Shown one piece after another: positions 1-64,000 of a stretch of 64,000 nt of DNA. This stretch comes from an uncultured Victivallaceae bacterium. Its GTDB lineage: Bacteria; Verrucomicrobiota; Lentisphaeria; Victivallales; Victivallaceae. The translations under genes were made by a program, and so were the position numbers. The stretch covers positions 62,001 to 126,000 of the forward strand of contig CALXXL010000005.1 of assembly GCA_944392655.1 (NCBI GenBank), in the 5' to 3' direction. Numbering within the stretch: the first letter of the stretch is position 1; each line of letters opens with the position of its first letter. The notes beneath the pieces are model-generated. The model worked only from the letters and a program-made list of their open reading frames with translations, was not told the DNA's origin and searched no databases.

Positions 1-1
1 A

Positions 2-1093
2 GTGATGCGCAAACTCATCGCTCTCGCTTTCTCCCAGATCGAAGCGGATAAGAACCTCGATATCCTTAACTGCTCCCTCGCGGAACCACCGCAGGAGTTC
101 GAACTCGATAAGGATTTCCAGTTCGTCCTTAAAGCACAGATCGCTCCGGAAATTTCCCTCCCGGATTATAAGGAAATCAAGGTAGACGTCGCCGCTGCCG
201 CCGTTACCGACGAAGAGGTCAACGAAAAGGTCGAATATTACCGCAATATGTACGGTACTTACGCCGAAGTCGAAGGCCCAGCCGTCGCCGACGATATGCT
301 CAAGGTTTCATATACCTCCGACTTCGTTCTGCCGGAAAATCCGCCCCAGGGCCTCGCAAGAACCGTCGCCAGCGATGATAACTATCTCTGGCTTAATGAA
401 CCCGAACTTATCCCCGGATCCATTAAGGCGCTTACCGGCGCGGAAGTCGGCAAGGAGTACTCCTTCGCCGCTGAATTCCCCGCTGACTGGCGCGACGCTG
501 ACCTCGCCGGAAAAACCGTTAACTACAACGTTAAAGTTCACGGCATCCAGCGCCGCAGCCCAGTCAGCGAAGAGGAACTCTGCAAGAGAATGCAGGCCGA
601 AAATATGGACGCCCTTAAGGATATGTTCCGCACCGTAAGCCTCAGAGAGGCCGAAAGCAAACGCCATAACGAAATCGTCGAAAAGGTTTATAACGAACTC
701 GACAGCAAGGTTCCGGAATTCGAACTCCCCGAAGAGATCCTCGAAGGCGAAACCGATAAGGAGCTCCGCCAGTTAATCAATCAGACCGTTAAGAGCGAAG
801 CCGACGCTGAAGAGTTCAAAAAGGATATGGAAAATCATCGTGCCAAGGCTAAAGAACTCGCCAAAATTAAACTGCGCAAGATGCTTATCCTCCGCAATAT
901 TGCCAAACTCGAAGATATCAGCGTGGCTAACGAAGAACTCGAAGCCCAGATCTCTGTCATGAGCCGCTACTACGGCTACAAGGAAGATGAATTCAAACGC
1001 ATGATCGAACAGAACGGCTCACTCGAAGATTTGCGCGGCGATATGCTGATGAGCAAAGTCCTCGATAAACTCGCCCAGTATGCCGATAAGTAA
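2..1093 (+). CDS. tig: Trigger factor, 5' end cut by window edge
   Basis: Ribosome-associated chaperone and peptidyl-prolyl isomerase that meets nascent chains at the exit tunnel. The 363 visible residues match the trigger factor layout from the end of the ribosome-binding domain onward: the link segment containing PEISLPDYKEIKV, a PPIase-like domain at about residues 75-190 and a long helical C-terminal substrate-binding domain at about 195-363. The ribosome-binding N-terminus (roughly 80 residues, with the usual GFRKGK-type signature) lies outside the window, so the apparent GTG at base 2 is not the real start. Next come clpP and clpX, the classical tig-clpP-clpX order linking folding and proteolysis. 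A hairpin follows the stop, but clpP could still be cotranscribed. Identity rests on domain order, characteristic motifs and this synteny. Confidence 0.93.
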   Translation: MMRKLIALAFSQIEADKNLDILNCSLAEPPQEFELDKDFQFVLKAQIAPEISLPDYKEIKVDVAAAAVTDEEVNEKVEYYRNMYGTYAEVEGPAVADDMLKVSYTSDFVLPENPPQGLARTVASDDNYLWLNEPELIPGSIKALTGAEVGKEYSFAAEFPADWRDADLAGKTVNYNVKVHGIQRRSPVSEEELCKRMQAENMDALKDMFRTVSLREAESKRHNEIVEKVYNELDSKVPEFELPEEILEGETDKELRQLINQTVKSEADAEEFKKDMENHRAKAKELAKIKLRKMLILRNIAKLEDISVANEELEAQISVMSRYYGYKEDEFKRMIEQNGSLEDLRGDMLMSKVLDKLAQYADK

Positions 1094-1157
1094 TTACTCC
1101 GCTCAGGCGGTCTGCCGCGCTTAAGCGGCGGTTGTAAGAAAATTGTATATCCAGAAT

Positions 1158-1191
1158 AACAGAGCCGCCCACTCAAAAGGACGGCTCTGTT
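1158..1191 (+). terminator. Hairpin after tig, possible attenuating terminator
   Basis: AACAGAGCCG (1158-1167) pairs with CGGCTCTGTT (1182-1191), a perfect 10-bp stem with a 14-base loop. No run of T follows, so it may act as an mRNA 3' stabiliser or a weak terminator between tig and clpP rather than a strong intrinsic terminator. A further GC-rich inverted repeat lies just upstream at about 1098-1133. Confidence 0.5.
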
Positions 1192-1314
1192 GCGCTGTAA
1201 ACTGTATGGCGGATGACAATAATAACACGCCAATACTATCCCCCAGGAAAAAATACCCGGGTTGACAGATCATATCAGTTTACAGGTGCGGAATAATAGC
1301 TAAGGAGTTGGAAT

Positions 1315-1914
1315 ATGAAAACAAAAAATGTACTCGTGCCAATGGTTGTGGAACAGACCGGAACCGGAGAACGCGGATATGATATATATTCAAGACTGCT
1401 GAAGGACAGAATCGTCCTCCTCGGTACACCGATCGATGACGACGTGGCAAATCTGATTGTCGCCCAGCTGCTCTTCCTGCAGGCAGAAGACCCCAAAAAG
1501 GATATCGATCTCTATATCAACAGCCCCGGTGGATCATGCACCGCAGGACTCGCTATCTACGATACCATCCAGTCCCTTTCATGCGACGTTAAAACATACT
1601 GCATCGGACAGTGCGCCAGCATGGGCGCAGTTCTGCTCTGCGCCGGCGCTGAAGGCAAAAGATACGCCCTGCCTAACTCCAGAATCATGATCCATCAGCC
1701 ATGGGGAGGCGCTCAGGGTACCGCCGCCGATATCGATATTCAGGCTAAGGAAATTCTGCGCCTGCGCTCAATGCTTAACAAAATTATCGCCACTCATACC
1801 AAACAGTCGCTTAAGAAAATCGAACGCGATACCGAACGCGACTTCTTCCTCTCCGCCGATGAGGCCAAGGCTTATGGCCTCGTTGACCATGTGGTGGAAT
1901 CCAAAAGAAAGTAA
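1315..1914 (+). CDS. clpP: ATP-dependent Clp protease proteolytic subunit
   Basis: Serine peptidase that forms the tetradecameric ClpP barrel and degrades proteins fed to it by ClpX, encoded next. At 199 residues it has the usual family length. The catalytic triad is visible: Ser102 in QCASMG, His127 in MIHQP and Asp176 in the ERDTERD segment, with the 25- and 49-residue spacings of E. coli ClpP. The start ATG is preceded by AAGGAG at about 1301-1306. The N-terminal region, with a [12 protein letters not shown]-type segment, is typical. clpX begins 9 bases after the stop, so the two are surely one transcript. Nothing unusual is seen. Confidence 0.97.
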
Positions 1915-1923
1915 AATACTTTT

Positions 1924-3249
1924 ATGAGCAACAATAATAACAATATCCCGAGATGCTCTTTCTGCGGACGGCCGATTAACGACGGCTCCGTAAAGGTCAT
2001 TGCCGGACATAATAACTCTTTTATATGCGAGAATTGCGTCCAGGCTTGCAGCGAAATTATCGCCGAAGAATCAGGTGCAGCCAAGGCCGGACGCAATAAC
2101 AACGCTAAACGCGATAAGTATATCGAAAAACTTAAAGTGCCGACTCCGGCTCAGCTGAAGGCCGGACTCGATGAGTTCGTGGTCGGACAGGAACACGCCA
2201 AAAAGGTGCTCTCCGTAGCCGTCTACAACCACTATAAACGGTTGCAGTCTCAGGTGGCCGGCGCCGATGATAACGGATTCAAGGACGTTGACCTCGAAAA
2301 AAGCAACGTGCTGATGCTCGGACCTACCGGATCCGGCAAAACCCTCCTCGCCAGAACTCTGGCGAAAATGCTCGACGTGCCGTTCTGTATATGCGACGCA
2401 ACAACACTCACTGAGGCAGGATATGTCGGCGAAGACGTCGAAAATATCATTCTCCGCCTCGTTCAGGCCGCCGATTATGATATCGAACGCGCCCAGATCG
2501 GGATCATCTATGTCGACGAAATCGATAAAATCGCACGCAAAACCGATAATGTATCAATTACCCGCGACGTTTCGGGCGAGGGCGTTCAGCAGGCACTCCT
2601 CAAGATCCTTGAGGGTACCGTTGCCAATGTACCCCCGAAGGGCGGACGCAAACACCCCGAACAGAGCTACCTCCATGTCGATACCACCAATATACTGTTT
2701 ATATGCGGAGGAGCTTTCGTGGGACTCGAAAACCTCGTGAAGCGCAGAGTCGGAAAACAGGTGCTCGGTTTCGACCGCTCCAAGGATGAACCGGCTCAGG
2801 TTCAGGCCGCCGGAAGACATTTGAGCAGCGATAACTTCCTCTCTTACTGCGAAACCGAGGATCTGGTCAAGTTCGGTATGATTCCTGAACTCGTAGGACG
2901 GTTGCCGATATTGACATATCTGGCGCCGCTTTCACGCCAGGATCTCGTCAAAATCCTTACCGAACCTAAAAATTCTCTGATCCGGCAGTATCAGAAACTT
3001 ATCGCTATGGATCATGTCAAACTCGAGTTTACCAGGGACGCTCTCGAGGAACTCGCAGCCCAGGCCGAACAGCGCGGCACCGGCGCACGCGGATTACGCG
3101 CCCTTATGGAGGAACTTATGCTTAACGTTATGTATATGATCCCAGATCATCCCGACGTTGTCAAGTGTCAAATCAATGCCGCCGCTGTACGCGGAGAGGC
3201 TGAACCTAAACTCTCGCGCATGAAAAAACAACAGGAAACTGAATCGTAA
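1924..3249 (+). CDS. clpX: ATP-dependent Clp protease ATP-binding subunit ClpX
   Basis: AAA+ unfoldase that recognises tagged proteins and threads them into ClpP. The 441 residues show an N-terminal C4 zinc finger (Cys11, Cys14, Cys35, Cys38), Walker A GPTGSGKT (133-140), the pore loop GYVG (166-169), Walker B ending VDEID (near 197-201) and a C-terminal D2 region with the GARGLR sensor-2 segment. It lies 9 bases after clpP. The next gene, a kinase, starts 6 bases downstream, so the clp transcript probably continues into it. Confidence 0.97.
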
Positions 3250-3255
3250 TATATT

Positions 3256-4506
3256 ATGCCTGAGAACGATAACATTACCAGCGAACTCGAAAGCGAACTC
3301 TCCGACGATACCGCCGTTTTCGAACCGGAGTATTCCGGAGAGACCGCTAACGGTTCTTCAGACGGAAATTACCGCCTGCCAACCCTTACTCTGGGCGGTA
3401 ATACGCTGGAATCACTGCCGCAGAAAAGCGGCAAGAGATACCGCTTCCTGAGAACAATCGGGTTCGGCGGTATGAAGTCCGTTCTGCTTGTATATGACCG
3501 CGAACTCAGACGCAACGTCGCTATGGCAACTATGCCGGACTGGAGAGAAAGACAGCCCGCCGTCGTCAACCGGTTTATTATGGAGGCCAGAATTACTGCC
3601 AGACTGGAACACCCGAATATCGTGCCGGTTCACGATATCGGACGCGATATGAATGGAACCCCTTACTTCACTATGAAGTATCTTAAAGGTAATACTCTGG
3701 CATCCATTATCAGAAAACTCAAGGCCGGCGATCCGGAAACCGTTGCAACTCACCCGCTGACTAAACTGCTGCGGATATATCTGCGTATATGCAACGCTAT
3801 CGCTTTCGCTCATTCTCAGGGGTTTATACATCTCGATCTTAAACCGGAGAATATTCACGTAGGAGAATTCGGCGAAGTGCAGGTGATCGACTGGGGACTC
3901 GCTCGCGCCATCAACCGGCCGGAAGATGAAGGCAAAATTAAACCACAGAAAAATAACGGTGGATCAGGACGCACTACCGCTATTACCGGAATGACACGCG
4001 ACGGCATCGCCAAAGGTACCCCAGGATTTATGGCTCCGGAACAGGCCGCCGGAAAAAATCGCGAGAAGGATCAACGCACCGATATATATACTCTGGGCTG
4101 CATCCTGTATACCATCCTTACATTCGAAAAACCTCTCGCCGGACGCAAAGTCAAAGAGGTCCTGCGCGCGACCATAAAAGGCAATATACGCGCTCCGCGC
4201 GAGCTCGAAAACCCGCAGTGGCCGATACCTATCGCGCTCGAAGCAATATGCCTTAAAGCTATGGAGCGGTTCCCCGAAAACCGCTACCAGAGCGTATATG
4301 AACTGCGGCAGGATATTATCGCTTTCTCTTCCGGATATGCCACCAAGGCAGAAGACGCGGGCGCACTCAAGAAATTCGCCCTCTTTATTCAGCGCAACGC
4401 TTTTGTGGTGGTGATAATTCTACTGCTGGTTATCCTGATCGCGATTTTCTTCCTGCTCTTTATCGGCGCCGCTACCGGAACTCTGGTGATTAATCATGGA
4501 GCATGA
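3256..4506 (+). CDS. Membrane-anchored Ser/Thr kinase with displaced catalytic lysine
   Basis: Hanks-type protein kinase of 416 residues: an acidic N-terminal tail (1-60), a kinase domain (about 62-355) and one C-terminal transmembrane helix (about 383-404) with almost nothing beyond it. The kinase would face the cytoplasm. Glu110 (helix C), HLDLKPEN (192-199, Asp194 as catalytic base) and DWG (212-214) are present. The usual beta-3 lysine is absent: the site reads VAMA (88-91). A lysine, Lys74, instead sits in the glycine-rich loop (GFGGMKSV), the position used by eukaryotic WNK kinases. The Arg of HRD is Leu. It is either an active kinase with this alternative lysine or a pseudokinase. It starts 6 bases after clpX, so it may be expressed with the Clp machinery; its substrate is unknown. 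Confidence 0.82.
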   Translation: MPENDNITSELESELSDDTAVFEPEYSGETANGSSDGNYRLPTLTLGGNTLESLPQKSGKRYRFLRTIGFGGMKSVLLVYDRELRRNVAMATMPDWRERQPAVVNRFIMEARITARLEHPNIVPVHDIGRDMNGTPYFTMKYLKGNTLASIIRKLKAGDPETVATHPLTKLLRIYLRICNAIAFAHSQGFIHLDLKPENIHVGEFGEVQVIDWGLARAINRPEDEGKIKPQKNNGGSGRTTAITGMTRDGIAKGTPGFMAPEQAAGKNREKDQRTDIYTLGCILYTILTFEKPLAGRKVKEVLRATIKGNIRAPRELENPQWPIPIALEAICLKAMERFPENRYQSVYELRQDIIAFSSGYATKAEDAGALKKFALFIQRNAFVVVIILLLVILIAIFFLLFIGAATGTLVINHGA

Positions 4507-4510
4507 TTTG

Positions 4511-5263
4511 ATGAACAGCAGAAAAATTGCCGTCGTTACCGGCGGCTCAAGCGGCCTCGGTTCCGCATTGATCGACGCATTGAAAAATGATTACTTTGTC
4601 GTCAATATCTCCCGCTCTGCCGCCACCAACGCCGACGCAAATATTGCCGCCGATTTGACCGTAGAAGCCGGGAGACTCAACGCGGTAAATGAGATTAAAA
4701 ATAAATTCGGACGCATCGATCTTTTGGTCAATAATGCCGGAATCGGCGCATACGGCACCTTTGAGGAGCTAGCCATGGAGGAGATAAGAAGACTCTTTGA
4801 AATCGATCTCTTCGCTCCCATCGAGATGACCCGCATCCTTATGCCGGAATTACAGAAAACTTCCGGTACTGTAATCAATATCGCATCCATGGCGGCTAAA
4901 ATCCATGTCCCCGCCATGGGCGGATACTGCGCCGTTAAAGCCGCTTTCGCCATGTTTTCCGAAACTCTGCGGGTTGAGGCCGGCATCAAAGGCGTACGCG
5001 TTATTACCGTATATCCCGGAAGAGTCAATACCGGTTTTTCATCCCGCGCTATCAAATATCGCGAGGTCCCCAATACCCCCGACAACTCCGGCGTGAGTCC
5101 GCATGATTTCGCCGCCAGCGTCATTAAAACTCTCAAAAATCCACGCCGTAAACGACTATTCTTCCCATGGTGGTACCGCCCGGGCGCATGGCTGGTTAAA
5201 TTGCTGCTGGAAGAGTATTACAACCGCAAAAATATCCAGTACTGGAAACTCAATGATAAATAA
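4511..5263 (+). CDS. Short-chain dehydrogenase/reductase
   Basis: Classical NAD(P)-dependent SDR of about 250 residues with a Rossmann fold. The cofactor motif TGGSSGLG (10-17), the NNAG motif with following GIGAYG, the catalytic Ser in NIASM and the catalytic YCAVK (Tyr-x-x-x-Lys) are all present. The substrate cannot be told. An in-frame ATG at 4496 overlaps the end of the kinase gene, but the ATG at 4511 has GGAG (4498-4501) nine bases before it and is preferred. It is the last gene of the clp-kinase run, followed by a strong hairpin terminator. The C-terminal 35 residues are basic and rich in Trp and Pro (FFPWWYRPG), possibly membrane-associated. Confidence 0.85.
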   Translation: MNSRKIAVVTGGSSGLGSALIDALKNDYFVVNISRSAATNADANIAADLTVEAGRLNAVNEIKNKFGRIDLLVNNAGIGAYGTFEELAMEEIRRLFEIDLFAPIEMTRILMPELQKTSGTVINIASMAAKIHVPAMGGYCAVKAAFAMFSETLRVEAGIKGVRVITVYPGRVNTGFSSRAIKYREVPNTPDNSGVSPHDFAASVIKTLKNPRRKRLFFPWWYRPGAWLVKLLLEEYYNRKNIQYWKLNDK

Positions 5264-5266
5264 AAA

Positions 5267-5297
5267 AAACGCCGTCAGGTAAATCCGGACGGCGTTT
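5267..5297. terminator. Bidirectional intrinsic terminator between SDR gene and carA
   Basis: AAACGCCGTC (5267-5276) pairs with GACGGCGTTT (5288-5297). The A-run on the left and T-run on the right allow termination of both convergent transcripts. Confidence 0.85.
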
Positions 5298-5312
5298 CTT
5301 ATAAGCTGGAAA

Positions 5313-6476
5313 TTATTTTTTGAAGCGGCGCATCAGCTCTGCAAACTCTTCAAAGAGATAGGTCGGGTCATTCGGCCCCGGAGCAGCTTCCGGATGATAC
5401 TGCACCGCAAACATCGGATAGACTTTGTGGCGCAAACCTTCAACCGTGTTGTCATTCAAATTTATATGCGTTACTTCCACATCATCCGGCAGCGATTCCG
5501 CCGCAATCCCGAAGTTGTGGTTCTGCGACGTGATCTCTACCTTGCCGTCAGATAAACGGCTTACCGGATGATTGCAACCGTGATGGCCGAACTTCAGCCG
5601 GAAACGTTCACCCCCACACGCCAGTCCAAGTATCTGATGCCCAAGGCAGATCCCCATTACCGGTACTTTGCCGAGCAGCGCCTTAGCCGCATCGATCGCA
5701 TAGGTTACCGCCGCCGGGTCCGCCGGACCGTTCGACAGAAAAACCCCGTCCGGATTCATCGCCAGAACCTCTTCCGCCCCAGTCTTCGCCGGTACCACCG
5801 TTACCCGCATTCCATGCTGACGCATCCGGCGCAGAATGTTGTACTTGATCCCGAAATCGTAGGCGACAACATTAAATTCCACCTCCGGCACCGGCTTGTT
5901 CCAGCCAAAACCGAATGACTGCTTGTCATCCGCATCCCATACATATTTTTCCGTACAGCTGACTTTACTCGCGTAATCCTGATTGTCCAGACCGCACCAT
6001 TCACGCGCCTTCGCTACACCTTCTTCATGACTCATTTCCAAATCCGAACAGTGCAGGTAACCTTTCAACGTCCCGGATGAACGCAGGATGGTGGTGAGAT
6101 AACGCGTGTCTATCCCCGCTATCGCAGGAATGTTGTACTGCTTCAATACCGACGGAAGCGACGCCTCAGAACGGAAGTTCGACGGCTCATTCATGTTATG
6201 CACGATAAAACCGTTCAGAAACATTGTGCGCGATTCCATGTCTTCACGGTTGAAGCCGTAGTTGCCAATCTCAGGATAGGTCATCGTTACCAGCTGACCC
6301 GCATAGGACGGATCGGTCAGAACCTCTTCATAGCCGGTCATGCCGGTGTTGAATACTACTTCGCCCTCGCGGTCTACCGCCGCGCCGACACTGTACCCGG
6401 GTAAAACCGTTCCGTTTTCCAGCGCAAGAAACGCCTTGCACGCACGACGGGCTTCCCAGTCATAAGTTTGCGTCAT
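5313..6476 (-). CDS. carA: Carbamoyl-phosphate synthase small (glutaminase) subunit
   Basis: Hydrolyses glutamine and passes ammonia to CarB for carbamoyl phosphate synthesis (pyrimidines and arginine). From the chosen ATG the protein has 387 residues: the CPSase small-chain N-terminal domain (to about 150) and a class I glutamine amidotransferase domain with the nucleophile Cys in GICLGHQ (about 277) and the His-Glu pair in QYHPEA (about 361-363). A TTG six bases earlier is possible, but the ATG at 6476 has GGGG eight bases upstream. The gene is transcribed away from pyrG-carB, so the two subunits of one enzyme are made from divergent promoters instead of a carAB operon. Confidence 0.96.
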
Positions 6477-6519
6477 AATCAAGCCCCAAATATTATAAAT
6501 TCTGTTTTACCGGCTTATT

Positions 6520-6548
6520 AATTTAGCACCGTTTGACACGCTTCGCAA
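6520..6548 (-). promoter_or_regulatory. Putative carA promoter
   Basis: On the minus strand TTGCGA (6543-6548) and TAAATT (6520-6525) are separated by exactly 17 bases. The distance to the carA start is about 45 bases. Sequence match only. Confidence 0.45.
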
Positions 6549-6633
6549 ATAGCAACCACAAGATATTTTTTGCTAAATAGAATCCACCAGGGGTTGTTTT
6601 TTTACACTTTTATGGCATATTATTTATACCGGT

Positions 6634-6787
6634 CTGACATTCCTGTGTTACGTCAGCGACGGCGGCACGGGAAGGGGTTGGAGTCGCCAGACGCTGCCTG
6701 ACCGGAAGGTCGGTAAACCTATCGGTCCGGAGAGCGCCGGGCTCTTCCAATCCATTCAGGGAACGATATTCATAATATATACGTTCC
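6634..6787 (+). ncRNA. Candidate structured RNA or leader upstream of pyrG
   Basis: This GC-rich stretch lies between divergent carA and pyrG and contains nested complementary segments. Bases 6675-6682 pair with 6746-6753 (8 bp, one G-U). Inside are CGCT (6692-6695)/AGCG (6732-6735) and a 6-bp hairpin closed by a GGAA tetraloop (6698-6713). CTGAC/GTCAG lies at the 5' side, and a GGAACG...CGTTCC hairpin (6760-6787) lies just before the pyrG start region. An AT-rich TTTACA...TATTTATA promoter-like stretch precedes it at about 6601-6630. It could be an independent small RNA or a pyrG leader. The GGAA loop recalls SRP RNA, but the conserved SRP internal-loop sequence is not found. The class is not recognised. 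Confidence 0.35.
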
Positions 6788-6828
6788 AGTGGTTCTTGGA
6801 ATGTCGGATAAAATCTTTAGGCGGTAGG

Positions 6829-8439
6829 ATGATGACTAAACACATTTTTGTAACCGGAGGCGTGGTGTCCAGCCTGGGCAAGGGGATCACCGCAGCATCG
6901 CTCGCTATGCTACTTAAACACCGGGGATACAGGGTCGCTATTCAGAAACTCGACCCGTATATCAACGTCGACCCCGGAACCATGTCACCTTATCAGCACG
7001 GAGAGGTTTTCGTTACCGACGACGGCGCTGAAACCGACCTCGACCTCGGTCATTATGAACGATTCGCCGATATCTCATGCTCCAAGGCCAGCAACTATAC
7101 TACCGGAAGAATTTACAGCAACGTTATCGCACGCGAAAGACGGGGCGGATATCTCGGCGGAACCGTTCAGGTTATCCCTCATATCACCGATGAAATTAAA
7201 CTCGCTATAAAATCTCTCGCTTCCCCCGACGTCGATATCGCTATAACCGAGGTCGGCGGCACCGCCGGTGATATAGAGTCCCTACCGTTCCTCGAAGCAA
7301 TAAGACAGTTCCGGCACGAGTGCGGCAGATTCAACGCCATATTCATCCACCTTACTCTCGTGCCATATATCAAGGCCGCAGGTGAGCTTAAAACCAAACC
7401 TTCACAGCAGTCTGTCGGCATCCTGCGCAATATCGGTATCGTGCCGGATATCCTCGTATGCCGCTCGGAAATGCCCATGCAGAAGGAACATCTCAGCAAA
7501 CTCGCTCTGTTCTGCAACGTCGACCCGGATCTGGTTATCGAAGAACAGGACGTTAAACACTCCATATTTGAAGTGCCGCTCGAACTCGCAGGTCACGGAT
7601 TCGATACCAAGGTGCTTAAACTTCTCGACCTGCCCGCCGGTGAACTCGTTATGGACGAGTGGAACGATATGCTCGATGCTACACTGCATCCGCAGCACAG
7701 CGTCAATATCGCCGTCGTCGGCAAATATATGAGTCTGAAAGACGCATACAAGAGCATCTACGAGGCTCTTAATCACGCCGGTACCGCCAACCATTCCAAA
7801 GTAAATGTTACTATGATTGAAGCTGAAGATCTCGAAACCGGCGACCCGGATAAAATACTCTCAGGCGTCGACGCTATACTCGTACCGGGCGGATTCGGCG
7901 ACCGCGGCGTGCCGGGCAAAATACGCGCTATAACTTATGCAAGAACCAATAACCTGCCTTTCTTCGGTATATGCCTTGGAATGCAGTGCATGGTTATTGA
8001 ATTCGCCCGCAACGTCGCCGGACTCGATAACGCCAACAGCACCGAGTTCGATCCAGAAACCCCATACCCCGTAATCGATCTCCTGCCGGAACAACGCAAT
8101 ATCTCCGACAAGGGCGGCACAATGCGACTCGGCGCTTTCCCATGCACCATACAGCCGGGATCAACCGCGGCGGAGGCTTACGGAGCTTTGAACATCTCCG
8201 AACGCCACCGCCATAGATATGAATTCAATAATATTTATCGCCGGCAACTGGAAAAATGCGGCATGCGATTCTCCGGAAACAGCCCCGACGGCAAACTCGC
8301 CGAAATCGTGGAGCTGCCGGATCGCAACTTCTTCCTCGCATGCCAGTTCCATCCGGAATTTAAATCCAGACCGCTCGCGGCTCATCCGTTATTCTGCCGC
8401 TTTATTCAGGCGGCTCTTAAACAACAGAGGGAAAAATAA
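6829..8439 (+). CDS. pyrG: CTP synthase
   Basis: Makes CTP from UTP, ATP and glutamine. The protein has an N-terminal amidoligase domain starting with the diagnostic [17 protein letters not shown] and a C-terminal glutamine amidotransferase domain with GICLGMQ (nucleophile Cys) and QFHPE. Length is about 536 residues, normal for the family. An upstream in-frame TTG (6796) would add 11 unrelated residues; the ATG-ATG pair at 6829/6832, preceded by GGTAGG, is preferred. carB begins on the very next base after the stop, so pyrG-carB form one operon joining two steps of pyrimidine synthesis. The 5' region may carry a structured leader. Confidence 0.97.
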
Positions 8440-11400
8440 ATGCCTAAACGTGACGATTTGAAGAAAATTATGCTTATCGGTTCCGGCCCGATCGTGATCG
8501 GTCAGGCCTGCGAATTCGACTACTCCGGCGTACAGGCCTGCAAGGCTCTGCAGGAGGAGGGATATGAGGTCGTACTCGTAAACTCCAACCCTGCAACTAT
8601 TATGACCGACCCCGATTTCGCCGACCGTACATATATCGAACCTTTGACCAAGGATATCCTGCACGAAATTATACGCCGCGAACGGCCGGACGCTATCCTG
8701 CCCACCCTCGGAGGTCAGACCGCTCTCAACCTGGCTATGGAACTGCATGACGCCGGTATCCTTAAACGGTATCAGGTCGAACTCCTCGGCGCTAACGCCG
8801 ATTCCATCCGCCGGGCAGAGGATCGCGATATGTTTAAAAAGGCTATGCTCGAACTCGGACTCGATATGCCGGTATCAGGTTCCGCTCACACCATGGAGGA
8901 GGCTCGCAAAATCGCCGAGATGATCGGATCATGGCCCCTTATTATTCGCCCGGGTTTTACCCTCGGAGGTACCGGTGGAGGTATCGCTCACAATCCCGAT
9001 GAGTTCGATGCTATCGTCAGCCGCGGACTCGAAGCCAGCCGCAACTCCGAAGTGCTGATCGAAGAGTCGCTCCTAGGGTGGAAGGAGTTCGAACTCGAAG
9101 TAATGCGCGACAGCAAAGGAAATAGCGTCGTCATATGCTCCATCGAAAACCTCGACCCAATGGGCGTTCATACCGGCGACAGCATTACCGTTGCCCCAGC
9201 TCAGACCCTGACCGACCGCGAATATCAGCGCCTGCGCGACGGATCACTAGCCGTAATGGAGAAAATCGGCGTCGCTACCGGTGGGTCCAACGTTCAATGG
9301 GCCGTAAACCCCGATACCGGCAGAGTCATCATCATCGAAATGAATCCGCGGGTTTCACGCTCCAGCGCACTCGCCAGCAAAGCTACCGGGTTCCCAATCG
9401 CAAAAATCGCCGCTAAACTCGCCGTCGGATATACCCTCGACGAACTGCGCAACGATATCACCCGCGAAACCCCCGCGTGTTTTGAGCCGACTATCGACTA
9501 TGTGGTTACCAAAATTCCACGCTTCGCTTTCGAGAAGTTCCCCGCCGCTGACTCAACTCTGACCACTCAGATGAAGGCCGTCGGCGAAGTTATGGCTATC
9601 GGCAGAAATTTTAAAGAGTCTCTCCAGAAGGCTCTCCGCTCCCTCGAAACCGGAAGATACGGCTTCGGCGCCGACGGCAGAGGCAGCAAAATCCATAATA
9701 TGGACGACGAAACTCTAGCCGGGGAAATTAAACGGCCGAATGCGGAAAGAGTTTTCGTTATCTATGAGGCACTCAGACGCGGATGGGACGTCGAAAAAAT
9801 CCACTCGCTCTCCCAGATCGACCGCTGGTTCCTCCGCCATATGCACGAACTGGCACACTTCGAAGACGAAATTACCAAGGCCGGAAAACTCGAACAGTTT
9901 GCCGCCGATAAAGCCCTGTTCCGCCAGGCCAAAGAGTTCGGTTACGCTGACCGCCAGATCGCATACCTCCTCAATACCACCGAGGAAAAAGTGACCGCTA
10001 AACGGTTGGAACTGGGCATTACCCCGGTTTATGCACTCGTCGATACCTGCGCCGCTGAATTCGTCGCCTATACCCCGTACTACTACTCCACCTGGGGAAT
10101 GCAGGACGAGGCTCCGAAAAATTCCGGCAAAAAGAAGATTATGATCCTCGGCGGCGGTCCCAACCGCATCGGCCAGGGAATCGAATTCGACTACTGCTGC
10201 GTTCACGCTTCATTCGCACTGCGCGAGGCCGGATTCGAGACCATTATGGTCAACTCCAACCCGGAAACCGTTTCCACCGACTACGATACCAGCGATAAAC
10301 TCTATTTCGAACCCCTTACCCTCGAAGACGTGATGAATATCTACCGCCGCGAAGAGTGTATGGGCGTTATCGTTCAGTTCGGCGGGCAGACTCCGCTTAA
10401 CCTCGCGCTCAAACTCAAGGCCGCCGGCGCCAATGTCCTCGGTACTTCTCCCGAGCATATCGAGGCCGCCGAAGACCGCGACTTCTTTAAGCAGCTCGCC
10501 GAAAAACTCAATATCAAACAGCCGCCAAACGGCATCGCAACCAATGTCGACGAGGCGATCGAAATTGCCAACCGCATCGGATATCCCATCCTTATGCGGC
10601 CATCTTTTGTGCTCGGCGGGCGCGCTATGGTGATCGTTTACAAGGAAAAATATCTGCGCAAATATATGGATGAGGCGGTGTTTGTTTCCAACGACCGGCC
10701 AATTCTTATCGACCGCTTCCTCGAAGAGGCGGTGGAACTCGACGTGGACTGCATCGCCGACGGCGAAACTTCCACCATCGGCGCAATTATGGAACACGTT
10801 GAGCTCGCAGGTATTCACTCCGGCGACTCCGCATGTCAGATACCAACTGCATCACTCTCCAAAAAAGTGCTGGCTCAGGTACGCGCTCACGCCCATGCCC
10901 TCGCTAAAGAACTCAACGTGGTGGGTCTTATGAATATCCAGTTCGCGGTCAAAGACGAAGAGGTTTATATCCTCGAAGTCAATCCGCGCGCTTCACGCAC
11001 CGTGCCGTTCGTCAGCAAGGCAATCGGCGTGCCGTTAGCTAAAATGGCCGCACTCTGTATGGCCGGAAAAAAACTTAAAGAGCTTAATTTTACTCACGAA
11101 ATTATTCCGCCATACACCGTCTTCAAGGAAGCGGTATTCCCGTTTACCAAGTTCCCCGGCGTCGATATTGTCCTCAGCCCGGAAATGAAGTCTACCGGCG
11201 AAGTGATGGGTATCGACCTCTCCCCGGGGCTGGCTTATTTGAAATCACAGATCGCCGCAGGATCTGCTCTGCCGGACTCCGGTAATGTCTTTATCTCGCT
11301 GCGCGACGCCGACAAGGAGCCGGCAATCCCGTTCGCCAGGGAGATTCTGGAACTCGGTTTCAATATCTATTCCACCCGCGGAACATCTACTCTGTTCTAC

Positions 11401-11694
11401 AATAACGGCATTAAGACCAACGCCGTATTCCGGATCTCTCGTGGACGGCCGAATCTGCTGGATCTGCTCGCCGAACACCGCGTAGGATGGATTGTCAGTA
11501 CTCCGGAAACCAGCGCCGAATCTATGGTCGACGAAATCCAGATGCGCACCAAGGCCGTAGCTCACGGTATCCCCGTTACTACCACGCTCGACGGTATGGA
11601 GGCCGCCATCGAAGGGATGAAGGCATGCCGCGATACCGGCGGACGGCTGGAGGTTTGCAGTTTACAGGAGTTTCACCGTCACGTTCATCACTAG
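8440..11694 (+). CDS. carB: Carbamoyl-phosphate synthase large subunit
   Basis: Synthetase subunit of carbamoyl phosphate synthase, 1084 residues, the usual length. Two homologous ATP-grasp halves are seen, each starting with a nucleotide-binding-like motif ([21 protein letters not shown] near 10-30; [20 protein letters not shown] near 567-586), followed by a C-terminal methylglyoxal-synthase-like allosteric domain (about 945-1084), where UMP or ornithine binds in known enzymes. The start codon directly abuts the pyrG stop. A strong intrinsic terminator follows. Its partner carA is on the opposite strand 2 kb away. Confidence 0.97.
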
Positions 11695-11703
11695 ACGGAA
11701 GAT

Positions 11704-11739
11704 AAAAAAACGCCGGGAGTTTTCCCGGCGTTTTTTTTT
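11704..11739. terminator. Strong intrinsic terminator after carB
   Basis: CGCCGGGA (11711-11718) pairs with TCCCGGCG (11723-11730) around a GTTT loop, with seven A before and nine T after. It serves pyrG-carB and also the convergent lipoprotein cluster. Confidence 0.93.
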
Positions 11740-11757
11740 ACTTGTCTATGTAATGTT

Positions 11758-12771
11758 TTACTCTGTCACTCCTTCGGGGGAGGGGGCTTCGCTTACGGTC
11801 TGCTCCGCATCAGCCGCCGGAACATCTTCTTCAGCAGCCATAGACGCCGCAATCATTTCTGCCTGGATGGCTTCAAGATGCGGCTTCAACGCTTCCGCCA
11901 GCTTTTCCAGCGTTGCACGGTCAAGTTCAAATGAGACTTTCAATGTATCACTACCCTGCGGTTCGACCTTCATCGCCGTGGTCAGCTTATTCGCCAGATC
12001 AGGATCGTTCGGGAAGTACTGCATGACCATGCCACCCAGTATCATCTGCGTCATGCCGATACCTGACTGAATCTCGGCCATCCTGGACGGAGAGAATATG
12101 TCCATATTGAAAACCATCTTATCCGCCGTGGCATTGAATTTTAAGTCAAATGATTCGGTGCCCTGTGCGGCATAGGCGTAAACCAACGCATTATCAAGAC
12201 CGGATTTCAGGCGTTTCTTCTGATCCTTGCTCAAGCCAATCTGATCCGCCGGAAGTGCACGGTAATTGTCCAGCGAGGCAGCATCGGTAAACAGGAAGAT
12301 GTTCGGCGCAAGATTGAGAATGAACGCTTCATCATAAATAGATAGGACTTCAGTGCCGTCTTCAAGTGTGCTTTTGGTGATTGCTGCTTTGATTTCCGCC
12401 AGCTCTTCTTCCGGAATGTCCGGTATCATGTTTATAGTTTTTTCCAATTCCACTGAAAGCTGATCCAGGTCAGCCGTGCTCGAGCAATAGAGATATATAT
12501 AATTCGTACCATTGTTGTTTAGTGTTATCAGCATTTCAGCATCGACATCGGCAAAAATCTTCCCGGTATTCTCCTGCCCCATAGCCGTACTGAGATCGTT
12601 GAACAGCGGAGACCGGTCTATCTCGGAAAGTTTTACATACACTACTCCCGGAGAGGACGACGGCACATAGGACGCCAGCTTGTCCACCGTCGAATCCCCG
12701 CACCCGGCAAACAGCATTGCCAGCCCGCAAAGGAAGGCGGAAAAGATTGATGTTTTTGTGAAAAATTTCAT
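11758..12771 (-). CDS. Exported lipoprotein of a four-member tandem family (copy 1)
   Basis: Protein of 337 residues with a lipoprotein signal peptide; the lipobox is LFAGC with Cys24. The mature part begins with a segment such as VDKLASYVPSSSPGVVYVKLSEI that is shared in pattern with the next three genes (a DYVP/SYVP motif followed by a beta strand and the phrase K[LI]SE). The C-terminus is acidic and Ala/Pro-rich. No enzymatic motif is recognised. It is probably a membrane-anchored protein on the periplasmic side. The start is supported by AAAGGAG nine bases upstream. Base composition is like the neighbours. The family is unknown to me; it may be lineage-restricted. Confidence 0.8.
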   Translation of the reverse strand: MKFFTKTSIFSAFLCGLAMLFAGCGDSTVDKLASYVPSSSPGVVYVKLSEIDRSPLFNDLSTAMGQENTGKIFADVDAEMLITLNNNGTNYIYLYCSSTADLDQLSVELEKTINMIPDIPEEELAEIKAAITKSTLEDGTEVLSIYDEAFILNLAPNIFLFTDAASLDNYRALPADQIGLSKDQKKRLKSGLDNALVYAYAAQGTESFDLKFNATADKMVFNMDIFSPSRMAEIQSGIGMTQMILGGMVMQYFPNDPDLANKLTTAMKVEPQGSDTLKVSFELDRATLEKLAEALKPHLEAIQAEMIAASMAAEEDVPAADAEQTVSEAPSPEGVTE

Positions 12772-12794
12772 CCCTATACTCCTTTCAATATTTA
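12704..12794. repeat. 91-base 5'-end repeat, copy A (partner 13834-13924)
   Basis: The signal-peptide codons and ribosome-binding region of the gene starting at 12771 are about 87 percent identical, without gaps, to those of the gene starting at 13901 (offset 1130 bases). The bodies of the two genes are much more diverged. Confidence 0.85.
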
Positions 12795-12812
12795 TTAACA
12801 GTTGGGATTTTT

Positions 12813-13901
12813 TTATTGTTGAGTTGAAGATGTATCATCAGCCGGAGCCGGTTCTTCCTCTATTATCAGATCATTCGCAGGCAGGTATTTCATTTTGCCC
12901 ATAAGACCGGACAATTTCTTATTTATATCATTCTCTGAGCGTTCGCGCAAAAATTCAATCATCTCTTTCAGCTGACTTTTAGTCAGAACAAGCGAAGCTG
13001 ACACCTCATCCAACCCCTTCTGTTCAAAATTGAACGCCTTTAACAGGCTGTTGGCCAGATCCTGATCATCTGAAAACTGTTCCATTACCTGCATACCCCA
13101 GAGGCCCTGCACCATGTAGATTGCAGAAATAATCTGCGCCATATCTGTTGATGAGATTATTTTTGCTTTTAAATACAACTCATCCGCAGTCGAGATACCG
13201 GAAAGATAGTCGATGGTAATGTTTTCAATGTCTATTCCGGCATAAGCCAGCAGGTCGGAATGTCCATTCAGCAGCACACTGTACCGGGATTCCGGTAAAC
13301 CAACCGCTTCTTCCGGAAGTAAACGGTATTGGGACAGATAGTCGCTGGTGGTTATAATAAAAATGTGCGGATCGGGATTGATTATTATTAGAGTTTTTCT
13401 TTCCGGAGTCTCCGCTTTTAACGTGATAAGCGCCTCCGTGCCGTCATCCAGCGTAATCTTGCCTATAACCGTTCGCAGGTCCGCGTCAACCACTTCTTCG
13501 CTCTTATTGGTAAGTTTTACAGCAGTTTTCACCAGCTCTTCCATCAACTCATCAAGATTCGCCGCATTTGAGCTGTACAGAAATAGATAGCTGCCCAGGG
13601 GCGGATCGGGATTTTCAATGTCGAACGACGCCATGAACCTTAAGTCGCCATCCCAAACGCCAATTAATTCGTTTTCAGGTTTCTTGATTAATAGCGTGTC
13701 TGCCAGTTCACGGAACAGCGGAGCATTGATTGCACCGGAAATATTCCCATAGATCACCACTTGATTCGACAAAGGTATATAGGAGGACAGCTTTTCAATT
13801 ACCGGATCCCGCCCCTTTTCCTCTTCACCGCAGCCGGCAAACAGCATTGCCAGCCCGCAAAGGCAGGCAAAATAAATTGACGCTTTTGAGAAAAATTTCA
13901 T
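12813..13901 (-). CDS. Exported lipoprotein of a four-member tandem family (copy 2)
   Basis: Protein of 362 residues whose signal peptide is nearly identical to that of copy 1, with the same LFAGC lipobox. It continues with a SYIPLSNQVVIYGNISG segment equivalent to the VVYVKLSE segment of copy 1, then a mixed alpha/beta body, and ends in an acidic Pro-rich tail. It lies 41 bases upstream of copy 1 in the same direction, so an operon is likely. Function unknown. The near identity of the 5' ends against the divergence of the bodies points to a duplication with later recombination at the 5' end. Confidence 0.8.
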   Translation of the reverse strand: MKFFSKASIYFACLCGLAMLFAGCGEEEKGRDPVIEKLSSYIPLSNQVVIYGNISGAINAPLFRELADTLLIKKPENELIGVWDGDLRFMASFDIENPDPPLGSYLFLYSSNAANLDELMEELVKTAVKLTNKSEEVVDADLRTVIGKITLDDGTEALITLKAETPERKTLIIINPDPHIFIITTSDYLSQYRLLPEEAVGLPESRYSVLLNGHSDLLAYAGIDIENITIDYLSGISTADELYLKAKIISSTDMAQIISAIYMVQGLWGMQVMEQFSDDQDLANSLLKAFNFEQKGLDEVSASLVLTKSQLKEMIEFLRERSENDINKKLSGLMGKMKYLPANDLIIEEEPAPADDTSSTQQ

Positions 13902-13924
13902 TCCTATACTCCTTTCAGGATTTA
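13834..13924. repeat. 91-base 5'-end repeat, copy B (partner 12704-12794)
   Basis: Contains the ribosome-binding site, start codon and signal-peptide codons of the 362-residue lipoprotein; matches copy A without gaps at about 87 percent. Confidence 0.85.
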
Positions 13925-13928
13925 ATTC

Positions 13929-14849
13929 TTACCGCGTTGAAGCCGCGCCGGCCGGTGAGCCGGTTAGCGCACCAAGCGAGCCGCCTTGCAACAGCTGATT
14001 GATATCAGGCGGATTGGCCGTCAGCTCTTTGATCAGTTCCGCCGGAAATTCAAAAGTAAGATTGAAGGTCTCTTCATCCGTAAAACCGCACTTCAACGCA
14101 GATCCCAACTGGGTCGCAAGGGCAGAATTGTCCGGATACAGCTGCATCGCTACCATGTTCCAGAGCAACGAGAAGGTCATTACCACCTGACCCTGTTCCT
14201 CCGGCTTCATGACCAGTGGATAGACGTTCAGGTCAAACAGCAAAGCATCAGCCGGAGTCATCGCACATTTGAGGGTGAAATTAGAATTGTCGCTTTCGCC
14301 CACGACATAGACGAGCGCATCTTTTGTATTGCTCCGCAACTCATTGCGCAAAGATGACGGCAGACCAAGCTTCGACGGGGTAAGCGCACGGTACGCTGTA
14401 ATCGATGACTCATTCTGACCCAGAGCGAAAAGATTGTCGCTCAACTGCCAGACTATAATGTCATCCGATATCGCAACCGGAGTTCCGGAGAGGTCGCTCA
14501 AAACAAACTGTCCCGCTTCCCAATTGCGGTTGGCTCGTTCAACAAATTCCGGCAGCGTGGCAATGTCAGCCGCGTAAACAATACCGCCCCATTCTCCAGG
14601 AAGCGCATCCGACCCGAATATGAACATCTCCGTATCTGCCCAAACCTGTTTCGCCTCCGCCGTATCCGCGGTATCCAGAAGAAAAGCGCTCCAGTCCGCA
14701 TTCAGCATTTCTGATAATTTAAAATATCCGGTAAATTGGGTCTCCCGGGGAACATAGTCAGCCATCGTATCAAAACTGTCCGCCATAACCGGAAAACTTA
14801 ATGCCAGAATAACGGCAAATAACAGCATAATCAATTTGGTTTTACGCAT
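13929..14849 (-). CDS. Exported protein of the tandem family (copy 3)
   Basis: Protein of 306 residues with an ordinary secretory signal peptide (hydrophobic 5-22, cleavage likely after VMA), not a lipobox. The mature N-terminus, DTMADYVPRETQFTGYFKLSEM, is the clearest form of the family motif. The end is Ala/Gly/Ser-rich. AAGGAG is placed eight bases before the ATG, and a promoter-like sequence lies further upstream (14901-14929). No catalytic motif is recognised; likely periplasmic and of the same unknown family as its neighbours. Confidence 0.8.
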   Translation of the reverse strand: MRKTKLIMLLFAVILALSFPVMADSFDTMADYVPRETQFTGYFKLSEMLNADWSAFLLDTADTAEAKQVWADTEMFIFGSDALPGEWGGIVYAADIATLPEFVERANRNWEAGQFVLSDLSGTPVAISDDIIVWQLSDNLFALGQNESSITAYRALTPSKLGLPSSLRNELRSNTKDALVYVVGESDNSNFTLKCAMTPADALLFDLNVYPLVMKPEEQGQVVMTFSLLWNMVAMQLYPDNSALATQLGSALKCGFTDEETFNLTFEFPAELIKELTANPPDINQLLQGGSLGALTGSPAGAASTR

Positions 14850-14900
14850 AAAAAAACTCCTTGTATTTAAAATTTAAAATTAGACCTTTTTAATGATAAG

Positions 14901-14929
14901 AAAATAATACCGTACCGGCATTTAGTCAA
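14901..14929 (-). promoter_or_regulatory. Putative promoter for copies 3-1 of the tandem family
   Basis: Minus strand TTGACT (14924-14929), 17 bases, TATTTT (14901-14906). It lies about 50 bases before the start codon of copy 3. Confidence 0.5.
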
Positions 14930-14999
14930 TCTCCGTGAAATAAACACCGGATTCTTTTTAAGGAAATATTACCGCTTTTACACTCCTGGTTATTATAAA

Positions 15000-15884
15000 C
15001 TATTCCAGCACTTCAGACGGAGCTGCCCCGAAAAGTTCGGCCAGATTATTGAAGGAAGGCGGAGTTGCCCGCAACTCCTGCAATAACGACAACGGCAACT
15101 CAAAAGTCAGCGCCAGACCGACCTCTTCAACATAGCCGAATCTTAATATGGCATTCAGACGCTTCGCAAGATCGGGATTCTCCGGATACAGCAGCGCAGA
15201 TATTAATCTCCACTGCTCCGTATAAAACGCCTGCGCCTGCGCCGCGCTGTTCCGCGAAGCCTGCAAATCGGTTAAAGTAAAATATATGACGTTATCCGGA
15301 GATATTGTCAGGGTAAGATCAAGCACGGGATAGTCCGCCTCAATATGAAGACAGCCGAGTTTCTCTTCTATACCGGTAAGAAGCATTTCATAATCTTCCG
15401 CATTTAAGCCGAGATCCGTATCCGTAAGACGATCGTATTCGGGCCAAGCCGGTATAGCCGTACAATAAAATATGTGCGGAGCCAGCTGGACGAAGACAGC
15501 CTTGGCGGTTATCGCCAGCGGACGGTCGCCAAACCGGTCATCCGGGGGTAGCAGATAGTTAAATGAGGGAAACACCGCTTTGAGCGTTTGCATCAACCCC
15601 TCCAGTGAGGAGGCGCCACCGGCATAAAGAATTATTCCTGTACACATGCCATCAAAGACAATCGCCTCCGTATCAAAATCGGTCAGGACGGATAATGCCG
15701 CCGCATCAGCATCCTTCAGCAACGTCCGGCACACTTCCGTTTGCAGTAGCTCAGATATTTTTATGTACCCCAAAACATGCGGACGCTCCGGTACATATTT
15801 TGCCAGCTCCCCAAGATGACCGGCAAACAGATTCATCGCGGTAAAACAGAAAAATAACACCGGCAATAATATCTTTTTAACCAT
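15000..15884 (-). CDS. Exported protein of the tandem family (copy 4)
   Basis: About 294 residues from the ATG at 15884, which has GGGGAT upstream and gives a proper signal peptide (KKILLPVLFFCFTAMNLFAG). A longer reading frame to 15965 only adds a non-coding-looking segment that covers the promoter. The mature part starts LGELAKYVPERPHVLGYIKISEL, the family motif again. The conserved end segment SLLQELRATPPSFNNL resembles copy 3 (KELTANPPDINQL), showing that copies 3 and 4 are closest. Function unknown. It is separated from copy 3 by about 150 AT-rich bases and has its own promoter. Confidence 0.78.
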   Translation of the reverse strand: MVKKILLPVLFFCFTAMNLFAGHLGELAKYVPERPHVLGYIKISELLQTEVCRTLLKDADAAALSVLTDFDTEAIVFDGMCTGIILYAGGASSLEGLMQTLKAVFPSFNYLLPPDDRFGDRPLAITAKAVFVQLAPHIFYCTAIPAWPEYDRLTDTDLGLNAEDYEMLLTGIEEKLGCLHIEADYPVLDLTLTISPDNVIYFTLTDLQASRNSAAQAQAFYTEQWRLISALLYPENPDLAKRLNAILRFGYVEEVGLALTFELPLSLLQELRATPPSFNNLAELFGAAPSEVLE

Positions 15885-15908
15885 AACTGTAAATCCCCAT
15901 CCGCAATA

Positions 15909-15937
15909 ATTATAAAGTAAAACGACTTTATTGAAAA
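15909..15937 (-). promoter_or_regulatory. Putative promoter of copy 4
   Basis: Minus strand TTTTCA (15932-15937), 17 bases, consensus TATAAT (15909-15914), 24 bases upstream of the chosen start codon. Confidence 0.5.
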
Positions 15938-16073
15938 AGATAATACAAATAAATAATTTAGTCAATAGCCTGAATCAAAATAGGACAATTTTTTCCGGAA
16001 ATATTGCCAGGTTATTGCAAAATAACTCGAACAGAGCTAATGTAATTGGAAATTTTTTAATGAGGATGATAAT

Positions 16074-16451
16074 ATGAAAATTCTGATGCTCGCAGGTATT
16101 GCCGGTTTTTTCGGAACAATTTTGCGCTTTATCTTAACCAGATATGTTAATCACGCTCTTCCGGGATTCCCGTGGGGAACACTGATTGTTAACGTGGCCG
16201 GGGCTTTTATCGCCGGGTTCCTTTTTGTCTACTGCCGCGCCAAATTTCAGGCCTACGAGGAGTATTTCCCCGTCATATTTATCGGATTCCTCGGCGCATT
16301 CACCACTTTCAGTACTTTCGCGTTGGAAAGCGCAAGATTATGCGCCGACGCCCAATATATGCGATTTGTATACAATATTATATTGCAGAACGTTCTCGGG
16401 ATCGCCGCCGCCGGCGGAGGTCTTGCTCTCGCTAAACTTATGTGGCGATGA
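16074..16451 (+). CDS. crcB: Fluoride exporter, CrcB/Fluc family
   Basis: Small dual-topology membrane channel that exports fluoride. At 125 residues it has four hydrophobic segments and the family signatures: a GIAGFFGTILRF-type N-terminus, GTLIVNVAGAF and the pore/sodium-site segment GFLGAFTTFSTF. No fluoride (crcB) riboswitch is recognisable in the 100 bases upstream. It stands alone between the exported-protein cluster and a MarR-MATE pair and has its own terminator. Confidence 0.94.
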   Translation: MKILMLAGIAGFFGTILRFILTRYVNHALPGFPWGTLIVNVAGAFIAGFLFVYCRAKFQAYEEYFPVIFIGFLGAFTTFSTFALESARLCADAQYMRFVYNIILQNVLGIAAAGGGLALAKLMWR

Positions 16452-16474
16452 GCCAATCCTGAATACACCACAAA

Positions 16475-16508
16475 CCCGGATACCTGACGGTTCCGGGATT
16501 TTTTTTTT
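16475..16508 (+). terminator. Intrinsic terminator after crcB
   Basis: CCCGGA (16475-16480) pairs with TCCGGG (16492-16497) and is followed by a run of T. Confidence 0.75.
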
Positions 16509-16531
16509 ATCCCCAAATTAGATTTTTTAAG

Positions 16532-16579
16532 TTGCAAAAAATAATTTAGAAGCTATATTATTTAGCATTTAAATTAAAT
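16532..16579 (+). promoter_or_regulatory. Promoter of the MarR-MATE operon with palindromes
   Basis: TTGCAA (16532-16537), 16 bases, TATATT (16554-16559). GCTA...TAGC (16552-16566) overlaps the -10 box, and the perfect palindrome ATTTAA-A-TTAAAT (16567-16579) lies around the expected transcription start, both fitting operators for the MarR protein encoded next. Confidence 0.55.
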
Positions 16580-16590
16580 GAGAGGGAAAT

Positions 16591-17067
16591 ATGATTGACG
16601 GGGAAGCTATCTGGATAAAACTCTTTCACCTTACCGATATCTTGCGCGAAATGCACGATAACAGCAATTGCAGAGCCGATACGCCACCACTACATACCAC
16701 CCTGGCTCAGGCCAAAGTGATGGGGACTATTCTGTGGGGACCGGACGAGGGATGTTCCATCAAGGAGATCGCGGAGAAATTGCATATTACCAGCGGGGCA
16801 GTTTCTCAAATCGTCGATAAGGTGGTTCACGAAGGACTGGTCGAGAGAATCGCCGATGCCAACGACCGCAGAAGCGTTAAAGTTACTCTGTCCGCACAGG
16901 GCAGAGCTCTGCATGAACGGCTGAACCGCTATTTCGAACAGGCAACCAGCCAGTTGATGGCCGGAATTCCTCAGGAGAAAATCAATGTCTTTAATGAAGT
17001 GCTTGAACATATGATCAACGCAGAAAAACAAATTAATCAATCGAAAAAAACGGAGCCGGAAAAATGA
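16591..17067 (+). CDS. MarR-family transcriptional regulator
   Basis: Winged-helix regulator of 158 residues. The DNA-recognition helix region SGAVSQIVDKV and the wing DANDRRSVKV are clear, with helices at both ends for dimerisation. Its stop overlaps the start of the MATE transporter by four bases (ATGA), so it most likely controls its own operon in response to a drug or metabolite exported by that pump. Palindromes in the promoter fit autorepression. The ligand is unknown. Confidence 0.9.
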   Translation: MIDGEAIWIKLFHLTDILREMHDNSNCRADTPPLHTTLAQAKVMGTILWGPDEGCSIKEIAEKLHITSGAVSQIVDKVVHEGLVERIADANDRRSVKVTLSAQGRALHERLNRYFEQATSQLMAGIPQEKINVFNEVLEHMINAEKQINQSKKTEPEK

Positions 17068-18458
17068 GCTTCTCTTCCGGATACGATCTGACCAGAGGCA
17101 ACGCCGCAGTTAACCTGATTAAATTCGCCGGACCGTTCCTCCTCGCTTTTTTCCTGCAGATACTCTACGGAACAGTTGATGTGATCGCCGTAGGACGGTT
17201 CGGCGGCGGAAGTACCGACGTCTCAGCTGTCGCCAGCGGCAGCGAGGTTATGCAGCTTATTGCATCGCTTATCGCCGGGGTTACCACCGGAGCTACCGTG
17301 CTTATCGGACAATATTACGGCGCTAAAGATAAAAACAATGTAAGTAAGTGCATCGGGATGACGTTGAGCGTATCTTTCCTGTCTTCCATCGTACTGACCG
17401 CCGTTATGCTTATTATGCTTCCACATATCGTCGAATGGCTCAATACCCCGGAGGAGGCATACGAGAAAACTATGACCTATGGCAGAATATGTTCGTGGGG
17501 GATCATATTCATCTTCGGATATAACGCGCTTTCAGCTATATTCCGCGGGCTGGGAAATTCTACCGCGCCTCTTATATTTGTCGCAATCGCATGTGTGGTG
17601 AATATCATCGTCGATATAGTGCTGGTGGTGATCTTTCAGCTCGGAGTTACCGGAGTAGCTATCGCTACTGTATTGTCCCAGGCCCTCAGCATGGTATTCG
17701 CTATAATATTCCTGTACCGCGGAAACTTCGGATTCCATTTCAAGTGGCACGAGTTTAAAATATACTGGCACCTCGCATGGAGATATGCCAAAATCGGTAT
17801 ACCAATAGGTATTCAGGGCATTATAGTCAGCCTCTCTTTCCTGTTTATATTCACTATTGTAAACTCGATGGGCATCGCCGCATCTGCCGGGTACGGAATA
17901 TGTAACAAAATTAACGGATTCGCTATGCTGCCGGCTATAGGATTCTCTATGGCTATATCGGCTATCGCCGCACAGAATATCGGCGCAAATAAACCGGCAA
18001 GAGCCCTGCGCACTTTATGGCTCGGCGTCGGATATACTATGGCGTTCGGTGTGGTGGCGCTCATAATGATGCAGTGTTTCCCCAGGTTTTTCGTTACGTG
18101 CTTCCTCAGCCCGGACAGCCAGAATGCCGAGGAGACAATTCAGGCCGCAGTAGGATTTCTGCACAGCTTCAGCTTTGAGTTTATCCTCGTGCCGATAGTT
18201 TTCTGCTCCAACGGATTCTTTAACGGATGCGGAAGATCGTTCTTCTCTATGGCTAATAATGTCGGAGGAACTTTTATTGTTCGTGTGCCGGCAGCATGGA
18301 TGCTCAGCAGATTGCCAAATGCAACTCTGTTTGAAGTAGGTTTCGCCGCGCCTCTGGCTTCTTTCGTTTCAAACCTGGTCGCACTGGCGTACCTGTGGAG
18401 CGGAAAGTGGCGCAAAAAAAATACCACATTAACGGTTATATCAGATAAACTAAAATGA
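17064..18458 (+). CDS. MATE-family multidrug/cation antiporter
   Basis: Inner-membrane efflux pump of 464 residues with about 12 transmembrane segments in two similar halves. The N-terminus (NLIKFAGPFLLAFFLQILYGTVDVIAVGRFG) is typical of the NorM/DinF superfamily, where the P-F and D-V-I-x-G-x-F positions are conserved. It is translationally coupled to the MarR gene. A related MATE gene (20033-21439) lies 1.6 kb away on the opposite strand with its own MarR partner; the two share pattern but not close identity, so they are not a recent duplication. Confidence 0.92.
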   Translation: MSFSSGYDLTRGNAAVNLIKFAGPFLLAFFLQILYGTVDVIAVGRFGGGSTDVSAVASGSEVMQLIASLIAGVTTGATVLIGQYYGAKDKNNVSKCIGMTLSVSFLSSIVLTAVMLIMLPHIVEWLNTPEEAYEKTMTYGRICSWGIIFIFGYNALSAIFRGLGNSTAPLIFVAIACVVNIIVDIVLVVIFQLGVTGVAIATVLSQALSMVFAIIFLYRGNFGFHFKWHEFKIYWHLAWRYAKIGIPIGIQGIIVSLSFLFIFTIVNSMGIAASAGYGICNKINGFAMLPAIGFSMAISAIAAQNIGANKPARALRTLWLGVGYTMAFGVVALIMMQCFPRFFVTCFLSPDSQNAEETIQAAVGFLHSFSFEFILVPIVFCSNGFFNGCGRSFFSMANNVGGTFIVRVPAAWMLSRLPNATLFEVGFAAPLASFVSNLVALAYLWSGKWRKKNTTLTVISDKLK

Positions 18459-18473
18459 GTAGTTGAAACGTAT

Positions 18474-18508
18474 AAATAGTATATGGTTTTTATCTTAAGA
18501 TACTATTT
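18474..18508. promoter_or_regulatory. Inverted repeat before the ArsR-nitrilase pair
   Basis: AAATAGTAT (18474-18482) and ATACTATTT (18500-18508) form a perfect 9-bp dyad with a 17-base spacer, followed by CTATT...AATAG (18503-18517). It lies 24-58 bases before the ArsR start and suits a repressor operator, though it could also be the 3' hairpin of the MATE mRNA. Confidence 0.45.
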
Positions 18509-18531
18509 AGTGAATAGATGGAGGAACCAAA

Positions 18532-18813
18532 TTGGATAAGTTCGATAAAAATATGTGCCGGAGCGAGGCCGCTGTCTTCAAGGCGCTCGGTCATCCAACA
18601 AGATTGTGGATCGTTCAACAACTGGCCAACAGCGAACACTGCGTTTGCGAGTTCGTTGAGGCTATCGGAGTGAAATTCGCTACCGTAAGTCAGCACCTGG
18701 CCATACTTAAACAGGCCGGAATTATTGAAGACGATAAAAGAGGCAAGTCCGTATTCTATCACCTTAAGTATCCATGTCTGGCAAAATTGGTTAACGATAT
18801 TAAAAATATATGA
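18532..18813 (+). CDS. ArsR-family metalloregulator-like repressor
   Basis: Winged-helix protein of 93 residues. It starts with TTG, supported by GGAGG (18520-18524) at a proper distance; no better ATG exists in frame. The DNA-binding region KFATVSQHLAILKQAGII and wing DDKRGKSVFYHL are typical ArsR. The alpha-3 segment has Cys37-Val-Cys39, the same CxC pattern as arsenic-sensing ArsR (ELCVCDL), and further cysteines at 9 and 82 could complete a soft-metal site. Its stop overlaps the next gene by four bases (ATGA), so regulator and nitrilase are cotranslated, an unusual partner for ArsR. Confidence 0.88.
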   Translation: MDKFDKNMCRSEAAVFKALGHPTRLWIVQQLANSEHCVCEFVEAIGVKFATVSQHLAILKQAGIIEDDKRGKSVFYHLKYPCLAKLVNDIKNI

Positions 18814-19625
18814 AATCTATAAAACTGGCTTTCTTTCAATACGCTGTTTTTCATCACTCCCCGGAGGAGAATTTTGAATATATCCGGCAGGCGGCGGAAC
18901 ATAAAAGATGCGATCTGTTGACGCTGCCGGAACTTTTCAGTTGCGGATACGCTTTCCAGGATAAAAAACAGTTAGCCGGTTTCGCTGAACAGCTCGAACA
19001 GAGCAGAACAGTTCAGTTTTTGCAGCAGATCGCCCGAAACATCGGCGGCGCTGTCTCTGGAACTATTCCGGAGCTCGGACGCAACGGCGAAATTTATAAT
19101 ACCGCTGTTCTGGTGGATAAGAACGGTTTGATCGGAACTCAGAGAAAGATTCATCTCCCGAATTACGAAAAACAGTTCTTCTCCCCGGGAGATGATATTA
19201 ATGTATTTTCAGTGACGAACTCCGGAATAAAAACAGGTATGATGACATGTTTCGACTCGTGGTTCCCGGAAGTCGCATTGATTATGCGCCGGAAGAAGGC
19301 CGGAATTATACTTAACTCCGCATGTTTCGGCGGCAACGTTACTCCACAGATCCTGCCAGTTAGAGCAAGGGAAAATCAGACCTTTGTCGTGTCATGCAAC
19401 CGCGTCGGAAGTGAGTGGTTCGGAGAGGAAGAGGAGCACTTCTGCGGTATGAGTCAAATTATCTCCCCCGACGGCAGGATAATCACAAGCGCCGACAACC
19501 GCGAATGGTGGGGCGAAGCCGACGTGGACCTTGATGAAAAACCCGCTTTCAGCTCTCTTATATGCCGGGATTTTGAAGCCGAACACCAGAAATATAAGGT
19601 TACTTTGAATCGGGAGGACGGGTGA
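18810..19625 (+). CDS. Carbon-nitrogen hydrolase (nitrilase superfamily)
   Basis: Hydrolase of 271 residues with the nitrilase-superfamily catalytic triad: Glu41 (LPELF), Lys113 (QRKIHLP) and Cys147 (MMTCFDSWFPE). Members cut amides or nitriles or transfer acyl groups; the length and the absence of extra domains fit the amidase-like cytoplasmic branches (omega-amidase or N-carbamoyl-type), but the substrate cannot be told. It is translationally coupled to the ArsR gene. Its 3' end overlaps the convergent MarR gene by 26 bases. Confidence 0.88.
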   Translation: MKSIKLAFFQYAVFHHSPEENFEYIRQAAEHKRCDLLTLPELFSCGYAFQDKKQLAGFAEQLEQSRTVQFLQQIARNIGGAVSGTIPELGRNGEIYNTAVLVDKNGLIGTQRKIHLPNYEKQFFSPGDDINVFSVTNSGIKTGMMTCFDSWFPEVALIMRRKKAGIILNSACFGGNVTPQILPVRARENQTFVVSCNRVGSEWFGEEEEHFCGMSQIISPDGRIITSADNREWWGEADVDLDEKPAFSSLICRDFEAEHQKYKVTLNREDG

Positions 19626-20049
19626 CGGAACGACGCTTTTCCAACAGCGTACGGAAACGGCTCAGCGAGGCAAACATTACAGCAAGTTCCTCTTCCGGAA
19701 GTTCGGCAAATGCCGACAGCTCTACCGCACTCATCGCATCCTCAATCATGTCAGTATAAGCCACCCCTTCCGGCGTTAAAATTACAACCTTGCGCCGGCC
19801 GTCAGATGCATGCCCCGTCCGGAGCAGCAGATTGCGCTTTTCCAGCGAATTTAATAACGGCACCAGCGCCTGACGCATTATCCCGAGTTTTTCCGCTATC
19901 ACTCCAGGTTCCAGCCCATCCGGACTCTTGCGCAATAAAGTGAGAATGTGAAAGCCGTTTAAAGAGAGATTGTACTCCCGCAGAAAACGGCAGTAGAAAC
20001 TTTCAAATTCATGCCACAGCATAATCCATTCATCAAGATGACGCCGCAT
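19600..20049 (-). CDS. MarR-family transcriptional regulator (partner of second MATE)
   Basis: Winged-helix protein of 149 residues with recognition segment IMRQALVPLLNSLEKRNLL and wing HASDGRRKVVIL. It starts inside the end of the upstream MATE gene (17-base overlap), so the order here is transporter then regulator, the reverse of the first pair. It probably represses its own operon through the palindrome at 21475-21496. Its C-terminal coding end overlaps the convergent nitrilase gene. Confidence 0.88.
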   Translation of the reverse strand: MRRHLDEWIMLWHEFESFYCRFLREYNLSLNGFHILTLLRKSPDGLEPGVIAEKLGIMRQALVPLLNSLEKRNLLLRTGHASDGRRKVVILTPEGVAYTDMIEDAMSAVELSAFAELPEEELAVMFASLSRFRTLLEKRRSVTRPPDSK

Positions 20050-21439
20050 TTCTTCCCCGCTTCCCTGTAACTTTGTTCAACAGCCTCAGATAACTGCCGC
20101 GCAGCATTCCACGGCTGAAACGGTCCTTCTTTATAAAATATATTCCGCACAGCAACAGCCCGGTAAAGGAGGACAGCGATAACGCCAGCCCCACTAACAA
20201 CAGATCCGTGTTACCCGTATAACTCAGATACCACGCCAATGGTACACGCACCAGAAACGCACAGACCACCCCCTGAATCATTACAAATGCCGTCATCGCT
20301 TTCCCATTGAAATAACCCAATAGACAGAATACCAGTGAGTAGATTAAGTGTTCAAACGCCGCCCCCTTAAGCAACCGGCCGGTGGCAGTAACCGACTCCG
20401 GTTCTCCTCCGAACAGCCCCGCCAGAAATTCACCATGGAAAAAGGCCAGATACCAGGATATCAACCCCAGCGAAAACGCAATCGTCATACCCCGGAACAG
20501 CGCTTTTAAGGCACGCTTCTCCTGCCCCGCTCCAACATTCTGCGCTACAAAGGCCGATAACGCCGCCATGAAAGAGGCGGGAACAAGTATGAAAAAAGAG
20601 AAAACTTTCCCCTCAACCGCAATCGCCGCCGAGGCTATGAGACCAAGCGAATTGATTATCGATGCAAGTATCATAAACGAAAAGTAGTTCAGCAGATCCT
20701 GCGCCGCTACCGGTATCCCGATCCGCAATATGTGATTTACTCCGGCGCCGCTGCGGAAAATCATACCCCAGGCGAAAGGAAAAGGCAAGCCGCGACGCCA
20801 GATGTAAAATATGGAGAATAATACGCTTACCGCCTGCGCAAATACTGTGGCATAAGCCGCGCCCGCAGTACCCAGCTTTAAAACCCCGACACAGAACAGG
20901 TCGCCAATAATATTCAAGCCACAGGCAATTATGACAAAAATCAACGGCGATTTGGAGTCGCCAAGCCCACGGAAAAATCCGGCAATCCCATTGTAGGACG
21001 CTATGAAAAATGTCCCCGCTGAACAGATGGTGATGTAGGATACCGTTTTGTCAAACGCTTCAGCCGGAACGGACATCAGACCGGCAAGCGTTTCCGCAAA
21101 AATAATCATAACCACAGTCAGAACTAAACTCAACAGGACAAATAAGGCGATCATTCCTCCAAGCGTTTCGCCAGCCGCACGCTTGTCCCCCGAACCTATG
21201 CAATGACCCAGACGCACCGTCGTTCCTGTGGATAATCCGGCAACCACCGCCGTAAGCGCCTGCATAATTAAACTGCCGGTCCCAACCGCCGCTACATCCG
21301 CCGTTGTGCCAAGCTGACCAACTATTACCATATCCACCGCTCCGTACATCGCCTGTACTATCATCGCCAGCGCCAGAGGAATAGTGAATTTTATCAGCGG
21401 CAGAGTTATCCGGCCGTTTAAAAAGTTACTCTCAGTCAA
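20033..21439 (-). CDS. MATE-family efflux transporter
   Basis: Membrane antiporter of 468 residues with the two-fold MATE layout and N-terminal motif LPLIKFTIPLALAMIVQAMYGAVDMVIVGQLG. It starts with TTG at 21439, preceded by GGGGT; a nearby ATG (21451) is out of frame and closes at once. The C-terminal end is basic and cytoplasmic. It is cotranscribed with the MarR gene that follows. A well-placed palindrome covers the -10 region of its promoter. Confidence 0.92.
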   Translation of the reverse strand: MTESNFLNGRITLPLIKFTIPLALAMIVQAMYGAVDMVIVGQLGTTADVAAVGTGSLIMQALTAVVAGLSTGTTVRLGHCIGSGDKRAAGETLGGMIALFVLLSLVLTVVMIIFAETLAGLMSVPAEAFDKTVSYITICSAGTFFIASYNGIAGFFRGLGDSKSPLIFVIIACGLNIIGDLFCVGVLKLGTAGAAYATVFAQAVSVLFSIFYIWRRGLPFPFAWGMIFRSGAGVNHILRIGIPVAAQDLLNYFSFMILASIINSLGLIASAAIAVEGKVFSFFILVPASFMAALSAFVAQNVGAGQEKRALKALFRGMTIAFSLGLISWYLAFFHGEFLAGLFGGEPESVTATGRLLKGAAFEHLIYSLVFCLLGYFNGKAMTAFVMIQGVVCAFLVRVPLAWYLSYTGNTDLLLVGLALSLSSFTGLLLCGIYFIKKDRFSRGMLRGSYLRLLNKVTGKRGRNAASS

Positions 21440-21474
21440 AATAATACCCCATGAAAACTATCTTTTTTCTGAAA

Positions 21475-21519
21475 ATAGTAAATGAGTATTTACTATATCA
21501 CCGGATTTTATTTTTACAA
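21475..21519 (-). promoter_or_regulatory. Promoter and palindromic operator of MATE-MarR operon
   Basis: Minus strand TTGTAA (21514-21519), 16 bases, TATAGT (21492-21497). The perfect dyad ATAGTAAAT-GAGT-ATTTACTAT (21475-21496) overlaps the -10 box and the start site, a standard position for MarR repression. Confidence 0.6.
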
Positions 21520-21534
21520 ACACAGTAAATGTGA

Positions 21535-22113
21535 TTAATGTGAGAGTTTGAACTCCTTGCACAAATTGTCAAATCTGGCAAGCGATTCCGGACCGAATTT
21601 AGCCATCGACGCACGCACACGGTCAAACGGCTTCTCCTGCATTGAACCGGATTTGGAAAAGAATTTATCCGCCAGGCAGATCAGCTTCTCCTCCAGCGTT
21701 TCCGGAAGATAATCCTCGCAGGGCAGGGGGAGCTTCTGCGCAATGATATCTGCCGCAGTCAGCCCGCTGCCGGTATGACGGCGGCAGATCCTGGCGTATG
21801 GCTCCATATCTGTATTGTGCGCCTCGCCGTATGCCAGTAGGAGCTTGGCTCCCTCAACTCCATGCGCAATATAAGGCGCACTGCCGTAGCAGAGTATGCC
21901 TGGGGCATTGCACTTCACTATACCTATATCATGCAGCAATGCCCCGGTTTCCACCAGATGGCGGTCAAGCTCAAGACCGGAGTTCTCCGGACGGGCAAGT
22001 ATCTCAAGCGCCTTACGGCAGACAGATTCACTGTGCTTCAAAAGCAGTGTTTTCAGTTCAGGATGAGCATTGTAATAACTGTCGATAATCGACAGAGCTT
22101 CGCCGCGATCCAT
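21535..22113 (-). CDS. HD-domain metal-dependent phosphohydrolase
   Basis: Protein of 192 residues with an HD domain: His27 (LLKHSESV), His61-Asp62 (GALLHDIGI) and His84 (IAHGVEGA) form the usual metal-binding set. Such small HD proteins (YedJ/YfbR or COG1418-like) hydrolyse nucleotides or other phosphoesters; the exact substrate is unknown. It is a single gene between the MATE-MarR operon and the broken sulP gene. No membrane segment. Confidence 0.85.
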   Translation of the reverse strand: MDRGEALSIIDSYYNAHPELKTLLLKHSESVCRKALEILARPENSGLELDRHLVETGALLHDIGIVKCNAPGILCYGSAPYIAHGVEGAKLLLAYGEAHNTDMEPYARICRRHTGSGLTAADIIAQKLPLPCEDYLPETLEEKLICLADKFFSKSGSMQEKPFDRVRASMAKFGPESLARFDNLCKEFKLSH

Positions 22114-22181
22114 TGTCCATTCCCCCCCAGCAAAGATCTATTTCCTGTTTAATATACTCACATTACAGATAAATAACAAGT

Positions 22182-23863
22182 TTATGATTCGTGCGGTTTG
22201 GCAGATTCTATCGCCGCAGCACGGGCAAGAGCTTTATCTATATGCGGACAGATGTTGTCTTTGCCAAGCTCCGCGGCTAAACCATAATGCTCAAACGCAT
22301 GCATCGGCTGGGAATCGGGCTTTACCCCGGAGAGAATCAGATCGATATTGCGCTTCTTGCATTGACAGAAAAAGTCGGACAGAACATTCAATCCAGTGGC
22401 GTCTATCGCCGGAACCATGCGCATACGCAGAATGATTGTCGTTATCTCTCCATCACGGAAGTTCATCGCCGTATCACGGAATTCATCAACCGCACCAAAG
22501 AAAAATGGCCCCTGTACCTCAAATACCGCTACATGCGAGGGTACTTTCCGGATGCCGATACTGTCAGGATCACAGACCTCCGGCTTATCCGCCCCAAGTT
22601 CACCCGTGATCGCACTGACATTCGAAATGTCCGACATCCGGCGGATGAACAGCAGCGCAGCAAGCACTACACCAATTTCAACCGCAACTACAAGATCAAC
22701 AAAAACGGTCAGCAGAAAGGTCGTCAACATGACCGCCCAGTCACTCTTGGGACCTTTGAACATCCGCAGAAATGTGTGGTATTCACTCATGTTGTAGCAT
22801 ACCACCACCATAATCCCTCCCAACGCCGCCAGAGGTATAAGCTTCGCCTGCGGCGCAAGCAGCAAAAGTATCAAAGCCAGTACCAGCGCATGAATCATCC
22901 CAGCAACCGGAGTCCTGCCGCCACTCTTTATGTTGGTCGCTGTACGCGCTATCGCTCCAGTTGCCGGTATCCCCCCAAATAAAACCGAGCCTATGTTCCC
23001 AATCCCCTGTGCAATCAACTCCGTATTGGGTCTGTGACGGCTGCCACCCATCATACCGTCCGCCACCGTCGCACTCAAAAGCGACTCGATCGCCGCCAGC
23101 AACGCTATGGTGAAGGACGGCATCAGCAGATCCCCAAACTCCGACAGCGATGGCAGATGCAGCCCCGGAGCCGGCAACGTCCGGGGAAGCTCCCCGAATT
23201 TACTGCCAATGGTGGCGACATCCAGACCCGCCAGCGTACTTAAAAGTGTACCCGCAAGCATCCCAAGCAGCATCGCCGGCCAACGCGGCAGAAAACGGCG
23301 GATCAGACAGATTATTACCACCGTGAATATCCCGACACCAAGCGTCGCCAGATCAGTATCCCCGATGTTGGCGGCAAAACAACGGATCTTGCCAATAAAA
23401 TCTGCCGGGACTCTCTCCGGCTTGAGACCAAACAGATCATTCAGCTGCATCGCAAAAATAACTACCGCTATCCCGGAAGTAAAACCGGTCGTTACCGGAA
23501 AAGGAATGAACTTGATTAACGCCCCCATGCGGAATAAGCCAAATAAAATTAATATCACTCCGGCAGTGAGCGTCGCCGCCATTAAGCCACTGTCACCAAA
23601 TTGAAGATAGATGGAGGAGATGATTACAATAAATGCCCCGGTCGGACCACCTATCTGCACCCGGCTGCCACCAAAAAACGAAATGAGAAAGCCGGCTACT
23701 ATCGCCGTGTATATCCCACGCTCAGGAGAAAACCACTGGCAATCGAAAAGGCCATCGCCAATGGCAGCGCAACTACTCCAACCGTAATGCCGGCAAAAAG
23801 ATCGGAGCCGAATTTTTTACCGGAATAACTCTTCAATTCAGTGAACAAAGCGGGACGGAACAT
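22182..23863 (-). pseudogene. SulP-family anion transporter broken by a one-base frameshift
   Basis: SulP/SLC26 anion permease with a C-terminal STAS domain. The long frame (22182-23660, 492 residues) begins abruptly inside the transporter core at VQIGGPTGAF. The missing start is found upstream in another frame: ATG at 23863 gives about 44 residues (MFRPALFTEL ... LPLAMAFSIASGF), typical of SulP N-termini. The frame is then lost at the T-run facing plus bases about 23726-23732, and SPERGIYTAIVAGF continues one frame over. One missing base explains it. The gene is either inactivated, a sequencing error, or rescued by slippage. The STAS segment (AIDATGLNVLSDF) is intact. Confidence 0.85.
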
Positions 23864-24021
23864 TTTTTTACAATAACTTTCTCTAACTTATTTTTATTAA
23901 AACGACAATGCGACGCTGAATGCACAGGCACCCAGTGTCGCATAACAGGGCAATTAATATAATATATAAAAGATTTTTTACAATTATATGGTAACGGTTA
24001 TTTACTGAAATCTAACACCAA

Positions 24022-25470
24022 TCACTCACAAAGAATATTAAGCACCGCTTCTGGCGTTGATTCGGCTGGTTTCAGGGGATATTCGCTGAACGGAATGCCG
24101 GATTCCTTCAAGGCTTTATATAACGGACGACTGCCATCCGCCAACGGCGTTAGAAAAGTTATCGGCAGTGTCGTATCTTTCGCGTATTCCACCGGAGACA
24201 ACTCCGCAAAGGGCCACTCCGAAGGAATGTCGCCGATTATGATCCGATTAATACCACTTCCACCGGATTGCACCGCGGCTATGAAAAGCTGTTTGCCGCC
24301 AGTAGTATCCGCAAAAATTGTGACCGGTAACGGAGCCGCGTCCATTATTGCAAAGTCAAGAAATTTTTTTGCCTGCTCCAAGTCGTCATACCCTCCGGAA
24401 AATTCCGCGTAATATATCTTGAAGCCAGCTTCTACCAGCGATCGCACCAAACGCTGATTACGGCTGTTATTATAAAGTGAATTGCGGTCAGACGACGCAA
24501 ATATGACCGCCCCGGAAATTTTATCTCCGGTTGGTTCCGCCATCAGCGAATTTATCTCCTCCGCCAGATAGCGGTAACGGTAGGGAAAACTGCTGCGCAC
24601 CCAGAAACATGCCCCCAGAAATATGGTACAGAATATCACCACACAGGATAACGGAATCCACAATAATTTCAACTCCTTCCGCGAGGCATCGGTAAAGACA
24701 AAAATCAACTCCCAGATCAGCGCGATCAACGCTAACCCGGCCGCTGTGTACAACAGCTGATCTTCAAACATCATATTACTGAATAGACCGCACGCAATAA
24801 AAGCCGCCAGCGCCGCTAAAATTCCTCCAAGTAACGGATTCTTTTGCTCCCGGCAGCAGCGCCACCCCCACCAGAACAGAACCGCAACTCCGCATAATAT
24901 GCCGCCGGAGGCGAATAAGCCCCAGCCCGCCGACAGCGTCAGAAAGTCGTTCAGAAGATAATTGTAGGTCTCGTCCAGCCACAGCGGCTTGAACCAGCGG
25001 ACGTATTCTCCGCCAATCCCATAATCTAACCCCAGCCCGGAAACAAAATGATCCGCAACTATCGCCATGCCGCCACGCCATAAAAGCAGACGGTTCATGA
25101 TCGAACCGTCACTTATATGCGCCGCCGAGGCTACCCGCGCTACACCATTTTCAAGTATCAGCAGCGATAATACAAATATTGCCCCCCATAACGCTGTCCA
25201 TTTTGCCCGGATACACAGGAGAAAACACAGCAAGCCTGCAATAAGACCAACATAGCCGCCACGTGAATAGGTACACCCGAGAATGAAGATCGATATCGAC
25301 CCCGTCAGCAATGGCAGCAGCGCTCCGTAGCGGAGACAGATATTTTTGCGGTTTATTAAAAAAGTAAACAAGCCCAGCGAAAACAACGCCGCCATCGCCA
25401 GAAAACAACCAGCCAGATTCGGACTGAAAAACCATAACTGCTCCCGGTAAACTCCCATGAATCGAAACAT
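24022..25470 (-). CDS. O-antigen-ligase-like membrane protein with C-terminal hydrolase-like domain
   Basis: About 482 residues from the ATG at 25470, which follows the previous stop by one base and has GGAG before it; a longer frame to 25572 only reads back into the upstream gene. The first 310 residues hold about 9-10 transmembrane segments and a large periplasmic loop with RLLLWRGGMAIVADHFVSGLGLDYG, the pattern of Wzy_C/WaaL-type O-antigen ligases and polymerases. The last 150 residues are soluble with an alpha/beta-hydrolase look, but the nucleophile-elbow position reads FADTTGG, with Thr where Ser is usual. It is the last gene of a seven-gene operon starting with pseudopilins. Confidence 0.72.
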   Translation of the reverse strand: MFRFMGVYREQLWFFSPNLAGCFLAMAALFSLGLFTFLINRKNICLRYGALLPLLTGSISIFILGCTYSRGGYVGLIAGLLCFLLCIRAKWTALWGAIFVLSLLILENGVARVASAAHISDGSIMNRLLLWRGGMAIVADHFVSGLGLDYGIGGEYVRWFKPLWLDETYNYLLNDFLTLSAGWGLFASGGILCGVAVLFWWGWRCCREQKNPLLGGILAALAAFIACGLFSNMMFEDQLLYTAAGLALIALIWELIFVFTDASRKELKLLWIPLSCVVIFCTIFLGACFWVRSSFPYRYRYLAEEINSLMAEPTGDKISGAVIFASSDRNSLYNNSRNQRLVRSLVEAGFKIYYAEFSGGYDDLEQAKKFLDFAIMDAAPLPVTIFADTTGGKQLFIAAVQSGGSGINRIIIGDIPSEWPFAELSPVEYAKDTTLPITFLTPLADGSRPLYKALKESGIPFSEYPLKPAESTPEAVLNILCE

Positions 25471-25471
25471 A

Positions 25472-26464
25472 TTACGCTCCTTTGCCGGTATTTTCCGCAC
25501 GAACCGCCAGAATAAACGATTCGATGATTTCAAGCGCCGGAGAAAAACTGTTGCCATCACTGAAGAGCGCAATCGACAGCTCGTCTTCCGGCATAATGAT
25601 CAGCAGCTGCCCTCCGGCTCCATCACTCCGGAAGCCTCCGAATTTATTGCGCCAGAAAAGATAACCAAAGCCACTGCTCCAATTGTCGGCATAATCCAAC
25701 TCTTCCGGTGTCTGCGACGAGGTCGCCTCTCGCAGCCAATCTTCTTCCAGCAGCTGAACCCCGTTCCATTTCCCGTTCTGCCGGTAAAATTCCCCCAGTT
25801 TCGCCAGATCAGGCAGCGTCATTATAAGCCCTCCGGCTCCATCCATACTCCAGAGGTAACGGTGGATGCCAAGCGGCATCATCAGACGCGGACGAACATA
25901 GTCAGCCAGCGACATCCCCGCTGTTTCCTGAATTATAACCGATAACAAATAACAGATCAGACCACTGTAATAAAATTGTTCACCCGGCATGAATTCCGGC
26001 TCGTTCCTGAAAATCGCTTCCGCCGATAACGGCAGATCTTCTTCCTGTTCTTTACTGTAACCAATACGCAGCATCAATAGGTCACGCACCGTCAGCCGGC
26101 TCAGCTTTTCACCGAAATTGTCCGGAAAATACTCCGGCAACAGATCGCATACTCTGCTATCCAGGCGGAACAAACCATCCTGCACCGCAAAACCCACTGC
26201 ACATGAGTCGACTCCTTTGGTGATCGAGGCCAGATGATGCAGCTTGTCCGGTGCCATTCTGCCGCCATAAAGCTCTACCAGCTTTATGCCGCGGTGGTAG
26301 ATGATGACTCCACCAAACTTCTTTACCTCGCACGACAGCTGCCGCGCCGTAAGATTGGCCAGCCGATCAATCCGGCTTTTCTGCAACTGATAAAGCGACA
26401 TCCCACAGAAGAGCGTCAGAAATACTATCACGGCTATTCCGGAAAGCAAGGTTTTAAGGTTCAT
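25472..26464 (-). CDS. Membrane-anchored beta-lactamase-fold serine hydrolase
   Basis: Protein of 330 residues: an N-terminal hydrophobic segment (5-26, probable anchor) and a serine beta-lactamase/penicillin-binding-like domain (class C/esterase group). The active-site motif Ser80-Ile-Thr-Lys83 is present, with a YYSG motif (165-168) in place of YxN. It would act in the periplasm on a peptidoglycan, ester or amide bond; the substrate is unknown. The start overlaps the preceding hydrolase gene by 11 bases and the stop is one base before the next gene, so it sits in a tight operon. Confidence 0.85.
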   Translation of the reverse strand: MNLKTLLSGIAVIVFLTLFCGMSLYQLQKSRIDRLANLTARQLSCEVKKFGGVIIYHRGIKLVELYGGRMAPDKLHHLASITKGVDSCAVGFAVQDGLFRLDSRVCDLLPEYFPDNFGEKLSRLTVRDLLMLRIGYSKEQEEDLPLSAEAIFRNEPEFMPGEQFYYSGLICYLLSVIIQETAGMSLADYVRPRLMMPLGIHRYLWSMDGAGGLIMTLPDLAKLGEFYRQNGKWNGVQLLEEDWLREATSSQTPEELDYADNWSSGFGYLFWRNKFGGFRSDGAGGQLLIIMPEDELSIALFSDGNSFSPALEIIESFILAVRAENTGKGA

Positions 26465-27950
26465 AATCCAGCACCGATTTTAATACGTCAAAATAGTAGT
26501 GACCGTAGGATTCCCCAGTATGCTGGGTGTAATGGAGACCGGATTCGCCATCATTTTCTAAACAGACTGGCGAATTGCTCCATATTTCAACATTTTTACC
26601 CCGGAGCAGTTCAAAATCAGATTCCGGGGGATTCAGATATATCTGCCGGGTTATACGCAACTTCTGCCCATCAGGCAGAGATTCTATACAACGGTATAAC
26701 ACCGGTCCAACGTTCCCTCCGGCAATCACCGTTACCGGACGCTCTCCAATATCAGCGTCGGCAAAAAATTCCGCCAGCGTCTCCCGCATTGCATTTTCAT
26801 AACCAGATTCATCAATCGTTAAATTGGCACTGCAGGCCAGAAAACCGTTCTCCGCCAGAAAAAACAGATTGTCCACCGGCCACAGCTCATCATACCAGGA
26901 GCCAGGCTGGATGAACAGCACCGCTTTACCGCTATCCGCCGCCGGAATCGCCAGTTTGAGCAGACCTGAGCCCGGCGTCAAACCGCGTTCCACCAGATCA
27001 GGTATCTCAGCGTGCGGATACTCCTCCCATTTTACCTTGAAACCGGCGCCCGGCGCTTTGACCAGGCGTCCGGCAAATTCAATCTCTTCCGGCCACTCTG
27101 ATACCGGAACCGAAACAAAACCGTTTTGCCGCCGCAAAGCCGCAATGTTGCCAAAAAATTCACAGATCAAAGCATAGTCCAGATTATGACCACCGTGGTG
27201 AAAACAGCTGTAACCCTTTTCCGGCCAGCTGGGAGGACCGGTCATGAACAGCGAATAGCCGCCATTGGCATTGTCGGAGGCTACTACCGCACGCATATCG
27301 TCGTGCCCGCTGTCTCCCCAGGTGCTGATCGCCAACAGCGGCGGATGTGATGCTTCTTCATAATTATACGCCACTCCGGAACTGATCCACGCCGCAGCTT
27401 CAATCTGATCCGGCATGTGGCGACTCATGCCATGACTCATCACTGCCCCGGAGGAGTCCCCGAAAATAAACAGCTTGCGGTGCGGAATATCCAACTCGTC
27501 CTCCAGAATCTCCTTTATTTCAAAAATCTTTTCATACCAGCCGCTGGAGGCGTAGCTGCGATGGAGTTCCATTGGCAGAGTTTTATCAACTTCATAATCA
27601 AATGCTACCGTGAACAGCAGCATTCCATTCCGGGTGGTAAGTTCATAAAGCTGCGGACGCATCAACGCATTTTTGGCGTTGCCGAACGGCGCATAGAATA
27701 CTGTGGAAGTCGCAGCCGCATCATAATCACGCGGCAGAAGATATTCAACCCGTACTTCCGGTTCCGTCGGAATCTGCGAGGCAAAGGTGAAACAGCCCCA
27801 TGTTACAGCTTCGCCGCCCAGGACCGTGTCGTAACTCTTCCACTCCGAGTCCGGCGGCGGAAAGCATACCCGGTAACAGCAAAAAAGCACAATAAGAGCC
27901 GCCAGCAGCAGCAACGGCAGATACCATTCACGGAGAAATCTTAAAATCAT
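26454..27950 (-). CDS. Membrane-anchored alpha/beta hydrolase, apparently two domains
   Basis: Protein of 498 residues with a single N-terminal transmembrane helix (about 11-28). The first half contains a clear alpha/beta-hydrolase nucleophile elbow, FGDSSGAVMSHG (G-D-S-S-G), and later HHGGHNLDY, which may give the catalytic His. The second half (about 300-498) looks like a second, degenerate hydrolase fold, with VIAGGNVGPVLYR where the elbow would be (Asn for Ser). It probably works at the outer face of the inner membrane. It is three bases after the previous gene and overlaps the next by 11. Substrate unknown. Confidence 0.75.
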   Translation of the reverse strand: MILRFLREWYLPLLLLAALIVLFCCYRVCFPPPDSEWKSYDTVLGGEAVTWGCFTFASQIPTEPEVRVEYLLPRDYDAAATSTVFYAPFGNAKNALMRPQLYELTTRNGMLLFTVAFDYEVDKTLPMELHRSYASSGWYEKIFEIKEILEDELDIPHRKLFIFGDSSGAVMSHGMSRHMPDQIEAAAWISSGVAYNYEEASHPPLLAISTWGDSGHDDMRAVVASDNANGGYSLFMTGPPSWPEKGYSCFHHGGHNLDYALICEFFGNIAALRRQNGFVSVPVSEWPEEIEFAGRLVKAPGAGFKVKWEEYPHAEIPDLVERGLTPGSGLLKLAIPAADSGKAVLFIQPGSWYDELWPVDNLFFLAENGFLACSANLTIDESGYENAMRETLAEFFADADIGERPVTVIAGGNVGPVLYRCIESLPDGQKLRITRQIYLNPPESDFELLRGKNVEIWSNSPVCLENDGESGLHYTQHTGESYGHYYFDVLKSVLDYEP

Positions 27951-27953
27951 ACC

Positions 27954-28490
27954 CTACTTTATTATGATCTTTTTGTATTTGACCCGGTTACGCGTGCTTT
28001 CTTCGTTCTTCAACGTAAAACGGACTTTCCGCTGCGAGGAAAAGTAGTTCTGTAATACTGCCGATTCATTGTGCGCAAAAACATTTTTCCCAGTATAGTA
28101 AGCCAGCACTTTGTAGGTGCCGGCAAGCCAGAAAATGGTGAGCTCCGCTTCCGGATTGGCTTTCATTATGTCTTCTACTTCACGTTTGCAATCCGCATTC
28201 AAATAGCGAAGTTCCGTACCCTTCCACTGCGATTTCGGCGGAAGTACCAGAAGCGTGTCGGCATCGTAAAGCTCTACCGTTACTATACGCTCGTCATTCG
28301 CATAGGCGTTCGCCGAAAATACCTCCACAGTACGCATTACCTCCTCCCCGGCACGCTCATAGCGGCCGGCGTCAAACAGCATCAGCCAACCCAGAACTAC
28401 ACCGCAAAGCACCATGGCAATGACCAGAATTACAGTCATACCATTACCGAAAAAAAAGTTGAGGAGCTTTTTCTTATTCATAGGCATCAT
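27954..28490 (-). CDS. Small membrane-anchored protein of unknown function
   Basis: Protein of 178 residues: a basic N-terminus, one transmembrane helix (about 17-38) and a periplasmic domain of about 135 residues rich in beta-forming segments, ending in a strongly basic tail (RNRVKYKKIIIK). No motif is recognised. Three possible ATG codons occur in the first four codons. It follows the third pseudopilin-like gene by five bases and precedes the alpha/beta hydrolase by three, so it is likely an accessory of the same envelope system, similar in topology to minor pseudopilins or pilin-complex anchors. Confidence in the gene is high, in function nil. Confidence 0.75.
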   Translation of the reverse strand: MMPMNKKKLLNFFFGNGMTVILVIAMVLCGVVLGWLMLFDAGRYERAGEEVMRTVEVFSANAYANDERIVTVELYDADTLLVLPPKSQWKGTELRYLNADCKREVEDIMKANPEAELTIFWLAGTYKVLAYYTGKNVFAHNESAVLQNYFSSQRKVRFTLKNEESTRNRVKYKKIIIK

Positions 28491-28495
28491 CCTGA

Positions 28496-29251
28496 TTATT
28501 GAATTGTTATGATATAATCGCGGCCGGTGGGATCAACAAAGGCTCCAATCTTGGACTTGATCAGCATACCAGTTCGATCCATCGTTGTCCCTACATGACC
28601 ATCGGCGTAACCAACGTTCGCTTCTCCCTGATGACGCAGCGCTATCGCACGCGGAAAATAACTCAGCGCTCCTTCACAGCGTCTGGCAAATAATATGCAC
28701 TGGATCCCCGTTACCGCATCCCCCTTGTTTTCTCCACGCGTGTAGGCCGAGTCCGCCAGCAGTACAAAATCCGACGGAACAGGAATTTTCGACATGGCTA
28801 TAAATTGACCCGGATTGGTTTTGGTCTGCTCAATTATTTCACAGCCGCTCTCCGCATAGTCGTTCGGCATCGGAATAAACCAGGCAGCCCCGTATGCCTG
28901 GGCACTGTTCATCCCTCCACTGGCACTGATCCAGTTGTCCGGACACAACGTTACCGGACGCTCCGTTATCGGCGAACGCCCCGCTTTGGATAATTTGAAC
29001 CCAAGCTCTTCCGCTACTCCGGGCTGCCTGTACCACCCGGAATATTCATTGCCATACGTGCAGAGAAAATCATCGTTGTTATCCCCATATACCAGCAGCG
29101 CATTTACACATTGCTTGAGATTGCCGGAACAACTGATATCGCGCGCTTTGCCACGCCACGAAAACATCGTCGGCAGCCACAGCAGAAGCAGAACCACCAG
29201 AAGCACTATCAAGATAACAAGTTCAATCATGGAAAAATAACGTCTATTCAT
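28496..29251 (-). CDS. Prepilin-like protein with H-X9-DG C-terminal motif (third member)
   Basis: About 251 residues from the ATG at 29251, which overlaps the preceding gene's stop by eight bases and has GGAGGT eight bases upstream; a longer frame to 29350 lies inside the neighbour. The N-terminus RRYFSMIELVILIVLLVVLLLLW is a type IV pilin-like helix, but degenerate: Tyr precedes the cleavage-site Phe and TL is replaced by SM. The C-terminal signature RHQGEANVGYADGHVG fits the prepilin-associated H-X9-DG motif exactly. Four or more cysteines may form disulphides. It probably assembles with the two pseudopilins upstream in a type II secretion-like or pilus-like structure. Confidence 0.82.
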   Translation of the reverse strand: MNRRYFSMIELVILIVLLVVLLLLWLPTMFSWRGKARDISCSGNLKQCVNALLVYGDNNDDFLCTYGNEYSGWYRQPGVAEELGFKLSKAGRSPITERPVTLCPDNWISASGGMNSAQAYGAAWFIPMPNDYAESGCEIIEQTKTNPGQFIAMSKIPVPSDFVLLADSAYTRGENKGDAVTGIQCILFARRCEGALSYFPRAIALRHQGEANVGYADGHVGTTMDRTGMLIKSKIGAFVDPTGRDYIITIQ

Positions 29252-30026
29252 TTGTATTGACCTCCAAATAGGTGAGTTCTTCTCCTGTTGCATCAACATA
29301 CGCTCCAATTTTTGAATTGGCAAGTATCGACGACTTGTCCGCTGAATCACCTACATGCGCATCCGCATAGGCTAAGTTGGCCGTGCCGTTGTGACGCTCG
29401 CATATCGCCGCCGCTATAGGCGATGCCTTGCCTTCATCGCGACGGTAAAAGTGAGTACACTGTACTCCAGGCATTACCTCCGAACGCTTTTCAAATTTTG
29501 TATAGGCCGAGTCTGCTAAAATTACATAATTGGATATCGCAGGAATCGCATTCAACCGCAGATACTCCTCCGTTGTGTTGATCACTTCTTCGCACTTATA
29601 TGCCGCGTAATCCTCTGGAGATAATGCAAAACGCGGAGCTCCATAGGCAATGTTGCCATGCCATTCAACATCTTCATAACTGCCAGCCGGACACAGCGTT
29701 AATGGACGGTAGCTGCTGGGGCGGCGTGGCTCCTTCGGCATAACAAAACCAAGTTTTTCCGGCATTCCCGGTTGACGGAACCAACCCGTGTAATCCGGAC
29801 CGTAAAGCGCAACCCACCCGTTGTTCGTGTCACCATACATGATAAGGGCCATTACGCATTGACGCAGATTACTCGCACACTGCGTCTTTATTCCGGCTGC
29901 ACGCGCCTGACTCAGCGCCGGAAGCGAAATCGATACCAGAATACCGATTATCGCAACAACAATGAGCAGCTCAATCAACGTGAATTTATACCCCGGATAT
30001 TGGTGGATAACTCTGCGTGATTTCAT
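29244..30026 (-). CDS. Type II secretion/pilin-like protein, H-X9-DA variant (second member)
   Basis: Protein of 260 residues with the classical prepilin helix FTLIELLIVVAIIGILVSISLPAL starting at residue 15, followed by a globular domain and the C-terminal segment ERHNGTANLAYADAHVGD, the H-X9-DG motif with Ala for Gly. The residue before the cleavage-site Phe is Lys, not Gly, so processing by a standard prepilin peptidase is doubtful. Shares 89 identical bases (29683-29771) with the first member. Such genes are abundant in Lentisphaerota and Planctomycetes; their exact role is not settled. Confidence 0.87.
   Translation of the reverse strand: MKSRRVIHQYPGYKFTLIELLIVVAIIGILVSISLPALSQARAAGIKTQCASNLRQCVMALIMYGDTNNGWVALYGPDYTGWFRQPGMPEKLGFVMPKEPRRPSSYRPLTLCPAGSYEDVEWHGNIAYGAPRFALSPEDYAAYKCEEVINTTEEYLRLNAIPAISNYVILADSAYTKFEKRSEVMPGVQCTHFYRRDEGKASPIAAAICERHNGTANLAYADAHVGDSADKSSILANSKIGAYVDATGEELTYLEVNTNE
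29683..29771. repeat. 89-base perfect repeat, copy A (partner 30500-30588)
   Basis: Identical base for base to 30500-30588, in the same orientation inside two paralogous prepilin-like genes whose flanking codons differ. Confidence 0.95.
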
Positions 30027-30069
30027 CTGATGCGCTCCTGTTTATTCATTAGTAATTCTTAAATAAGGC

Positions 30070-30837
30070 CTAATCCAGTTCAAAATGTGTCAGCTCCTCT
30101 CCGGAAATATCTATGTACGCACCCACCAGAGAGTTGTTTAATAAGGACGCTTTGTCAGATGAGTCGCTGACATGCGCATCCGCATAGGCTAAATTGGCCG
30201 TACCAAGATGCCGTTCACACACAGCATAGGATATCGGCGATGCCGCACCCTCATCTCGCCGCGCAAAATGAAGACACTGCGCCCCTGCCAATACCTGCGG
30301 CCGGGGATCAAAACGGGTGTAGGCGGTGTCTGCCAGAAGTACATAGTTCGATATCGCAGGAATCGCACTTATACGCAGGTATTCTTCCGAGCCATTGATG
30401 ACTTTCTCGCATTTGTAGTTAGCGTAATCTTCCGGAAATAACGCAAAGTAAGGTACACCGTAGGCTACATTGTCCACCCACCTGATACCTTCATCCACCC
30501 CAGCCGGACACAGCGTTAATGGACGGTAGCTGCTGGGGCGGCGTGGCTCCTTCGGCATAACAAAACCAAGTTTTTCCGGCATTCCCGGCTGACAGTACCA
30601 CCCCGTATAGGACGGACCGTAGATCGTTACCCAGCCGCCATTGGCGTCACCATACATTATTAACGCCAGCGCACTCTGCTTTAAATTGTTCGCACACTGC
30701 GTTTTTACCCCGGTCGCACGCGCTTTGCTCAGCACGGGAAGCGCAATCGATACCAAAATACCAATTATCGCAACCACAATAAGCAGTTCGATCAGGGTAA
30801 AATATCTGGCTGTGTATCTCTCCGGCACTTTCCGCAT
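30070..30837 (-). CDS. Type II secretion/pilin-like protein, H-X9-DA variant (first member)
   Basis: Protein of 255 residues, paralogue of the next gene. The prepilin helix FTLIELLIVVAIIGILVSIALPVL starts at residue 14, with Tyr rather than Gly before the Phe. The C-terminal motif is ERHLGTANLAYADAHVSD. It opens a seven-gene leftward operon whose later genes encode membrane-anchored hydrolases and an O-antigen-ligase-like protein. A promoter at 30989-31017 and a leader of about 145 bases holding a small ORF lie upstream. Confidence 0.87.
   Translation of the reverse strand: MRKVPERYTARYFTLIELLIVVAIIGILVSIALPVLSKARATGVKTQCANNLKQSALALIMYGDANGGWVTIYGPSYTGWYCQPGMPEKLGFVMPKEPRRPSSYRPLTLCPAGVDEGIRWVDNVAYGVPYFALFPEDYANYKCEKVINGSEEYLRISAIPAISNYVLLADTAYTRFDPRPQVLAGAQCLHFARRDEGAASPISYAVCERHLGTANLAYADAHVSDSSDKASLLNNSLVGAYIDISGEELTHFELD
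30500..30588. repeat. 89-base perfect repeat, copy B (partner 29683-29771)
   Basis: Encodes the central segment around EKLGFVMPKEPRRPSSYRP; identical in DNA to the next gene, including third codon positions. Confidence 0.95.
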
Positions 30838-30870
30838 CTTATATATATCCCTCCGCGTTGCAGGGCGAAT

Positions 30871-30939
30871 TTATTTTTTTATCATCTGGATTAATTGGCA
30901 ACAGCATGGCTTCCCATGGCGTGGAAAGCCGCATTTCAT
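30871..30939 (-). CDS. Small Cys-rich leader ORF (22 codons)
   Basis: A short frame, MKCGFPRHGKPCCCQLIQMI plus two lysines, starts with ATG at 30939 preceded by AAAGGAAATAAAG. It lies in the leader of the pseudopilin operon and ends 34 bases before the first pseudopilin start. The coding DNA also contains an inverted repeat (GGCTT...AAGCC). It may be a regulatory leader peptide or a relic of a longer N-terminal extension. Weak evidence: one good ribosome-binding site and position. Confidence 0.3.
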   Translation of the reverse strand: MKCGFPRHGKPCCCQLIQMIKK

Positions 30940-30988
30940 TTCTTTATTTCCTTTAATAATATACTAAATACTAATATTGTTTGTGGTA

Positions 30989-31017
30989 ACTATGAATCTC
31001 TTTACAATATAAGTCAA
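30989..31017 (-). promoter_or_regulatory. Putative promoter of the pseudopilin operon
   Basis: Minus strand TTGACT (31012-31017), 17 bases, CATAGT (30989-30994). Confidence 0.45.
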
Positions 31018-31073
31018 GCAAATTAATCAGAAAAAATGAAAATATTTTACGAAAACTGTTACTTTTTTACAGA

Positions 31074-31178
31074 TTTAATTCACGCAGAAGCTCTTCCAGA
31101 TGCGGCTTGAGCCAGCCGTCCGGATAACAATCCCACAGCGACTTCTTTAAGCTGCGCAACGCCAGCGTTGCCGAAATC
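31074..31178 (-). pseudogene. 3'-end fragment of the gene at 34153-36120 (direct repeat copy A)
   Basis: These 105 bases match 34169-34273 with only two mismatches and in the same orientation. They encode the last 35 or so residues of the large protein (TLALRSLKKSLWDCYPDGWL ... LRELN) and end in a stop, here after LNL. No start or upstream part exists: at 31179 the similarity ends sharply and AT-rich sequence follows. Either a remnant of a deleted paralogue or a copy of the target made when the 31179-34168 block was inserted. Confidence 0.85.
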
Positions 31179-31283
31179 TGTGCTAATTGTCAACTATTAT
31201 TTTCCGTATGATGTCTTCTTCATACCTTGTATCTTCTATCAACAACAAATTTTTCAGAGAAACATAAACTCTTTTGGTTATAA

Positions 31284-32192
31284 TCAGTGTTTTATTCCTG
31301 ATTTTTTTACACCTTTAACGACCAGCAGCGCCGCCAGCAGAGCTCCCAGCACAACCAGAAGCGCTATCATTATTACCTTTAGATCCGGGAGACGGGACTC
31401 TTCGGCATAGGCCGCCGCCGGAAAATCATCCGGATTGTTTATTACCGGAACAGCGTCGGGATTCTTAAGCGAAAACTCCACATCTTCCGTGTCCGGTGTG
31501 AACTTTGTATAGCGGCGTTCCCCCAGAAGCGCGCCGTCCTGAGAAAAGTTCTGGATGAGATACATGAAATTATCCTTTACCCCAATCCGGAAGAGCTGTT
31601 TGGCTACCAGCTGCTTTGCATATTCCTGACGTTTCGCCGCCGCTTCTTCTCTGGTCGTATTGAGCAGAATCGCCAGGGATTCGTCATCCAGCGGAATATT
31701 CTGGATTATCTCGTAACAATCTATTCCGTTGTGGCTTACCACCGGAGTTGCGGCATACTCATAGTCGCACTTTAACGTCTGGTCATAACCCAGCACGTTC
31801 TGAAAGGTGCCGTCCAGCAGTTTCGGGATCATTCGGCCGATGTTGCTCCGCCAGTCTTCAATTTCATTCTTTACCGGACGATCTTCAATAAGTTGAAAAA
31901 TGCCGTCGTTATTGACCAGAATTACCAAATCCATATCGGCGTCGGTCTTTAAATCGGCACGGTATTCCACCTTGCCGTCCGCTGTGTGCCGTTTACTGAA
32001 CTTCCCGTCCGGACGCAACCCGGATGTGCGTTTCCCGAAAGGATAATTAAGTGTTACTGTAAAATCACTGTCCAGACAGCATTGCGCCGAGTTCAACACC
32101 GTCTCCCGCGGCGGAGGGAGTTCTTCGACGGCATAAAGCAGACCAGAGAATAACGCAATAGTTAATACTATATGTTTAAGACTGAAATTCAT
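31284..32192 (-). CDS. LolA-like exported protein with C-terminal membrane anchor
   Basis: Protein of 302 residues with a signal peptide (1-21, cleavage near YAVEE), a periplasmic domain of about 240 residues and a C-terminal transmembrane helix (about 268-290) followed by a basic tail. The domain has alternating beta strands (VEYRADLKTDADMDLVILVNNDGIFQLI) and the phrase NGIDCYEIIQNIP, similar to NGVECYILTAKYP in the protein at 36206-37246; both resemble LolA/MucB-type lipoprotein carriers, but this is a pattern judgement only. Base composition is host-like, unlike the AT-rich peptide gene 21 bases upstream. GAGGGT precedes the start. Confidence 0.65.
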   Translation of the reverse strand: MNFSLKHIVLTIALFSGLLYAVEELPPPRETVLNSAQCCLDSDFTVTLNYPFGKRTSGLRPDGKFSKRHTADGKVEYRADLKTDADMDLVILVNNDGIFQLIEDRPVKNEIEDWRSNIGRMIPKLLDGTFQNVLGYDQTLKCDYEYAATPVVSHNGIDCYEIIQNIPLDDESLAILLNTTREEAAAKRQEYAKQLVAKQLFRIGVKDNFMYLIQNFSQDGALLGERRYTKFTPDTEDVEFSLKNPDAVPVINNPDDFPAAAYAEESRLPDLKVIMIALLVVLGALLAALLVVKGVKKSGIKH

Positions 32193-32213
32193 TACTTATT
32201 ACCCTCAGATTAA

Positions 32214-32504
32214 TTAATTCTGCTCAATAAAACAAATACTGAAATCTGATTGATGGCATGCAATACATATTGTTAGGTCTCCCCAAGGACAAATATCAAT
32301 ACCTAATGGATTTGCAATAGACTCTGCATGGTTATCTATTGTGATTTGTTCTTGATCCTGTTTTTGAGGATTATAGCTATCAGAAGATAATGCGGTATTT
32401 TCTGCTGATAGTATACGGGGAGATAAAATACAGACACCTAAGATAGATGCCACAGAAATCATTTTTCCTGTTTGATCAATTATGATATTTTTTTCTTTAT
32501 TCAT
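32214..32504 (-). CDS. Small Cys-rich peptide, candidate substrate of the adjacent radical SAM enzyme
   Basis: Protein of 96 residues starting six bases after the stop of the radical SAM gene, with GGAG nine bases before the ATG. The N-terminal part holds a hydrophobic stretch (15-28) that ends in LSAEN, like a signal peptide or membrane leader. A polar linker follows (36-66), then a C-terminal region with Cys72, Cys80, Cys83 and Cys91 spaced among Asp, Trp and His (DICPWGDLTICIACHQSDFS). Radical SAM/SPASM enzymes often install thioether or carbon-carbon links in short Cys- or Asp-containing peptides encoded beside them, so this is a plausible RiPP precursor. No family is recognised. AT-rich like its partner. 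Confidence 0.6.
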   Translation of the reverse strand: MNKEKNIIIDQTGKMISVASILGVCILSPRILSAENTALSSDSYNPQKQDQEQITIDNHAESIANPLGIDICPWGDLTICIACHQSDFSICFIEQN

Positions 32505-32510
32505 GATTAT

Positions 32511-33882
32511 CTACTCCTTATTTTTTTGTGTTTTTTCATATTTATTATCTTTTATTTGCCAATAAAAGTAAGCGGCTTGTTCAATATATGCCTTTCTACG
32601 GAAACAATGGTTGTCGTTTGAACCAAAAGTTCCATTTTTATCTGCCCATTCCCAAGGACATTGTCCTCCACAAATTGATTCTGCCCAACATGAAGAACAA
32701 CGTGAATTACGTACGTCTTCATAAAATTGCCAAAAGCGTTTGCTTTTTTCAATATCTAATTTATCATATATGTTTCCTATTTTCCAACCAGGCATTCCAG
32801 AAAATCGACAACATGGATATAAAGAACCATCTGCTCCAACGTTTAATGAATAACGACAAGCGCCACAGTGAAATATAGATGCATCATTATGCTTGAAAGT
32901 ATTAATCGCCTGCAAAAAACGGCGATATGGATTATACACGCATTTCCCATTTTTAAAATCTTGTATCAGCTTGGATAACAATGTCTCATTTTGTTTGATT
33001 AGTTTCTGATAATCGTCTTGATCAAAAGTTAAATTATAGTAGCGGTAATTAGGACTTAAAACCGGTTCAACAATAATTTCTTTAGGCGCTAGTTTATCTA
33101 GAGAATTAAGTAATGTCAGCAATGGAGGCGGATGGTGGGTCATAGTACAACGTATGACATAAGGATTATCATGTCTTTGTAATACAGACAATCCATTTAA
33201 AATCTTGTTGTAAGAATTAGAACCATCAGCCATAGGACATTGCGAGTTATGAACTTGAGGCGGCCCATCTAAACTTACCATGGTTTTTACTTTAAATTTA
33301 TAAATTAAAGTGGCGATATCGTCGTCTATTAATGTTCCGTTGGTTGTAATACGAAAATTAACTTTTTTATTGGCTTTTTTAGCAGCTGAAGATGCATATT
33401 CTAACGCAAAACGAAAACCGGTTTTATTTAAAAGCGGTTCTCCTCCAAAAAATAAAATATCAATATTTTTTCGTTTTCCGGACACATTAATTAGAAAATC
33501 TATTGCTTTTTGAGCCGTTTGTTTAGACATTAGCGTTTCATTTTTTTTACCACAAAAACAATATTTACAAGACATATTACATGCTTCTGCAAGCATTAAT
33601 TCTATTGAAACTAAATCGGTGTATTCATTCCATTGATTTAATTCAAGCTGATGGATCTCGTTTAATGGGGCGCATTCAATATATTTATGTAATATATCAC
33701 TCTTTGTAAGATCATCTATGGCTGCAATAAATAATGCTATACTGTTAGAGGAATAGTGTGCTTTTTTTATTAATTGGATTGCATCATCAATAGTATAACT
33801 GACTTCTGAATACCATATTGATAAAAAGTCAAAAAAAAATTTTGTTGATTTTGTAAAAAATACAATTTTTTACATCGAACAT
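32511..33882 (-). CDS. Radical SAM/SPASM peptide-maturase-like protein, frame broken near the 5' end
   Basis: Radical SAM enzyme with the CxxxCxxC cluster motif (CNMSCKYC), FFGGEPLL and a C-terminal SPASM region with nine cysteines for auxiliary iron-sulphur clusters (CGAC, CCRF, CSSC, CGGQC and a final Cys). The uninterrupted frame with a start codon (32511-33596, 361 residues) begins only five residues before the first Cys and lacks a ribosome-binding site. Upstream, the frame stays open for more than 80 codons without any start. An ATG at 33882 reads 17 codons in the next frame (MFDVKNCIFYKINKIFF) and would join if one base of the nine-A run at 33831-33839 were absent, giving about 456 residues with a normal N-terminal domain. 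AT-rich, likely transferred. Confidence 0.78.
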
Positions 33883-34152
33883 AAAATAACAATCAAGTAT
33901 TTTAAAAATGTGAAAAGCTGGTTTTTGCATATATTTTCATTGTAAAATTTATTAATATCAATCTACATTAGCGTATTGTATTATTTTTTTCAAGTATATT
34001 TTGGTGAAATTAATGTAAAAATATTAAAATTATGTGTAAATGATTTTTTTAATTCACTGTTATCATGAATGAAACTATATGCAATTTTTTAATACATACG
34101 TTTGTAGTACGTCGTGATGACAATGTTTTAAGATAAAATTATACAAATATGT
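33883..34152. other. AT-rich non-coding stretch upstream of the radical SAM gene
   Basis: Very AT-rich DNA with no convincing gene. It holds the presumed promoter region of the radical SAM-peptide pair (for example TTCACA, 17 bases, TGTTAT just before the ATG at 33882) and the stop of the large gene that begins at 36120. Composition differs sharply from 34.2 kb onward. Confidence 0.5.
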
Positions 34153-36120
34153 TTATAAACAATTAATGTTTAATTCACGCAGAATCTCTTCCAGATGCGG
34201 ATTGAGCCAGCCGTCCGGATAACAATCCCACAGCGACTTCTTTAAGCTGCGCAACGCCAGCGTTGCCGAAATCCAGCTGCAGCTCCAGCCGCTTTCCACA
34301 CTCCACGCTCCCCAGCCGGAGTCCGCCGCACTGCCGTAATAATCCCACAATTCCCAGTCAAAACCACGCAGCCACGCACCGTTTAAATATGGCTGATCCT
34401 CCGACTCCGCCTGTATCCGGCAGAGGAAACGGCACAGCTTATCCTCCAACTCTGCTGCACCGGAATCCGGACACGCCGCCGCCGCTTCATGCAGCGATAT
34501 AAACATGAAGTTCGCCGTATACAATAGATCGCACGCCGGATCGCCGTTGGACTGGATCAGCGCAGCTTCCGTCGTGCCGTAGGCTTCATTGCTCTGCGGC
34601 GACGGAAAGTCGCCCATCTCAAGATCTCCCATCTCTTCCTTTATCGCTCCACAGGGAGCCATCAACCGCAGGACGTCAGATAATATGCGATCCACCATTA
34701 GCCGGTGTTCCTCACTGTCTTCTACCCGCACCAGCCACGCCGCCGTCATCAGCAGACGGGCAACCTCCTGCGACTGACCGTTCGTCCATTTGAGCCTGGG
34801 ATAAGAGGACATAAGCCGGGTCATCGCCCGCTTTACCGGAGTGAGAAAATTACTCCAGCCAGTAAGCTTCCACCCCAGCAGCAGCCCCGCCAGCATCGAG
34901 GCCTGATAGTGCGGACTTAAGTGTTCAAAATCTTCATTCCGGTAATAATTTATCTCCCGACCGCCGGTGAACGACTCCGGATCGTCAAAACGAGGCCGGC
35001 GGAAGCCGTTGCGGTTGTTCAGACGCCAACCACCAATAAGATTACGGAGAATCCCCTTGTCCCATTTGTGCTCTCCAATTCCGCAGGCCGTCAGCAACGC
35101 CCCCATGCAGCTGCGCGCATTGCCGGAACAGTAGTAGGCCGGAGTGTTTTCAAAAAATGTGAATTGTCCGTACATCGGCGATGACTCGTCCATACAGCAG
35201 TTGCCAGGCATAAAAAGATTATCTACCAGCCTGGTTGCCCGGTCAGCCGCCAACGGGTCGCCGTCCAGCAGGTATTTGAGCACATAGACCATCGCTACTT
35301 CACCTGTGCAGTCGGTTCTGGTCAATTGACGGCGCAGTTGCGAACCATCCGGATATATCTCCGAACAATAACCCTCCGCCACCAGAAGCCCTGTATTGTG
35401 ATAGCTGCCCAGCATATAATGGGTGAGAAAATTATAGCATCTCATGAAGGCTTCCAGCTCAAGTGCAGGCGTGACCGGTACGCCATCCGGAAACGCCGGA
35501 CGTACCGCCATAGTGTAGGCAAGGCGACGGTCAGCACCTTCCGGAACCAGAAAACCGGTAATGTATTCCAGAACTTTGAGCCAGTCCGGCTGCGGCGTGA
35601 AACGGCCGCGACGGAAATTGGAAAAGCCACTGTTGATGATCAGAACATTTTTATAGTCAGGATGATGAAATAATAATGGCGTATAATCATCCGGCAGACC
35701 GAATACCGCTTTGCGATAGCCAGCCACTTTTGCCGCCACCAGCAATGGTACAACCTGAGACTTCACTTTACGGCAGCAGGCGGTATGCTGTACTAAAATT
35801 GTGTCGCCGCTTAATCCGGGAATTGCATCCGCCATCGCTACCGTACGGCGGAACCCGAACGGCTCCGCTTCCTCAAAGTCAACCCCGGAGAGTTTGTCAG
35901 GATATTCAATCAGTAATTTTATACCCGATTGCGCCGCATTACGCCACGATTCAGGAATGATATTGCCGCAGGGGTAAGCCCCGGCCAATATTGCTACCGC
36001 ATCGCCGAATGAGGCTTCAGTCAACGCCGAAGCTGTTGAAGCAAGTTTAAAGCCGATTCCATTGTCCGACAGCAGCTTGACAAAGTCATTATCTGCCCCG
36101 CATCCGGTTATAAACAGCAT
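34153..36120 (-). CDS. Large protein of unknown function, possibly an alpha/alpha-toroid enzyme
   Basis: Protein of 655 residues without signal peptide or membrane helix. Residues 1-190 look like a Rossmann-like or amidotransferase-like alpha/beta domain (DAVAILAGAYPCG, LLFHHPDYKNVLIIN). Residues about 225-640 are mostly helical and rich in aromatic residues, Trp, Gly and Asn (YYCSGNARSCMGALL, DFEHLSPHYQASMLAGLLLGWKL, DWELWDYYGSAADSGWGAW), typical of (alpha/alpha)6 toroids found in glycosidases and lyases. I do not recognise the family. The last 105 coding bases occur again at 31074-31178. The C-terminus after the repeat (INCL) differs from the repeat's own end (NL), so the original 3' end may have been altered. 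Confidence 0.68.
   Translation of the reverse strand: MLFITGCGADNDFVKLLSDNGIGFKLASTASALTEASFGDAVAILAGAYPCGNIIPESWRNAAQSGIKLLIEYPDKLSGVDFEEAEPFGFRRTVAMADAIPGLSGDTILVQHTACCRKVKSQVVPLLVAAKVAGYRKAVFGLPDDYTPLLFHHPDYKNVLIINSGFSNFRRGRFTPQPDWLKVLEYITGFLVPEGADRRLAYTMAVRPAFPDGVPVTPALELEAFMRCYNFLTHYMLGSYHNTGLLVAEGYCSEIYPDGSQLRRQLTRTDCTGEVAMVYVLKYLLDGDPLAADRATRLVDNLFMPGNCCMDESSPMYGQFTFFENTPAYYCSGNARSCMGALLTACGIGEHKWDKGILRNLIGGWRLNNRNGFRRPRFDDPESFTGGREINYYRNEDFEHLSPHYQASMLAGLLLGWKLTGWSNFLTPVKRAMTRLMSSYPRLKWTNGQSQEVARLLMTAAWLVRVEDSEEHRLMVDRILSDVLRLMAPCGAIKEEMGDLEMGDFPSPQSNEAYGTTEAALIQSNGDPACDLLYTANFMFISLHEAAAACPDSGAAELEDKLCRFLCRIQAESEDQPYLNGAWLRGFDWELWDYYGSAADSGWGAWSVESGWSCSWISATLALRSLKKSLWDCYPDGWLNPHLEEILRELNINCL
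34169..34273. repeat. 105-base direct repeat, copy B (partner 31074-31178)
   Basis: 103 of 105 bases are identical to 31074-31178, same orientation. Together the copies bracket 2990 bases containing the radical SAM gene, the Cys-rich peptide gene and a LolA-like gene. Confidence 0.95.
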
Positions 36121-36205
36121 GATTCGCTTTCCTTCAGGTATAAAATTGTCAGATTATACCGGAATATAACCCCAGAGAACTTTTTCGCAACGGAAGGAAT
36201 GAAAA

Positions 36206-37246
36206 TTATGCCGATTTGCGGCGTATCAGGCGTTTGGCAACTTGCTGAATGATTATCATCACGATAATCACTGTCAGAAATATATATAATAATTTAATGT
36301 AACGGCTGACTATGATCGGATGCTCTATCTCCGGTTCCGGCTCCGGCTCAATCTCGCTCTCCGGATGACTGTACATGGAGAACCCCAGTGCCAGATTTCT
36401 CAGTTCATTGGGTTTTACGGTCGCTTCTTCAAGCGCATCAAAGGCCGGGGCGGGCTTGTCCATCGGAATAACCCGGTTAAAACCATCGCCATACGCCATT
36501 TCACCGTCTTCACCGTAATATACAATCCGGTATATCACCGGACACTCCGGAGCTTTAGCAAAAGTTACCGCGATCCCCCCATAATGCTTTGAACGCAATT
36601 TTTCAAGATTTTCCGCAATAAACTCCTTCGGAAAATACCACTCTTCTTCTGTTAGAACCGGAGGGGCATCAAGCCCTTTGAAACGTTCGTCGAGAAATAC
36701 TTCGACTTCATCATAGGCGGAAATGTGATTTAACGGCACGCTGTCCATTGCCTGGGCCAATGCCGGATATTTGGCTGTCAAGATATAGCATTCAACGCCG
36801 TTGATTTCGGTTTCACTCAACGTATACTGCGCCGAATTAAACCGCTTTTCCAAAAGCATATTGTACACCATGGTCAGCCAACTGAATTCAGCGGATGGCA
36901 TAAAGAGAATCGTATTTTTTATCGCTTTTTCCGGAGTAGCTTTTTCCGACTGCCACCACCAGTTGCCGAATGCCGGCGGCGCGGCAGTAGTAATACGCCA
37001 CAGATGGTCAAATGCACGGAGCGTTTCCCACATACATATGCCGTTGTAAAGCAGATACCGCCCTTCATCTCCCCAGCTGGTAATCTCGCCGTCAGATGAG
37101 ATTCGATACATATCTTCAAGGACAAAAGATCCATTGGCCATATAATTATATGATTTGGTCAGCAGTTCTCTTATCTCGTCCCGGTTCTGCCCATGCACCG
37201 CAAATATCCAGCCGAATAATATCACCAGCAACAGAAATCTTTTCAT
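36206..37246 (-). CDS. LolA-like exported protein with C-terminal membrane anchor (second)
   Basis: Protein of 346 residues with a signal peptide (cleavage near VHG-QNRD), a periplasmic domain of about 250 residues with INGVECYILTAKYP, a Glu-Pro repeat hinge (SEIEPEPEPEIEHP, about 296-309) and a C-terminal transmembrane helix (about 316-338) ending in RRKSA. The topology and the NG[VI]xCY phrase match the protein at 31284-32192, so the two are probably distant paralogues on either side of the large unknown gene. The promoter at 37286-37314 serves it. Function not known; a periplasmic lipid- or lipoprotein-binding role is a guess. Confidence 0.68.
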   Translation of the reverse strand: MKRFLLLVILFGWIFAVHGQNRDEIRELLTKSYNYMANGSFVLEDMYRISSDGEITSWGDEGRYLLYNGICMWETLRAFDHLWRITTAAPPAFGNWWWQSEKATPEKAIKNTILFMPSAEFSWLTMVYNMLLEKRFNSAQYTLSETEINGVECYILTAKYPALAQAMDSVPLNHISAYDEVEVFLDERFKGLDAPPVLTEEEWYFPKEFIAENLEKLRSKHYGGIAVTFAKAPECPVIYRIVYYGEDGEMAYGDGFNRVIPMDKPAPAFDALEEATVKPNELRNLALGFSMYSHPESEIEPEPEPEIEHPIIVSRYIKLLYIFLTVIIVMIIIQQVAKRLIRRKSA

Positions 37247-37285
37247 GGCAAAAAACTTTCCATAATATTGATATAAGATATTTTC

Positions 37286-37314
37286 AGTATAGCATAAATT
37301 ATTATATTTTGCAA
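37286..37314 (-). promoter_or_regulatory. Putative promoter of the second LolA-like gene
   Basis: Minus strand TTGCAA (37309-37314), 17 bases, TATACT (37286-37291), about 40 bases before the start codon. Confidence 0.6.
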
Positions 37315-37351
37315 TATGACATAGTTATTTCGCATTTGATAAAACGACAAT

Positions 37352-37380
37352 TTGCAATCTCTTAATTAAGAGGATAAATT
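37352..37380 (+). promoter_or_regulatory. Promoter with a 14-bp perfect palindrome in its spacer
   Basis: TTGCAA (37352-37357), 17 bases, TAAATT (37375-37380). The spacer holds CTCTTAATTAAGAG (37359-37372), a perfect palindrome, as expected for an operator that blocks RNA polymerase. The gene start is 51 bases downstream. Confidence 0.55.
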
Positions 37381-37430
37381 CTGATGTTATCGCAAAACTG
37401 TTATGTGGTAAAGGAATAAGGAGAAATAAA

Positions 37431-39497
37431 ATGAATTTGCGGGTGATTGCATGGTTGGCCGGAGCATGGCTCGGAGTTATCGCGGCGGGCGTGGAGTTAC
37501 CGCTTAACCGTTTCCGCGTTGCAGGACCGATACCGGAGGCGCAGCTCGTCGAAAGCGAGGCGGACAGATTCCTCGCGCAGGATATGGAGTCGGTTTGCGG
37601 ATTCAAAGTGCAGGAGTATGTCAATCCACGCAATCCCGATGTGGATGGACTATTCTTCCTCGAATTCTTTGACCGGATCCCTGAGGAGAGGGCGGTGGCA
37701 TACGCCGCAACCGAGGTGGAGATGACAGCCCCGTGCCGCTACCTTATGAAACTCAATACCGATTTCGACGTTGAAGTTTATATTAATGGGGAAATGTCTT
37801 TCAAGACCAAAGGTCCGTCGTTCGGCAATCTGTTTTTTGTCGATTTCAAGACCGGTAAAAACCGCATCGCAATTAAAAGTCCGCACGAAAAGGGATTCTG
37901 GGCGGTCGTATTGTCTGCGATCGATGGACCGTTGACCAGCGAGGAGGAGGTACGACGCGCGGAAGCATGGATGCGCGTTGCCGGGATCGTCGGCAAATTC
38001 TCCAACAACCAGCCTGCAATTGATGGATTCTGGATCGGCTCAGCCGGAAAACAACCCGAACTTAAGTGGATGGATGAGGAAAATGCCCGGCTGTTCTTCG
38101 GCGATGAACCGCCTGAAATAAGCTGGTTCGATTCCCAAATGCAGCCATGCGTTGATTTTGAACGTCAGGGGCTCTATTACGCTTTGATTGAAGATACTAA
38201 GACCGCTTTCGGTAAACCATACAAGGCGTTGTACGCCTACTATCTGATGCCGGGCGAATGGCGGGAGCATCCAAAGATTATCGCGATTGAAAAGGCGTTG
38301 CGCTACAATGAGCCATTTGACTGGTTCAGTTCCAACTGGGGCATGAATCCGGAACGGCTGAAATGCTATCTGGAAGAGGGCGACCGCGACGCGCTGGACG
38401 AAATGTTCCGCGCCGCTGTTTCACAAAATTTGCTGGATTGGCGGCAGCAGAATTACCCGGTCGAACAGGTGAAGCTGGCTCCGCCAATTGAACTCGAAAA
38501 TCCCGCGCCAACCCTCCGTTACGGAAGTTGCAGTGAGGCGGGCTTCAAACCAGGCAGCGAACTGGCTTTCGACGAACTATGCCGTCAATGGTTCGAGGAG
38601 AGTCAGACCCCGTTCTATACCATTATCGCCCGCAATGGCGTGATCGTTTACTCCAAAGGGTATGGCGAACTAAACGGCAAACCGATGTCCCCCGATACCC
38701 GTTGCAGTATGGCCAGCATCTCCAAACTATTTACCGGGATTATGTTCGCCCCATTTATGGATCAGGGGCTGATCGATCTCGACGAGGATATGCGCCGCTT
38801 TATGCCGGCTTTAGCCAATACCCTGGAATGGCAACTTACTCCGCGACGCTGTTTCAACCATACCTGCAACTTTGACGGGCACGGCAATTTCGGCGGTATC
38901 CGCAATATCTTCGCCGATTACGGTATCGCCCTCTGGCTGCCAGGCGTACAGCCAGGCAGTGAGTGCAATTACAATGGCGTCGGCCCCAATCTGATGGCAA
39001 TGTATATGATGTACGCTACCGGAACCCCAATAAATAAACTCTTTCAGGATTACTATTTCCGCCGCATCGGAATAACCACCATAAAGGGCGATGATCAGGG
39101 CGGCGGATATGTGGCCGGCGCAATGGATATGGCAAAACTCGCCCAGCTGTTGCTCAACAAGGGGGCTTACGGCAAATGGCGGTTCTTTTCCACCAATACC
39201 TATAATGCTATGATGCCGCGCGACCTCTTGAAAGACAATCCCGGATTGAAGCTGACTACCACCTGGTTCTACGGCCACTACGGCGTGGGGATTCACCCGT
39301 TCAGCAATCCATCAGGCGAATCGGACAAGCCAATCTATTACGGGCACGGTTCGGCGACATACTCGGTCTTCCTCTTTGATCCGGTACATCAGACCATGAT
39401 TGTTCAGGCGCGCAACAGCAACCGCACTCCGGAAATCAACGACAAGTTCCGCTATCGAATTGAAGAGCTGGTGTGGAAAAGCATTGCCGCTGAATAG
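37431..39497 (+). CDS. Secreted serine hydrolase, beta-lactamase fold, with N-terminal sandwich domain
   Basis: Protein of 688 residues with a signal peptide (1-20), an N-terminal region of about 170 residues like a galactose-binding-type beta-sandwich (YLMKLNTDFDVEVYINGEM, GKNRIAIKSP), a linker and a C-terminal class C beta-lactamase/esterase-like domain (about 375-688). The active-site motif is Ser429-Ile-Ser-Lys432; the second motif is YNG near residue 525, and a late HGSATYSVF may replace the KTG motif. It is exported and may cut an ester or amide in the envelope or outside. AAGGAG precedes the ATG. The convergent neighbour is another hydrolase of the same superfamily. Confidence 0.85.
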   Translation: MNLRVIAWLAGAWLGVIAAGVELPLNRFRVAGPIPEAQLVESEADRFLAQDMESVCGFKVQEYVNPRNPDVDGLFFLEFFDRIPEERAVAYAATEVEMTAPCRYLMKLNTDFDVEVYINGEMSFKTKGPSFGNLFFVDFKTGKNRIAIKSPHEKGFWAVVLSAIDGPLTSEEEVRRAEAWMRVAGIVGKFSNNQPAIDGFWIGSAGKQPELKWMDEENARLFFGDEPPEISWFDSQMQPCVDFERQGLYYALIEDTKTAFGKPYKALYAYYLMPGEWREHPKIIAIEKALRYNEPFDWFSSNWGMNPERLKCYLEEGDRDALDEMFRAAVSQNLLDWRQQNYPVEQVKLAPPIELENPAPTLRYGSCSEAGFKPGSELAFDELCRQWFEESQTPFYTIIARNGVIVYSKGYGELNGKPMSPDTRCSMASISKLFTGIMFAPFMDQGLIDLDEDMRRFMPALANTLEWQLTPRRCFNHTCNFDGHGNFGGIRNIFADYGIALWLPGVQPGSECNYNGVGPNLMAMYMMYATGTPINKLFQDYYFRRIGITTIKGDDQGGGYVAGAMDMAKLAQLLLNKGAYGKWRFFSTNTYNAMMPRDLLKDNPGLKLTTTWFYGHYGVGIHPFSNPSGESDKPIYYGHGSATYSVFLFDPVHQTMIVQARNSNRTPEINDKFRYRIEELVWKSIAAE

Positions 39498-39504
39498 ATA
39501 AAAA

Positions 39505-39532
39505 AACGCCGGGCGGCAGTGCCGTCCGGCGG
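39505..39532. terminator. Intrinsic terminator between convergent hydrolase genes
   Basis: CGCCGGGCGGCA pairs with TGCCGTCCGGCG (one G-T), an extended 12-bp stem with a minimal loop, preceded by a run of A that would give a U-tract to the leftward transcript. The rightward side lacks T. Confidence 0.7.
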
Positions 39533-39537
39533 TGATT

Positions 39538-40446
39538 CTATTCTTCCTTTAAGGCGGACATAAGTTTGCCAAGGTCACCATTATAGGAGTGGATCGCTAT
39601 AACCCGGTTGTCCACGGGATTGATGTAGAGATACTGCCCAAGCATCCCGGCTTTGGCAAAGCCACCATCGCCGGTCGGCAGAAATTCAAACTGCCCCAGC
39701 GCTTTCCGGACAAACTCTTCCGACAATATCCGTTTGCCGTTATAGACCCCGTTCTGCAAATAGAGCTGTCCCAGCTTCGCCATGTCCGCCGTCGATATGT
39801 ATAACCCAGTCGCTCCAATCGGATAACCGTAAGGGCACTTCGAAAACGCATACTCCCGGAATTGCAACGGCACCAATACCTCCTCAATCAGAAAATCATC
39901 CAGCCTTTTGCCCGACTTCTCCGTCACCACCCGCGATAGCAGGTAATAGGCGGCATCACTGTATACCGATACCGTGCCGGGGTCGTATTTCAACGGTTTG
40001 CTTAACACAATCGAGAGAAAGTCATCTGTGCCATAGCTTAAAATATCTTCGCAGTCGATATCCAGAAAACCATACTCAAAACCGACCATGTGGCGCATCA
40101 CATCGCTTATCTTCACCTTTTTCCACTTTTCATCAAAACCTTCCGGAAACTTATCCGCAAAAATCGGGTAGACCGGATCGTCCACCGACAGCAACCCGCG
40201 GTCTTCCAGTACCCCCAGCGCCGTTACTACAAACGCTTTCGTCACCGAATAACTGTTGTGGCAGTGTGATGACGGGACAATGTCAATATTCCGGCTTACC
40301 CCATCCTTGATTTCGCAGATCGAGTATACGCACATATTATCCTGCTCCGCAATAGCACGCATCCGGTCCAGCACCGCCGAACCGCTATCTTCCGCTCTGA
40401 CCAGCATCGCCGCCCCCATTAGTAATATTCCAAGCAGTTTTTTCAT
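39538..40446 (-). CDS. Secreted serine hydrolase, beta-lactamase fold
   Basis: Protein of 302 residues with a signal peptide (cleavage near VRA-ED) and a compact beta-lactamase-superfamily domain. The motif Ser67-Val-Thr-Lys70 and a YSD motif (VYSDAAYYLL) in the YxN position are present, with a Gly-rich GATGLYISTADMAKLGQLYLQNG segment typical of class C-like esterases. It follows the PHP-domain gene by 29 bases in the same direction and is probably cotranscribed. Substrate unknown; with the two other superfamily members in 25-40 kb it points to a local expansion. Confidence 0.85.
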   Translation of the reverse strand: MKKLLGILLMGAAMLVRAEDSGSAVLDRMRAIAEQDNMCVYSICEIKDGVSRNIDIVPSSHCHNSYSVTKAFVVTALGVLEDRGLLSVDDPVYPIFADKFPEGFDEKWKKVKISDVMRHMVGFEYGFLDIDCEDILSYGTDDFLSIVLSKPLKYDPGTVSVYSDAAYYLLSRVVTEKSGKRLDDFLIEEVLVPLQFREYAFSKCPYGYPIGATGLYISTADMAKLGQLYLQNGVYNGKRILSEEFVRKALGQFEFLPTGDGGFAKAGMLGQYLYINPVDNRVIAIHSYNGDLGKLMSALKEE

Positions 40447-40475
40447 GTTCGTTGTTTCTCCAGCAGGCTTTACGG

Positions 40476-43187
40476 CTATTTCAGCTCCGCAATTTCATCG
40501 GCTGAAAGCATGTGATTGTACAGGGTAACCTTTTTGACCGCCGGAGACAGTTTCAACGGCGCATTGTTGTTCATGATGTCCACAACGTTGAAGTCGCCGA
40601 AGTTGTCCGCAACCTTTTCTCCATCAATATACAGCGCGCCGCCAAGGTATTTGTCATAGGTGAATGCCACATGGTAACTCCTGCCCGGCTCAAGCTGCGG
40701 GCCAAACGCCTCAACCCGGTCATGGTAATTGTCAATACTGTCCTCTATCTTCGCCTTAAGCTGGGCGGTATCTGTCAGATAGAGCATGACTTCACTGTAT
40801 TTCTGCTCCCGGAACATTACCAGTGTCTGCGCCGGGTTTTCCTCCGGAACAGTGATCTCTGCCACAATGGTTATGCCACGCGTAATTTCAGTCGGCACTT
40901 CATGTTCGCCAGCTCCTTCAAAGGTGCCGATAAAACCGTTCCGGCGCAGCGTAACCGCTTCCGGCTCAAGTTTGCAGCCGGAGACTTCCGCATTAAGAAT
41001 CGCAGTATAATCACCCAATTCTACCGCAGCTTCCGGAATCAGAGAGAACTTCACCGTCTCCGGTTCGCCATCGTTCAACTCCAGCTCTTCCGGCAACGCC
41101 GATTTCAAACGCCAGTTTTCCGGAAGTTCGAGGTTGAATTTCGCAGTACAGCTTTTGGCGCTTGCCGGAATAATTGTCAGTTCAAAATCGTTATCATTAT
41201 TCAACGCCCGCACCTTCAACTTGGGTTCACGCAGCGGCAGCCGGAACCGGGCACTCTGGCGACTGCCGTTATCCATGCTGGTTACCGAGGCGAAAAGTAT
41301 CGCTTCCGGTATCTCTGGAACATATTCGTCCCCCACCAGAGTGGAGTTCATCTTCTTTTGCAATGTAAACGGCTTTATCAAGGTAACGTCGTATTCTGCC
41401 GTAAGCGTCCGGCCATCACGGTTGGAGGATTGCTCCTTTTTGACCTCTTTTACCTCAAAGTAGGGCTGATAACGCTCGGGAATCATCAGTTCCGGTTTCA
41501 ATTCCGCCTCGCTCCAGCACGGGAAGAAGCTGTGCAGCGTAATACGGTTCGGAACACCCAGCTCCAGCGTGGCATCGGCACATTCAATGGTCGGTTCAGC
41601 AGTGAAAAACGGCGGGCAGAAGATTTCCGGACTGTTGTCCTTTTCTATAATCAAAGCCGTTGCGCTCCATAAATTCCGGCAGAAGTCGCTATCATAACGC
41701 GGAACTCCACGGAAGGTCAGTTGCTGGACTCCACCATCGGTCGAGAACTTAAAGGTATTGAGCCGGTAATCACCGCTCTTTACCGGTACGCCGCTTAAAA
41801 CCGTCCGCCCGTTCAGGGTAACCAACAGTGTGGATGGTTCGTAAATCCGCGAACCGCTTTCTCCCGTGAGCAGAGTCGCTTTATAATTTCCTTCAGGCAG
41901 ATTGAACAGCAGCGTCCCCGGCAGTTCAGCTCCGACAAAACCACACTGCAAATCGTGCAGGCCGTTCAATGCCGTTTCGCCATTTTTCAACATACCACTG
42001 CTGCGCCAGCCGATGTTTTCGCCGTCAAATGCCGTGTCGGCATTGACCGTGGTGAAGTTTTCCGCTTCTCCTCCAAATTTTACCGCCAGGACCGCATTTT
42101 CAGCCTCTTTCGCGTACTCTTCCAGCTGCGGCGCAAAATTTTCCCGCGCAACTATATCTTCCACCCAGACCGGCTGGCACAGGGCAATCTGACCCGGCGT
42201 GACAAATCTGGAGGGCTCATCCTGCGCATTGTCGCCAATCCGCACCCGGACATAATATTCGTCGCCTTTAATCGTGTACTCCGCTTCCAAACCCTCGACT
42301 TCATGCAGAATACGGCCGTTGCGGCCAATGAATTTGATCCGGTAGGACTGCTTATCCTGCGGTTTGACTTTTACTTTGATCGTCCGGCCGTCAACTTCAT
42401 AGCTTTCAAGTTCAGGACCGGTCGAGGCGTAGAATTTACCCAGACGGAGCGATTCCAGCAGATTTTCACGATTCAAATCCGAAACTTTACACACCGTCCA
42501 ACCATACCCCGGAGCACTCGCCGCCGGTGTGTAGTTGTAATAGTAATGCGCGTCATCTGTACAGGAGCCGTAAACCCGTTTGCCCGCCGACAGCAGAATG
42601 TCCCAGATCTGTTCCACACTCGGCCGCGAAAGATCACCGTAATTGTTACAGCTGGGATCCTGATTCACTATTTCAAAAATATAGGGATCGTCTATCTGAA
42701 GCAGTTCGCGGTAGTCGAACGACCAGAGGAAATTCGGGTGGTTGACGTGCGGAACCGCTCCCAAATCCCAGATATTGCGCACGTTTGTACGGATTTCATC
42801 CACTATCGTCCCGGTATAGGCGGGCATTAAGGGAAATTCTATTCCCAAAGCGTTAATGTGTACCTCAATGGGACGGTCAAAACGGTTGTGCTGGACTATC
42901 GATAATTCGCTGCCGGGCAATGACATAAAGTCATTCAACTCCGCATCGTCAAACATATCTGCCGGATTGAACCAGCCGCCATAGCACCAGTCAGCAATGT
43001 GGTCGGTGAAAATACAGACGTTGAACCCCTTGCTGTTATAAATCTGCGCCGCCTGCAACGGAGTGGCATTGCCGTCCGACCGCGTGGTGTGCATATGAAA
43101 TTCACTTTTTACAAACCGTTCGTTATCTCCTGCATTTCCCAGCATAGCAACCCCCATCATTAACCCAATTGCCGCAAGTTTTTTCAT
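40476..43187 (-). CDS. Secreted PHP-domain phosphoesterase with C-terminal LamG-like domain
   Basis: About 903 residues from the ATG at 43187 (GGAG eight bases upstream; a longer frame to 43223 adds no signal sequence). A signal peptide (1-20) is followed by a PHP domain (about 25-300) with the metal-ligand motifs EFHMHTTRSDG, FTDHIADW, GSELSI, VNHPNF and CTDDAHYY. The middle part consists of beta-rich domains, and the last 170 residues resemble a concanavalin/LamG-type sandwich (GRSYHVAFTYDKYLGGALYIDGEKV). Exported PHP proteins of this type are seen in polysaccharide-degrading bacteria, but the bond cut is unknown. Confidence 0.82.
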   Translation of the reverse strand: MKKLAAIGLMMGVAMLGNAGDNERFVKSEFHMHTTRSDGNATPLQAAQIYNSKGFNVCIFTDHIADWCYGGWFNPADMFDDAELNDFMSLPGSELSIVQHNRFDRPIEVHINALGIEFPLMPAYTGTIVDEIRTNVRNIWDLGAVPHVNHPNFLWSFDYRELLQIDDPYIFEIVNQDPSCNNYGDLSRPSVEQIWDILLSAGKRVYGSCTDDAHYYYNYTPAASAPGYGWTVCKVSDLNRENLLESLRLGKFYASTGPELESYEVDGRTIKVKVKPQDKQSYRIKFIGRNGRILHEVEGLEAEYTIKGDEYYVRVRIGDNAQDEPSRFVTPGQIALCQPVWVEDIVARENFAPQLEEYAKEAENAVLAVKFGGEAENFTTVNADTAFDGENIGWRSSGMLKNGETALNGLHDLQCGFVGAELPGTLLFNLPEGNYKATLLTGESGSRIYEPSTLLVTLNGRTVLSGVPVKSGDYRLNTFKFSTDGGVQQLTFRGVPRYDSDFCRNLWSATALIIEKDNSPEIFCPPFFTAEPTIECADATLELGVPNRITLHSFFPCWSEAELKPELMIPERYQPYFEVKEVKKEQSSNRDGRTLTAEYDVTLIKPFTLQKKMNSTLVGDEYVPEIPEAILFASVTSMDNGSRQSARFRLPLREPKLKVRALNNDNDFELTIIPASAKSCTAKFNLELPENWRLKSALPEELELNDGEPETVKFSLIPEAAVELGDYTAILNAEVSGCKLEPEAVTLRRNGFIGTFEGAGEHEVPTEITRGITIVAEITVPEENPAQTLVMFREQKYSEVMLYLTDTAQLKAKIEDSIDNYHDRVEAFGPQLEPGRSYHVAFTYDKYLGGALYIDGEKVADNFGDFNVVDIMNNNAPLKLSPAVKKVTLYNHMLSADEIAELK

Positions 43188-43233
43188 TTCACTATCTCCA
43201 TGTGATTTATCTGTTTCCTGCATGTTTTACGGT

Positions 43234-43261
43234 AATATATACGGTGCAAAACATTTTGCAA
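43234..43261 (-). promoter_or_regulatory. Putative promoter of PHP-hydrolase operon
   Basis: Minus strand TTGCAA (43256-43261), 16 bases, TATATT (43234-43239). Confidence 0.6.
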
Positions 43262-43303
43262 CCGATACTTACCCGGAATTTTTCCGGAAAAAACAGAACT
43301 GAT

Positions 43304-43332
43304 TTGCTTTTTTATTTTTATCATGCTAATTT
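43304..43332 (+). promoter_or_regulatory. Putative promoter of the HExxH protein gene
   Basis: TTGCTT (43304-43309), 17 bases, TAATTT (43327-43332); the start codon is 53 bases downstream with GGAGG in between. Confidence 0.45.
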
Positions 43333-43384
43333 AGTCTGAACTTTATTCCAGAATAATATGTAAGCAAGCGGAGGTTTCAGCAAA

Positions 43385-44776
43385 ATGAATATTTTATCCC
43401 GAATTATGACTCCCGTGATTGCCGCGTTTAGTGCTGTTGCTGCGGCAAACGCCGCATCTTTGGATATCTCCGCGGATGAACGAGTGGATCTTGTATATAC
43501 GGTTTTCCATTACGCCGGAAATCCGGAGTTCAGCAATGTCAATATCCCGGAGTACGCTAAAGGCATGGATGAATATTTTGCTCCGTACAAAGAACACCCG
43601 GTTATCCAGATGGCCAGAGAACTGCACGATAAACACAGCGTAAGCTATAACGCTGTAACTGAAATAGCGATAATTCTGGATTCTCCGGATTCTTTGCGGT
43701 TGACTGAAGGTTCAATGGAATCTATGGATAAAAGATGGCCGCGCGAGAAAGTGGAGGAGTTTTTAACCCTTTTGCGCGATTTTTCACAAAAGAGCAACTT
43801 TCACAGCTTTTTCTCCGCTCGCAAAGAACTCTATCGTGATCAGTACGAGTTCTGGCGGAAAACAACCGGGGACGCCCAATGCATCCCGTGGGTGGAAAAG
43901 TTTTACGGCGAAGAGCGTCCAATCCATTTCTTTATAATTCCAACTGTTTTTGAGGAGGGCGGAATAGCTCAGAATATAGTCCGGAATAATGAACTTTACT
44001 GCGGTATGGTATGCGCTGTTGTCGATCCCGATTACAAGCGACCGGAATCTCGCACCCCGGGCTTTATTGTGCATGAATTGTCTCACACCTGGACCAATCC
44101 GGTAACTGCGGCGATTTATCCGCAGATTCAAGAAACGGCAGAAAAGTTTTTTGATGAGGTGCAGAGCGTTTTGCCGGAGTCTTACAGAACACCAGCAGTT
44201 ATGATGATCGAAACTTTCAACCGGGCGGCAACCGCAGTATATCTGCACGACCAGTACGGCGAAGAGATTGCGATGAGGCAATGTTTTGAAGATCTGCTGA
44301 TGGGATTTTTACTGGTTACACCCATTTATAAGTGCATTATTGAGGAACGCGAAAAAGGCGGAGAAAACTGGCATTATGCCGACAGCTCCCAGGTTTATGT
44401 GGAGTGGGTTAATTCTCCCGGAGCTGTGCAACTGCTGGAAAAATATATAGAATGGCAGAAAAAGGCTCCCAAAATAGTATCATTTTCACCAGAAAACGGC
44501 GCAACCGGCGTCGAGCCGCAAACCCAAGAAATAGTGATTAAGTTCGATAAACCCATGCGTATAGCATATTCCATCTGCCGCGACGGTAAAGGAGAGTATC
44601 CGGAAGTTTCACATGTACAGTACAATGAGGACGGAACCGTTCTTACTATGAAAGTAAAACTCAAACCTGATACTGAATACCGGATGTGGTTTAATCATTT
44701 AAGCAATAATTATTTCCGAAGTCAGGACGGCGGCAGGCTCGCCGATACCGAATACGTCTTTTTCACCGGAAAGTAA
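43385..44776 (+). CDS. Secreted HExxH protein (DUF4932-like) with C-terminal Ig-like domain
   Basis: Protein of 463 residues with a signal peptide (cleavage near ANA-AS). The central domain contains His230-Glu-x-x-His234 (VHELSHTW), a zinc-protease-like motif, preceded by FFIIPTVFEEGG and followed by helices with ETFNRAATAVYL. This arrangement recalls DUF4932 proteins. The last 100 residues (about 363-463) begin PKIVSFSPENGATGVEP and end DTEYVFFTGK, a bacterial Ig-like (Big_5) domain. A secreted metallopeptidase is the simplest reading; no target is evident. It is divergent from the PHP gene. Confidence 0.78.
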   Translation: MNILSRIMTPVIAAFSAVAAANAASLDISADERVDLVYTVFHYAGNPEFSNVNIPEYAKGMDEYFAPYKEHPVIQMARELHDKHSVSYNAVTEIAIILDSPDSLRLTEGSMESMDKRWPREKVEEFLTLLRDFSQKSNFHSFFSARKELYRDQYEFWRKTTGDAQCIPWVEKFYGEERPIHFFIIPTVFEEGGIAQNIVRNNELYCGMVCAVVDPDYKRPESRTPGFIVHELSHTWTNPVTAAIYPQIQETAEKFFDEVQSVLPESYRTPAVMMIETFNRAATAVYLHDQYGEEIAMRQCFEDLLMGFLLVTPIYKCIIEEREKGGENWHYADSSQVYVEWVNSPGAVQLLEKYIEWQKKAPKIVSFSPENGATGVEPQTQEIVIKFDKPMRIAYSICRDGKGEYPEVSHVQYNEDGTVLTMKVKLKPDTEYRMWFNHLSNNYFRSQDGGRLADTEYVFFTGK

Positions 44777-44840
44777 TGGATTTTTTATGTCCCGGGTGAA
44801 GATGAAAAAGTCAGTCACTGGTTGAAGTTTTTAATGTACC

Positions 44841-44869
44841 TTGACAATATAAGTATGCAATGATATATT
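44841..44869 (+). promoter_or_regulatory. Near-consensus promoter directly before a start codon
   Basis: TTGACA (44841-44846), exactly 17 bases, TATATT (44864-44869). The expected transcription start is at about 44876, while the only sensible ATG is at 44875, so the mRNA may be leaderless. Confidence 0.65.
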
Positions 44870-44874
44870 CAGCT

Positions 44875-45453
44875 ATGAAAAAGATCATTAAAAGAATATC
44901 CATTGTAATTGCGGTAATCGTTGCAATTCTGGCTTTGTGGCTGTTTTCGCCTTCCCGCAGCAAGGCAATTGACGGGGTTATGTTTGGCATTCTCTTCGGC
45001 AACGTTTACAGTAATGTCGGAAATGCAATCCTTACAGTTGACGGCGAAAAGGAAAGCCTGCCGGTATACAAAGCACACAATAGGCCTTTTATCCTGTTAG
45101 GTCCATATCAGTTCGACCAGGATACATATGACTTTTTCTTTGTCAGCCGTGATCAGGTGGCCGGCGGAGCTGTCGACAAGGGTGGCGACGCATGGACACG
45201 CATCGGAAAAAAATTGTTCATGGCAGATGATCTGTCCGGCGAGCAAATTATGTTCCGCGCGCCAATCTGGGACTGGATGCGCGATGAAAATTCTACACTG
45301 GAATTCAACGCAGAGTCGGAATCATACATCTATTCTTTTGATTGTTATATCAATGAGAAACACCGGCGGATTTCACTCGCCGTACCACAAAAATTTTTTA
45401 CTCAGGATATGCTCGAAGCATATAATTACCCCCGCGAGCTTTTTAAGAAATAG
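44875..45453 (+). CDS. Small membrane-anchored protein of unknown function
   Basis: About 192 residues from the ATG at 44875 (an ATG at 44860 would lie inside the promoter). One N-terminal transmembrane helix (about 6-24) is followed by a periplasmic domain of about 165 residues with several Trp/Phe-rich strands (TYDFFFVSRDQVAGG, APIWDWMRDENST). No family recognised. It is followed 14 bases later by the DJ-1/PfpI gene, probably cotranscribed. No ribosome-binding site is visible, consistent with a leaderless transcript. Confidence 0.62.
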   Translation: MKKIIKRISIVIAVIVAILALWLFSPSRSKAIDGVMFGILFGNVYSNVGNAILTVDGEKESLPVYKAHNRPFILLGPYQFDQDTYDFFFVSRDQVAGGAVDKGGDAWTRIGKKLFMADDLSGEQIMFRAPIWDWMRDENSTLEFNAESESYIYSFDCYINEKHRRISLAVPQKFFTQDMLEAYNYPRELFKK

Positions 45454-45467
45454 GTTACAGATTTATT

Positions 45468-46100
45468 ATGAAAACAGTATTATTTGTTCTTCTGGATAAG
45501 TTTGCCGACTGGGAGGCGGCTCCTCTGGCGGCTGCGGTTACTACTCTCGGCGCACAAGTTAAAGTAGCATCGCCAAACGGTCAACCTGTACGGTCAATCG
45601 GTGGATTTACTACTATGCCGGATATCGGTATTTCTGGCGATTCTTTGAATAGTTGCTATGGCGTGGTATTGATTGGCGGTATGTCATGGCGGGAGAACGT
45701 CGCTGAAACTGTCGCCCCTTTGGTACGCTCCGCCGTGGAACGGAATATGCCCATCGGCGCAATATGTGATGCAGTCGTTTTCCTGGCTCAACTCGGAATC
45801 TTGAACAATATAACCCATACTGGAAATATGCTGGACGATCTGCAAAATTATGCCGGCAAAAAATATTCCGGAGAAAAACTCTACCGCAATGAACCGGCTG
45901 TTCGGGATAACTCCATCGTAACTGCCAACGGCACCGCCGCTCTGGAGTTCGCCCGGGAAATGCTGGTCGCTTTGGGAATGCTTTCTCCGGACGATTCGGC
46001 AAAATGGTACAGACTATTCAAATCAGGTTGTTACCAGGCTCAGGAAGAGGCCGCATGGTGGTTTGAGATACTCAATTCGCCGTTCGGGGACCTTTTATAA
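45468..46100 (+). CDS. DJ-1/PfpI-family protein (class I glutamine amidotransferase-like)
   Basis: Cytoplasmic alpha/beta protein of 210 residues. The nucleophile-elbow Cys100 in IGAICDAVVFLA and Glu16 (DWEAAP) form the conserved DJ-1/PfpI pair. Members act as glyoxalases, deglycase-like or chaperone-like stress proteins or as putative peptidases; the exact activity cannot be told here. The segment VVLIGGMSWRE is typical of the YdeA-like branch. Its 3' end overlaps the convergent zinc-ribbon gene by six bases. Confidence 0.87.
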   Translation: MKTVLFVLLDKFADWEAAPLAAAVTTLGAQVKVASPNGQPVRSIGGFTTMPDIGISGDSLNSCYGVVLIGGMSWRENVAETVAPLVRSAVERNMPIGAICDAVVFLAQLGILNNITHTGNMLDDLQNYAGKKYSGEKLYRNEPAVRDNSIVTANGTAALEFAREMLVALGMLSPDDSAKWYRLFKSGCYQAQEEAAWWFEILNSPFGDLL

Positions 46101-47120
46101 GGAATTGTATCTCGCAATAATCTCTTTAAAAGCCGCAGTCTGTTCCGCCGTCATCTCAAATTCATAAGGATACTTTCCGTAGAATTTAACAAAAATTGAA
46201 TCTGATTCTGCAATTTCTGTTAATTCATTATCTATATCATTTACATTATTATCGGCCCATTCTTGAATTAAACTATTTTCCACCTCCGATTCTTTTTCAG
46301 GATATTCAGTCGCGATATAAACGCTCTTTCCATTACTGCCTTTTATTTGAATTTTATCGTAAAAAATCCAAGATCTTGAACTCTTATAAGCATAGTATCT
46401 GGTGCGTAGACGCAATAATTTAGTGCCATTGTCATGTAGCCCCGCATACAATTCAATAGAATAGTACTCATCAGGATAACCGTATAGTCCAGGACGAGTG
46501 ACATATTTACAATCTCGCTTGGTATTATACCAGGTGATTGACTGTATGTAGTCGTATTTTTTATAAATATTGGCCAGCAAAGCTGCTTCCTGTTTGGCTT
46601 TTTGTTGAGCAAGACGGATTTCATTGTTTTTTATTTGTTGTACGATATTGTCAAATGAACGCGTGTACTCTGTATCTGCTTTCTTATAAGGATGACGTTT
46701 AAAAAGATTTTCATATATTTCTCTTGCTTTCTCTAAATTTCCTTCCTTAACGGCAGCCTCCGCTTCCGCTTTGAGCCGTTCAGGACCAAATTTTAATTCA
46801 TCTATGGTTTGCTGATGAGATTTTATATCATTTTCTAGCACCACTATCTGATTCTTTAAAGAAATGTTTTGAACAAATAATACAGCTACTGCAAGCAAAC
46901 TTAAAACCAGTATTATTACGGCAACAAGAACAAGGCAAAACTTTGTATTAGATGTTTTATCGGTAATTTGTGTTTGTACTTGAGGCGGATGAGGGATTGC
47001 CGTGTCCACATAAGGTTCAACGCAAAACTCTTTTTGGCAAGTCGTACATTCGACTATTTGACCATTGTATTGATCTTCGATCTCATAATGTTGCTTACAG
47101 TGAGGACATTCTGTTTTCAT
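46095..47120 (-). CDS. Zinc-ribbon membrane protein with coiled coil
   Basis: About 341 residues. The N-terminus is a zinc ribbon (CPHC near 4-7, CTTC near 26-29) of the type also found at the start of the kinase at 51027. A transmembrane helix follows (about 60-84), then a coiled coil (about 85-110), a TPR-like helical pair (LKAEAEAAVKEGNLEKAREIYENLFKRHP) and a C-terminal beta-rich domain. The N-terminus would be cytoplasmic and the rest periplasmic. GGAG precedes the ATG at 47120. Codon use is more AT-rich than the average of the window. Function unknown. Confidence 0.68.
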   Translation of the reverse strand: MKTECPHCKQHYEIEDQYNGQIVECTTCQKEFCVEPYVDTAIPHPPQVQTQITDKTSNTKFCLVLVAVIILVLSLLAVAVLFVQNISLKNQIVVLENDIKSHQQTIDELKFGPERLKAEAEAAVKEGNLEKAREIYENLFKRHPYKKADTEYTRSFDNIVQQIKNNEIRLAQQKAKQEAALLANIYKKYDYIQSITWYNTKRDCKYVTRPGLYGYPDEYYSIELYAGLHDNGTKLLRLRTRYYAYKSSRSWIFYDKIQIKGSNGKSVYIATEYPEKESEVENSLIQEWADNNVNDIDNELTEIAESDSIFVKFYGKYPYEFEMTAEQTAAFKEIIARYNSL

Positions 47121-47362
47121 CACATTTCTTTCTCCAAAATTACTGGTGTAGTAAATATTATACTAATTAGATATAAAATCGACTCAATACTTACACAATT
47201 CTGTAATGATTATTTGTGGTTTGATATACACATATTTGAAAATTTGAAAACCGGTATAACGAAAAATGAAAATCTGGATTTTTTGTATTTGTCTTATCAA
47301 CTGTTATATTAATAAAATATGGCAAGAGAAAAATGCTGTTCGCGTTGTTTGCAGAAAAACTT

Positions 47363-47857
47363 TTATTGAGCTTTCTTTTTTTGTTCTTCTATTTTTTTCA
47401 TTTCTTCATCAAGTTTTTCTTTAATCCGGCTCACACCATCATCCCAAGAATTTACTTTATTAGCCTTACCCATTCCGGAAACTTCGAAGGCAGCATCGTC
47501 AAACGAAAAGGTAAGTCCTGTAAGGCTACCGTTTTTAGCTTGTATAGAGTTTGAATACCAAATACATGAATAATATTCTCCATTTTTTTCCACGATACCT
47601 CCAATAATGTAAACATTATTAAAGTCTTTTGATTTTGTTGTATAAAGCGTATGAAATTTATAGCCAGATTTCAGTATGCCGGAAAAGGCATCCACGAACT
47701 GGCTTTGTCCTTGACTAACCTTCTCAGTACCCGGTACTTTATTGGTGTCATTACTTGTTTTTAAGGAACTTCCGCTATTACAAGCATAAATAACGCAAAT
47801 AATCACGATGACAACAAAAATCACCCCACAGGACGAACCTTTTTTTGTTTCTGCCAT
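47363..47857 (-). CDS. Small membrane protein of unknown function
   Basis: Protein of 164 residues with one N-terminal hydrophobic segment (about 10-26, containing Cys-rich CVIYACNSG that could also be a lipobox-like site), a Ser/Thr/Asn-rich linker, a compact domain and a highly charged C-terminal helix (KEKLDEEMKKIEEQKKKAQ). No family recognised. AT-rich and flanked by non-coding DNA on both sides; it could be part of an acquired segment. Confidence 0.55.
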   Translation of the reverse strand: MAETKKGSSCGVIFVVIVIICVIYACNSGSSLKTSNDTNKVPGTEKVSQGQSQFVDAFSGILKSGYKFHTLYTTKSKDFNNVYIIGGIVEKNGEYYSCIWYSNSIQAKNGSLTGLTFSFDDAAFEVSGMGKANKVNSWDDGVSRIKEKLDEEMKKIEEQKKKAQ

Positions 47858-48353
47858 TTTTTAATCTTTTTCCCATTTTTTATTGTATTTAAGTATTGTG
47901 AGTCTACTGTTTTTTGTATTTGCAACACAATTATCTTTCAACAACGTCAAACAATATTTAATATAATTCTAAACTAAGTAGTTTGTCAAATCTTGAAATA
48001 AAAACTTGCTTAGAACAGAAGTTACTTTTTGTGTGGCTGTATGTAAAGTGCATAAAAGTTTTCTTTCCATACAACCATGCTCACAATTTTACTGCGGAGA
48101 ACTCTAGGAGACGTGTTTTCTGAAGGTTTTATCTATGCTTTGCAATGACAATAAAAACCGTCGCAGGATTGATATTTGTTACTCGATATTATTCAATATC
48201 TTATACAAATTATTATCAAAAGGACATGGCCGCTGTTTCGGAGAAAAATAGAGAGAAAGAGTGGTTTTCGGGGGAGATTTTGCTCAATACGGAATAACGT
48301 ATAGCAAGTCGCGTTTTCACAAGTCCATTTTTTACAAGAGGGGAGGAGATCAA
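47858..48353. other. AT-rich intergenic region with an imperfect inverted repeat
   Basis: No gene is supported in these roughly 500 bases. TGG-C-TGTATG (48034-48043) pairs with CATACA-A-CCA (48068-48077), a 9-bp stem with one mismatch and a 24-base loop, which may mark a small RNA or a terminator. Otherwise nothing is seen. Confidence 0.4.
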
Positions 48354-48379
48354 CAAAAAAGCCAGTCGGCTGACTGGCT
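48354..48379 (-). terminator. Intrinsic terminator of the tRNA gene
   Basis: Minus strand stem AGCCAGTC/GACTGGCT (plus 48360-48367 and 48372-48379) with a four-base loop, followed by six U. Confidence 0.85.
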
Positions 48380-48388
48380 GAAATTCAT

Positions 48389-48463
48389 TGGTAGCGGGGG
48401 TTGGAATCGAACCAACGGCCTTCAGGTTATGAGCCTGACGAGCTACCACTGCTCCACCCCGCA
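48389..48463 (-). tRNA. Initiator tRNA-Met (CAU)
   Basis: A 75-nt cloverleaf including encoded CCA. Acceptor stem GCGGGG/CCCCGC, D-arm GAGC/GCTC, anticodon CAT in loop CTCATAA, T-arm GTTGG-TTCGATT-CCAAC. Initiator marks: no Watson-Crick pair at 1:72 (U and U) and A11-U24 in the D-stem. The three G-C pairs usual in the anticodon stem are only two here, because pair 29:41 is A-U. The D-loop is one or two bases shorter than in E. coli. Confidence 0.93.
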
Positions 48464-48484
48464 GTATCTCTTGCAAGATATTTT

Positions 48485-48512
48485 AATATACCATGTTCTT
48501 TTTTATTTGCAA
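48485..48512 (-). promoter_or_regulatory. Promoter of the initiator tRNA
   Basis: Minus strand TTGCAA (48507-48512), 16 bases, TATATT (48485-48490), placing transcription start about 15 bases before the tRNA. Confidence 0.7.
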
Positions 48513-48549
48513 GCTCAAAATGACCTTTTTTGACCATTTATTGCAAATA

Positions 48550-48581
48550 AAAAATCCGTACCCCCAAGAGTACGGATTTTT
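48550..48581. terminator. Intrinsic terminator downstream of the aminotransferase gene
   Basis: AAAAATCCGTAC (48550-48561) pairs with GTACGGATTTTT (48570-48581), with A and T runs on both sides, so it works in both directions. Confidence 0.85.
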
Positions 48582-48603
48582 TTTATCAAATTCAGCTGAT
48601 GCT

Positions 48604-49788
48604 TTATTTGCGTAAAGCTGCACAGAATTTCGCCAGACGACGCGCTGCTTCACGGATCATCGATTCACTGCACGCATACGACAGCCTTATGCAACCATCC
48701 GCCCCAAAGCCTTTGCCGGGAATTACCGCCAGCATCTCTTCCGCCAATAACCGTTCGCAGAATTCATCCGACTTTAACCCGAAACTCGAAATATCACAGA
48801 ATAAATAAAACGCTCCCTGCGGACGAATGCACTTCACTCCGTCTATCTCACTGATCAGATTGTAGATCAGATCACGGCGCTCTGCAAACGCTTTCCGCAT
48901 CCTTTCTACATCCGCAGACGCTTCCTTCAATGCAGTAATGCCTGCCCACTGCACAAACGTAGTCGGATTGCTCGTACTGTGACTCTGGAAAGCAATGATG
49001 CGTTTCGCCAACCATAACGGCGCAGTTAAATAACCTAAACGCCAACCCGTCATCGAATAGGTCTTGCTGAACCCATTGCAAGTGATCGTCAGATCGGCAA
49101 TCTCAGGATTCAACGACGCGATACTGATGTGCGGCGCATTGGCATCATAAACCAGCTTTTCATAAATTTCATCCGCCAGAACCATAATGTTACGCACTAC
49201 CGCAACCCGCGCAATCGCTTCCAGCGTCTCCTTGCGGTAGACCGCGCCTGTCGGATTACTCGGCGTCGTCAATATCAGCAGCTTGGTGTTCGGCGTAATC
49301 GCTGCTTCCAGCTGTTCTGCCGTCAGCTCGTAGTTGTTTTCCGCTTTCGTTTCAACCGCAACTACTTTCGCTCCCGTGGCTTTGACCATTTCCGGATAGC
49401 TCAGCCAGTAAGGCGCAGGTATAATTACTTCATCCCCCGGACCGCACAGCGCCGCAATCGCACTGAAGACCGAGAACTTTGCTCCAGGAGCAATCACTAC
49501 CTGATTTACACTCGTCTTTATATTATTGTCCGCTGCAAACTTTTCTACGATCGCCTGCTTCAATTCCATCAGACCACTGGCCGGCGTGTAATACACTTTG
49601 CCCTGATTCAACGCGTCGATGCACGCACGCTTGATTACCTCCGGGGTGTCAAAATCCGGTTCGCCCGCGGATAGACTCACCACATCCATTCCCTGCTGCT
49701 TCAGCGATTTCGCCATCGCCGCAATAGCCAATGTTGCTGACGGCGTCAAATCGCCCATAAATCCGGATACTTTTTGCAAATCCTGCAT
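48604..49788 (-). CDS. aspC: Class I pyridoxal-phosphate aminotransferase, aspartate aminotransferase-like
   Basis: PLP enzyme of 394 residues, close in pattern to the bacterial Ib aspartate aminotransferases (SLSAGEPDFDTPEVIKRA, ANNKxxL-type helices, TTPSNPTGAVYRKE, CNGFSKTYSMTGWRLGY with the PLP lysine, and the C-terminal Arg region GCIRLSYACS). It would interconvert aspartate/oxaloacetate and glutamate/2-oxoglutarate in the cytoplasm; related substrates such as prephenate or other amino acids cannot be excluded. AGGAGT precedes the start. Monocistronic, with promoter and terminator visible. Confidence 0.9.
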   Translation of the reverse strand: MQDLQKVSGFMGDLTPSATLAIAAMAKSLKQQGMDVVSLSAGEPDFDTPEVIKRACIDALNQGKVYYTPASGLMELKQAIVEKFAADNNIKTSVNQVVIAPGAKFSVFSAIAALCGPGDEVIIPAPYWLSYPEMVKATGAKVVAVETKAENNYELTAEQLEAAITPNTKLLILTTPSNPTGAVYRKETLEAIARVAVVRNIMVLADEIYEKLVYDANAPHISIASLNPEIADLTITCNGFSKTYSMTGWRLGYLTAPLWLAKRIIAFQSHSTSNPTTFVQWAGITALKEASADVERMRKAFAERRDLIYNLISEIDGVKCIRPQGAFYLFCDISSFGLKSDEFCERLLAEEMLAVIPGKGFGADGCIRLSYACSESMIREAARRLAKFCAALRK

Positions 49789-49831
49789 GGTAGCACTCCT
49801 GTTCTTTTTTATCGGTTATTTGCCGCGTTTT

Positions 49832-49859
49832 AATATAACTGAAGATTGAAAATTGTAAA
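49832..49859 (-). promoter_or_regulatory. Putative promoter of the aminotransferase gene
   Basis: Minus strand TTTACA (49854-49859), 16 bases, TATATT (49832-49837), 43 bases before the start codon. Confidence 0.6.
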
Positions 49860-50002
49860 GCCGCAATATGTAAAAAACATGATATTTTAAATGTAACCAT
49901 CTCAAAAAATAAAAAAAATCATTCCACGATTTGAAAATCATACTCCTCTGACGTACCTTAATTCCCGGTAATCAGGATAAGTAATTGAAACAGGTAGGCA
50001 AT

Positions 50003-50863
50003 ATGATGAATATTATAAAAAATCTTATATGTTTTGCCGCTGCAGCCGGTACCGCTTTTGCCGCGTGCGGCGACGATCTCGAAGCTGAACTCAAGAGCGC
50101 TTCCGGCAAACTGGCCATCGCCGATACCATAGGCGGCGAACCGGTCGTGAAAACTATGGCTCTTGCCTGGGCCGCTATTAATCCCAACCTAGAAATTACC
50201 ATCGAAAAAAAATCTCTGCTGCAGGCCACTGAAGAGGAGAAAGATAAATATGACCTGGTCATATATTCCCGCACGCCGGATGACGATTTTGCCCTCGAAC
50301 CGCAAGGCGAAAAATTCTGCTACGCCGTTGAGCCTGCTGTCATTTATATTAATAAAAATTTTCCGGCAGATAATATATCAATCCAGGATCTGAGCCGGAT
50401 TTTCTGCGGCGATATCGATTCATGGGAGAGCATAACCGGTTCCCCGTATTCCATACGCCGGTACGGGGTCGTATTCCCCGCCGCAGGAGAACGCGTTTTC
50501 CGCCATCTGGTTCTGGGGCAGCTCGGCTATTGCGACGCAATAAGCTGTTCCGCCGCCGCATACGACGTGGCCGTAAACTGCTCGGGAAGTCAATATGCCA
50601 TCGGATTCGGCGGATATTCCGGCCTGCTGCCTGAGGAGGTTAAAACTTTGAAGGTCGATGGCATTGAACCTTCCCCTGACGCCATCGTGCTCGGACAATA
50701 CCCGCTTACCCATAGAAGAATGGCCGCAGTTACGTCCGGCAACGACAATGCAAAACTGTTCGTCCGGCTACTCAATACCCCGGAGTGCCGGGAGGTGGTC
50801 GCTCAATCCGAGTTCGTGCCGCCACTCGTGGCAGAGGCTAATGTCTCCACTGAAACAAAATGA
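50003..50863 (+). CDS. PstS-like periplasmic substrate-binding protein
   Basis: About 286 residues from the ATG at 50003 (AGGTAGG upstream; a TTG at 49985 is less likely). It has a signal peptide with a Cys near its end (FAAAAGTAFAACGDD), then a type 2 periplasmic-binding fold. Segments such as IADTIGGEPVVKTMALAW, AVIYINKNFPADNISIQDLSRIFCGDIDSWE, CSGSQYAIGFGGYSG and LFVRLLNTPECREVV follow the PstS-like phosphate-binding family. No pst transporter genes are adjacent, so it may be an orphan binding or sensing protein. Confidence 0.78.
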   Translation: MMNIIKNLICFAAAAGTAFAACGDDLEAELKSASGKLAIADTIGGEPVVKTMALAWAAINPNLEITIEKKSLLQATEEEKDKYDLVIYSRTPDDDFALEPQGEKFCYAVEPAVIYINKNFPADNISIQDLSRIFCGDIDSWESITGSPYSIRRYGVVFPAAGERVFRHLVLGQLGYCDAISCSAAAYDVAVNCSGSQYAIGFGGYSGLLPEEVKTLKVDGIEPSPDAIVLGQYPLTHRRMAAVTSGNDNAKLFVRLLNTPECREVVAQSEFVPPLVAEANVSTETK

Positions 50864-50896
50864 TGAAAAAATAGCCGAAAAGTTGTAATGAACGCT

Positions 50897-50980
50897 TTGC
50901 TGTTGCTGTTTTGGTGTTATATTTACTCAACAGCTACTATATTAATAATAAAAAGGTGCGGCGCGGCAGCGGATGCTGCC
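50897..50980 (+). promoter_or_regulatory. Promoter and leader hairpin of the kinase operon
   Basis: TTGCTG (50897-50902), 15 bases, TATATT (50918-50923); the transcript would carry a hairpin GGCAGC-GGAT-GCTGCC (50965-50980) about 45 bases before the start codon. It drives the long rightward run that begins with the kinase. Confidence 0.45.
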
Positions 50981-51026
50981 ACTCCGGCACAGTTCAGATT
51001 AAAATTTTTGCATCAGTGGGGAGAGT

Positions 51027-53192
51027 ATGCGTTTTCAATGCCCGTCTTGTAAGAAAATTGTTGCGGCACCGAATGGACAGTTCGGTAAAAAAATGAATTG
51101 TCCAAACTGCAATTGCCCTGTGGTTACTCCTGAGTCCGCTTTCGGCGCCGGAATTGTAATCGGAGATTTTATCATCATTAAACAGCTCGGCGCAGGCGGC
51201 GCAGGCGTGGTATTTCTGGCTCATCAGATCTCTCTCGACCGCCCTGCCGCTCTCAAGATCATTAAAGAGGCTTCTTCGGACAGCAGCGACGATCCGGTAA
51301 ACGATCTTATCCGCGAGGCTCGCTCCGCCGCAAAACTCAACCACCCGAATATCGTTCAGGCTTATGCCGTCGGCGAAGATGACGGTGTATTCTATTTCGC
51401 TATGGAATACGTCGAGGGCGAAACTATGAAAAGCGTCCTCAAACACGACGGAGCTCTGGATCCCAAAAAGGCCGCAAAAATTATTCAGCAGATCGCTGAA
51501 GGCCTTCAGTTCGCGTGGGATAAACAGAAGTTGACCCACCGCGATATTAAACCGGATAATATCATGCTCACCTCGTCCGGACAGGCTAAACTCGCCGACC
51601 TCGGTCTCTCCCGCCGCGCCGGCGAACACTCCGAAGAGGACGATTCCGACGAGGTTATGGGCACACCTCAGTATATCAGCCCGGAACAGCTTACCGGCGC
51701 AACCGTCGATACCAGAAGCGATATCTACAGCCTCGGCGCTACATTTTATCAGTTCGTTACCGGAAGATTCCCGTATGAAGGACCAGATGTCGACGAAATC
51801 GCCAAACAGCATGTTATCGGAAATCTTACCCCGCCAAAAAGCGTTAATCACAACGTTCCGGATGCGGTAAACTCCATTATCATGAAAATGATGGCCAGAT
51901 ATCCCGAACAGCGTTATCAGTCCCCAGGCGAAGTCGCCAAGGCTATTGAGGCTTATCTGCATCCGACTACCGCAGGCACTCCTGCCGCCGGTCGACTGGG
52001 GCTGGGCGGCGGACTCAATGCCGCATCAGGCAGTACCGCCGAATCCGCAGGCGGAGGTTTGCGCGCCGGAGGTATGAAAGTGCTGGCTCCATCCGGCAGC
52101 GCCGAGTCGCTCAAGGGCGCTTTCCATAAACCCGAACTCCATAAGCCGGAAAATGAAGTTCCGCATACTATCGGAATCGGTGTGCCAACATCGCTTGAAG
52201 AGGCTCTCCCAAGCAATACCAAAAGCAGCAAAATGAAGGTCAACCACAATACCACGCCTTCAGGTGTACCCCCTCAGGCCGCCGGCGGAATGCCGGCCGC
52301 TCAGAAAAAATCCAACAGTATTACCGTTATGGCGGTAATTGTGCTTGTGGTTATGCTGGCTATCGGCGCATTCGCCTTTATGAAGAGCAATGACAAAAAG
52401 AGTAATGCCGCTCCGCGTAAGACCGCTCCGGCCGCAACGGCTGTCGCCAAGTCCGGAGATGTTGCCGCTGAACCGGATGAAACGGAAGAACCGGTTGAGG
52501 CACCTGTCACTGTTGCCGGAATTCTTGAGGCACCGGCACCAATCGACGGCGGATTCGAAAATGAAATGAAAGGCAAATATATCAACTTTGCTCTGGCAGT
52601 GCGCGACGCCGCAGCAGGCAACGATGTCAACAAATTTAAAGCTGTAGCTACCGCACTCGATGATGAACGCGCAGCTATCTCTAAAAGACCGGCCGCGGAA
52701 CAGCGGATGCTCAGCGCAATGCTCGACGGATGGTACGGAATTCTGGTGCTGCACTCCGGCGGAATGAAAATCCAGAACGCACTGCTCAACGGCAGCGATT
52801 TGGCCGGTATGAGATTTGAATTGCAGGGCAGAGTCTATGTGGTCGACCGCGCGGAAAATATGAATCTTATCATATATCCGGCCGGCGAAGAGCAGAATAA
52901 GTCCACTTTTGACCCCGCAAGGTTGGCCGGAACCGCCAAGGTGAGATTCTTTGAGCAGCTCGGAAAGACGTTGAATGTCAAGGACGCTTTCTACTGCTAC
53001 TGCCTCTATAACGGTGATTTCCCTGCGCTTAACGGAATGAGCGCCGATGCAATATCCCGTAATCAATTACAGGATTTTGAACGGGCATATTTCCTGGGTA
53101 AACTCAAGTATGGTAGTGAACAGGATAAGAGCGATCTGGACGCCAGGTATCATAATTACGAATCTTTTGTCTGGGCTTCACGCAATCTTTAA
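51027..53192 (+). CDS. Zinc-ribbon Ser/Thr protein kinase with one transmembrane helix
   Basis: Protein of 721 residues: a zinc ribbon (CPSC 5-8, CPNC 25-28), a Hanks-type kinase domain (about 46-312), a Gly/Ala/Pro-rich linker, a transmembrane helix (about 432-452), a low-complexity Ala/Pro/Glu stretch and a C-terminal periplasmic domain (about 510-721). Kinase motifs are canonical: glycine loop GAGGAG, Lys77 in ALKII, Glu97 in helix C, HRD (171-173), DLG for DFG (191-193) and GTPQYISPEQ. It should be active and signal across the inner membrane. The next gene starts two bases after its stop, giving a kinase-phosphoesterase pair. Confidence 0.93.
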   Translation: MRFQCPSCKKIVAAPNGQFGKKMNCPNCNCPVVTPESAFGAGIVIGDFIIIKQLGAGGAGVVFLAHQISLDRPAALKIIKEASSDSSDDPVNDLIREARSAAKLNHPNIVQAYAVGEDDGVFYFAMEYVEGETMKSVLKHDGALDPKKAAKIIQQIAEGLQFAWDKQKLTHRDIKPDNIMLTSSGQAKLADLGLSRRAGEHSEEDDSDEVMGTPQYISPEQLTGATVDTRSDIYSLGATFYQFVTGRFPYEGPDVDEIAKQHVIGNLTPPKSVNHNVPDAVNSIIMKMMARYPEQRYQSPGEVAKAIEAYLHPTTAGTPAAGRLGLGGGLNAASGSTAESAGGGLRAGGMKVLAPSGSAESLKGAFHKPELHKPENEVPHTIGIGVPTSLEEALPSNTKSSKMKVNHNTTPSGVPPQAAGGMPAAQKKSNSITVMAVIVLVVMLAIGAFAFMKSNDKKSNAAPRKTAPAATAVAKSGDVAAEPDETEEPVEAPVTVAGILEAPAPIDGGFENEMKGKYINFALAVRDAAAGNDVNKFKAVATALDDERAAISKRPAAEQRMLSAMLDGWYGILVLHSGGMKIQNALLNGSDLAGMRFELQGRVYVVDRAENMNLIIYPAGEEQNKSTFDPARLAGTAKVRFFEQLGKTLNVKDAFYCYCLYNGDFPALNGMSADAISRNQLQDFERAYFLGKLKYGSEQDKSDLDARYHNYESFVWASRNL

Positions 53193-53194
53193 GT

Positions 53195-53998
53195 ATGAGA
53201 ATTGTGCATTTTTCCGACCCACACGCCGGCGGCGGCGCCGAAGACTGGTTGGCGTATCTTGATAAACGGTGGGTGGGCGTCTTTAATTATACCTTCCGCC
53301 GCAGGTTCAGATTTGACTTGAGGAGACTCGAAGCTCTGGTTCAATATGTGATTCAAAATCCCGTTGACCTCGTTGTATGCACCGGGGATTTGACCAGTAC
53401 CGGACAGCCGGGCGAATTTGCGACCGTGAAAAAGATTCTTCAGCCACTGCGCGATTCCGGTATCCCGATAATATATACCCCGGGTAATCACGACTGTTAT
53501 GTGAAACGACCAAAGTGCGTCAGGGCAATGGAGGAGATGGTGGAGTATCTCAGCTGCGGCAGATACTCTTTTCAGGATATGCCGACATGTCTTAATTTCG
53601 GCGAATGTGATTTTATTCTGCTCAATACCAGCAGACCGAGCAACCTTTTGTGTTCGTGGGGATTCGTCAGTAGAAAAGATTCCGCATATGTTGAACAGAT
53701 ATGCCGCGAACCTAAAACCAGACCAAGAGTGCTGGTCGGACATTATCCGCTCCTCGAAGAGCATCCGGTCCTGCGTATCAGACACAGGTTGTTCGGACAG
53801 AAAAAACTCGTGGAGCTGATGCGGAATGGCGCAATCGACCTCTCACTGTGCGGTCACGTTCACCGACCCGTACTGAAAGTCGATCAGCGCGGAAGAGGCG
53901 AGAGCATTTCCGGCAGTATAACATGCAACGGAAGCTGTTCGCTGATTGAATATGACCGTAATAATGACCGGTTTGAATTTAAACGTATTGAAGTGTGA
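53195..53998 (+). CDS. Calcineurin-like metallophosphoesterase
   Basis: Protein of 267 residues with all metallophosphoesterase motifs: Asp8-x-His10 (FSDPH), TGDLTSTG, GNHDCY, VGHYP and CGHVHRP. It is a cytoplasmic two-metal enzyme; the substrate may be a phosphoprotein, nucleotide or cyclic nucleotide. Close to the 3',5'-cAMP phosphodiesterase-like/YkuE group in layout. It starts two bases after the membrane kinase gene, so a functional link, such as opposing the kinase, is possible but unproven. Confidence 0.9.
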   Translation: MRIVHFSDPHAGGGAEDWLAYLDKRWVGVFNYTFRRRFRFDLRRLEALVQYVIQNPVDLVVCTGDLTSTGQPGEFATVKKILQPLRDSGIPIIYTPGNHDCYVKRPKCVRAMEEMVEYLSCGRYSFQDMPTCLNFGECDFILLNTSRPSNLLCSWGFVSRKDSAYVEQICREPKTRPRVLVGHYPLLEEHPVLRIRHRLFGQKKLVELMRNGAIDLSLCGHVHRPVLKVDQRGRGESISGSITCNGSCSLIEYDRNNDRFEFKRIEV

Positions 53999-54026
53999 GC
54001 CCGGAATTCCGGCGGAGTAATGCTGT

Positions 54027-55325
54027 ATGAAACTTGTAAGTGTGATCAAAAAAGGACAGTTTATATTTATTTTTTCATTCGTTTGTCTGATTCTGGCCGG
54101 ATTCCTGCTCCTGGCTTCACCACTGGTCTCCCATAACGGCAGCCGCGTGGAGTGGCTGGACGCCCTCTTTACCGCTACCAGCGCTGTATGCGTGACCGGG
54201 CTTACTACTATAACTATCAGCGGATTCAACTGGTTCGGACAGGCGGTTATAATCGCTTTGATGCAGCTGGGAGGATTGGGCGTGATGTCTTTAAGCGCAT
54301 TTATAGTTATTCTGCTGGGAAGAAAACTTACATATTCAAGTACCCTTATATTGTCCAACTCCACCGATAATTTTACCTTCAGAAATATGGAGGAGCTGAT
54401 CAAAATGATCGCATGGTACACCTTCCTGATCGAAGGGACGGGGATGGTGCTGCTCTTTATCGGATTCGCCGGATTTGAAAATATGGGTATATGGAAGGCA
54501 CTGTATTACAGCTTGTTCCACGCGGTCAGCAGCTTCTGCAACGCCGGATTGAGCCTGTATGACGAAAGTCTGGTCGGACACAGCAGTTATATTAAAATAG
54601 TTATCGCCGGATTGATTATTCTCGGCGGATTGGGAATATATGTAATTTACGATATCTTTAACCACCGGGGCGGACGCAGATATATGGTGCATACCAAACT
54701 CGTTCTCGTGGCTTCATTTATACTTGTCGTAGCCGGCATGGCAGCATTGAAATACTGCCAGAGCGAATCACCTATAAGCTGGGTGGACGCTTTCTTTATG
54801 TCTGTTACCACCAGAACCGCAGGGTTTAACTCCGTACCCATGGATATCCTGACTCCTAGTTCGGTCTCCATAATCATTGTATTGATGCTGATCGGCGCAT
54901 GTCCCGGTTCTACCGGCGGCGGGATTAAGGTTACCGCTGTCGCACTCGCTTTTATGGCAGTTATAAATACTATTAAAGGGAACGAAAGACTGGTGCTTTT
55001 TCACCGCGAAATACCTGTTTCAAATATTATGAAGGCTTTTACCATGATTATTATTTATATCGTTTTGACCATTGTCGGCGCGGTTCTGCTCTCGGCCCTC
55101 TCATGGGAGGAGAACGAGAAGACTCTGTTTGAGACCGCGTCGGCAATCGGAACGGTGGGGCTTTCGCTCGGATTCTCCATGGAGGCCGGAACCCTTGAGC
55201 GACTGCTGCTTATTCTTTATATGTTTCTCGGCCGCGTCGGGCCGTTTACAATATTCCTGTTTTTGCTTGGTCGCGAAAAACGGAGCAATTTGAAATATCC
55301 GGAAGAACGGATTATAGTCGGTTAG
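54027..55325 (+). CDS. ktrB: Potassium uptake channel subunit, KtrB/TrkH family
   Basis: Membrane protein of 432 residues with four M1-P-M2-like repeats. Selectivity-loop sequences are seen in each: SAVCVTGLTT, SSFCNAGLS, TTRTAGFNS and SAIGTVGLSLG. The length is nearer KtrB than TrkH. It imports K+ (often Na+-dependent in Ktr) together with the cytoplasmic regulator encoded 23 bases downstream. A good GGCGGAG ribosome-binding site is present. Part of a long operon after the kinase and phosphoesterase. Confidence 0.92.
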   Translation: MKLVSVIKKGQFIFIFSFVCLILAGFLLLASPLVSHNGSRVEWLDALFTATSAVCVTGLTTITISGFNWFGQAVIIALMQLGGLGVMSLSAFIVILLGRKLTYSSTLILSNSTDNFTFRNMEELIKMIAWYTFLIEGTGMVLLFIGFAGFENMGIWKALYYSLFHAVSSFCNAGLSLYDESLVGHSSYIKIVIAGLIILGGLGIYVIYDIFNHRGGRRYMVHTKLVLVASFILVVAGMAALKYCQSESPISWVDAFFMSVTTRTAGFNSVPMDILTPSSVSIIIVLMLIGACPGSTGGGIKVTAVALAFMAVINTIKGNERLVLFHREIPVSNIMKAFTMIIIYIVLTIVGAVLLSALSWEENEKTLFETASAIGTVGLSLGFSMEAGTLERLLLILYMFLGRVGPFTIFLFLLGREKRSNLKYPEERIIVG

Positions 55326-55348
55326 CAAGCCGGAGAGGTAGGTGATTT

Positions 55349-55999
55349 ATGAAAGGAAGTTATGCGGTTTTCGGCCTGGGCGGATTCGGAGCACGGCTGG
55401 CGGAAGAGTTGAGCGGAAACGGATGCGACGTTGTCGCTGTTGATATCGATTCCGATCTGGTTATGACCATTAAAGACAGCGTTACTAAAGCGCTTACCGC
55501 CGATGTGACAAATCCAGATGTGATTAAAGAGCTCGGTGTAAAAAAATTTGACGGCGTTATCCTGTGCATGAGCAACCATTTTGAGGCTCAGATCCTCGCC
55601 CTCAATTTCCTTAAACAGGAGGGGGCCGGCAAGGTTATCGTTAAAACCAATAATCCGGTTCAGAAACGCATCCTTTTAAGACTCGGCGCAGACGAGGTTA
55701 TCGAACCGGAACAGGATGTGGCTGAAAGACTCGCAAGAAAGCTCTCGATGGATAACATCAGAGATATGTTCGAGTTTAAAGGTTCGTTTATCGCCGACGT
55801 CGTCGTTCCCGAAACCATGGGGGGACGCTCAATTAAAGAACTCGACTTACGCAATAAATTCAATATCACCGTCCTCCTGATTAAAAAGCCCGGCAGCGGC
55901 ATCGAAACCGTGTGGAATCCGGATATTATTCTGAATACTGGCGATCAACTCACTGTAATCGGTCAGGAAAAAGCCATTATGAATGTGTTTAAAAAATGA
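55349..55999 (+). CDS. ktrA: Potassium uptake regulatory subunit, KtrA/TrkA family
   Basis: Cytoplasmic protein of 216 residues with an RCK N-terminal nucleotide-binding domain (GLGGFG at 9-14, acidic Asp at the end of strand 2 in VVAVDID) and a TrkA-C domain (about 135-216, ending VIGQEKAIMNVF). The single RCK module and the length fit KtrA more than the double-module TrkA. It gates the adjacent channel in response to ATP/ADP or NAD(H). Its stop overlaps the start of pncC by four bases. Confidence 0.92.
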   Translation: MKGSYAVFGLGGFGARLAEELSGNGCDVVAVDIDSDLVMTIKDSVTKALTADVTNPDVIKELGVKKFDGVILCMSNHFEAQILALNFLKQEGAGKVIVKTNNPVQKRILLRLGADEVIEPEQDVAERLARKLSMDNIRDMFEFKGSFIADVVVPETMGGRSIKELDLRNKFNITVLLIKKPGSGIETVWNPDIILNTGDQLTVIGQEKAIMNVFKK

Positions 56000-56469
56000 T
56001 GGAACTTATGCAGAAGTTGTTGGATGAACTTGCACTGCGGAAGTGGACCATCGCCACTGCCGAATCATGTACCGGCGGAATGGTCGCCGCCGCAATAACC
56101 GATATCCCGGGAGCATCGGAATATTTCCGCGGCGGCGTGGTCGCATATCACAACCAGATTAAACAACAGATCCTCGGCGTACCGCAGGAGATCCTATCCC
56201 AATACGGCGCTGTCAGCCGGGAGTGCGTTGAAGCTATGCTCGATGGCGCCGCACGCACTCTCTGCGCCGACTGCGTCATCGCAACCAGCGGTATCGCCGG
56301 ACCGGGCGGGGGAACTCCGGATAAACCGGTGGGACTGGTGTTCGTCGGCTGCCGTTCTCCACATTCTGTCCGGGTGGAAAAGTTCATGTTTGACGGCAAC
56401 CGCCAGCAGGTGCGGCAGCAGGCCGTCAATGCCGGAATTGCAATGATGAAAGATCTGATTAATCAATAA
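55996..56469 (+). CDS. pncC: Nicotinamide-nucleotide amidase (CinA C-terminal domain family)
   Basis: Stand-alone CinA C-terminal domain of 157 residues. Conserved segments TAESCTGGMVAAAITDIPGASEYFRGGVVAYHNQIK and TSGIAGPGGGTPDKPVGLV are complete. The enzyme deamidates NMN to NaMN in pyridine-nucleotide recycling. The N-terminal competence-type domain of full CinA is absent, as in many bacteria. Start overlaps the ktrA stop (ATGATG). pyrH follows after 22 bases. Confidence 0.93.
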   Translation: MMELMQKLLDELALRKWTIATAESCTGGMVAAAITDIPGASEYFRGGVVAYHNQIKQQILGVPQEILSQYGAVSRECVEAMLDGAARTLCADCVIATSGIAGPGGGTPDKPVGLVFVGCRSPHSVRVEKFMFDGNRQQVRQQAVNAGIAMMKDLINQ

Positions 56470-56491
56470 AAATATATATATGAGGTGAAAA

Positions 56492-57208
56492 ATGAAATAT
56501 CGCAGAATATTGCTCAAAATAAGCGGCGAAACTTTGAAGGGGAGTCACGAACACGGTTATGATGCGGCTGCCGTGCGCAAAGTAGTATCCACCATCGCTC
56601 AGGCTCGCGAAAACGGCGTGCAGGTGGCGCTGGTGGTCGGCGCAGGAAATATCTGGCGCGGAGTCATGGGAGCCTCCGGCGGCATGGATCCGGTGACCGC
56701 AGACTATATGGGAATGCTCGGTACCGTGATGAACGCTCTCTGCCTGAGCGACTTCTTCCGCGCCGCCAATATCCCGTGCGAAGTGTTCTCCGCCGTATCT
56801 ATGGAACCGATCGCCAAAAGATTTAACCGCAATGCGGCCGTCAGCGCACTGGAAGAGGGCAAGGTGGTGGTCTTCGGCGGAGGCACTGGATCCCCATTCT
56901 TTACCACCGATACCACCGCCGCATTGCGCGCCCTCGAAATGAACTGCGAAGCTGTACTCAAGGCCACTAAAGTCGATGGCATATATACCGCCGACCCGTT
57001 TAAAGATCCGGATGCCAAACGTTTCTCCACCCTCACTTACGATGAGGCTCTGAACCGCAAGCTCGCAGTTATGGACGCCGCCGCTTTCAGCCTCTGCCGC
57101 GACCGCAATCTGCCGATAATTGTTTTGAACTTCTTTGAAGATGGATCGCTTATGCGCGTACTGAACGGCGACTTCTCCGCCGGTACTCTCGTATCATCCG
57201 GCAAATGA
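56492..57208 (+). CDS. pyrH: UMP kinase
   Basis: Phosphorylates UMP to UDP, an essential step before CTP synthesis by PyrG. The 238 residues belong to the bacterial amino-acid-kinase-fold UMP kinases (KISGETLKG at the start, VVGAGNIWRGVMG, TADYMGMLGTVMNAL, FGGGTGSPFFTTDTTAALRA, KATKVDGIYTADPF). Usually next to tsf and frr; here it is followed by lpxA instead, so the local order is unusual. Confidence 0.96.
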   Translation: MKYRRILLKISGETLKGSHEHGYDAAAVRKVVSTIAQARENGVQVALVVGAGNIWRGVMGASGGMDPVTADYMGMLGTVMNALCLSDFFRAANIPCEVFSAVSMEPIAKRFNRNAAVSALEEGKVVVFGGGTGSPFFTTDTTAALRALEMNCEAVLKATKVDGIYTADPFKDPDAKRFSTLTYDEALNRKLAVMDAAAFSLCRDRNLPIIVLNFFEDGSLMRVLNGDFSAGTLVSSGK

Positions 57209-57237
57209 TCAGAAAATAAGAAAGGATTTTACCTGTA

Positions 57238-58047
57238 ATGAATAAAATACATCCAACCGCTGTAATCGCTCCGGGCGTTGAACTGGGCGATAATATTGAA
57301 ATCGGACCGTACGTCGTTATCGAACATGATGTTAAGATCGGCGATGGTTGCTACCTCGATACCAGCGTTCAGATCGGTCATCATACCACTGTCGGCGAAC
57401 GGTGCAGAATATATCACGGCGCACTCGTCGGCATTGACCCGCAGGATCACCGCTTCAATCCGGATACCCCCGCAAGTACTGAGATCGGATCCGATACCGT
57501 TATCCGGGAATATGTCACAATTCACCGCTCTCCGTTTGAAAACGGTAAAACCATTGTCGGTAATCATGTGCTCTTGATGGCCTTCGTACATATCGGACAC
57601 GACTGCCGCATTGCCGACCATGTCACAATAGCCAACAGTACCGGCGTATCCGGACACGTCGAAATCGGGTTCGGCGCAGTTCTGAGCGGATATATCCTGA
57701 TTCACCAGTTCAGCCGCATCGGCGAAATGGCAATGGTGGCCGCCAGAACCAATATTGTGCAGGATATTCCCCCATACTGTCTGCTCGGAGAAAGCGGATA
57801 TGTGTGCGGCGCAAACGTCGTCGGAATGCGGCGCAATAATATAGCCAGCGCCGATCGTACCGCTATACGGCACGCTATACGCGTATATTTCTACTCCGGA
57901 TTGAACGGCAGCAACGCTTTGCGCGAAATTATGGACGGAGAACCCAATGAGTATGTCCGTAAATTCGTCGATTTCATCAAAGCCGGCAAGCGCGGTATTA
58001 TGCCGGGCGATCCCAATATGCTCCATCGACGCGACGACGAGGAGTAG
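57238..58047 (+). CDS. lpxA: UDP-N-acetylglucosamine O-acyltransferase
   Basis: First enzyme of lipid A synthesis, which moves a 3-hydroxyacyl chain from ACP to UDP-GlcNAc. The 269 residues show many hexapeptide repeats (left-handed beta helix) starting IHPTAVIAPGVELGDNIEIGPY, the catalytic His in VHIGHDCRI, and a C-terminal helical domain typical of LpxA (RTAIRHAIRVYFYSG). It shows that the host has an LPS-type outer membrane. The other lpx genes are not next to it in the window. Three bases separate it from the next gene. Confidence 0.94.
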   Translation: MNKIHPTAVIAPGVELGDNIEIGPYVVIEHDVKIGDGCYLDTSVQIGHHTTVGERCRIYHGALVGIDPQDHRFNPDTPASTEIGSDTVIREYVTIHRSPFENGKTIVGNHVLLMAFVHIGHDCRIADHVTIANSTGVSGHVEIGFGAVLSGYILIHQFSRIGEMAMVAARTNIVQDIPPYCLLGESGYVCGANVVGMRRNNIASADRTAIRHAIRVYFYSGLNGSNALREIMDGEPNEYVRKFVDFIKAGKRGIMPGDPNMLHRRDDEE

Positions 58048-58050
58048 AAA

Positions 58051-58950
58051 ATGAAAAACAGATGGCTGAAGCTGGCGGCGGTCGCCGCCGCCGTTGTATG
58101 CGCCGGATGCGACTGCCACTGCGCCGAAATACCCAACGCCGCAGCGGTAATTGACCCTGCCGTCAGAGAGGCCGCAGGCGATGTCGCGGTGGTAATGACC
58201 GATCTCGACAGTGGCGAAACTCTCTATTCATATAATGCCGGGATGCAGATGCCGTCGGCAAGCACTATAAAGGTGCTTATTATGGCAGAGCTGTTGCGCC
58301 GCGTGGAAAACGGCGAACTCGATTTGAATCAGCGGGTCTCTGTAGCCCAAGAAGATAAGCTCCTGGACAGCATTATAGGATGCCTCGATCAGAGCGATTA
58401 CTCCCTGCGGGACCTTATTGTAATGATGATTATTGAGAGCGATAACACCGCAACCAATGTGCTGATCGATATCGCCGGATTCGAACCGGTAAACCGCATG
58501 GCTTCTGAACTGGGACTCGAAAATACTTCACTGCAACGCAAAATGCTCGACTTCAAAGCCGCAGAAGAGGGACGGCAGAACTATTCTTCCGCCGCAGATA
58601 TGGATAAAATTATGCAGATGATCGGACGCGGCGAGCTGATCAGCCCCGATGCATGCCGGTTTATGCTGCAGGTGCTTAATATGCAGAAGGATATCGAGTC
58701 GTTTAAACGCTATATGCCGGAAGGGTTGATCGTGGCGCATAAATCCGGAACTCTTGACAAACTTGAACACGAAACCGGTATTTTCTGGGTGGACGGCAAC
58801 GACTACGTTTTGACGATTTTTACTCAGAACCAGGAGAGCAATTCCGCCGCCAGAGATTTTATCGGGCAGTTGTCTCTGGATATTTTCCAATTCATGAACG
58901 GTGATCTCAATTCAACCGGGGAAAATTTGAAAATAGACCGGAATTTTTAA
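58051..58950 (+). CDS. Class A beta-lactamase-like serine hydrolase, Glu166 not seen
   Basis: Exported protein of 299 residues with a signal ending VCAGC (possible lipobox, Cys20). Class A motifs: Ser71-Thr-Ile-Lys74, Ser130-Asp-Asn132 and Lys231-Ser-Gly233. Where class A beta-lactamases have the general base Glu in ExxLN, the sequence reads QRKMLDFKA, so the usual deacylation Glu is missing or moved; it may not be a real beta-lactamase. Such proteins (COG2367) include peptidases and esterases. It directly follows lpxA (three bases) and ends at a terminator. Confidence 0.85.
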   Translation: MKNRWLKLAAVAAAVVCAGCDCHCAEIPNAAAVIDPAVREAAGDVAVVMTDLDSGETLYSYNAGMQMPSASTIKVLIMAELLRRVENGELDLNQRVSVAQEDKLLDSIIGCLDQSDYSLRDLIVMMIIESDNTATNVLIDIAGFEPVNRMASELGLENTSLQRKMLDFKAAEEGRQNYSSAADMDKIMQMIGRGELISPDACRFMLQVLNMQKDIESFKRYMPEGLIVAHKSGTLDKLEHETGIFWVDGNDYVLTIFTQNQESNSAARDFIGQLSLDIFQFMNGDLNSTGENLKIDRNF

Positions 58951-58976
58951 TACATTATAAAAATAAATTCAGCTGG

Positions 58977-59018
58977 AAAGACGTTATATTTCGCAAAGAA
59001 ACAAAACGTCTTTTTTTT
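58977..59018 (+). terminator. Intrinsic terminator ending the kinase-to-hydrolase run
   Basis: AAAGACGTT (58977-58985) pairs with AACGTCTTT (59005-59013), followed by eight T in all. Confidence 0.85.
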
Positions 59019-59036
59019 ATTCAGGAATAAAGAGGA

Positions 59037-60332
59037 ATGAGAAAACTAAAACAGATTTTAGGATGGGTGATCGTTATCGCAGTTGCTGTGGCGGTCGGCG
59101 GATGGCTGGTCTCGTTGTTTTCCGACAACAAAGAACAGCTGGTGTTCAATACCGTTAAAGCGGAATTGATGGATATGCGGAAAACTATCAGCGCAACCGG
59201 AACCGTGGAGCCGGAAGAGCTGATTAATGTGGGCGCTCAGGTCGGCGGTATGATTACCAGCTTCGGCGTGGACGTGGATGGCAATAACGTCGATTACCGC
59301 TCAAAAGTAACTGAAAATATGGTGCTCGCAAATATCGACGACTCTCTTTATGTCTCCGAAGTGAGAGAGTGCGAAGCCAACCGCGAACAGGCTCTCGCCG
59401 CTATCGAAACCGCCAAGGCAAATATAACCCTTTCCGAAGCTCAACTCAAACTGGCGGAGGCCAACTGGAAACGGGCTCAACAACTGAATCCTCAGAACGT
59501 TATCCCTCAAAGCGATTATGACAGCGCTCTGGCCGATTATGAGGTGGCAAAGGCTGATATCGGCGTCAGCAAGGCTAATCTGGCTCAGGCGGAGGCACAG
59601 CTCGCTGCCGCCGAGGCAACTTTGATTAAAGCTAAACAGAATCTGGGATACTGCGTTATATCTTCACCCGTGAACGGCGTGATTATCGACCGCCGCGTGA
59701 ATATCGGACAGACGGTTAACTCCAGTATGAGCGCCCCAAGCCTTTTCCTGATCGCTAAAGACCTTAAGAAAATGCAGGTGTGGGTGTCGGTAAATGAGGC
59801 GGACGTCGGCGAAATTAAAGTGGGCCAGAAGGCAGAGTTCACCGTTGACGCCTTCCCCAACCGGACTTTCTTCGGCGAAGTATTGAAGATTCGTCTTAAT
59901 GCCACTATGTCGCAGAACGTTGTTACATATATCGCCGAAATCGGTACCGATAACTCCGATGAAACTCTTTTACCATATCTGACCGCAAACGTTGAATTCA
60001 TTCTCGCTGAAAGAGATAATGTGCTGGCGGTGCCAAACTCTGCTCTGCGTTTTACCCCGGATGCTGCTATGGTGCCGGAAGAGTATCTTAACTTCTCTCT
60101 TAATGAGGATGAACGCTCAGTGTGGGTTATGCGAGACGGTAAAATATGCCCAGTCGCCGTTAAAACCGGTCTTAATGACGGCGTTCACAGCGAAATCATT
60201 GCCGGTAACCTGAAACCCGGCGACGAAGTGATAACCGGAGTTACGGTTGTCAAAATCGAAGAGAATAATACCCAGGATAACTCCGGCAGCCCGTTCCTGC
60301 CCAAACCACCATCCAGGAATAAGAAAAAATGA
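59037..60332 (+). CDS. MacA-type periplasmic adaptor protein (HlyD/RND family)
   Basis: Protein of 431 residues with an N-terminal membrane anchor (about 7-28), lipoyl-like halves (VEPEELINVGAQVGGMI and the returning GYCVISSPVNGVIIDRRVNIGQTV), a long alpha-helical hairpin (about 115-205, AETAKANITLSEAQLKLAEANWK) and beta-barrel and membrane-proximal domains. It would bridge the ABC exporter encoded next and an outer-membrane channel. The C-terminal tail is Pro/Lys-rich. It overlaps the ATPase gene by four bases, giving a three-gene exporter operon. Confidence 0.91.
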   Translation: MRKLKQILGWVIVIAVAVAVGGWLVSLFSDNKEQLVFNTVKAELMDMRKTISATGTVEPEELINVGAQVGGMITSFGVDVDGNNVDYRSKVTENMVLANIDDSLYVSEVRECEANREQALAAIETAKANITLSEAQLKLAEANWKRAQQLNPQNVIPQSDYDSALADYEVAKADIGVSKANLAQAEAQLAAAEATLIKAKQNLGYCVISSPVNGVIIDRRVNIGQTVNSSMSAPSLFLIAKDLKKMQVWVSVNEADVGEIKVGQKAEFTVDAFPNRTFFGEVLKIRLNATMSQNVVTYIAEIGTDNSDETLLPYLTANVEFILAERDNVLAVPNSALRFTPDAAMVPEEYLNFSLNEDERSVWVMRDGKICPVAVKTGLNDGVHSEIIAGNLKPGDEVITGVTVVKIEENNTQDNSGSPFLPKPPSRNKKK

Positions 60333-61030
60333 GCTTTATATCTCTGGAAAATATAACTAAAACATATTTCCTCGGCGAAATCGATGTGCCGGTACTCAAA
60401 GGAATTACCATGGCAATCGAAAAAGGCGAATATGTGGCGCTGATGGGCGCATCGGGATCCGGGAAAAGTACGCTGATGAATATCCTCGGATGTCTCGACC
60501 GCCCAACCGGCGGGGAATATTATCTCGATGGACAGGAGGTGGGACACCTCTCCAGCGACGCACGGGCTCTCGTACGTAACCATAAAATCGGATTCGTATT
60601 CCAGAGCTTTAACCTGCTGCCGCGTACCAGCGCACTCGAAAACGTTATCATGCCACTGGCATATACTGCCGGAAATCTCTCCCGGCGCGAAATGCACAAA
60701 CGTGGCAGGGAGATGCTGGAACTCGTGGGACTGGCCGATCGCATGGATCACTACCCATCACAGCTTTCCGGCGGTCAGCAGCAGCGCGTGGCTATCGCTC
60801 GCGCCCTGATCAACCACCCACCGGTACTCTTCGCCGACGAACCAACCGGAAACCTCGACTCGCATACCAGCGACGACGTGATGGCTATGTTCGATAACCT
60901 GAACCGCGAGGGGATTACCATTATCCTGGTGACCCACTCCGACGAGGTCGCATCATACGCTAAACGGGTTATACATATCCACGACGGCCTGCTGGCCGAC
61001 GGAATATATAAGGTGGAAAAGAGGGCGTAA
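60329..61030 (+). CDS. ABC transporter ATP-binding protein, MacB/LolD type
   Basis: ATPase of 233 residues: Walker A GASGSGKST (about 42-50), Q-loop VFQSFNLLPR, signature LSGGQQQRVAIARAL, Walker B VLFADEPTGNLD and H-loop VTHSDE. The family drives MacB-type mechanotransmission export or lipoprotein release. Here the ATPase and the permease are on separate genes, while E. coli MacB fuses them. Coupled by an ATGA overlap to the adaptor gene. Confidence 0.94.
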   Translation: MSFISLENITKTYFLGEIDVPVLKGITMAIEKGEYVALMGASGSGKSTLMNILGCLDRPTGGEYYLDGQEVGHLSSDARALVRNHKIGFVFQSFNLLPRTSALENVIMPLAYTAGNLSRREMHKRGREMLELVGLADRMDHYPSQLSGGQQQRVAIARALINHPPVLFADEPTGNLDSHTSDDVMAMFDNLNREGITIILVTHSDEVASYAKRVIHIHDGLLADGIYKVEKRA

Positions 61031-61032
61031 AT

Positions 61033-62394
61033 ATGAGTTTATTCAATACTGTTCAGGTGGCGGTTAAAGCACTGCTGCGCAATCCAACCCGCGCTCTGCT
61101 TACCACTCTGGGAATCGTTATCGGTATCGCCGCAGTTATCACTATGATGGAGATCGGTAACGGCTCCAGCAGCTCTATCCGCAAATCCATCGAGGAAATG
61201 GGCGTGAATACCCTGGTTATTATTCCGGGTATGCCGCGTAACCACGGAGGCGTAAGACAGGCTATGGGAACTGCCATGTCGCTTACTCCGGACGATTACA
61301 ACGCAATAGTTCGCGACTGCGTCAATATAAGCTGCGCCGCACCGATCGTTTCCGGCAGCGGAATGCAGTTTATCTACGGCGGGATCAACTGGACTCCACA
61401 GCAGGTGCTCGGTACTTCACCGGAGTATTTGACCATCCGTGACTGGAAGGTGGCTGACGGAAGATGTTTTTCCCAGGCTGAGGTCGATTCCCGCGCCAGA
61501 GTGTGCCTCGTAGGTAAAACCATTGTCGATAATGTATTCAACGGCGAGTCGCCTATCGATTCCACCGTGCGTATTATGGGGGTATCATTCCAGATTATCG
61601 GTGTGCTCGAATCCAAGGGCGCCAGTATGATGGGACGCGATGAGGACGATATCGTTATCGCACCATGGAGTACTGTCCGGCTGAGACTTACCGGATTGAA
61701 AACCGGTACCGCTACCAATACCACCAGCACTCCGTCTACCCTGCCAAGCGATCTGTATTCCGGAGAAGGCGTCGCCTTCTACCCCGAACAGGCGGAAAAT
61801 CTCGAAACAGATACTTTGCTGATTCCTAAATTTACCCAGATAGACCAGATTATGGTGATGGCGGCATCTGCCGATAAGGTAGACGCCGCTACCGAGGAGG
61901 TTACCCAACTGCTGCGCGAAAGACACGGCTTGACTGAGGACGAGGAGAGCGACTTCTGGATCCGCAACTCCGCCGAGTTTATGTCCATGCTGAGCAGCAC
62001 AACTACGGTAATGGCTAATCTGTTGCTGGTTGTGGCGCTTATCTCGCTTGTGGTCGGCGGCGTGGGGATTATGAACATCATGCTCGTTTCGGTTACTGAA
62101 CGAACACGCGAAATCGGACTGCGAATGGCGGTGGGAGCACGATCAAGAGATATTTTAAAGCAGTTCCTGGTGGAATCGGTCATGCTGTGTCTGGTCGGCG
62201 GGATTGTCGGTATCCTGCTCGGACACGGCGCGGCGGCACTGGTTCACAGTCAGCTCGGATGGCCGGTGGAATCCAGTACCGTGGTCGTTGCTCTGGCATG
62301 TATAGTTTCTGCCATGGTCGGTATCGTATTCGGCTTCTATCCTGCATGGAAGGCCTCTAAGCTCGACCCGATTGAAGCTCTGCGTTACGAATAA
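61033..62394 (+). CDS. ABC transporter permease, MacB/FtsX type
   Basis: Protein of 453 residues with an N-terminal transmembrane helix (about 18-40), a large periplasmic domain (about 45-320) and three C-terminal helices (about 328-450). The segment SLVVGGVGIMNIMLVSVTERTREIGLRMAVGAR is the MacB/FtsX signature. With the adaptor and ATPase it makes a tripartite exporter for a macrolide-like compound, peptide or lipid; the cargo is not evident. Start two bases after the ATPase stop. Confidence 0.94.
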   Translation: MSLFNTVQVAVKALLRNPTRALLTTLGIVIGIAAVITMMEIGNGSSSSIRKSIEEMGVNTLVIIPGMPRNHGGVRQAMGTAMSLTPDDYNAIVRDCVNISCAAPIVSGSGMQFIYGGINWTPQQVLGTSPEYLTIRDWKVADGRCFSQAEVDSRARVCLVGKTIVDNVFNGESPIDSTVRIMGVSFQIIGVLESKGASMMGRDEDDIVIAPWSTVRLRLTGLKTGTATNTTSTPSTLPSDLYSGEGVAFYPEQAENLETDTLLIPKFTQIDQIMVMAASADKVDAATEEVTQLLRERHGLTEDEESDFWIRNSAEFMSMLSSTTTVMANLLLVVALISLVVGGVGIMNIMLVSVTERTREIGLRMAVGARSRDILKQFLVESVMLCLVGGIVGILLGHGAAALVHSQLGWPVESSTVVVALACIVSAMVGIVFGFYPAWKASKLDPIEALRYE

Positions 62395-62399
62395 CCACA

Positions 62400-63122
62400 T
62401 CAATGTAAACCGCAGTTCAACGCTGCAAGAGCATCTGTACTCAATGCCGCGTTGAACATACTCCAATGGTAGATTGATAAATCTCCTCCACCCCCAAGCG
62501 TAAGCCTGGATGAGCTCAACTTTTTACTTATACCTGCGGCTTCCGGCAGAGTTGTTTCAGCAATTTTGCGATTATTGAAATAGATACAGAATACTTTCGC
62601 CGTGTTGTCCCAGGTTAATGCGCAGCTCAGTAATTTTCCGGCAGGAATTGGTTCAACTTTTACGTTCTCGGCAACAGCACAGCCGGAGCCGGATTCGGTG
62701 GTGAATGGAAGTGCAATGGAGAGAGTTTCCCTGTCAATTATGGCTAAACTCAACTCTTCACTCTGCCGCCAGATCGGGCCGGTGTAATAGTCTGAGGTAA
62801 GTGTGAAACAGCAGAATAGTGTGAAGCTCACACGGTATTTCCGCAGATCAAGCGCAGTTGCGATCTCCCAATTGAAAATTTTATTCGCCGCCTCAAAATT
62901 ACCGTCGGTTCCAGCGATGGCATTGTTGAAACTCAGCAGACCAGTTGATTTGAACCAGTTTTCTTCTGATCCTGATGGCGATTGAGGTTGGGGGGGAGTC
63001 CACTCACCCGCCCAATCTGATTCACTGTAAAATGGCGACAATACCACCCCGTTTAATGCTCCGCTGACCGCAAAAACCGTGTCCGGACAACGGAAGCGGG
63101 ATAAATATGATTTTCCTGACAT
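62400..63122 (-). CDS. LamG/concanavalin-like domain protein without signal peptide
   Basis: Protein of 240 residues, mostly one beta-sandwich of the LamG type (ELSLAIIDRETLSIALPF, LLSCALTWDNTAKVFCIYFNNRKIAETTLP, SSSRLTLGGGGDLSIYHWSMFNAALS). There is no signal peptide, although the fold is normally extracellular. AGGAG lies before the ATG at 63122. It ends five bases from the convergent exporter permease gene. It might be a truncated remnant of a larger secreted protein or a phage-like binding protein. Function unknown. Confidence 0.62.
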   Translation of the reverse strand: MSGKSYLSRFRCPDTVFAVSGALNGVVLSPFYSESDWAGEWTPPQPQSPSGSEENWFKSTGLLSFNNAIAGTDGNFEAANKIFNWEIATALDLRKYRVSFTLFCCFTLTSDYYTGPIWRQSEELSLAIIDRETLSIALPFTTESGSGCAVAENVKVEPIPAGKLLSCALTWDNTAKVFCIYFNNRKIAETTLPEAAGISKKLSSSRLTLGGGGDLSIYHWSMFNAALSTDALAALNCGLH

Positions 63123-63177
63123 TCGGGCATCCTCTCCTGATAAATTAACCTTTTATCAGAAGAAAATGTCAACTGCT

Positions 63178-63987
63178 CTATTGTTCCCGGCGGCGCAAAA
63201 ACCAGCTGCGGCCGGCAATCGCACGCCCGGGAAGCAACAGTTCCGCTGTACGGTCATCACTCTTCCAGATAATTTTATAAGCCGCCTTCATCCGCTCTTC
63301 CAGAGTGGATTCGGAGAATATTCTTACCGGATAGGATATACGTCTGTCTTTAAAGCCGGGAGGCAGAAAGGATCCAGGGCCGTTACTGCTTAACCAGTGA
63401 CGGTGCAGGGCGAAGATATCTTTCTTCGCCGTTGTTACCGCCAGACGCGAAAGCAGAATGTATTCCGCTCTACTATTGAATATTTTTTTCCAAAGCCCGT
63501 CACTTTCACGGATGAAGCCTAATGCACATGAGGTGTGCAGCAGGGCAGGGGGAGAATCCGCCAGCGCGGAGGCAATGTCAGTATAATAGCTTAACATCGG
63601 ATGCGGCGGCGCCAGTTCCGCCATCCCGGGAAGTTCAACAATGCGCCAGTCCAACGCCAGTTCAGGAAGCGCATTGATTGTCTGGAAAAAGTGTATCCCG
63701 CAGCCGCCTCCAATATCTATTACCCGCAGTGGCCGCTCTTCCGTCCCCGCCGCTGCCGCCGCAACCGCCGCAATCGATTGCAGTTCCGAAAGCGTCAGCT
63801 CCTCCGGTGCATGGCTTATCCGGTATGCCGTCTTGGCCGCCACCAGCTGCGCAATATCACTATTATTATAATCATCACCGGAATCCGGCCAGCCGGACAA
63901 CTCAATGCAGCCGGTTGCATCGCCTCTCAGCTTTCTTAACCCATCAAGGATCAGCGGAGGGAGAAACCGTTTCAGTAGCTCTTTCAT
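63178..63987 (-). CDS. Putative methyltransferase, TIGR04325-like
   Basis: About 269 residues from the ATG at 63987 (a GTG at 63993 is possible). The SAM-binding segment VIDIGGGCGIHFFQTINAL and the following DWRIVELPGM fit the putative methyltransferase family TIGR04325, seen in surface-polysaccharide clusters. The start lies 13 bases from the window edge, so the upstream context is unknown and the 5' end cannot be verified; no ribosome-binding site is visible. Confidence 0.75.
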   Translation of the reverse strand: MKELLKRFLPPLILDGLRKLRGDATGCIELSGWPDSGDDYNNSDIAQLVAAKTAYRISHAPEELTLSELQSIAAVAAAAAGTEERPLRVIDIGGGCGIHFFQTINALPELALDWRIVELPGMAELAPPHPMLSYYTDIASALADSPPALLHTSCALGFIRESDGLWKKIFNSRAEYILLSRLAVTTAKKDIFALHRHWLSSNGPGSFLPPGFKDRRISYPVRIFSESTLEERMKAAYKIIWKSDDRTAELLLPGRAIAGRSWFLRRREQ

Positions 63988-64000
63988 AATCACAAAAAAA

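Follow-up and report, generated by a model that had tools for sequence, protein, structure and literature searches.

What is encoded by an AT-rich pair of genes, a radical SAM/SPASM enzyme and a short Cys-rich peptide just behind it, in a genome whose neighbouring genes are far richer in GC, and could the peptide be the enzyme's substrate? We addressed this question for a locus in a 64,000-nucleotide stretch of DNA (hereafter, the window) from an uncultured Victivallaceae bacterium (contig CALXXL010000005.1). Our analysis indicates that the locus is probably a maturase gene together with its precursor gene, both belonging to a rare family of Cys-Asp thioether (ranthipeptide-type) systems that has spread horizontally, and that the pair was acquired by this genome and is now broken. 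The relevant features are as follows (window positions):

32214..32504, minus strand: candidate precursor peptide of 96 aa, from the ORF list, with a signal-like N-terminus and a Cys/Asp tail
32511..33869, minus strand: radical SAM/SPASM catalytic frame, 452 codons from stop to stop, with CxxxCxxC, GGEP, and the SPASM cysteines kept
33831..33930, minus strand: 5' portion of the enzyme gene, displaced from the catalytic frame, opening with ATG 33930, closing with the stop at 33831, and encoding MQKPAFHIFKILDCYFMFDVKNCIFYKINKIFF
33831..33839: 9-base A run on the plus strand (a T run in the gene), the site of the frame break
31284..32192, minus strand: third gene of the block, a secreted protein with a C-terminal TM segment and no Pfam family
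34169..34273: first copy of a direct repeat, consisting of the 3' end of host gene 34153-36120
31074..31178: second copy of this repeat, with 103 of 105 positions identical, at the far border of the acquired block

An AT-rich gene pair within a repeat-bounded block

The ORF list and the domain scans together recovered what the first-pass annotation had described, i.e., a SPASM-type frame with a 96-residue peptide gene six bases beyond its end (32511) on the same strand. The AT bias that it had reported was seen as well, with a GC content of 0.32 for both the peptide ORF and the enzyme frame vs 0.49-0.54 in neighbouring genes; in the 270 bp upstream, GC is 0.20. An AAGGAG sequence lies 9 bases 5' of the peptide ATG.

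Both genes reside in a 3.1-kb block bounded by the 105-nt direct repeats, of which no further copy was found in the rest of the genome. The outer repeat copy has a different gene end, LRELNL-stop, which reads as the native one and is followed by downstream DNA of its own, and the inner copy terminates in INCL-stop. Integration at a gene's 3' end leaves such an arrangement when the gene stays readable, and it suggests that the block was acquired, with local duplication as an alternative. We recognised no integrase within the block, comparable repeats do not bound the relatives' loci, and an empty insertion site was not demonstrable in the congener G066, where the gene order differs. The third gene of the block has a host-like GC content and shows weak similarity to a family of secreted proteins of the window genome (G000) and to a gene beside one locus of G125, a genome of the same family.

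Elsewhere in the window, a second AT-rich patch (46095-47857, GC about 0.35) holds two ORFs and is perhaps another acquired islet; one of these ORFs combines a TM segment with a zinc-ribbon-like stretch at its N-terminus, and a tRNA-Met lies nearby (48389-48463). In addition, positions 28496-30837 encode three tandem proteins with a prepilin-type N-terminal motif, two of them closely similar.

Relatives of the enzyme are rare and scattered

A locus search with the window enzyme alone as the query found nothing, and the relatives were recovered by searching with an alignment that included the two enzyme copies of G125. Five relatives share 34-40% identity with the enzyme, namely L009 from a Verrucomicrobia MAG, L010 from a Planctomycetes MAG, L011 from Akkermansia muciniphila CSUN-56, and L012 and L013. 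The last two represent a single 5-kb locus, almost unchanged between a MAG labelled Omnitrophota and one labelled Hydrogenedentota, reflecting either recent transfer or a binning error. Two further relatives (G385 and G323) came from a search of the phylum, in which only 5 of the 388 genomes sampled carry the enzyme. It is absent from congener G066, and viral contigs and plasmids yielded only distant enzymes. A search with the peptide across 137 genomes of the order, plus plasmids, found no relative of it, and our literature searches, which covered papers readable without subscription, returned no description of such an enzyme-precursor family. The family is rare, probably horizontally spread, and apparently undescribed.

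Both G125 loci contain insertion sequences. At the first (G125:C1, i.e., L097, which is the same locus as L005), the precursor gene (3437-5296) is split by an IS110-type transposase gene, and its distal part has a C-x-x-C repeat tail. At the second (G125:C2, i.e., L098; 4668-5654), the enzyme copy is cut short and transposase genes lie directly behind it.

The enzyme gene is interrupted within an RRE-like domain

The first-pass annotation had drawn a continuous enzyme gene from 33882, which was not confirmed: ATG 33882 belongs to a short frame with a stop at 33831. The catalytic frame (33869-32511) is open, but it has no ATG, GTG, or TTG before 33596, and the ATG at that position lies past the first core strand, a few codons ahead of the first cluster cysteine. 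Enzymes of the intact relatives begin with ~90 further residues bearing the motif PPPYHxFE...VYDTS...FRID. This stretch does exist in the window, in the other frame from 33930 to 33831 (MQKPAFHIFKILDCYFMFDVKNCIFYKINKIFF), and its alignment with the N-terminus of L005 scores 91 vs 22.7 ± 4.4 for shuffled sequences. The homology-supported start is ATG 33930, and its frame ends inside a 9-base homopolymer (33831-33839) that is the longest A run in the window and the sole homopolymer of at least 9 bases inside any of the window's coding regions.

In a structural model of the intact relative L011, the N-terminal domain comprises three strands followed by three helices, which is the RRE plan. The displaced stretch of the window gene encodes the first three strands of this RRE-like domain, so the break splits the strands from the helices of a putative leader-binding domain. 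The domain is thus coded in two frames, and the N-terminal part of the window enzyme model is of low confidence. Because the gene is broken within the leader-binding domain, the enzyme is probably off or decaying as sequenced.

It is a serious possibility that the window copy is a decaying relic, i.e., a foreign block with a dead enzyme and a peptide of no more consequence. The position of the frameshift inside the RRE-like domain, the insertion sequences at both G125 loci, and the lack of the enzyme in congener G066 point that way, as does our failure to find TatC in either the window genome or G066. (TatC is present in the other Verrucomicrobiota tested, G125, G156, G323, and G385; given that the window genome is about 95% complete, its absence there is likely but not proved.) However, the lesion is single, none of the radical SAM or SPASM cysteines is lost, and the peptide ORF is intact, with a good ribosome site and regular Cys/Asp modules, all of which argue against this reading.

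It is likewise quite conceivable that the frameshift is no lesion, being instead a homopolymer misread in the single assembly, phase variation between cells, or a site of slippage read-through. Indeed, the break falls exactly in the homopolymer, and the rest of the gene looks maintained. A misread is nevertheless made less probable by general experience, as short-read methods usually assemble runs of 9 correctly.

The enzyme is akin to SPASM peptide maturases

Pfam placed both Radical_SAM and SPASM above cut-off in the window enzyme, and the CxxxCxxC motif and SPASM cysteines that define the superfamily are kept in the alignment. The top NCBIfam model was the PapB ranthipeptide maturase (NF047865; 4.8e-78, 262.7 bits), followed by the nif11 maturase, SCIFF, and QhpD models, all under cut-off; sactipeptide and cyclophane maturase models ranked lower. 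More specifically, both the window enzyme and its relatives (240-259 bits) miss the curated PapB cut-off of 340 bits, the QhpD model (TIGR03906) gave 166 bits vs a cut-off of 453, and the SCIFF maturase model (TIGR03974) gave 207 bits vs 425. CteB is the nearest solved chain by sequence (5wgg, 1e-40) and also the nearest solved structure in a fold search with the window enzyme, and the model of the intact L011 enzyme matches it with a target-normalised TM score of 0.82-0.84. With PapB, SCIFF, and QhpD among the best models and CteB as the nearest structure, the kinship with SPASM peptide maturases claimed in the first-pass annotation is upheld.

A 40-enzyme tree united the window enzyme and seven relatives (L005, L009-L012, L095, and L096) in one clade with support of 95/92, or 100/98 without L096. 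Neither QhpD (L014-L017) nor L046, the PapB member, falls within this clade. Its end branches are long, and the placement of L096 is the least sure. Outside the clade, a Poribacteria locus (L020, 3226-3588) encodes another twin-Arg-like peptide, in which Cys recurs at intervals of 5-7 residues; a PapB-like radical SAM gene lies downstream of it.

A Cys-rich precursor adjoins the enzyme in all clade relatives

The gene pairing is conserved, as had been anticipated, since a Cys-rich precursor adjoins the enzyme in 7/7 clade relatives. It lies directly after the enzyme in L009 (390 aa), L010 (333 aa), L011 (348 aa), L012 (170 aa), and L095 (90 aa), and directly before it in L096 (211 aa). No Pfam or NCBIfam family was found in the relatives' precursors that were scanned. 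Most of them open with a twin-Arg stretch (e.g., SRRKFLGK) and a hydrophobic segment, followed by Cys repeats; the L011 leader has only GRGEF in place of the twin-Arg stretch.

The repeats follow a strict register. Asp occurs at position -2 of 95 of the 112 Cys in six relatives (20.8 expected, z 19.5), including 94/101 in the four loci L009-L012, and it persists in 60 of the 73 Cys pairs not spaced by 10 in the five longer precursors. We also considered CX7D as the conserved unit and rejected it, as it mostly vanishes where the Cys spacing is not 10 whereas Asp at -2 stays. The outgroup precursor, L096, instead has Asp at -3 in 10/10 Cys, and in the G125 precursor the repeats are C-x-x-C, not D-x-C. 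The notion of a conserved Cys/Asp tail therefore held only in part, in that the Cys are not conserved one by one but an Asp 2-3 residues before Cys is shared by most relatives. The twin-Arg leader is likewise shared by most of them, and the window peptide lacks it.

The lengths of these precursors (90-390 aa) and the Tat-type signals on most of them raise the alternative of protein maturation in the manner of QhpD-QhpC, in which the precursor would be a subunit of a larger envelope enzyme and no secreted peptide product would exist. Several of the precursors, moreover, sit with hydrolase-like genes and genes for secreted proteins of the CarboxypepD_reg type, and QhpD is a near family. We nonetheless find this reading unlikely, because the clade is separate from QhpD in the tree and no dehydrogenase or heme subunit genes are seen beside the clade loci, unlike in L014-L016; none encoding QHNDH subunits was recognised in the acquired block either.

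It is more doubtful still that the enzyme forms another bond, such as an alpha-carbon sactionine or a product of other SPASM chemistry, with Asp serving recognition or metal binding. Related SPASM families do make several bond types, and D-x-C repeats could bind metal, but the best-scoring models include enzymes that form Cys-Asp/Glu or other non-alpha thioethers (PapB, SCIFF, and QhpD), and it is Asp that keeps a fixed place beside Cys.

The window peptide carries two C-X3-D-X3-C modules

The four Cys noted in the last 25 residues of the window peptide are indeed there (positions 72, 80, 83, and 91), arranged as C72PWGD76LTIC80, then IA, then C83HQSD87FSIC91, i.e., as two C-X3-D-X3-C modules. 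Two such modules arose in 0.02% of shuffles of the 30-residue tail, two modules of any equal spacing arose in 1.1%, and no other window ORF of at least 60 aa has even one C-X3-D-X3-C module, so the arrangement goes beyond chance. Although Pfam and NCBIfam gave no match for the peptide, the first-pass statement that it fits no familiar precursor class is not supported, since its tail contains two copies of CX3D, the PapA motif cross-linked by PapB; the relatives have mainly D-x-C. An Asp also precedes Cys in the window tail, a feature shared with the relatives. The hydrophobic N-terminus of the peptide (h-region at about residues 15-28) resembles an export signal.

The window peptide departs from the clade-type precursor, having no twin-Arg leader and an Asp two residues ahead of Cys72 alone (four residues ahead of Cys80 and of Cys91). 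Comparisons of its leader with those of the relatives gave p values from 0.006 to 0.78 (seven tests, uncorrected), which are only suggestive of homology. The missing twin Arg and the failure to detect TatC fit either a switch of export route or a loss of function. While the faint resemblance of the leaders might suggest that peptide and enzyme are unrelated chance neighbours, the 6-base gap, shared strand and AT bias, a position as in the relatives, and the non-random Cys/Asp modules make this very improbable.

Proposed mechanism and significance

Reasoning from PapB, QhpD, and NxxcA as analogues, we propose that, in intact members, the RRE-like N-terminal domain would hold the precursor leader while the radical SAM/SPASM core takes a hydrogen from the beta carbon of Asp, and that the sulphur of a nearby Cys would close the thioether in the cytoplasm, before export. 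The cross-linked protein would then be exported, by Tat in most relatives; a chain pre-folded in this way would have to pass through Tat or an exporter of its own, in keeping with the relatives' twin-Arg leaders. With two C-X3-D-X3-C modules, the window peptide could acquire up to two Cys-Asp links and retain two free Cys. The product may possibly be an envelope scaffold, a metal binder, or an antimicrobial.

The most likely reading of the window copy is that of a divergent and perhaps silenced representative of this undescribed ranthipeptide-like family. The frameshift, the weak leader similarity and missing twin Arg of the window peptide, the failure to detect TatC, the CX3D/DX3C spacing of the window peptide unlike the relatives' D-x-C, and the C-x-x-C repeats of G125 all speak against this explanation. 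A bolder version, which we regard as tentative and rather doubtful, is that the family constitutes a new RiPP-like class, in which a single RRE-bearing radical SAM enzyme would place as many as about thirty short-range thioether links, Asp(n)-Cys(n+2 or n+3), along a Tat-exported protein of 170-390 aa to give a rigid and stable extracellular ladder, with the window peptide as a shortened variant on another export route, Tat being undetected in its genome.

To our knowledge, few ranthipeptides have been characterised, and those are short. The relatives described here suggest that a single exported protein may undergo radical SAM thioether chemistry at dozens of sites, the acceptor in each case preceding the Cys. 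The strict Asp-x-Cys register, replaced by Asp-x-x-Cys in the outgroup, directly predicts which residues are joined. The family occurs in phyla that have received little study, but also in an Akkermansia strain that is in culture and so makes these predictions testable, and the window copy is best used as a pointer to such intact relatives.

Comparison with known systems

PapB/PapA (freyrasin, ranthipeptides) is the top-scoring enzyme family, and the two CX3D motifs of the window tail recall the Cys-X3-Asp that PapB cross-links (PMC9413430). In contrast, the window enzyme is under the PapB cut-off (262 vs 340) and in a clade apart from L046, the sole PapB member in the tree, and the window peptide has just two motifs, a signal-like N-terminus, and an Asp between two Cys.

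QhpD, which matures QhpC of quinohemoprotein amine dehydrogenase, forms Cys-Asp/Glu links in the cytoplasm, pre-export (PMC7876137). It resembles the window enzyme in being a SPASM enzyme that acts on an adjoining Cys/Asp protein and is near in the HMM scans, but it forms its own clade (L014-L017), the window block has no dehydrogenase subunits, and the relatives of the window enzyme have Tat-type leaders and repeated D-x-C.

The SCIFF maturase (CteB/ScfB), whose products bear non-alpha thioethers (PMC8326336), provides the nearest solved structure by both sequence and fold. Nevertheless, the window enzyme reaches only half of the SCIFF cut-off (207 vs 425), and the window precursor, with four Cys in its tail, is not of the short SCIFF type with six Cys in 45 residues.

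Finally, NxxcA differs in that it concerns a streptococcal peptide with a single Asn link, and its likeness is drawn from the peptide rather than from an enzyme comparison: Cys23 is linked to Asn20, ahead of it (PMC8326336), so that the acceptor is N-terminal to the Cys, as we propose for the D-x-C and D-x-x-C of the relatives.
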